From: a virus | Virus record (IMG/VR): IMGVR_UViG_3300017963_000779 | Coordinates: 1 to 22,416 of that record | DNA: 22,416 nt | Strand: one strand, 5' to 3' | Part shown: piece after piece, positions 1-22,416 of the stretch | Layout of the letters: every line of letters starts with the position of its first letter | How positions within the stretch are numbered: the stretch's first letter is position 1 | Made by a program: the position numbers and the translations under genes | Notes under the pieces: generated by a model | What the model was told of the DNA's origin: nothing | Databases searched by the model: none | The model's input: the letters and a program-made list of their open reading frames with translations, nothing else

Positions 1-938
1 ACCGTGCTGGTCAGCGTCTTTGATTCTCCGTAGTGGTTGGACGGTCGCGCGCTGGCCACCGTCTTGTCGCCGCTGAACAGGTCGGTGACCTCGACCTCGA
101 AGTTGCTTGGGTCGTTGTTGATGATGTTGACAAAGTAGTTCGCCTGGGTCGGGTCGCTGCTCAGGTTCTTGTACTCGAGGGTCAAGGAGTCGTCGACGTA
201 GACCTCTACGCCCCACTCGCCCGAGCTGTCCTCCTGGCCGTCCTTGAACAGGAGGCTCAGGTGCTTGTCGTTGCCCAGGTAGTCCTCGTTGGCCCGGGTC
301 AAGACGTACCGGTTCGCGGGGGTGCCCGCGCCGGCGGCCCAGTCTGTCGCCAGGTCCTGGTCGGCCTCGACGCTGATCACGCCGGCAGCCGTGTTTCCGA
401 CGATCCGGTAGGTCTTGGTCGTGACCTTCTTGAGCTGCAGCGTGCCGCCGGCCCACTCGTTCTCGACCATGGTGTCGCCGGTGTCGAGGGTCGTCGCTGT
501 CAGGTCGCCGCCGCCGGTGATCTCGTCGACATACGTCTTGCGCTGCCCGCCCCACTTGCCGCCGTTCTTCGCCTTCCACAGCGAGTGCTCGGCACGGCCG
601 GGGCCTCCGGTGTAACCGCCGCGGTTGTACACGGTCAGCTCGGCCTGGGCCTCGTCGCCCGCGGTGACGCGGTACGGGATCAGCTCGCCGGCGCCGCGAC
701 CGAGTCGATAGAAGTCCTGGGCCGCCTGGGGGCAGTCGCTCTGCTGGACCCGGCCGCCGTATCGCCGCTCGAACGAGCGCACGCCAGACGGGAACCCGGG
801 CTCTCCCACGGTGCCCTTCTCGTACTCGCCCACCATGATGGTGACGCCAAGAGGAGCCGCCTGGATCTCCTGCTCCGGCTCCTTCTCCTCGACTTGCACG
901 CCAGCGCCTAGCACTGGGCCGAAACGTCTCACGGCCAT
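1..938 (-). CDS. Tail sheath protein (N-terminal part; runs off the window)
   Basis: Contractile tail sheath subunit, which polymerises around the tail tube and shortens at infection. I translated this open frame by hand because it has no stop inside the window; 312 codons are visible from the ATG at 938. The start is fixed by a near-perfect AAGGAGGT site 7 nt upstream, and this site overlaps the TAA of the preceding 81-aa gene. Residues 29-49 (APLGVTIMVGEYEKG followed by GEPGFP) and the following FERRYGG, DFYRLG and IPYRVT blocks match the usual sheath N-terminal pattern of a PGV-type start, a G-E-x-x-x-G strand and an F-x-x-x-fG-G motif. Residues 268-284 (YFVNIINNDPSNFEVEV) fit the domain leading to the sheath core. 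The C-terminal subtilisin-like and handshake regions are not visible. Its presence implies a myovirus-type virion. The family call is by pattern recognition and is fairly sure. Confidence 0.82.
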   Translation of the reverse strand, partial: MAVRRFGPVLGAGVQVEEKEPEQEIQAAPLGVTIMVGEYEKGTVGEPGFPSGVRSFERRYGGRVQQSDCPQAAQDFYRLGRGAGELIPYRVTAGDEAQAELTVYNRGGYTGGPGRAEHSLWKAKNGGKWGGQRKTYVDEITGGGDLTATTLDTGDTMVENEWAGGTLQLKKVTTKTYRIVGNTAAGVISVEADQDLATDWAAGAGTPANRYVLTRANEDYLGNDKHLSLLFKDGQEDSSGEWGVEVYVDDSLTLEYKNLSSDPTQANYFVNIINNDPSNFEVEVTDLFSGDKTVASARPSNHYGESKTLTST

Positions 939-951
939 GATTTCAACCTCC

Positions 952-1197
952 TTAAATCACACAGGTTTCTAATCCCTGTCGTGATCCATGGTGGAGCAAC
1001 TCATAAGGTCTGAACTGGGTACCCTTTTTAGAGTTGCAAGATTTGCACCGATAGTAAACACGCATTCGATCTGCAGTATCTGGATTTTCTAATCGCCTGC
1101 ATGTTTTGCAAACACTTCTACGCCCGTCTTTTCGATCGCATTGGCGATGAAACGATTCCAAATGTTTGAATTCTTTACACTGTGCGCAACGTTTCAT
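952..1197 (-). CDS. 81-aa zinc-knuckle protein, possible internally deleted endonuclease VII
   Basis: Small cysteine-rich protein, probably zinc-binding. ATG at 1197 with AAGGG 5 nt upstream; the TAA overlaps the ribosome binding site of the sheath gene. It has C4-x2-C7, C30-x2-C33 and C51-x2-C54 pairs. The first two pairs have exactly the spacing (23 residues from C7 to C30) seen in the endonuclease VII gene at 14130-14597 (C7/C10 and C33/C36). C51-K-S-C-N-S also resembles that protein's last knuckle (C-P-R-C-N-S), but the intervening DHDHKTG catalytic block is absent. By my count the gene is about 43% GC (105 of 246), far below its neighbours, which suggests recent transfer. It could instead be an independent zinc-finger protein. 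The reading frame continues open upstream of 1197 into the neighbouring gene, but that part has shadow-like composition. Confidence 0.68.
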   Translation of the reverse strand: MKRCAQCKEFKHLESFHRQCDRKDGRRSVCKTCRRLENPDTADRMRVYYRCKSCNSKKGTQFRPYELLHHGSRQGLETCVI

Positions 1198-1205
1198 TTC
1201 AACCC

Positions 1206-2573
1206 TTACGGCTCTGGGACCTCGAACTCCTCTGTCTCGGTGGTGGGCACAGGGGCCTCTGCCGCCAGCGCCTCCTGCTCCTCGAGGGAGTCTATCCGGT
1301 TGTATCCCAGGTTCGTTGTCAGCACCCCGTAGGTGTCGCGCGCCCTTGAAAGCTGAACCGCGACGTCTTCGACGCGGAAAGTGACCCGGTTGATCCTGAG
1401 GTCCGAGCTGTTCTCGACCGGGTTGACCGCGGTGAACTCCTCGATCAGCCAGATCCGGTATCTCCTGTCGGTTGCTCGGCTCCTCAGAAACGGCCCCGCC
1501 TCGCTGGCCGGCCCCTCCTCGAGGAGCCTCATGAACGCCTCCTGCAGGCGGTGCTGCTGGCGGGTCCGGTCCGTCCGGAGCTCCGCGGTCACCTCGAAAG
1601 TCATTCTCCTGGGGGGCGGAACCTCTACGGCCGCCCCGGTGTCTTTCCTGACGATACCCGAAGTTCCCCACAGAGGGTATGAAGATGAGCGAACGGCGTT
1701 CGTGTCCCTCAGAATGATCTGGGGAAGTTTGGACACCTCCTCGAAGTCCTGGTGGGTGTCCCAGGCCACCTCGGGCGCCACCAGCAACCTGAGGTACGGC
1801 TGGGACGCTATCGGGATCGAGGAACTCAGCGTGATCTCTCTGGTCCCGCCGTCGTAGCTGGACAGCAGGTCTACGAGGTGGTCGGGGTCTAGCGTGTCGT
1901 CGAACACCGCGTCAACCCCTGCGATGTTCAGGTTCGCGCCGGCCCCCTCCTTCATGTAGTCGTCGAGGTCTATGGTCGAGGTCGCCGAGCCGAGCGGGGG
2001 AAGCGCGGCGTCCACGATGAACTGCAGCTCGTCCTGAAACGTCGCCACCAAGGAGTCGAGCAGCGCGTCGTCTATCCAGTCGACCGGACCCTCCCACATG
2101 ACCTTCACGAGCTCGACAGCTGGGGTGACCTTGCTGTTCGTGGTAGCCAAGTTGACTACCACGGCGAACTTCCTGGCCGTGACGTCGAGCGTCGCCAGGT
2201 TGGCGTTGATCTCGGCCTCGGTGTTCCACTCTCCCGCTCCGGCCGCGGACCACATGGCGCCGTCCCACCACATCTCGTCCGTGCCGTCGAAGATCCTGAG
2301 CCCGATAGAGGTGTCGTCCGGGGTGGTGGCAAACACCTGCACCATGTTCAACGAGCGCATGGCTTGGGGCTCGTAGGTGCGGGATCGGGCCGAAATGTCA
2401 GCGTCCGTTGAGTATCTGGGACCCGCCAAGGTGTCGACCAGCTTCAGCTTGACCTGGTGGTCCTCTGGGTCGAGCCTGATCTTGGCGCTGTCCGAGAGCA
2501 CGAGCCCGCTCCTGGGGTCGAAGCCCTGCCCAGGGATCCAGCACACGTCGGTGATCACTCGCGCCGTCTGCAT
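1206..2573 (-). CDS. Virion structural protein, 455 aa, neck/tail junction region
   Basis: Function not recognised. Its position between the gp10-like neck gene and the tail sheath suggests a role at the head-tail junction or tail completion. ATG at 2573 lies one base after the TGA of the upstream gene (TGAcATG), so translation is probably coupled. The protein is mixed alpha/beta, with no signal peptide or membrane segment. The second half (about residues 320-430) contains TFEVTAELRTD, a helical RTRQQHRLQEAFMRLLEEG stretch, and YRIWLIEEFTAV followed by RVTFRVEDVAVQL. The alternation of strands and one helix is compatible with a tail-terminator-like fold, but that is inference from context. 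The C-terminus is an acidic tail rich in E, P and T. The TAA at 1206 lies 8 nt before the start of the low-GC 81-aa gene. The gene is certain; the function is open. Confidence 0.85.
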   Translation of the reverse strand: MQTARVITDVCWIPGQGFDPRSGLVLSDSAKIRLDPEDHQVKLKLVDTLAGPRYSTDADISARSRTYEPQAMRSLNMVQVFATTPDDTSIGLRIFDGTDEMWWDGAMWSAAGAGEWNTEAEINANLATLDVTARKFAVVVNLATTNSKVTPAVELVKVMWEGPVDWIDDALLDSLVATFQDELQFIVDAALPPLGSATSTIDLDDYMKEGAGANLNIAGVDAVFDDTLDPDHLVDLLSSYDGGTREITLSSSIPIASQPYLRLLVAPEVAWDTHQDFEEVSKLPQIILRDTNAVRSSSYPLWGTSGIVRKDTGAAVEVPPPRRMTFEVTAELRTDRTRQQHRLQEAFMRLLEEGPASEAGPFLRSRATDRRYRIWLIEEFTAVNPVENSSDLRINRVTFRVEDVAVQLSRARDTYGVLTTNLGYNRIDSLEEQEALAAEAPVPTTETEEFEVPEP

Positions 2574-2574
2574 G

Positions 2575-3153
2575 TCACAGCCTCTTCATGGCCCGCCGCA
2601 CCCCCTCCCGGATGCTGGCCACGATGGCCGGCGTCTGGGACTCGAACGGCTCCTTTATGAACGGGCGGCCCCTTATGATCCAGGTCCTGGATCCGCCGCC
2701 GCCATTGAACCTGACCCCGCCCCCCTGTCGCTCCCTCAGCTTGGCGAACACGGCGGCCCTGACCTCGGGGGTGACCTTGATCGTTGCGCCCTCGTGCAAC
2801 ATCATGGCCACGTTGTGCAGCGACTTCCCGTCCCGGTTCTTGGCCGTCCTCGTGACGCCCACCTGGCCAACTATAGCGTTTGGCCTGAAGCTGACGTCAG
2901 TCTCTATTCCCTGCCTCAGGTCCCCGCGGTCTACCAGAGGCCTGCTGGAACCTTTGATGAGCACCGTCAGTGGGGAGTTGGGCACCCCGTGCCGCTCCGA
3001 GTTGATATACTCGTGTACCTCCCGGCGGAGCATCTCCGCGGATCGCCTCATCTGGTGCCCGACCTCGCGGCGGAGGACGGACCGCACGTGCTGCGCCCCG
3101 AGCGCTCGCTCGAGCTTGTCGAACCCCTTGACGGTGACGTCCACGCTCATCAT
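2575..3153 (-). CDS. HK97 gp10-like neck / tail-completion protein
   Basis: Probable neck protein that helps join the filled head to the tail. 192 aa; the ATG at 3153 overlaps the TGA of the upstream head-closure-like gene by 4 nt, and a second ATG follows directly at 3150. The family-type features are the N-terminal VDVTVKGFDKLERAL, a long amphipathic helix with paired Arg and Glu (about residues 25-55), and the conserved-looking block MMLHEGATIKVTPEVRAAVFAKL (about residues 116-138). The HEGATI-vTPEvR block is typical of HK97 gp10-like proteins. A Gly-rich turn (RFNGGGGSRTW) precedes RGRPFIKEPF, and the RPF-rpA ending is also typical of this family. Its place after the connector and head-closure genes and before tail genes agrees. 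The assignment is moderately sure. Confidence 0.72.
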   Translation of the reverse strand: MMSVDVTVKGFDKLERALGAQHVRSVLRREVGHQMRRSAEMLRREVHEYINSERHGVPNSPLTVLIKGSSRPLVDRGDLRQGIETDVSFRPNAIVGQVGVTRTAKNRDGKSLHNVAMMLHEGATIKVTPEVRAAVFAKLRERQGGGVRFNGGGGSRTWIIRGRPFIKEPFESQTPAIVASIREGVRRAMKRL

Positions 3154-3608
3154 TCGCTGGGGCTCCTATCGTCAAAGTCGATCTCCAGCAGCGTGTGTCC
3201 GCCCTGATCTTGGTACCCAGCCACGTCCCTGAAGTAGACCACGTACAGATTCACCGCCCTGCGCCCTATCTTGACTATCCTGTCGCCGCGCGCGATGCCG
3301 AAGTCCACGGTCCCGTCCACGTTCTCGGTCGCGATGCCGTCCGCGATCAGGTCGACGAGGCGCACCAACAGGTACCCCTTGTACTCGAACTCGGGCCCTC
3401 CCCCGCTCTTGAAGCTGGGCTTGGCGACGTGGCCGGCGTTCCAGTTGACCTGGGCCTCGAGCTCGACCTCGGAGCCCGTGTCGGGGGCGTCACCGGACCT
3501 CCAGAGCGTCAGCACCGGCTCCCTGGCCCTGGCGTCGTAGCGCGTCACCGACGCGTTCTGGCGCCGTATGGTGCACGGTAGCGGGTGTATGAGCGTGGGG
3601 ATCGGCAT
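3150..3608 (-). CDS. Head-closure / head-tail adaptor-like protein
   Basis: 152-aa protein in the position of a head-closure (SPP1 gp16-like) adaptor: directly after the connector gene and before the gp10-like neck gene. ATG at 3608 follows the TAA of the connector gene at once (TAAcATG), and its own stop overlaps the next start by 4 nt. Beta strands dominate: SVTRYDAR, PVLTLWRSGD, EVELEAQVNW, KGYLLVRLVDLI, then a GIARGDRIVKIG turn and VNLYVVYFRDVAG. The central turn 'G-x-x-R-G-D-R-I' resembles the small-barrel layout of stopper proteins. I do not see a diagnostic motif, so the role rests mainly on gene order. The short acidic C-terminus ends DDRSPSE. Confidence 0.6.
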   Translation of the reverse strand: MPIPTLIHPLPCTIRRQNASVTRYDARAREPVLTLWRSGDAPDTGSEVELEAQVNWNAGHVAKPSFKSGGGPEFEYKGYLLVRLVDLIADGIATENVDGTVDFGIARGDRIVKIGRRAVNLYVVYFRDVAGYQDQGGHTLLEIDFDDRSPSE

Positions 3609-3609
3609 G

Positions 3610-4617
3610 TTACAGGATCCCCCTTCCGACGAACCGCCTGTAGGTGGTCCGCGGCGCCCTGATCACGATCGGGGCCTTGTACATCGCCAGGATCATGTCC
3701 ACCTCGGTCAGCCCCGTGCCGGTCAGGCTCCACATTTTGCTCGTCGCAGTCGCGTCCGAGTACTCTAGCCGGTGTCGATCCGTCTCCTCCTCCACCACCG
3801 GCCCCGCGGCCGCAGCCCCGGCCGTCCACAGCGGGGAGCGCCTCGCCGCCCTCACCACGAGCAGCTTCAGCGCGTACTTGATAGGCTCGGGCGTGGTCCC
3901 GTCGGCCTCGACGTAGCCGAACGACCCTTCAAGTCTTTGATTCTTTTCACCTATCTCGAACACCTCCCCTTGGCGGACGAGCGGCCCCGCCCCGGTGAAG
4001 ATGTCGACCTCGTCGGTGACCAGCCTGACCCTGGGGTTCTTACGGTCGTCGGGGCCGTCCTCTCCGCGCCCGGCGTAGGCGTGGAAGCGGTCGGCGCCCA
4101 GCGCGTTGTCGAAGTCGTCGTTGATGTACAAGTTGGTCACCGCGATGATCGGGACCGGGAACTGGGCCAGCGTGGTTCCGTTCCCGTCGAAGTCCCACGT
4201 CATCTGGCGCGCCACGAACCACTGGTGGGTCAGCCTCTCGATCACCCCCTGCCACACCTGGATCAGGGTCAGCAGCGTGCCGTCGCTCACCGACGTCGGA
4301 ACCCCCTCGCCCCGCATGTCGTCGACCGACACGTAGGTCCCCTCGTCGGAGCCCTGCATCGGGTCTGACAGCGAGGACTCGAGGCTGCTCACGCTGTTGA
4401 AGTAGCTGACCTTGTACCAGTAGGACGGGTCGCCCGCGGTGTCGTCGTACTGGTACACGGTCTGCCCCGCCACCAGCGTGATCCTGGTCGCCAACCCCGT
4501 GATCTCGGAGTACGCCCCGGCCTCCCCGGTCGTGGACCGGTACACCTTCATCACGTCGAAGTTGCTCATCACGTTGTCGAGGTTCTCGACCGTGATCGTC
4601 AGCTTGATCGTTGCCAT
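3610..4617 (-). CDS. FN3-like domain fused to head-tail connector protein
   Basis: 335 aa, ATG at 4617 with a GGAGGT site upstream. Residues 1-90 look like a fibronectin type III-like beta sandwich: KLTITVENLDNV, then VYRSTTGEAGAYSEI, a TVYQYDD strand, YWYKVSYFNS with its Tyr/Trp core, and the closing SSLSDPMQG. From about residue 92 a different domain begins (YVSVDDMRGEGVPTSVSDG, followed by helices LLTLIQVWQGVIERLTHQWF). This is the usual start of gp6/gp15-like connector proteins that form the ring below the portal. The middle (WDFDGNGTTLAQFPVPIIAVTNLYIND) is also typical of connector proteins. The C-terminus is basic (TTYRRFVGRGIL). The FN3 domain probably projects outward from the neck. 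The domain boundary is my estimate. Confidence 0.7.
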   Translation of the reverse strand: MATIKLTITVENLDNVMSNFDVMKVYRSTTGEAGAYSEITGLATRITLVAGQTVYQYDDTAGDPSYWYKVSYFNSVSSLESSLSDPMQGSDEGTYVSVDDMRGEGVPTSVSDGTLLTLIQVWQGVIERLTHQWFVARQMTWDFDGNGTTLAQFPVPIIAVTNLYINDDFDNALGADRFHAYAGRGEDGPDDRKNPRVRLVTDEVDIFTGAGPLVRQGEVFEIGEKNQRLEGSFGYVEADGTTPEPIKYALKLLVVRAARRSPLWTAGAAAAGPVVEEETDRHRLEYSDATATSKMWSLTGTGLTEVDMILAMYKAPIVIRAPRTTYRRFVGRGIL

Positions 4618-4632
4618 CTCAACCTCCGGGGA

Positions 4633-5112
4633 TCACACGCTGTCGGCGTCGACGATCCTGGGCCTCAGGTCGTCGGCGACCTGTATCTCCGGCTTCTTCT
4701 CGCCCGCCGTCAGTGACGGGGCCCCGACGTCGTCCTCGTCCTCGGTCGCCCCCACCGAGGGAACGATCACCTTTGCTGATTCTAACCCGGGACGCAGCTC
4801 GAGCGATTCCCTGATGAGCGGGACGCCCCCGTCGGCCCCGCCCCCGGTGGTCTCAAGTGCGTTCTCGTACGCGGCGAACAGCACGTCCCCAGGGTCGGTG
4901 GGGTTTCCCACCCCGGCGGTGGGGGCCAGCTTCATCACGAACTGGCCGAGCGCTGGACCGCTCTCGATGTAGCCGTTGTCCAGCTCGGCCTTGAGCTGCT
5001 GCCCGTTTAGGAAAATTATAAGAGTTCCTGGCACGTAAGGGTTCGGCACGTAGAAGATCGTGTTTGCGTCGTCCACGGTGCCGCTGACCTCGTCTATTCG
5101 CAAGAGCCCCAC
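4633..5112 (-). CDS. 'NG' beta-domain virion protein with acidic tail (paralogue B)
   Basis: 159 aa, GTG start at 5112, one base after the TGA of the upstream gene and 6 nt downstream of GGGAGG. Residues 1-85 align by eye with the upstream 77-aa protein: PYVPGTLIIFLNGQQL against PFVTGTLQIWHNGVLL, LDNGYIES against LDNGFTEV, FVMKLAPTAG against FQMKLAPRAG, and GDVLFAAYENA against GDVLYSFYREA. This is the common phage structural beta module (strand-N-G turn-strand, then G-D-v-l-x-x-x-Y). Residues 86-159 are an unrelated, low-complexity acidic extension ending in DADSV. It closes the fibre/decoration block just before the connector genes. The role is probably a virion surface or baseplate accessory; the exact function is unknown. 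Confidence 0.75.
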   Translation of the reverse strand: MGLLRIDEVSGTVDDANTIFYVPNPYVPGTLIIFLNGQQLKAELDNGYIESGPALGQFVMKLAPTAGVGNPTDPGDVLFAAYENALETTGGGADGGVPLIRESLELRPGLESAKVIVPSVGATEDEDDVGAPSLTAGEKKPEIQVADDLRPRIVDADSV

Positions 5113-5113
5113 G

Positions 5114-5347
5114 TCACGCCTCCCGGTAGAAGCTGTACAGGACGTCGCCCGCGCGCGGCGCCAGCTTCATCTGGAACAGCCCGTTGGGGGGATCCACCTC
5201 GGTAAAGCCGTTGTCGAGATCGTCCCTCAGCAGAACACCGTTGTGCCAGATCTGAAGCGTTCCCGTCACGAAAGGGGCAACGGTGGCGAAGTCCTGATTG
5301 AAGCCGTCGATCAGGCCGACGATCTCCTTGATCCTGGGGTAGCTCAA
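5114..5347 (-). CDS. 'NG' beta-domain virion protein, 77 aa (paralogue A)
   Basis: Small single-domain protein, the shorter member of a tandem pair with the gene at 4633-5112. The start is a TTG at 5347 that overlaps the TGA of the upstream hydrolase-like gene (TTGA), with GAGAGGG a few bases upstream. No ATG is available near the right position. After an N-terminal helix (RIKEIVGLIDGF) comes the beta module TLQIWHNGVLL, a LDNGFTEVDPPNG hairpin, and the closing AGDVLYSFYREA. The same layout of an N-G turn and G-D-v-i-type closing strand is seen at the C-terminus of the 563-aa protein (residues about 515-563: VFVFLNGRLL and GDVIISLGL). The module may therefore be a shared oligomerisation or surface domain in this virion. 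Confidence 0.72.
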   Translation of the reverse strand: MSYPRIKEIVGLIDGFNQDFATVAPFVTGTLQIWHNGVLLRDDLDNGFTEVDPPNGLFQMKLAPRAGDVLYSFYREA

Positions 5348-5874
5348 GACACCCTCTCGAAGGCCTGCAGCTTCTCAACCTCGGCCAAAAGCTCGGGGGC
5401 GGTGGTCGTCTCCTCGTCCATGCCGGGCAGAACGATGTCGGGCCGAGCAGCCATGTCCCCGGCCTTGCGAAGGAAACGGATCACGAACTCGGTGCAGATC
5501 ATGGTCTTGGGGCTGCGGATCGCCAGGTGGCGGACCACTCCTCCGAACAGTTTGCGCAGCCCGGTTACCCCGGCGTTCCAGTACCCGTACTCGTTGCCGA
5601 CCCACCCCGCCCTGATCGCCTCGCGCATCACCGGGGCGGCGTCCAGGTCCCTGACCATGAATGCGGCGACCACGTTCTTGTCCGAGGTCCTTATCTCCGG
5701 AAGCACGCCGCGAGCGCCGGCGCCGAACTCGACGTCGGTCCCGAGGTCCGACCAGTCCACCCTGATGAAGGTGTGGGTCGGCTTGACCGGCCTCTCTCCG
5801 AAGGGGGTGGTGAACCACCTGATGATCTTGCTCATCCAGCTGTTTCCGGCCGAGAATCCTACCACGAGATTCAT
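5344..5874 (-). CDS. Putative permuted NlpC/P60-like (YiiX-type) cysteine hydrolase
   Basis: 176 aa. I place the start at ATG 5874, which overlaps the upstream TGA by 4 nt; the open frame extends further up but only as shadow of the neighbouring gene. The layout resembles circularly permuted papain-like enzymes (YiiX/YaeF group). GFSAGNSWMSKIIRWFTTPFG comes first, then H34 in KPTHTFIRV, E49 in DVEFGAGARGVLPEI, the GNEYGYWNAGV segment (residues 93-103), and C127 in MICTEFVIRFLRKAG. In that fold the Cys comes after the His, with the Cys at the head of a helix, as here. Family members are amidases, peptidases or lipid-modifying enzymes. Lying inside a fibre/decoration gene block, it may act on the host envelope or modify a virion protein. 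The fold call is motif-based; the substrate is unknown. Confidence 0.62.
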   Translation of the reverse strand: MNLVVGFSAGNSWMSKIIRWFTTPFGERPVKPTHTFIRVDWSDLGTDVEFGAGARGVLPEIRTSDKNVVAAFMVRDLDAAPVMREAIRAGWVGNEYGYWNAGVTGLRKLFGGVVRHLAIRSPKTMICTEFVIRFLRKAGDMAARPDIVLPGMDEETTTAPELLAEVEKLQAFERVS

Positions 5875-6602
5875 GTCACGTTCTTCCTGTACCAGAGCAT
5901 CCACGCGGACAGCGTGCCCGCCCCGGCCGACGTCTTGGTCACCTCGATGACCAATTTCCAGTTGTTGTGTATCCACTCGGACTTGTACGCGTCTATGTCG
6001 AGGACCCCGAGCGGGTGGCCCATCGGCATGTTCCGCATGAAGTAGATCTCAATCTGCATGTCCAGCAGGTGCCAGCCTGCCGTCCCAGGGGTCTTCGCGG
6101 TCGGCGTCACGGCGCCGGTATCGCGGTCGACGTCCCAGTAACCGGCGTCAGAGGCGTCCACTGGCACCGCGGCGTCCAGGTCGATGTCGTAGCCGCCCGG
6201 GCCGCCGAACGACGGCACTAACACGTTGTAGCCCTCCCCGGTGTCGACCAGGTTGCAGTTTCCGGTCCCGCCGCCGTTGGGGGTGACCTGGTTGGCCGGC
6301 ATGCGGACCTTAAAGTCGAACCTGTCGTCGTGGGTCCAGTTGTCAACCGGGCTGTACGTCAGCTGGCCGTCGTGCACCTCCACCGGCTCGAGCAGGTCGA
6401 TCACCACGTCCTTGGTTGCGGGCCCGGTGAAGTCCAGGTTCATCTTCGTCCCGCTGCCGCGCCCGCTGTCAGGGGGCGTCGGGTTGAGGTCGTCTCCGGC
6501 CCCGGTGAACCAGGTCCACCACCCCTTGCTCATCGGGGCATTGACCACGTTCAACCTGCCGTCGGCCTCGGTGGGCGTTCCAAGTGACACGTACATCGGC
6601 AT
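5871..6602 (-). CDS. Virion structural protein, 243 aa, fibre block
   Basis: Unrecognised, probably beta-rich surface or fibre-associated protein. ATG at 6602 with GGAGAG 8 nt upstream; a second in-frame ATG (MPM) is two codons later. The sequence is rich in Gly, Asp, Trp and Pro. Strands alternate with short loops: VIDLLEPVEVHDGQLTYS, DRFDFKVRMPAN, YDIDLDAAVPVD and WHLLDMQIEIYFMRN, then WKLVIEVTKTSAGAGTLSAWMLWYRKN at the C-terminus. Trp is frequent, including a WWTW cluster near residue 28. There is no signal peptide or membrane segment. It sits between the repeat-bearing fibre protein and the hydrolase-like gene, with a 4-nt overlap to the latter. This suggests the two are made together. 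Confidence 0.78.
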   Translation of the reverse strand: MPMYVSLGTPTEADGRLNVVNAPMSKGWWTWFTGAGDDLNPTPPDSGRGSGTKMNLDFTGPATKDVVIDLLEPVEVHDGQLTYSPVDNWTHDDRFDFKVRMPANQVTPNGGGTGNCNLVDTGEGYNVLVPSFGGPGGYDIDLDAAVPVDASDAGYWDVDRDTGAVTPTAKTPGTAGWHLLDMQIEIYFMRNMPMGHPLGVLDIDAYKSEWIHNNWKLVIEVTKTSAGAGTLSAWMLWYRKNVT

Positions 6603-6614
6603 CGTTGTTCTCTC

Positions 6615-7973
6615 CTACACGTTCAGCAAGAGGTTGCCCTTGACGAAGCACGCGAAGTACAGGCCTGCAGAGTCGATGTCGTCTCTCACCGTGATCACGA
6701 CCTTGTCTGTTGTCCCGGCGTGCAGCTTGACGCCGCCGCCTATCAGATACGCGCTGGTCATGACGTCCTTGTTGGACACTATCCACTCCCAGCCGCCGCT
6801 GCTCGAGAAGTTGATGAAGTGCTCGTTCCTCTGGAGGTTGTACAGCGTGATCGTGTCCCCATCTGATATGACCTGAACCAGCACTCCGTTCGTCAACGGC
6901 CCAGACGTCGCGCCGAAGTATCCTGTGCCGAACGTGATGCTGTTCGACGCCATGGTGAACCGAATCTCCTGAAGCGAGACGTCGTACGTGGTGTCGGCCA
7001 GATACTCGAACACCACCGGAGTGACGCTCCCGTCTACCAGCAGGTCGTTGGATCCGCCGTTCGTCACGTAGTCGTTCTTCAACGACGACGATATGGCCCC
7101 GAACGCGACCGGATCCCCGTCCGGGGTGTAGATCGTCGCCTTCAGGCGCCCTATCCCACTTACGATATCGATGGCCTCTAGGTGAAGCAGATCGTCGCTG
7201 GTGGTCCCGATCGCAACCTTAGATTCGGCCTGAAGCCTGTTCTCAGCCTCACTGTCGGTCACCACCCCGACGTCGATAGTTCCATCAGGAGACGTGATCG
7301 AGCTTCTAGCCTCTAGACGCCTGATCGCGTTGTTGACCACGGTGGCGATCCAACCGACGCCATCCGTTAGCCTCGACGAGACCGACAGACGATTATTGGC
7401 GGTGGCGGTCGAGGCCACGTCAGCGTCCACGGTCCCGTCGGGCGAAGTGATAGACCCCCTGGTTTCGAGGCGCCTTATCGTGTTGTTGAGTATGGACGAC
7501 AACCAGTCCACGCCATCGGTGAGCCTCGAGGCCACTGACAACCGGCTGGTCTCCGTGGCAGAGGTCCCGACCGCGGCGTCCGCGGCGCCGTCCGGGGACG
7601 TGATAGATCCCCTGGTCTCAAGACGGTGGATCCCGTTGTTGGTCTCGATGTCGGCGACGTCGGTGCCGTCCGTGACCTTCACCCGACCCACTACGTTGTC
7701 GCCAACCGGAAGCGCGTCTGTTATCTTCTTGACACCGTCGGTATCCTTGATCGAGGTCAGCGTGGTCTCAGTCGCGAAGTCCTTTCCATCTATGGACGTC
7801 AGCTTCGTGATCGCGTCGTCCTGCTTGTCCTCTGTTGACGGGTTGATTATGGTTCCCGCCACGTTGCGCAGTTTCGATGCCGTGGCCAACAAAGAGTCGG
7901 AGCCGTCAACCAGGAACTTGGCGAACGCTGAGTTGACAGAATCGTAGATCACCGATATTGGGGATTTAGCCAT
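6615..7973 (-). CDS. Repeat-bearing fibre-like virion protein, 452 aa
   Basis: Probable trimeric fibre or capsid-surface protein. ATG at 7973 shares one base with the TGA of the upstream gene (TGATG), indicating translational coupling. The N-terminal region (about 1-110) has the heptad-like pattern common in phage fibres: INPSTEDKQDDAITKLTSIDG, then TETTLTSIKDTDGVKKI and a VKVTDGTDVADIE strand. Residues 112-258 are three tandem repeats of 51 aa, each opening NN-x-I-x-RLE-x-R and containing SITSPDG and (in the first two) RLTDGV. The C-terminal domain (about 265-452) is beta-rich, with SLQEIRFTMASNSITFGTGYFG, LTNGVLVQVISDGDTITLYNLQRN and VVITVRDDIDSAGLYFACFVKGN. That last pattern is familiar from large-phage structural proteins of unknown role. 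The host-binding function is inferred, not shown. Confidence 0.85.
   Translation of the reverse strand: MAKSPISVIYDSVNSAFAKFLVDGSDSLLATASKLRNVAGTIINPSTEDKQDDAITKLTSIDGKDFATETTLTSIKDTDGVKKITDALPVGDNVVGRVKVTDGTDVADIETNNGIHRLETRGSITSPDGAADAAVGTSATETSRLSVASRLTDGVDWLSSILNNTIRRLETRGSITSPDGTVDADVASTATANNRLSVSSRLTDGVGWIATVVNNAIRRLEARSSITSPDGTIDVGVVTDSEAENRLQAESKVAIGTTSDDLLHLEAIDIVSGIGRLKATIYTPDGDPVAFGAISSSLKNDYVTNGGSNDLLVDGSVTPVVFEYLADTTYDVSLQEIRFTMASNSITFGTGYFGATSGPLTNGVLVQVISDGDTITLYNLQRNEHFINFSSSGGWEWIVSNKDVMTSAYLIGGGVKLHAGTTDKVVITVRDDIDSAGLYFACFVKGNLLLNV
7200..7640 (-). repeat. Three tandem 153-bp (51-aa) coding repeats in the fibre-like gene
   Basis: The repeats cover residues 112-162, 163-213 and 214 to about 258 of the 452-aa protein. 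Each unit starts with an Asn-Asn pair, followed by I-x-RLE-x-R, SITSPDG and a Ser/Asp/Ala-rich loop. The first two units close with RL-S-V-x-SRLTDGV-x-W; the third has decayed at its end (RLQAESKVAIG). The period is exactly 51 codons, as measured from the NN and RLE positions. The DNA copies have diverged, so this is an old duplication held by selection rather than a fresh expansion. Confidence 0.85.
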
Positions 7974-8473
7974 CAGTACACCGCCACTGCCCGGCTGCGC
8001 CCGGTCTCGAACACACCGGAATAGCTAATCGTGTCGGTCGCGTCGGCCGCCGGGTTGGTGCCGTCGCTCTTGTACACCGTCCACTTCTCGGTCGCGAACG
8101 TCTTGTTCGCGTTGTAGGTGGCCTCCCACTTGCAGATCTTCAACGTCTTGCCGCTGTCGGTGTACCAGGTCTCCGAGGTTGGAAAAGGGTCCCCGACCGG
8201 AAGGACCTCGGACACGTACGGCCCGGCCCCGAAACCGTCGCCGGGGGAGTTCGTCTCGACGAAGTGGATCAGCTGGCGCAACGACTTGTGTTGAGACTCA
8301 GATATCCCGCCGCCAGACCTTGGATCGTACTCCCCAACGTTGTCGTACAGCGAGAACCGACCGTTGCTGTACCTCACCTGCCCGGCGCTGGACGCGAACC
8401 CAGAGCCGTCATCGTTGAGGTCGAGCCCGGTCTCCTGCCTATCACCTGGGAACCTGTCAGGAGTCTCCGCCAA
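7973..8473 (-). CDS. Conserved virion structural protein, 166 aa
   Basis: Structural protein of unknown role of a type often found beside phage fibre genes. The start is a TTG at 8473 immediately after the TAG of the upstream gene, with a strong AAGGAGG 8 nt upstream supporting it. Recognisable blocks are RFSLYDNVGEYDPRSGGGI, the helix QHKSLRQLIHFVE, GAGPYVSEVLPVGDPFPTSETWYTDSGKT, and a closing beta region with EKWTVYKSDGTN and DTISYSGVFETGRSRAV. The 'HksLRQLIHf-FPTs-W-x-x-xkT-W-x-vY-x-xDGT-TIsYSGvFE' order is the pattern I recognise from other phage structural genes. It shares one base with the downstream fibre gene. It may be an assembly partner or tip for that fibre (inference). Confidence 0.8.
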   Translation of the reverse strand: MAETPDRFPGDRQETGLDLNDDGSGFASSAGQVRYSNGRFSLYDNVGEYDPRSGGGISESQHKSLRQLIHFVETNSPGDGFGAGPYVSEVLPVGDPFPTSETWYTDSGKTLKICKWEATYNANKTFATEKWTVYKSDGTNPAADATDTISYSGVFETGRSRAVAVY

Positions 8474-9040
8474 CTAGCTCGCCTCCTTGGCCGCCACCTT
8501 CTTCTTGCTTCGCCTCGTCTTCTTCTTGGGCTGGCCGTTGCTTCCCTCGTGACTGAACGGGCGGTTCGCCATCACCGGGTCGTCCGCGATCATCCTCATC
8601 TGCTGGTCTAGGTTGGTCAGGTACTGCTCGATCTGCGCCAGAGCTGCGCCCGCCCCGGCGGCCAGGCCGTCGATCTTGCCTGCAGACCTCAGCATGTCCT
8701 CGCGCTGCTTCTCCTCCGCGTCCCTCACCGACCTAGCGATCTTGTCGATCAGCTCGGCGTACTCGGCGAACACCTCCTTGTCGATCTCCTCTTTGAGGCA
8801 CCGCTGGCGCTGGATCTCCTTGTGCTGGAGCACGACCTGCACCGCGAGCTCGAACCCCTTGCGCGCGCCCTTGGACTGCTCGAAGTTCGGGGCTGCCTCC
8901 CTGACCTGGTCGCACATCGTCTTGAACACGCGGTGGGTGTGCTCGCAGCGCTCCCTGACGTGCGGGGCGTCCTTGGTCTTCGCGACGTAGTCTAGCTTCG
9001 CGGCCTTCTCTTCCAGGTTCTTCAAGATCCTCAATGGCAT
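8474..9040 (-). CDS. Coiled-coil protein with lysine-rich C-terminus, 188 aa
   Basis: Unrecognised, mostly helical protein. I prefer the ATG at 9040 because GAGGAG is then 6 nt upstream; the other ATG at 9046 directly abuts that ribosome binding site. Long helices rich in E, K, Q and R run through the middle, for example KEEIDKEVFAEYAELIDKI followed by RDAEEKQREDMLRSAGKI, and an ALAQIEQYLTNLDQQMRMI helix. The C-terminus is strongly basic (PKKKTRRSKKKVAAKEAS). Three Cys residues occur in the N-terminal half. It is the first gene downstream of the Rho-independent terminator, so it needs either read-through or its own promoter. Placement between two structural genes suggests an assembly or chaperone role, but nothing in the sequence proves that. 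Confidence 0.75.
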   Translation of the reverse strand: MPLRILKNLEEKAAKLDYVAKTKDAPHVRERCEHTHRVFKTMCDQVREAAPNFEQSKGARKGFELAVQVVLQHKEIQRQRCLKEEIDKEVFAEYAELIDKIARSVRDAEEKQREDMLRSAGKIDGLAAGAGAALAQIEQYLTNLDQQMRMIADDPVMANRPFSHEGSNGQPKKKTRRSKKKVAAKEAS

Positions 9041-9072
9041 GACCATCTCCTCACGGCCTTGGCGTCACCTGG

Positions 9073-9107
9073 AAAAGGGGGAGGGGAGGGGTACTTCCCC
9101 TCCCCCT
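9073..9107 (-). terminator. Rho-independent terminator after the 563-aa structural gene
   Basis: A perfect 12-bp stem pairs 9076-9087 (AGGGGGAGGGGA) with 9096-9107 (TCCCCTCCCCCT) around an 8-nt loop. Read on the minus strand, the hairpin ends in TTTT (9076-9073). It begins 5 nt downstream of the TAG at 9113-9115. This is the clearest terminator in the window. It would separate a capsid transcription unit from the fibre/neck/tail genes, or act as an attenuator that lowers expression of the distal genes. Confidence 0.85.
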
Positions 9108-9112
9108 CTGAA

Positions 9113-10804
9113 CTATGCCGCCAGTCCGAGCGAGATGATGACGTCGCCACTCAGGATCGGCTTGGGGAAGTCGTGCATGAGGTCCCCGCTCGCCGGAGTG
9201 GTGCCCGGGTAGACGTCGCCGGTCCCGGTCGCGGCCGCCCCTCTCAGGAGTCGCCCGTTCAAGAACACGAACACGGTGGCAGCGTCGCCACTCATGTTCA
9301 GGGTGTACGCGGTAAGGTCCAGCGTCGCGGCCGGGATGTTCACGCCCGCGGCGTAGCTGGAGGCGCTGACGAACAGCTTCATCGCAAGGTCTGCGCCGCC
9401 GATCGTGCCGGCGTAGTCGATCGCGTCCGCGATGGACGTGAAGGACTGGCCGAACAATCCGCTGATCGGGCCGTTGGTGGCGTCGTCCAGCGGGATCCCG
9501 CCGGTCTCCTGCGCGGTCTCGAAGGTGATGTCGTTGTCGGCCTCGAGGTAGAGGGCGCCATCGCCCGCGCCGGAGTTGCGCGCCGCCACCCTCACCTCCT
9601 TGTCGGCCGCGTCATTGGCCGCCATGATGAGGTGGGAGTTGTCGGTGAAGTCGGCGTCAAGGTCGGTGCCGTCTACCTGGACCGTGGTCCCGGCGTCCAG
9701 GATCACATCCCCGGATGCCTGCACCTCGGCGTTGCCGGCAGTCGCGTCCATCAGCAGGCTGGTGGAGTCGATGGTGCCGACCGCGGTGACGCCCAGCCCG
9801 ATGGACTGACCGCCGCTGTCCACGGTGACGCCGTTGTCGAAGTCGATCGTTCCGGACGCCCCCACGTTGACGTCGAACGAGTCGGCGTTGACCGCGACCT
9901 CGTCACCGGCCGCCGCAGGACTAATGACTAGGAGATCTACTGCACCGTCGCTGGTCTCGAATGTCCAGTCCACGTCGTCGTCGATTCGCACGAAGATGTT
10001 CGTGGCCTGGGTGGCAGGGGTCGCGCCCTGGTTGTCGATCGCGTTGTTGAGCGTGACGCTCGCGCCCGCGCTCGCCAGGTCGACGAAGCTCTGCTCGTTC
10101 AGGAAGTCCTGCTCGGTGTAGGTGTCAAGGTCGAGACGCTGCACGTACGCCAAGTTGATGGTCTTGCTCTCGATGTCGGACACCGCGCACGCGATCAGGT
10201 CGTCGTTCGTGGCGTTGATCGTCACGAAGCTGACCTGGGCCCGCTCCGGGGTGGTGTCGGTGAAGTTCGCGCCGTCGGTGGCGCCGCTCTCGTGCTGGAG
10301 CAGGCCCCAGACCACGCGGTTGTTGCTGTCCAGGATCTTGTCGCCGGTCGACCCGTCGACCACCATCAGGAGGTTCTTCGGGTTGATGTTGGTGTTTCCG
10401 GACACCTCGGCGAGGCTGTGGGTGGTCCCGAACGTGCCGTCATGCTGGGCCGTGATGAGCCCCTTGGTGGAGCCTCCGGTGGCCTTGACGATCGACGGGA
10501 TGTTGGCCGCCGTCATCAGGACGTAGTTCTGGGACGCCGGCACGGACACGTCGGTCAGCGACCACACGCGCCGGAGGGCCAGCTTCTCGTCCAGGAACGT
10601 CTTTCCGTCGATCGCGGCCAGGGACAGCGCCGGGGCGGTCTCCCACGCCACGTTCCCCGTGATGTCGGCGATCTGGGACGCCAGGTAGTCCAGGGTGTCG
10701 GCGAGGTCTACGGCGTTGGCGTCGTGGTTTGGAGGGGACAAGGTGTCGTCGATCGACGATCCCCTCGTGTGAACCTGATCTTGGCGCAGACGGGAAACGG
10801 CCAT
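9113..10804 (-). CDS. Large beta-rich virion surface protein, 563 aa
   Basis: Probable capsid-surface or fibre protein. ATG at 10804 with AAGGAG 7 nt upstream. The N-terminus has a helix (LADTLDYLASQIADITGNVAW) of a type common at the base of phage appendage proteins. Residues about 230-450 are rich in G, D, T, V and A, with short beta strands in regular order: TIDFDNGVTVDSGGQSI, LMDATAGNAEVQASGDVIL, then TVQVDGTDLDADFTDNSHL. This suggests a beta-helix or beta-prism shaft. The C-terminal ~50 residues form an 'NG' beta module (VFVFLNGRLLRG, DVYPGTTPASGDL, LSGDVIISLGL). No enzyme motif is seen. The strong ribosome binding site and private terminator suggest high expression. Decoration or head fibre is my favoured reading; tail fibre is possible. 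Confidence 0.85.
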   Translation of the reverse strand: MAVSRLRQDQVHTRGSSIDDTLSPPNHDANAVDLADTLDYLASQIADITGNVAWETAPALSLAAIDGKTFLDEKLALRRVWSLTDVSVPASQNYVLMTAANIPSIVKATGGSTKGLITAQHDGTFGTTHSLAEVSGNTNINPKNLLMVVDGSTGDKILDSNNRVVWGLLQHESGATDGANFTDTTPERAQVSFVTINATNDDLIACAVSDIESKTINLAYVQRLDLDTYTEQDFLNEQSFVDLASAGASVTLNNAIDNQGATPATQATNIFVRIDDDVDWTFETSDGAVDLLVISPAAAGDEVAVNADSFDVNVGASGTIDFDNGVTVDSGGQSIGLGVTAVGTIDSTSLLMDATAGNAEVQASGDVILDAGTTVQVDGTDLDADFTDNSHLIMAANDAADKEVRVAARNSGAGDGALYLEADNDITFETAQETGGIPLDDATNGPISGLFGQSFTSIADAIDYAGTIGGADLAMKLFVSASSYAAGVNIPAATLDLTAYTLNMSGDAATVFVFLNGRLLRGAAATGTGDVYPGTTPASGDLMHDFPKPILSGDVIISLGLAA

Positions 10805-10902
10805 GATCGTGCTCCTTTCGGTTTGGGTTGCTGACGGGCCCCAACTCTGCGCGGCCCGCTACTCACTGATAGGATACCCGGCTGGGCGACGCGGCGCGAC
10901 GT
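10805..10902 (-). promoter_or_regulatory. 98-bp leader with inverted repeat upstream of the 563-aa gene
   Basis: Non-coding spacer ahead of a strongly translated gene. It contains the 6-bp inverted repeat CGGGCC (10835-10840) and GGCCCG (10853-10858) with a 12-nt loop, then a clean AAGGAG site. On the minus strand, TATCCTATC near 10870-10880 is a weak -10 candidate, without a convincing -35 element. A local promoter is possible but not proven by sequence. Confidence 0.35.
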
Positions 10903-11256
10903 TTATGAGCAGCGCCACCGCCTCCGACCCGGACGGCTGAGATCGACCCTGAACCGCCCGCTGCCGCCGTTCAGGTACATCGTCAAGGTGACGTAGGCGT
11001 CTCCGGCAGCCGCCGCCACCCGCTCCCCCACCGGGTTGCCGTCCCTATCCTTGATCGGCTCGGCGTCGTAGGTCACGATGCCGAACTTCTTGGGCAGCGG
11101 CAGGTCTGCCCTGTGCCCCTGCCCCACCAGCGAAACCCCGGTGACGTCTGAGTGCCACGCCGGATCAGAAGAAAGGCTGCGGAATTTCCGCAGCCCGTCT
11201 TCGTCAGTTAAGTTGAAGCGTTCGACGCGTCCGTCGCGCCGGTTTACCAACAGCAC
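10903..11256 (-). CDS. Hypothetical capsid-region protein, about 117 aa
   Basis: Unrecognised protein. The frame is open upstream to 11352, but that part only shadows the neighbouring gene. I place the start at a GTG at 11256, just 4 nt after the upstream TAG (TAGCATCGTG). The ribosome binding site there is weak, so the start is uncertain and coupling to the upstream gene is likely. Visible features are VERFNLTDEDGLRKFRSLSSD, PLPKKFGIVTYDAEPIKDRDG with a charged turn, then a Gly/Ala stretch and DAYVTLTMYLNGGSGRFRVDL near the C-terminus. The last residues are basic (RPGRRRWRCS). It lies in the run of small genes after the major capsid protein, where head-completion or decoration proteins usually sit. 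Confidence 0.6.
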   Translation of the reverse strand: MLLVNRRDGRVERFNLTDEDGLRKFRSLSSDPAWHSDVTGVSLVGQGHRADLPLPKKFGIVTYDAEPIKDRDGNPVGERVAAAAGDAYVTLTMYLNGGSGRFRVDLSRPGRRRWRCS

Positions 11257-11260
11257 GATG

Positions 11261-11695
11261 CTAGCCGTTGCCGTTGCCGTTCCGCCGCCGCTTGGGCTTG
11301 TCCTCCACCACGGTGGCGGAGACCTTCGGGGCGGCCAGCTTGCCGCGCTCACACAGAACCTTCAGCTTGCGCGCGGGCTTGAGGTGGGAGATCCCCTCCT
11401 TGTCGGCCAATGCCTCCAGCTCAGCCTCGGTGCAGCCGCGCTTGTCCACGCGCTTGCTCTCCACGTAGGGCCTCACCGACAGCATGTCCGCCAGCTTGGG
11501 GTTCTTGTCCTTCACGTACTCGAGCTCGGTCGTCGAGATCGTCTTCGGGAGACCAGGGTACAACCTGACAGCCCCGAAGCAGCTACGCTCGACCTGCTTG
11601 GTCACGGCCAGCTTGCCGCGGCCGACCCGGTACTCATCCGGGACGTCTACCGACAGCGCGGGCCCGCGACTCAGGGTGACGACGATCTTGTTCAT
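11261..11695 (-). CDS. Hypothetical capsid-region protein, 144 aa
   Basis: Unrecognised basic protein. ATG at 11695 with GGAGGT 5 nt upstream. The N-terminal third forms strands (KIVVTLSRGPALSVDVPDEY). Residues about 45-75 read RLYPGLPKTISTTELEYVKDKNPKLADML, a turn plus helix; the 'G-x-P-x-x-I-s-x-x-E-l-x-y-i' arrangement resembles other small proteins encoded just after phage capsid genes. The C-terminal third is Lys/Arg-rich and ends in an Asn-Gly repeat (NGNGNG) coded by short GTTGCC-type DNA repeats. The charge pattern is compatible with contact to DNA or an acidic capsid surface, but this is only inference. Confidence 0.75.
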   Translation of the reverse strand: MNKIVVTLSRGPALSVDVPDEYRVGRGKLAVTKQVERSCFGAVRLYPGLPKTISTTELEYVKDKNPKLADMLSVRPYVESKRVDKRGCTEAELEALADKEGISHLKPARKLKVLCERGKLAAPKVSATVVEDKPKRRRNGNGNG

Positions 11696-11709
11696 TCGGG
11701 CACCTCCGG

Positions 11710-12090
11710 TTACACCTTCTTGAACCGGGAGTTAGCCTCGCAACGCTTGGCCAGCTCTCGGTCGATCACGGGTTGGGGGCGTCCCCGCCTGAACAGCACG
11801 CCGCTGTTGCCGCACTTGTAGGTGTCGCCCAGCACCAGCTCGAAGACCACCGGGGCATCGAGGTACGGTGACGACTCCTCCTCCTCGGCGGGCTCGGGAT
11901 CCGGAGCGACAGGCTCGGGCTCAAGCGCCGGGGCCGACACGGCATCCGGTTCCTTCACCTCGACGTCCTCCTCCAGCTCCTTCAGGCCGTACTCGAGGTT
12001 GACCTTGGGCTCCACCTTGGCGGCGGCCTTCTTGCGCCGCGCCGGCTTCTTGACGGGTCCGTCCTTCTCTGCTCGCTTGCTTGCCATCAT
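11710..12090 (-). CDS. Hypothetical capsid-region protein, 126 aa, with charged linker
   Basis: Unrecognised. ATG at 12090 with AAGGAGG upstream; a second ATG follows immediately (MMAS). It has three parts: a basic N-terminus (VKKPARRKKAAAK, residues 13-25), an acidic Pro/Glu/Ala linker (about 30-75, with EPEPVAPDPEPAEEEESS) and a compact C-terminal domain (about 78-126) with GDTYKCGNSGVLFRRGRPQPV and a closing helix. The C-terminal 'F-x-x-G-x-P-x-x-V-x-x-x-L-A-x-x-x-x-x-x-x-F' layout is one I have seen in small phage structural genes near the capsid gene. A minor capsid or decoration role is possible. A strong RNA hairpin lies just upstream. Confidence 0.75.
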   Translation of the reverse strand: MMASKRAEKDGPVKKPARRKKAAAKVEPKVNLEYGLKELEEDVEVKEPDAVSAPALEPEPVAPDPEPAEEEESSPYLDAPVVFELVLGDTYKCGNSGVLFRRGRPQPVIDRELAKRCEANSRFKKV

Positions 12091-12109
12091 GGCCTCCTTC
12101 CGGACTGCT

Positions 12110-12131
12110 CCCCCCCGCTCGCGCGGGGGGG
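12110..12131 (-). promoter_or_regulatory. Strong GC hairpin with GNRA loop after the major capsid gene
   Basis: Perfect 9-bp stem: CCCCCCCGC (12110-12118) pairs with GCGGGGGGG (12123-12131). On the minus-strand transcript the loop reads GCGA, a GNRA tetraloop. There is no U-run after it in either direction, so it is not a standard terminator. It sits in the 71-nt spacer between the capsid stop at 12162 and the next start at 12090. Likely roles are mRNA 3'-end protection, processing or attenuation. Confidence 0.7.
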
Positions 12132-12161
12132 CCTCGTCCTACTTACTCAGCGAGCTGCGGA

Positions 12162-13361
12162 CTACCCGATGCCGATGTTGATCCCCTTCACGACCGCGGT
12201 CACTTCCTCGATCTCCACGTCCACCTTCGTGGTGATGGCGAACTGGTTGACCGACTTGTAGATGTCGCGGTCGCTCTCGATCCGGATGTCCCGACCGATC
12301 GCCAACACTAGGTTGCTGTAGTTGGCGAGGAGAACCTGGGCCTTGCTGTAGTACGTCACCTTGATGTTCGCGCCAGCGGCCAGGGCGCCGCCGCCCGCCG
12401 CCTCGATCGTGCCGGCCGTGCGGTCAAGCACGTAGTCGGTCGTCTCGACGTACGGGGTCACCGGGTTGTTGGCCAGCGTCTGCAGGGTCACGTACACCGC
12501 GCCGGTCGCGCTGATCGGGGCGTACCGCAGCGAGGCGGCGCTCCCGGCGGCCGGAAGTGCGATGTGCTCGACCACGATCGGCTCGGCCTCCAGCAGGGGC
12601 ACGGGCACCAGGGGCACGCCGAACACGGGCACCGTGTCGGCGCTGACGAGGGAGCGGTCGCCCTGCGCTGTCGCGCGGGAGGCCACCTTCTCACGCCAGT
12701 TCTGCTCCAGGTCAAGGGCCAGGAGGAAGCGAAGATCCCGGCGGGTTCGGCGGAACTTCACGGGCATGGCCTTGATCATGCCGCTGAACACCGCGGTGCT
12801 CAGGTTCGCGCCGGCCGCGTCGTAGCTGTTCCCGCTGTCGGCCAGTCGGAGCCAGCCGTCGAACAGTGCCAGGAACGAGTCCTTGATCACCTGCGAGCTG
12901 GAACCGCCGTCCACTAGGTCGCTCTCGAGCTTGGCGTGACCAAGGGCGTCGCCGTTGATCATCAGCTCCTCGACGTCGTTGGCCATCTGGGTCGCCATGA
13001 GGCGCACCACGGTGTCCTCGACCATCTCACCCTCGATCGAGTGCTCCGCGAAGTTGTCTGAGATCTCGAAGGGGGTCATGACCTCTTTCGGGGTCAAGGT
13101 GACCTTGGAGGTCGCCACGCCGTAGCGCCTACCCGGGTCGACTGCCTCGGCCTTGGGAACGGTCACCCGCTGCCCGACGCCGATCTTGTCGATGTTCATG
13201 TCCTCGTTGCGGAACCGGACGACGCGAACGCTGCCCGCGAGTTCCGTAACGTCGATCACGAAGTCGATGAACCTGTCCGCTTGCACGGGGTTCAGCTTCC
13301 CGGCGGCGGCCAGGTCAGCAGTCGTGATCACTGCCTTCTGGATGAGTTCTTGGTTCGTCAT
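12162..13361 (-). CDS. HK97-fold major capsid protein with an apparent inserted beta domain
   Basis: Main shell protein, 399 aa. ATG at 13361 with AGGAGG 6 nt upstream. Family-like segments are the N-arm and helix (QKAVITTADLAAAGKL), E-loop-like VGQRVTVPKAEAV, the strand VTLTPKEVMTPFEISDNFAEHSIEG, a helix VVRLMATQMANDVEELMINGD, DLRFLLALDLEQNW, VFGVPLVPVPLLEAEPI and the closing NLVLAIGRDIRIESDRD with VDVEIEEVTAVVKGINI. Between PLLEAEPI and NLVLAI, where the P/A domains normally continue directly, there are about 80 extra residues (264-346). These include ETTDYVLDRTAGTIEAAGGG and an IKVTYYS strand, a pattern typical of small beta domains. The extra domain probably faces outward. The neighbours (protease, scaffold, portal) confirm the role. 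Confidence 0.92.
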   Translation of the reverse strand: MTNQELIQKAVITTADLAAAGKLNPVQADRFIDFVIDVTELAGSVRVVRFRNEDMNIDKIGVGQRVTVPKAEAVDPGRRYGVATSKVTLTPKEVMTPFEISDNFAEHSIEGEMVEDTVVRLMATQMANDVEELMINGDALGHAKLESDLVDGGSSSQVIKDSFLALFDGWLRLADSGNSYDAAGANLSTAVFSGMIKAMPVKFRRTRRDLRFLLALDLEQNWREKVASRATAQGDRSLVSADTVPVFGVPLVPVPLLEAEPIVVEHIALPAAGSAASLRYAPISATGAVYVTLQTLANNPVTPYVETTDYVLDRTAGTIEAAGGGALAAGANIKVTYYSKAQVLLANYSNLVLAIGRDIRIESDRDIYKSVNQFAITTKVDVEIEEVTAVVKGINIGIG

Positions 13362-13409
13362 CTTGAGCCTCCTGTGACTCTGGTTTATGGCGCACCTGCG
13401 CCGGGTTGC
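13362..13409 (-). promoter_or_regulatory. Spacer upstream of the capsid gene with short inverted repeat and strong RBS
   Basis: Contains GGCGC-ACCT-GCGCC (13389-13402, stem 5-6 bp) directly after the TAG of the scaffold gene, then the AGGAGG of the capsid gene (13368-13373). There is no U-run. It could be a weak attenuator or a stability hairpin at the 5' side of capsid mRNA. Confidence 0.4.
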
Positions 13410-14057
13410 CTACTTCTTGCGGTTCGAGACCATCTTGTGCACCGACGTTCCGGCCCACAGGCTCTTATTCTCCTCAGACTTCTCGACCTTCTCGGTGCCG
13501 GACGGGACGCTGTCGCCCTTCGCGACGGCGCGCACGGTCACTGCCTTTTCCACCTTCTGGGCCTGCTCTCCGAGCTGCTTCTCCACGGTCTCGAGCCGCT
13601 CCGACACGGTGGCCAGCGCCTTCAGGACCTCGTCCAGTCTGTCATCAGACTTTTGAACAGGCTCCTCTGCCTGCTTCTCCTCAGTCTCCTCTGCCTGCTC
13701 CTCGGTGGTCTCCTCGGTTGCCTCTTCTGAAGTCTCAGCCACCTCTTCCGAAGCCTCCTCGGTGGCCTCCACCTCGGTGGCCTCTTCCGACTTCTCTACC
13801 TGGGCCTCCTCGGCTTGGGTCTCGTCCTCGGATTTCTGGACCACCTGATCCTCGGCGGCCACTTCCTCGACCTGGACATTCTCTTCAGTCTTCATCTCGT
13901 CCTCCTGGGTTTCGGCGTCCGCCGGTTTTCTCTTCACGATCACCCACCTCTCCTCGTTGGCGGCGGCGTCGACCAGCGACACCTCCTCGACGCGGAGGTC
14001 CACCAGGCGCTCGGTGACGGGGTCTCCCTCCGCCTTGATCACGTTCTTATTACTCAT
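13410..14057 (-). CDS. Glutamate-rich scaffold-like capsid assembly protein
   Basis: 215 aa. I place the start at ATG 14057, with GGAG 6 nt upstream; the longer open frame to 14240 runs through the endonuclease gene on the other strand and is not credible. Residues 23-43 (VEEVSLVDAAANEERWVIVKR) match the 'eVSLVD-x-aAN-x-x-f-x-vvKR' motif, which I know from prohead protease and scaffold-associated phage proteins. Residues about 48-134 are a long acidic low-complexity run (E with A, T, S, V, Q). Residues 140-172 form a coiled coil (LDEVLKALATVSERLETVEKQLG), and the C-terminus is basic (KSLWAGTSVHKMVSNRKK). Its place directly before the major capsid gene, with no other scaffold candidate, supports scaffolding. 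It would probably be cut and expelled by the protease encoded just upstream. Confidence 0.75.
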   Translation of the reverse strand: MSNKNVIKAEGDPVTERLVDLRVEEVSLVDAAANEERWVIVKRKPADAETQEDEMKTEENVQVEEVAAEDQVVQKSEDETQAEEAQVEKSEEATEVEATEEASEEVAETSEEATEETTEEQAEETEEKQAEEPVQKSDDRLDEVLKALATVSERLETVEKQLGEQAQKVEKAVTVRAVAKGDSVPSGTEKVEKSEENKSLWAGTSVHKMVSNRKK

Positions 14058-14129
14058 TGCAGTCTCCGTTCCACTTTCTGCCCCGTTCCACATTGTGCTG
14101 AACAGTGAAACCGTGATAAGGTACACAAT
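14058..14129. promoter_or_regulatory. Divergent spacer between the endonuclease (+) and scaffold (-) genes
   Basis: 72 bp separating two divergent starts. On the plus strand GATAAGG (14115-14121) supplies the endonuclease's AAGG ribosome binding site. On the minus strand CACAAT with TTATCA 16 bp upstream is a weak promoter candidate for the scaffold and capsid genes. The region is AT-richer than the flanking structural genes, in line with arrival together with the endonuclease. Confidence 0.35.
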
Positions 14130-14597
14130 ATGAAACCGATGAAACGTTGCACCCGATGTGGTGATGAAAAACCATTTGACTCGTTTTACCGCCGAACCAA
14201 GTCTGGTGACGGCTTGAGTTCGTACTGCAAGGCGTGCCACAACGAATACTGTCGGAGTAGGTATGTTCGCTCAACTCCAAACCTGTCTGACGAGGAACGC
14301 TCTGAACGTGCTCGTGCCCGAAACAAGGAGTACTATTGGAAAAACAGAGACAAGCGCTTGGTAGCTGCTCGAGCTTCCAAGTATGGGATGAGCAAGGAGC
14401 AAGCGTGGCTCGTGCACTTCTCAACTCGGTGTGAGATCTGCGGGGACTCAATAAATGGGATGAGAAAGCACGTCGATCACGATCACAAGACCGGAGAGTT
14501 TCGAGGCGTGCTATGTCCCCGATGCAACAGTGGTTTGGGGATGTTCCTAGACAACCCGAAACTCCTGAAAGCTGCATCTGACTATTTGAGCCGCTGA
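14130..14597 (+). CDS. Recombination endonuclease VII / HNH-type nuclease
   Basis: 155-aa nuclease, the only plus-strand gene I support in the window. ATG at 14130 with AAGG 8 nt upstream. The N-terminus has a zinc ribbon (C7-x2-C10, C33-x2-C36). The core is the endonuclease VII-type beta-beta-alpha-metal site: C101-x2-C104, then HVDHDHKTG (114-122, with the D-H-D-H motif), and C129-x2-C132-N133 followed by LGMFLDNPKLLKAASDYL. Known members cut branched DNA or act as free-standing homing endonucleases. By my count it is about 51% GC (240 of 468), lower than its neighbours. It points against them and is wedged between the protease and scaffold genes, with only 8 nt to the protease stop. All of this suggests a mobile insertion rather than a morphogenesis gene. 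Confidence 0.92.
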   Translation: MKPMKRCTRCGDEKPFDSFYRRTKSGDGLSSYCKACHNEYCRSRYVRSTPNLSDEERSERARARNKEYYWKNRDKRLVAARASKYGMSKEQAWLVHFSTRCEICGDSINGMRKHVDHDHKTGEFRGVLCPRCNSGLGMFLDNPKLLKAASDYLSR

Positions 14598-14605
14598 TCA
14601 TCTCT

Positions 14606-15379
14606 TCACTTCACAGGTACTTTTTTCGCGTAGCCACCGATGCTCAGCCCGGTGATCTCTCCTTTGCGGATCTTTCCGACCAGCTCGGGATCGTCGGTCC
14701 AGAGTTCCTGGTACCACGTCCCCTCGGAGATCTTCTTGACGCCGCCGCCAGGCAGCGGGAACGCGAAGTCGACCGGGGCTATGACGTTTTGGATGATCCT
14801 GACCTTGTCGGTGATCGCCTTCTGGTGCATGAAGCCGATGGTTCCGAACTCTCGCATAAACAGATCGTTGGCTTGTCGGATCTCTTGTGCGGAGATCACG
14901 CTGCCCTCACTGTCTGGAACTTCTGGCTTGCTCACTATGCCGATCATGCGGACGTCGTCGGTTGCAGGATCCGCTTCTTGTTTGCGAATCGGGAACAGCT
15001 CGCCCACCTTGGCAACCTCAACGTCCGGGATCGTGGATGCGTCGATCATGATTGGAATAGAATCTACTTCCGACGGGAGACCAACACTGACTGACAAGGT
15101 GACGGGGAACTCGATCTTGCTCATGCGCCGCTCCTCCTTTGGCCTGCCGATGACCGCCTTCACGCCTTCAGTCAGGGTGATTGTGCGAAAGCTTCCTGCT
15201 TGAAACTCGGAAGGCTCTCGCTGACGATATCTCCAAGAGTCCTCGGTCTCGTCGGGGGCGCCCTGCTTGACCCTGAAGTCGTGATCGCGCACCCACCTGG
15301 TCGCTTCCTCGCGGGTCTCGAAGCGCTCCTTCGACAGGATCAGGGTCTGGATCTCGGTCTGCTTGGCGACGTCGCTCAA
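14606..15379 (-). CDS. XkdF-type prohead maturation protease
   Basis: 257 aa. The start is a TTG at 15379 overlapping the upstream TGA (TTGA), with GAGG 7 nt upstream; no suitable ATG is near. The N-terminal domain (about 8-80) is the small module that often precedes phage head proteases: IQTLILSKERFETREEATRWV, then SWRYRQREPSEF and GVKAVIGRP. The protease domain (about 140-257) matches Peptidase_S78_2/XkdF: VPDSEGSVISAQEI, a helix NDLFMREFG, GFMHQKAI with candidate catalytic H185, a GTWYQELWTDDPELVGKI segment, and KGEITGLSIGGYAKKV with candidate nucleophile S246. In this family the enzyme trims scaffold and capsid proteins inside the prohead, and the following scaffold and capsid genes fit. 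The catalytic residue assignments are inferred from family layout. Confidence 0.87.
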   Translation of the reverse strand: MSDVAKQTEIQTLILSKERFETREEATRWVRDHDFRVKQGAPDETEDSWRYRQREPSEFQAGSFRTITLTEGVKAVIGRPKEERRMSKIEFPVTLSVSVGLPSEVDSIPIMIDASTIPDVEVAKVGELFPIRKQEADPATDDVRMIGIVSKPEVPDSEGSVISAQEIRQANDLFMREFGTIGFMHQKAITDKVRIIQNVIAPVDFAFPLPGGGVKKISEGTWYQELWTDDPELVGKIRKGEITGLSIGGYAKKVPVK

Positions 15380-15603
15380 AGATCAACCTCGTCGAGGGGT
15401 CTCAGGTTCTTGGCGATCTCCATCAGCCGCCTGAACCGCTCATCTGCCGCCTCGGCCCTCTTCGCCTCGGCCTCCCTCAGGTGCTCGTCGATCCGAGCCT
15501 GCTGCTCGTCCGACCTCCGGTGCCTCTCCCGTTCCCGGCGCTCCCTCTCCAACTTCTCTCGGGTCCGGCGGGACCAGACCCTCTTGTTCCCAGGCACGAG
15601 CAT
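15376..15603 (-). CDS. Small charged helical protein, about 73-75 aa
   Basis: Unrecognised. Almost entirely one Arg/Glu-rich helix: RRTREKLERERRERERHRRSDEQQARIDEHLREAEAKRAEAADERFRR, then MEIAKNLRPLDEVDL. Two starts are possible. The ATG at 15603 directly abuts GAAGGGG, which is too close; a GTG two codons later (15597) would have that site 6 nt upstream and is therefore plausible. The GGGG of this site can pair with CCCC 3 nt before it, so translation may be controlled. The stop overlaps the TTG of the protease by 4 nt, so it may mainly couple protease translation. A role as a minor scaffold or protease partner is a guess. Confidence 0.65.
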   Translation of the reverse strand: MLVPGNKRVWSRRTREKLERERRERERHRRSDEQQARIDEHLREAEAKRAEAADERFRRLMEIAKNLRPLDEVDL

Positions 15604-15677
15604 CCCCCTTCGGGGCGGACCTACACAGGACCACGATACATCATGTTGAGCGGATCGTTACCATAAAATGAGCGATG
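15604..15677 (-). promoter_or_regulatory. Spacer with RBS-masking hairpin before the 75-aa gene
   Basis: The short inverted repeat CCCC-TTC-GGGG (15605-15615) reads CCCC-GAA-GGGG on the minus strand and covers the only ribosome binding site of the downstream gene. The rest of the 74-nt spacer holds no gene and no clear promoter. Confidence 0.4.
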
Positions 15678-16388
15678 TCAAACGCGAGGAGGGAACAGGT
15701 GCCGGATCCTGGACAGGGCCACCTCCAGGTTGGACCTCAGCCCCACCTGGGCCTTCCTGATCGCCCTGACGTTGGGCACCCCCTCGATCAGGTCCTCCTC
15801 GTCCTCCGTGGAAAGCGTGGCCTGTATCTCGTCGAGGTGAACCCCGTCGGCGTACCCCTTCTGTATCAGGTTGACCTTCATCCGGTTCACCGTCTCGTCT
15901 GGGAGCCCCAGCACCAGCGCGTCCTGCGCCTCCTTGAACGAGGGGAGCTGCCCGTACATCGCGTGGGCGTACTCGTGCTTGAACGTGGCCTCGTCGTCCC
16001 TCACGGTGGAGATGAGGTAGAAGTCGTCGGTGCCGGCGAGCTTCTCCACGAACTCGGCGATGGCCAGCATCGACTCGTCGTACTCGTTCCAGTCAGGGAT
16101 CTCATCGCGCCTGTCGCGGAGCAGGGACAAGATCTCTCTCCCAGGGTAGTTGTAGCCGCAGAAGTCGTCAGGGTAGGTGAACGCGCCCTCGCCGAACTTG
16201 TGGGAGTACCACCGCATGTACGAGACCAGGCTGAAGATCTTGCCCCTGAACTCGTCACCGACCGACTCGTAGTGCTCCTGCACCCTGAGCATGCTCATCG
16301 CCATGTCGTAGTGGCTTGTCCATCCTATCCAGAAGATCCCGTTGCCGAGGTTCTTCAACCCGTGAAACGAGTCCAGGGCCCTGCTCAT
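15678..16388 (-). CDS. Putative zinc metalloprotease (HEYAH motif) in the head module
   Basis: 236 aa. I place the start at ATG 16388, which overlaps the PQ-loop gene's TGA by 4 nt and has AAGGAGGGG just upstream; the frame above it is shadow. H138-E-Y-A-H142 is a perfect HExxH zinc site in a helix after a strand (DDFYLISTVRDDEATFKHEYAHAMYG). About 44 residues later GYADGVHLDEIQA offers E187 (or D186) as third ligand, giving a gluzincin-like HExxH...E pattern. The 'HE-x-A-H ... GY ... DE-x-Q-A' order resembles small uncharacterised phage proteins. The N-terminal half is aromatic-rich (FWIGWTSHYD, YMRWYSHKFGEG). No signal peptide is seen. It could process a virion protein or act in the host. 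The motif is certain; activity and substrate are inferred. Confidence 0.72.
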   Translation of the reverse strand: MSRALDSFHGLKNLGNGIFWIGWTSHYDMAMSMLRVQEHYESVGDEFRGKIFSLVSYMRWYSHKFGEGAFTYPDDFCGYNYPGREILSLLRDRRDEIPDWNEYDESMLAIAEFVEKLAGTDDFYLISTVRDDEATFKHEYAHAMYGQLPSFKEAQDALVLGLPDETVNRMKVNLIQKGYADGVHLDEIQATLSTEDEEDLIEGVPNVRAIRKAQVGLRSNLEVALSRIRHLFPPRV

Positions 16389-16645
16389 GCTCCCCTCCTT
16401 GGTTTGAACTTGTACGCCATGATCACGCCGATGAGCGTGAGGTTCGCCGTGTAGTTGAAGATCACCGGCCAGATCGCCTTGGGCCACATGTAGACAAGGC
16501 CCGCGCCCTCTCCGAGGAACCACAGCACGAGGAAGCTGACGCTGAGATCGTCCGCGCGCTTCGTGCGCCAACACTTGATCGCTTGCGGCAGCGCGCACAC
16601 CGCGAAGCAGATCGCGCTGAACCAACCCACGAGCTCCATCGCCAT
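16385..16645 (-). CDS. PQ-loop / SemiSWEET-like membrane protein, 86 aa
   Basis: Predicted inner-membrane protein with three transmembrane helices (about residues 4-22, 36-54 and 59-78), the size and layout of bacterial SemiSWEET sugar transporters. The defining P20-Q21 pair sits at the end of helix 1 (FAVCALPQAIKCWRTKRAD), followed by the typical S-V-S-F-x-V-L-W-F at the start of helix 2. Helix 3 has the N-Y-x-x-N-L-T pattern and a basic cytoplasmic end (KFKPRRGA). ATG at 16645 has AGGGGG 7 nt upstream; ATG at 16639 is an alternative. It overlaps the metalloprotease gene by 4 nt, so the two are probably translated together. It is not a morphogenesis protein by family; a host-membrane or metabolite role is inferred. 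Confidence 0.8.
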   Translation of the reverse strand: MAMELVGWFSAICFAVCALPQAIKCWRTKRADDLSVSFLVLWFLGEGAGLVYMWPKAIWPVIFNYTANLTLIGVIMAYKFKPRRGA

Positions 16646-16775
16646 GGTCGCACCCCCTGTGAGTACGATCGTACCCCGAGAGGGTTCGAAAAACCAAACT
16701 CAAAGATTCTTTAGTGATGACGCATAATTATGCTTAATTATGCTTCAGAAGTACGGGAGTGTTTTTCTGAAAATT
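16646..16775 (-). promoter_or_regulatory. AT-rich regulatory spacer with two 12-bp palindromes and a direct repeat
   Basis: The longest non-coding stretch in the window, lying between the minor head gene and the PQ-loop gene. It holds the perfect palindromes GTACGATCGTAC (16663-16674) and GCATAATTATGC (16722-16733). The latter is part of a perfect 10-bp tandem repeat, TAATTATGCT (16725-16734 and 16735-16744). It is markedly richer in A and T than the coding DNA around it. CATAAT elements on the minus strand could be -10 boxes, but I find no good -35 at the right distance. It looks like an operator/promoter for the accessory genes downstream. Confidence 0.5.
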
Positions 16776-17771
16776 TCAGACCGGGAGGACGATCGACCTG
16801 CACAGGCCGTGCAGGGGAGGAAGTTGGATCCCGGCCGCGGCCAGTGCGTCCTCTCCGCCCCCGCCTATCCGCTGAACATCCGACAAGGATCTCCACCCGG
16901 CGACCCGCTTGAACTCGTCGGGATCCTCGGTGCGCAGCATCCTGTCCTCGAGGGACCTGGCGGACCTGACGGTGAAGGTCTTGCCGTGCATGTAGCGGCA
17001 GATCTCGGAGGTCCGCTCGTCCATTACGGCAAAGAACTCGTAGCGTTCCACCTCGGCGTCGGCCATGGCGTGTATCGCCCCGAAGCTGGAGGCGTGGGGC
17101 CTGACGGTCCCGGCCACCACGGTGAAGTACTGGGATGTCGAGCCGGCGAAAGTGCCTGGAACGCTGGCGCCTGGGAACTCGCCCGACACCAAACCTCTAA
17201 GGATCCTGCCCACTTCCTGGCGTCCCAGGCCTCGCTGCAGGGCCTCGCGCCTGACGGTGGCGTCTATCCTCGCCGAGAGGTGACGGGACCAGTAGTCTCC
17301 GATCCAGAACGTCTGCACCCTGCCCAGCTTTCCCGCCGTCGCTGCGTCTGCCGGGGTCAGAGACGCCGGGACCGACCGGATGCTCCTGCCGGCCGCCCTC
17401 AGCTTCGTCCGGGTCCCCCGCCTAGACAGCAGCATGACGGCTCCCGCCGCAGCCGCCGCGGTCTCGCCCATGCCGAGATCCTTGGGGTTCGCCAAGCGCC
17501 CGCCGATGCTGGTCGTCAGCTCAGATATTCGATCTGGGTCGAACTCGCCCTCGATCTGGGACACCTCGGCGTCTATTGCCGGGAGCAAGTCGTCGAGATA
17601 TGTGTCGTCGAGCTCTCGGGCCAGCCGCTTTGCGACCGCCTCCTCTCGCTGGGACTGCTTCAGGATCTCCTCGCCCACCTCGGCGCCGACCATGTCGGCG
17701 AGCACCACGAACTCCTCGTCGGTCAGCTCGTGCAGGGCGAGGCAGGATCCGCACTGGCAAGCGGATTGCAT
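16776..17771 (-). CDS. Minor head protein, SPP1 gp7 / MuF type
   Basis: Head morphogenesis protein that associates with the portal and may enter the host with DNA in related phages. 331 aa; ATG at 17771 directly follows the portal TAG with no gap. The C-terminal domain (about 160-331) is diagnostic: helices SARIDATVRREALQRGLGRQEV, then FFAVMDERTSEICRYMHGKTF (D251, C258, H262) and PPLHGLCRSIVLP (H321, C324). These correspond to the 'DeRTs-x-x-C-x-x-l-x-G-k-x-f ... PPlH-x-x-CRs-x-i' signature. The N-terminus has an unusual cysteine cluster (ACQCGSC, C5/C7/C10) that could bind metal, followed by long acidic helices. An Ala-rich helix (TAAAAAGAVMLLS) lies near residue 105. No toxin domain follows the MuF part, unlike some longer relatives. 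Confidence 0.87.
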   Translation of the reverse strand: MQSACQCGSCLALHELTDEEFVVLADMVGAEVGEEILKQSQREEAVAKRLARELDDTYLDDLLPAIDAEVSQIEGEFDPDRISELTTSIGGRLANPKDLGMGETAAAAAGAVMLLSRRGTRTKLRAAGRSIRSVPASLTPADAATAGKLGRVQTFWIGDYWSRHLSARIDATVRREALQRGLGRQEVGRILRGLVSGEFPGASVPGTFAGSTSQYFTVVAGTVRPHASSFGAIHAMADAEVERYEFFAVMDERTSEICRYMHGKTFTVRSARSLEDRMLRTEDPDEFKRVAGWRSLSDVQRIGGGGEDALAAAGIQLPPLHGLCRSIVLPV

Positions 17772-19745
17772 CTAGTTCTCTTCGTCGTCTTCGAGCGTTG
17801 GAGGCACGAACCCTCCGAACCTGCGCGCGGCCTCAGCCCTCAGCTGCTGCCTGAAGCTGTCCACGTCGGCGGAGAAGTTGGCCGGCTCCATGTCCCTGTC
17901 CCGGCCGGCGCTGGGGGTCCTCGTTCCGGTCCTGCCCTGCGAACTCGGCTCGGATCCGTCCACACTGGGGGATTTGTCCTTCATGACCTCGGTCAGGGTC
18001 AGGGTGAAGGGCTTGTCGGGGTCTATCACGTCCGCGTCGACCTCCCCGAGGTCCTGGTTGGTCACCAGGCCGAGCATCTTGCGGCTGATGCGAGGCGTCA
18101 TGCCTCCGGTCTTCTCGGCCATGGTCATGGCCTTGATGAGATCCTCGTTCTCGGTCACGTTCGGGCTGAGCAGCTTGAAAGTGGACCAGACTATCCCCAG
18201 CCGAAGCAGAACCTCCCTGGTGAAGAACCGGTTCACGCGGCCTCGTTCCGGGCCGAACACCTGCTCGTCTCCCAACTTGCGGCTCGCCTCGATCGTCTTG
18301 CCGGTGAAGTCGTCCGACTTGCCCACGAATATCGGGGGGAATCGCCACGCGCGGCGCACCCGTTCATCGTTGTTCGTGGTGTAGTTCACGAACAGCGCGT
18401 CGGTGTGCTGCTCGTTGGTCAGAGGCTTGACCTCGATGCGCATAGTCCCTGGATCCTTCAGGCCCTCGGAAGTCGGCTCGGCCTCCAGAAGAAGGAACTT
18501 GCTGTAGTTGTCGTCGCTCGCTATGGAGGTCTCGACGAACTCGCTGATCCTGCTCACGCTCTCGTCGGTCAGCATCCCGTTGGCCACCGTCACCACCATC
18601 GACGGGATGTTGTTGTTCTTGAACGTGGTGTAGTTGATCTCGTCGGCCGCCCTGCTTCCGAATATCGCGAACAGGTGGCCGATGTACCGCGGGAGTCCGT
18701 ACGGGCTGCGCGTCGAGTACAGGCACTGGTGGTGCACAGGGTTGGCGGCGTGCGCCACCGGAAACCCGACCACCCCCTCCTTGACCACGAGGTCTCCGCC
18801 AGGCCCCATCGTGAACCGGTGCTTGACCTTTCCGTCAGGGTCGGCCTCGAGCAGCTTCTCCTCGCTGACGGGCTCGCCGTCGAGGCAGCTTATCAACCTG
18901 GGATCCCCGAGCTCCTTGAACCACACCGCCTTGTCGCCGCGCCGCTGCACGTATCTCCGAAAACGCTTGTACCTGAGCTGGGTCTCGAGGGTGTACGCCA
19001 CCTCCTCGACCACGGCCTGCTTGCGGACCATCTGGAGGTCGGCGCCGTCGCTTGAGATCTCTGGCTCGTCGTCCGTCGGAACCTCGACCACCCTGACGTG
19101 CTTCTTGACCCTCAGCTCCTCGCACTGGGTCGGCTCGTCGTCGGGCGGGGTCATGCGCATCGTCCAAGCCGGCAGGTGGTTGAGCCCGTCGAGCTCCCCG
19201 GTCGTCGGCACCTCGACGAACTCGACGTACCGGTTGCCGGTGGCCTCGAGGTCGCGGCGCATCCGCTCCCGCAGCTCCTCGAAGCTCCCGCCAGGGTAGG
19301 CGGTCTCGAAGAAGTTCTCAGCGACTGCCCTCTCCTCGGCGAGGATCTGAAGTATGGCGGGATCTGTGTCCTCGTCGATCGGGATCCGCGGCTCCAGCTT
19401 CCACCCGAACAGCTCGACGTTGACCGCCATGGCGTCGATCGCGGGCCCCACCTCGGAGCTGTTCTCGACCAGCATGGCGAGCGTCAGCATGTCGTAGGGA
19501 GGCTCGACCACCTTGCCCTCGCAGGCCATGCGGATGAACGGGTCTACCGGGATGCTCTTGGACTCCCCGGCTGACGCCCCGTCGCCAGAGGCCGCCGCGC
19601 GCTGCTTGCGCACGTCTGACATGCCCAGGATCGCGGCCCTGATCGCGCGCTTGTTTCGCTTCTGGATCTCGCCGGGGGTCGGGTTGTCTGAATGATCCCG
19701 CTGGAGATCCACGACGGCTCCGAGCCGCTGCTTGTCTGACATCAT
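17772..19745 (-). CDS. Portal protein, PBSX type
   Basis: Forms the ring through which DNA is packaged and ejected. 657 aa; ATG at 19745 overlaps the preceding TGA by 4 nt, with a second ATG one codon later (MMSD). The diagnostic core (349-390) reads YGLPRYIGHLFAIFGSRA and continues NYTTFKNNNIPSMV, the classic PBSX-portal segment. The clip/stem region includes NEQHTDALFVNYTTNNDERVRRAWRFPPIFVG and the following TGKTIEASRKLGDEQVFGP. The wing-like N-terminal half has ELFGWKLEPR and FEELRERMRRDLEATGNRYVEFV. The C-terminal ~100 residues (after about 555) are a hydrophilic Ser/Gly/Asp/Glu extension, which makes this longer than a typical ~500-aa PBSX portal. The minor head gene follows immediately, as usual. 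Confidence 0.94.
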   Translation of the reverse strand: MMSDKQRLGAVVDLQRDHSDNPTPGEIQKRNKRAIRAAILGMSDVRKQRAAASGDGASAGESKSIPVDPFIRMACEGKVVEPPYDMLTLAMLVENSSEVGPAIDAMAVNVELFGWKLEPRIPIDEDTDPAILQILAEERAVAENFFETAYPGGSFEELRERMRRDLEATGNRYVEFVEVPTTGELDGLNHLPAWTMRMTPPDDEPTQCEELRVKKHVRVVEVPTDDEPEISSDGADLQMVRKQAVVEEVAYTLETQLRYKRFRRYVQRRGDKAVWFKELGDPRLISCLDGEPVSEEKLLEADPDGKVKHRFTMGPGGDLVVKEGVVGFPVAHAANPVHHQCLYSTRSPYGLPRYIGHLFAIFGSRAADEINYTTFKNNNIPSMVVTVANGMLTDESVSRISEFVETSIASDDNYSKFLLLEAEPTSEGLKDPGTMRIEVKPLTNEQHTDALFVNYTTNNDERVRRAWRFPPIFVGKSDDFTGKTIEASRKLGDEQVFGPERGRVNRFFTREVLLRLGIVWSTFKLLSPNVTENEDLIKAMTMAEKTGGMTPRISRKMLGLVTNQDLGEVDADVIDPDKPFTLTLTEVMKDKSPSVDGSEPSSQGRTGTRTPSAGRDRDMEPANFSADVDSFRQQLRAEAARRFGGFVPPTLEDDEEN

Positions 19746-20140
19746 CCCACCCTGTGGAAGCTCGGCAGCCCTGAGACCTCGAGCTTGACCCGATCGGTGT
19801 TGATCGCCCCTCCGACGATGTTGTCCACCCTGAAGTACACCGACGGGTGCCTGTACACCTCGTGGACCTCGAGCCCGTCGCCGCTGTACGTGACGGTCGC
19901 CGGGGTGTTGTCGGCCACGAAGGCCCCGGCCTCGTCGCTCCAGAAGTACGGGGTGACGTCCGCGGCGGTGGCCGAGTTGTAGAACGTGGCCACGACGGCC
20001 ACGCGGTTGAACTCTCCCATGTTGATCCCAGCCCCCTTGTAGGTGGGCAGGTCTCCAGGCAGCGCCTCGTCGTTCTGGACCACCCGGTTGAGGTGGTAGG
20101 TGGGCGAGTAGCTTATCTCCGTGTGCAGCTCGGCGGCCAT
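19742..20140 (-). CDS. Small beta-rich virion-like protein, 132 aa (tandem paralogue 2)
   Basis: Unrecognised. It is the downstream member of a tandem pair with the gene at 20156-20545. Shared blocks include HLNRVVQND, the nearly identical NSATAADVTPYFWSD, DNTPATVTYSGDGL, SVYFRVDNIVGGAINTDRVKLEVSGLP and an H-x-x-G end. ATG at 20140; the stop overlaps the portal start by 4 nt, so production is coupled to the portal. The predicted structure is a compact beta sandwich with no signal or membrane segment. Small soluble beta proteins like this are often decoration proteins, yet the position between terminase and portal is unusual for one. Function unknown. Confidence 0.75.
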   Translation of the reverse strand: MAAELHTEISYSPTYHLNRVVQNDEALPGDLPTYKGAGINMGEFNRVAVVATFYNSATAADVTPYFWSDEAGAFVADNTPATVTYSGDGLEVHEVYRHPSVYFRVDNIVGGAINTDRVKLEVSGLPSFHRVG

Positions 20141-20155
20141 GTCAGCCTCCCATTG

Positions 20156-20545
20156 CTAGCCGATCTCGTGGTACATCGGCAGGCCCGCGATCTCCATCTT
20201 GACGCGGTCGGTGTCGACCGCGCCGCCCACGATGCTCTCGACGCGGAAGAACACCGACCCATGCCGGTTCACCGCGTACTTGTACAGCCCGTCGCCGCTG
20301 AAGGTCACCGTCACCGGGGTGTTGTCGGTCACGAACGCCCCCTTGGCGTCGCTCCAGAAGTACGGGGTCACGTCCGCGGCGGTGGCGCTGTTGTGAAAGC
20401 TGGCAATCACCACGACCTCGTCGAAGTCGGCCAGGTTGAGGCCGCCGCGCTTGGTCGCGGGGAGCGCCGAGTCGTTGTTCTGCACGGTGCGGTGCAGCGT
20501 GAAGTGCGGCGCGTAGGTGATCTCTGAAAGGTTCTCGACGCCCAT
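20156..20545 (-). CDS. Small beta-rich virion-like protein, 129 aa (tandem paralogue 1)
   Basis: Unrecognised. ATG at 20545; a GGAGG element lies upstream near the end of the 163-aa gene, and only 3 nt separate the two genes. Beta strands run throughout: EITYAPHFTLHRTVQNND, DEVVVIASFHNS, TPYFWSDAKGAFV, VTVTFSGDGLYKYAV and SVFFRVESIVGGAVDTDRVKMEIAGLP. By eye about half of the residues match the downstream paralogue, with differences concentrated in the first 40 residues and around YKYAVNRHG. The shared FWSD-x-x-G-AFV-x-DNTP-x-TVT-x-SGDGL core suggests the same fold with a different binding face. Confidence 0.75.
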   Translation of the reverse strand: MGVENLSEITYAPHFTLHRTVQNNDSALPATKRGGLNLADFDEVVVIASFHNSATAADVTPYFWSDAKGAFVTDNTPVTVTFSGDGLYKYAVNRHGSVFFRVESIVGGAVDTDRVKMEIAGLPMYHEIG

Positions 20546-20548
20546 CGG

Positions 20549-21040
20549 TTACCTCCTCAACGTCGGGGGCAGGAACCCCCACTTGCGATCGCCGCCCCTA
20601 GGGACCTCCACCACGACGTCGGCCGCCCGCTTCTCCACCCCGTCGCTGCAGGCGCACTCCACGTACTCCATGCGGACCTCGACTGGTTCGCTGAACGCGA
20701 ACTCTCCGTCGGAGGTTCGGCTGAACGTCGACTTGTACATCCTGCCCGTGTTGCCGTCCTGCACGATCACGTGGTCGTCATAGATCCCGACCAGGCGGGC
20801 GTCCAGGCTGCCGTTGGCCAGCACGACGCGGTTGGTCTGGATCGCGGTGACCATCGCCCCCACGAAGTCCCAGACCTCCTCGCCCGGCCTCATCTCCAGC
20901 CTTCTCACGCGGACGAAGTCCTTGCCCTCGTTGGCCTTGCGCTGCAGCGCCATCATGTCGTTGAACTTGGCGGCGTCCAGCTTGTCGGCGTTTCGGGACA
21001 GGTCGGCCAGGTGACTCTTCTTCTTCGTTGTTAGTGACAT
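20549..21040 (-). CDS. Hypothetical protein between terminase and portal cluster, 163 aa
   Basis: Function unknown. ATG at 21040 with AAAGGGG upstream (21046-21052), which overlaps the terminase stop. The N-terminal third is helical and basic (KKKSHLADLSRNADKLDAAKF, then NDMMALQRKANEGKDFVRV). The middle and C-terminal parts are beta: VVLANGSLDARLVGIYDDHVIVQDG, TGRMYKSTFSRTSDGEFAFSEPVEVRMEYVE. That 'iYDDhVIV-x-D-x-x-x-g-x-x-Yk-x-x-f-x-x-x-dGe-x-x-f-x-ePv-V' pattern resembles a small domain I know from N-terminal parts of some phage prohead-protease proteins. A CACSDG motif follows near residue 135. A head-associated role is therefore likely. Confidence 0.72.
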   Translation of the reverse strand: MSLTTKKKSHLADLSRNADKLDAAKFNDMMALQRKANEGKDFVRVRRLEMRPGEEVWDFVGAMVTAIQTNRVVLANGSLDARLVGIYDDHVIVQDGNTGRMYKSTFSRTSDGEFAFSEPVEVRMEYVECACSDGVEKRAADVVVEVPRGGDRKWGFLPPTLRR

Positions 21041-21052
21041 TTATTCGCCCCT

Positions 21053-22416
21053 TTAGATCAGCGCGCGGGCCTTACGCTTGGGGCCTATGACCCCGACCCG
21101 CTCCCTCCGGCGCTTCCTGGCGCCCACCACGGTGCCAAGCCGGATCGCAAGGTCCAGCGCGTCCATCATATCATCATACTTGCCGCGGGGAAACTCTACG
21201 AGCTGGTCCTCAAGGTCGGACTCCAATGTCCGGCGGTGGAGGATCCTGCCGTTCTCGTACATCGCCGAGAGCTGCCACGCCCGCGTCACCTTGTCCTTGT
21301 GGGTCATGATGGGCCTGCAGCGGTCCCCTATCTCCGGGCCCAGCTCGCGGTACACCGAGCCCAGCCTTGACTTCTGGAACGCGTTGGCCTCGATCCCGTG
21401 CCGCATCGGGCTCCAAGCCGCGAATATCTGGGCGGTCCTGGCTATCTGACGGGTGTACGGGACGTGCCCGTGGAAGCAGTCCAAGAGGTAGATCTTGGGC
21501 CAGCGCCCCTCGTTGTCTATCCCGATCACGTAGTCCGCGTACTCGTCCCCCTTCGTGTCCTCGCCGATCGCGAGGTCGCAGGCCGACCACACCTTCAGGC
21601 TGAGTCGCTCCACCAGCTCGTGGGGATCGTCGTCGTAGTGGCGGAAATACTCCTCCTTGAAGATGTCTCCCTGCATCCGCTTCGTGCTCTGCTGCATCTG
21701 GGAGTCGAAGTGGGCCGATCCCATGGCGGCGCGCCTGTTCTTCAACTTCTCGGTCGGGGCGAAGCGCTCGCACGTGCTGATCCCCTGGGGGTCTGCCTGA
21801 CCGGTGCTGGGGTCTATCAGGGCGGGGCACAGGAACACCGCCGACTTGAAGTTGGGGTCCTTGGTCTCGAAGTGGTTGTAGATGTCGTGGGGGTGGTACC
21901 TCGTCCCTATGGCGTCGAACTCCCCGGGCTGGCCGTTCTCGCGCACGATCATCAGGGTGGGGACCATCGTCTTGTACACGAACGTGTGGATCTTCTCCCG
22001 CTCACCCTCGGTGCGGGCGTTGCGCTCGTCCATGAGGTCGTCGGCCTTGATCATGTCGAAGTGCTTGGACGCGACGGCCCCGTCGGCGCCGGCGGCGTAG
22101 AACGTGGGCTCGGGGTAGTCTACCTGTCGGGTGTTTATGGTGACCCGCCGCTCCCCCCACGCCGGCGCTCGCTCGCACTTGTCCCCGAACAGCTCGCGGT
22201 ACCGGTCGACCTTGTAACGCCCCTTGATGCCCTCCAGGATGCCGGCGGCCTGGTCCTTCGTGCGGCTCCCGATCATGATCCGGATGTTGGGGTCCAGCTC
22301 GGCCTGCATCATGCAGTCCGCGATGGTCAGGACAGTGCTCTTGCCGAAGCCTCGGGGGGCGAGCCAGAGTCGCCACCAACGCCCCTTGCGCCTCGCCCTG
22401 TCCAGGATCTTTATCA
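21053..22416 (-). CDS. terL: Terminase large subunit (N-terminus outside the window)
   Basis: ATP-driven DNA packaging motor and nuclease. The frame is open to the window edge and I translated the last 34 codons by hand, so the first Met I see (22312) is internal. Walker A is APRGFGKST at 22334-22360. Counting from the Met at 22312, Walker B is FDMIKADDLMDE (residues 85-96) and the coupling motif is AIGTRYHPHD (134-143). The RNase H-like nuclease has D246 (ACDLAIGED), E308 (GIEANAFQ) and a D380-D-M-M-D384 cluster (KYDDMMDALDLAI). All expected catalytic residues are present. The C-terminus is basic (KRRRERVGVIGPKRKARALI). No small terminase is visible; it would lie beyond the window. Confidence 0.97.
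   Translation of the reverse strand, partial: IKILDRARRKGRWWRLWLAPRGFGKSTVLTIADCMMQAELDPNIRIMIGSRTKDQAAGILEGIKGRYKVDRYRELFGDKCERAPAWGERRVTINTRQVDYPEPTFYAAGADGAVASKHFDMIKADDLMDERNARTEGEREKIHTFVYKTMVPTLMIVRENGQPGEFDAIGTRYHPHDIYNHFETKDPNFKSAVFLCPALIDPSTGQADPQGISTCERFAPTEKLKNRRAAMGSAHFDSQMQQSTKRMQGDIFKEEYFRHYDDDPHELVERLSLKVWSACDLAIGEDTKGDEYADYVIGIDNEGRWPKIYLLDCFHGHVPYTRQIARTAQIFAAWSPMRHGIEANAFQKSRLGSVYRELGPEIGDRCRPIMTHKDKVTRAWQLSAMYENGRILHRRTLESDLEDQLVEFPRGKYDDMMDALDLAIRLGTVVGARKRRRERVGVIGPKRKARALI

What the first reader, a model, noticed from the sequence alone, without database searches (positions are those of the whole stretch)
15678..16645. PQ-loop membrane protein and HEYAH metalloprotease form a coupled pair inside the head module
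An 86-aa three-helix PQ-loop/SemiSWEET-like protein overlaps by 4 nt a 236-aa HExxH protein, placed between the minor head gene and the prohead protease. Neither belongs to a known morphogenesis family. The overlap, the strong RBS and a dedicated palindrome-bearing upstream spacer suggest a co-expressed unit with its own control. Possible roles are a membrane-level system such as superinfection exclusion, envelope remodelling or metabolite export with a membrane-bound protease partner. The coupling is seen; the joint function is inference.
Basis: partly seen in the sequence, partly recalled or inferred. Interest (0 to 1): 0.72.

Follow-up and report, generated by a model that had tools for sequence, protein, structure and literature searches.

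The report
Inserted phage transporter–metalloprotease gene pair
A phage carries two extra overlapping genes wedged into its head-building operon, one for a tiny SemiSWEET-shaped membrane transporter and one for a zinc protease of a widespread, apparently uncatalogued family; its relatives lack both genes, but some giant phages carry both proteins with what looks like the tag that loads proteins into the virus particle.

Summary
In detail: an 86-aa PQ-loop protein overlaps a 236-aa HExxH protein by ATGA, with a strong ribosome site and a palindromic low-GC spacer upstream. The pairing is not conserved. Ten related head-module loci run straight from minor head gene to prohead protease, so this is an accessory (moron-like) insertion. 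The PQ-loop protein has a SemiSWEET fold but belongs to a phage subfamily with an invariant intramembrane Glu. The HEYAH protein belongs to a large family (288 IMG/VR loci, plus Bradyrhizobium, CPR and DPANN) with no curated-library or solved-structure match. Its invariant residues (HExxH, later Tyr, Asp-Glu) mirror the active site of Pro-Pro endopeptidases; it is soluble, not membrane-bound. Both families co-occur elsewhere, usually far apart. In three giant phages both proteins carry leaders resembling the T4 capsid-targeting sequence, suggesting virion delivery there; the window proteins lack it. Best reading: an accessory cassette, expressed with the head genes, of a solute transporter and a host-directed gluzincin-type peptidase. 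Joint function, and packaging in this phage, are unproven.

The parts
16646..16775 (-). 130-nt low-GC spacer upstream of the PQ gene, part of the inserted cassette; possible regulatory region
   Evidence: GC 0.42 against 0.635 for the window; no counterpart in relatives; no sigma-70 match
16663..16674 (.). perfect 12-nt palindrome GTACGATCGTAC just upstream of the PQ ribosome site
16722..16743 (.). two copies of a GCATAATTATGC palindromic element
   Evidence: 2 matches, 0 of 100 shuffles reach 2
16385..16645 (-). 86-aa PQ-loop protein with SemiSWEET fold, three transmembrane helices, phage 'GE' subfamily
16385..16388 (-). ATGA overlap of stop and start codons
16394..16400 (-). AAGGAGG ribosome site of the HEYAH gene, inside the PQ gene
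15678..16388 (-). 236-aa HEYAH protein, predicted soluble zinc metallopeptidase of an unnamed family
16266..16286 (-). family-invariant R35-x-QE-x-YE motif
15963..15977 (-). HEYAH = HExxH motif (residues 138-142)
   Evidence: invariant in 90 of 90 family members
15852..15854 (-). invariant Tyr179, candidate catalytic tyrosine
   Evidence: compare PPEP-3 Tyr190
15828..15833 (-). invariant Asp186-Glu187, candidate third zinc ligand (Glu187)
   Evidence: compare PPEP-3 Glu196-Glu197
15376..15603 (-). 75-aa charged ORF between the HEYAH gene and the protease; no family match; may or may not belong to the insertion

Best explanation
The two genes form an accessory, moron-like cassette inserted between the minor head gene and the prohead protease and translated together from one transcript. 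Shown: both genes are absent at this site in relatives; they overlap by ATGA and the second has a strong ribosome site; the PQ protein is predicted to have the SemiSWEET fold; the HEYAH protein has a high-confidence model and keeps the family's complete HExxH...Tyr...Asp-Glu residue set. Inferred: the PQ protein dimerises in the host inner membrane and moves a small polar solute, perhaps cationic or proton-coupled, because its subfamily has an invariant glutamate in helix 2. The HEYAH protein is a soluble zinc endopeptidase that works like a Pro-Pro endopeptidase (gluzincin type) and cuts a specific protein, most likely of the host. The two are partners in expression rather than subunits of one complex. 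In T4-like giant phages both appear to be tagged for the capsid and would be injected; in this phage their place in the head operon points to late expression, and packaging is possible but unproven.
For: Empty site in ten related loci and no copy in nine related records. PQ: PF04193 above cut-off, SemiSWEET structures by sequence and fold, Z 12.8, rmsd 1.6 over 81 residues, invariant E46. HEYAH: 90 non-identical members with invariant HExxH, Y179, D186, E187, model pLDDT 94.8, the only top-ranked VIA matches that span nearly the whole model are zinc peptidases (PPEP-2 Z 4.8 over 3-222, collagenase Z 3.4), residue order as in PPEP-3 (PMC12828418). Soluble: no hydrophobic segment. Separable genes: L067 has the HExxH gene without the PQ gene of its sister L065, and elsewhere the two lie kilobases apart.
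Against: The cassette's coding GC and third-position GC match its neighbours, so composition does not mark it as recent. No promoter or terminator was found. The PPEP resemblance rests on a Z below 5, which is weak, and on residue order; zinc geometry could not be measured. Co-occurrence of the two families in several lineages could mean a functional link that this reading plays down. Host, substrate and solute are unknown.
Confidence: 0.55

Rival explanations
1. Both proteins are packaged in this phage's virion and ejected with the DNA as an entry kit: the peptidase disarms a host protein at once, and the PQ protein inserts in the membrane.
For: Placement between minor head gene and prohead protease. 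In LR756502.1 and the L163 and L164 records (giant phages) both proteins have leaders resembling the T4 capsid-targeting sequence, and in LR756502.1 the HExxH gene is two genes from a T4-like portal (portal match phrog_213).
Against: The window proteins have no such leader and this phage has an XkdF-type, not a T4-type, protease. Most HExxH-family members also lack the leader and lie among replication and metabolic genes. No proteomic data.
Confidence: 0.17
2. The pair is a true functional couple: the peptidase makes or releases a peptide or amino acid that the PQ transporter moves, or the two form a complex.
For: ATGA overlap here; the two families share genomes in the giant-phage clade, the L094 record, the L167 record and the window. 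In INPHARED the only record with this PQ type is one of two with the HExxH protein. A different PQ type lies 0.8 kb from the HExxH gene in L065/L068.
Against: Overlap is seen only here; elsewhere the genes are usually kilobases to hundreds of kilobases apart, 20 of 23 other PQ records have no HExxH gene, and most HExxH records have no PQ gene.
Confidence: 0.15
3. A lysis-related pair: the small three-helix protein acts like a holin and the peptidase attacks the cell wall or envelope.
For: PQ genes of the same subfamily sit next to or near a muramidase (L165), a GH19 enzyme (L166) and M23 peptidases (L177, L178).
Against: HExxH-family members occur in DPANN archaea, which lack murein, and in CPR and Bradyrhizobium chromosomes; no murein-hydrolase family matches HEYAH; the PQ protein keeps transporter-type conserved residues.
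Confidence: 0.06
4. Chance passenger genes with no present role in this phage.
For: Variable presence; HEYAH is on the longest branch of its family tree.
Against: Both reading frames are intact, the catalytic and subfamily-invariant residues are kept, and the start signals are good.
Confidence: 0.07

Closest known systems
SemiSWEET sugar transporters (PDB 4qnc, 5uhs, 4rng, 4x5m)
   Same: Length, three helices, PQ motif, fold (Z 12-13), 27-28% identity
   Different: Below the NCBIfam SemiSWEET_2 cut-off (47 against 80 bits); invariant Glu in helix 2 and NYxxN in helix 3 across 20 phage homologues; substrate unknown
Pro-Pro endopeptidases PPEP-1/2/3 (gluzincin-type zinc peptidases)
   Same: HExxH, later Tyr and acidic pair with close spacing; PPEP-2 aligned over residues 3-222
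   Different: About 10% identity, Z only 4.8, no sequence-profile match, no secretion signal; unique invariant RxQExYE and DWxGFNIP motifs
Zincin-like metallopeptidases of jumbo phages (SprT-like, ArdC-like; PMC7824862)
   Same: Phage-borne zincins proposed there to cut host proteins
   Different: No credible Pfam match of HEYAH to those families (SprT-like once, at E 0.059)
T4 internal proteins IPI, IPII, IPIII
   Same: Giant-phage homologues of both proteins start with a similar leader
   Different: The window proteins lack the leader; T4 internal proteins are not transporters or peptidases of these families
XacN1 ORF432 (BBA65580.1) and LR756502.1 homologues
   Same: Same family as HEYAH at 28-36% identity
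   Different: Not next to a PQ gene; ORF432 is annotated as an ABC transporter ATP-binding protein

Membership tests
PQ-loop superfamily (PF04193) | Profile score over the curated cut-off | tested here: met
   48.6 bits against 22
SemiSWEET transporters | Three-helix fold of one SemiSWEET protomer | tested here: met
   Foldseek TM 0.83-0.88, Z 12.8 to 4qnc and 5uhs
SemiSWEET transporters | NCBIfam SemiSWEET_2 score over cut-off | tested here: not met
   47.3 against 80 bits
SemiSWEET transporters | Homodimer that transports sugar | not testable with these tools
   needs multimer prediction and transport assay
Gluzincin-type zinc metallopeptidases (clan MA) | HExxH with two His ligands and catalytic Glu | tested here: met
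   invariant in 90 of 90 members
Gluzincin-type zinc metallopeptidases (clan MA) | Downstream Glu as third zinc ligand on the following helices | tested here: inconclusive
   Glu187 invariant and on a helix; geometry of the site not measured
Gluzincin-type zinc metallopeptidases (clan MA) | Peptidase activity | not testable with these tools
   needs enzyme assay
Pro-Pro endopeptidases (PPEP) | Overall fold | tested here: inconclusive
   PPEP-2 Z 4.8, rmsd 4.8, 129 residues
Pro-Pro endopeptidases (PPEP) | Secreted or wall-attached protein with export signal | tested here: not met
   no hydrophobic segment anywhere in HEYAH
Phage moron cassette | Present in one phage and absent at the same site in relatives | tested here: met
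   ten related loci without either gene
Phage moron cassette | Own promoter and terminator | tested here: inconclusive
   distinct spacer with palindromes but no sigma-70 or terminator match there
Phage moron cassette | Base composition different from neighbours | tested here: not met
   coding GC 0.61-0.62 and third-position GC 0.87-0.92, like neighbours; only the spacer differs
T4-type internal (ejected) protein | N-terminal capsid targeting sequence | tested here: not met
   absent in the window proteins; similar leaders only in giant-phage homologues
Holin-endolysin pair | Partner is a murein hydrolase | tested here: not met
   no murein-hydrolase family matches HEYAH

The most novel reading that the evidence does not exclude
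Some phages package a SemiSWEET-type membrane transporter and a dedicated zinc peptidase in the capsid and inject both as an entry kit; this phage has joined the two into one operon inside its head module. A transporter delivered from inside a virus head would be new.
Probability: 0.15. Interest if true: 0.82.

Novelty: new variant of a known kind. Interest (0 to 1): 0.48.

Why it matters
It exposes a large, strongly conserved peptidase-like family, shared by jumbo phages, Bradyrhizobium, CPR bacteria and DPANN archaea, that none of the curated libraries searched names and whose one annotated phage member found here is labelled an ABC transporter. It also shows a phage-specific SemiSWEET subfamily that in giant phages sits behind a capsid-tag-like leader. 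Together they make virion delivery of a transporter and a protease directly testable by proteomics.

Tried and rejected
Conserved two-gene unit: rejected, since the overlap is found only in the window and its two identical contigs. Known family for HEYAH: nothing credible in Pfam, NCBIfam, PHROGs, PADLOC or PDB sequences; one weak PADLOC hit (PDC-M22A, E 5e-4, one homologue only) was set aside. The 'ABC transporter' annotation of XacN1 ORF432 was set aside because the aligned region carries the HExxH-family motifs. Foldseek PDB hits of HEYAH (BHRF1, GroEL and others) are not significant; the top VIA row, RNA polymerase II (Z 4.9), covers only helices 134-229. A giant-virus environmental protein (A0A5J6VI82, E 1.3e-6) may be a further member and was not pursued. 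Structured RNA in the window: no Rfam hit. Virion detection of the XacN1 homologue: the paper text does not mention ORF432; its figure was not readable. Papers on PQ-loop proteins in phage genomes: none found in the held library. Chromosomal context of Bradyrhizobium, CPR and DPANN members: stand-alone genes, uninformative. Head-type flanks like the window's near other family members: none. dN/dS: not possible, the available copies are identical.

Full report
OBSERVATION. On the minus strand the window has, in order, terminase, portal, a Mu-F-like minor head gene, the 86-aa PQ-loop gene (16385-16645), the 236-aa HEYAH gene (15678-16388), a 75-aa charged ORF, an XkdF-like S78_2 protease and the major capsid gene. 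The two genes overlap by ATGA, AAGGAGG sits 5 nt before the second start, and a 130-nt spacer of GC 0.42 with a perfect 12-nt palindrome and a doubled GCATAATTATGC element lies upstream. Two corrections: HEYAH is soluble (no hydrophobic segment, net charge -14), and no sigma-70 promoter was found.

INSERTION. A portal search gave relatives at 56% (L014-L016) and 38-41% (L017-L026) identity. In the ten loci where both flanks are visible (L014, L015, L016, L018, L019, L021, L022, L023, L025, L026; several are near-identical, so perhaps five lineages) the minor head gene is followed by the protease with at most about 190 nt between, and neither gene is present (in L014 and L015 the called protease ORF overlaps the minor head gene because of an early TTG start). 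Whole-record searches of nine relatives were also negative. The pair occurs intact only in two contigs from other samples that are identical to the window over 2001 nt. It is an accessory insertion, though its third-position GC matches its neighbours.

PQ PROTEIN. It passes the PQ-loop cut-off, matches solved SemiSWEETs by sequence and is predicted to fold like them (pLDDT 85; Z 12.8, rmsd 1.6 over 81 residues). It misses the NCBIfam SemiSWEET_2 cut-off. An alignment of 20 phage homologues shows invariant C17, P20, F38, W42, G45, E46, Y52, N64, Y65 and N68. A glutamate at that place in helix 2 is not seen in the aligned solved SemiSWEETs; I infer a proton-coupled or cationic substrate, without a test.

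HEYAH PROTEIN. Direct searches of phage records found only LR756502.1 (two copies) and XacN1 ORF432, annotated as an ABC transporter ATP-binding protein. A profile from these found 288 tblastn-confirmed loci in IMG/VR and 26 in bacterial and archaeal genomes. In 90 non-identical sequences R35, Q37, E38, Y40, E41, F52, Y61, G78, N80, Y124, H138, E139, H142, Y179, D186 and E187 are invariant. The model is confident (pLDDT 94.8, pTM 0.90). Foldseek found no solved relative. VIA ranked PPEP-2 second at Z 4.8, aligned over 3-222, and listed collagenase peptidase domains lower; such Z values are weak by themselves. In PPEP-3 the active site is His153, Glu154, His157, Tyr190 and the pair Glu196-Glu197 (PMC12828418), matched here by H138, E139, H142, Y179 and D186-E187 with close spacing (first His to Tyr 41 against 37, first His to Glu 49 against 44). 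I infer a gluzincin-type zinc peptidase whose residue set is intact in the window copy. P0002 is a long branch nested among viral members, next to L044.

IS IT A PAIR? Starting from HExxH records, PQ genes lie within 3 kb only in L065/L068 (a different PQ type, with one other gene between; the sister L067 lacks it) and L094. Starting from 23 other records with the window's PQ subfamily, 3 carry the HExxH gene, about 11, 174 and 271 kb away. In INPHARED the PQ subfamily is found only in LR756502.1, which is one of two records with the HExxH gene; there they lie 164 kb apart. So the families seem to share genomes more often than expected, but the operon is particular to this phage. I did not run a lineage-matched background, so the strength of that tendency is open.

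CAPSID TAG. T4 internal proteins begin MKTYQEFIAE or MKTFKEF, and the leader of the internal proteins packages foreign proteins (PMC3012670, PMC10229621). A pattern of this kind hits exactly these 3 of 64 T4 genes, 5 of 90 genes in LR756502.1 loci and 7 of 61 in other giant-phage loci, against about 0.1 in shuffles, and none in the window. I wrote the pattern after seeing both the T4 and the giant-phage sequences, so the counts describe the resemblance and are not an independent test. PQ proteins of L161-L164 and LR756502.1 have such leaders or looser ones (MKKLKTYETFINEE in L164, MRNIKSYKDFANEE in LR756502.1), followed by a linker and the PQ domain. The HExxH proteins of LR756502.1 and of the L163 and L164 records begin MKYLSKYNMFIEQ, MRIIKTYKLFLEK and MKLIKSYKLFLEK. 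In LR756502.1 that gene is two genes upstream of a T4-like portal. This suggests, without proving it, packaging in those phages. These three phages are probably related, so they count as one lineage.

NEIGHBOURS. Genes next to HExxH members are varied (tRNA-His guanylyltransferase, adenylosuccinate-synthetase-like, RNA ligase, HNH), with one portal. PQ neighbours include a muramidase, a GH19 enzyme, M23 peptidases and a baseplate wedge gene, so a lysis role is kept as a minor rival.

VERDICT. An accessory transporter-plus-peptidase cassette. The kinds of the two proteins are well supported, the joint function is not, and virion delivery is a testable possibility.

Noticed in passing
14130-14597 (+), within about 14057-14606: An endonuclease VII-type ORF (PF02945, E 1.6e-18) lies on the opposite strand exactly where the protease-scaffold protein, one 587-657-aa ORF in L014 and L016, is split into two ORFs in the window; looks like a homing-endonuclease insertion that split the gene.
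   Followed up: partly
952-1671 (-): An ORF here contains a CAQCKEF...CKTCRR zinc-ribbon-like stretch resembling by eye the N-terminal part of the endonuclease VII-type ORF; no Pfam match for the piece tested.
   Followed up: partly
19742-20140 and 20156-20545 (-): Two adjacent genes between portal and terminase are paralogues; relatives L014-L016 have a single copy that matches both.
   Followed up: no
L008, L027, L161-L164: A common leader of the MKxLKxYxxFxE kind opens about a fifth to a quarter of the called genes in these giant phages (20 of 90 and 17 of 61, against about 2 in shuffles), implying many candidate capsid-targeted proteins.
   Followed up: partly
L119:4167-4868 (-) and L119:4968-5633 (+): A Yanofskybacteria (CPR) contig holds two divergent adjacent copies of the HExxH family.
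   Followed up: no
L065:3681-4304 (+): A gene with a GGIHGDEPAGN...DPNRHF pattern, resembling aspartoacylase/M14-type enzymes by eye, lies between the HExxH and PQ genes in L065 and L068 and is missing with the PQ gene in L067; no Pfam hit.
   Followed up: partly
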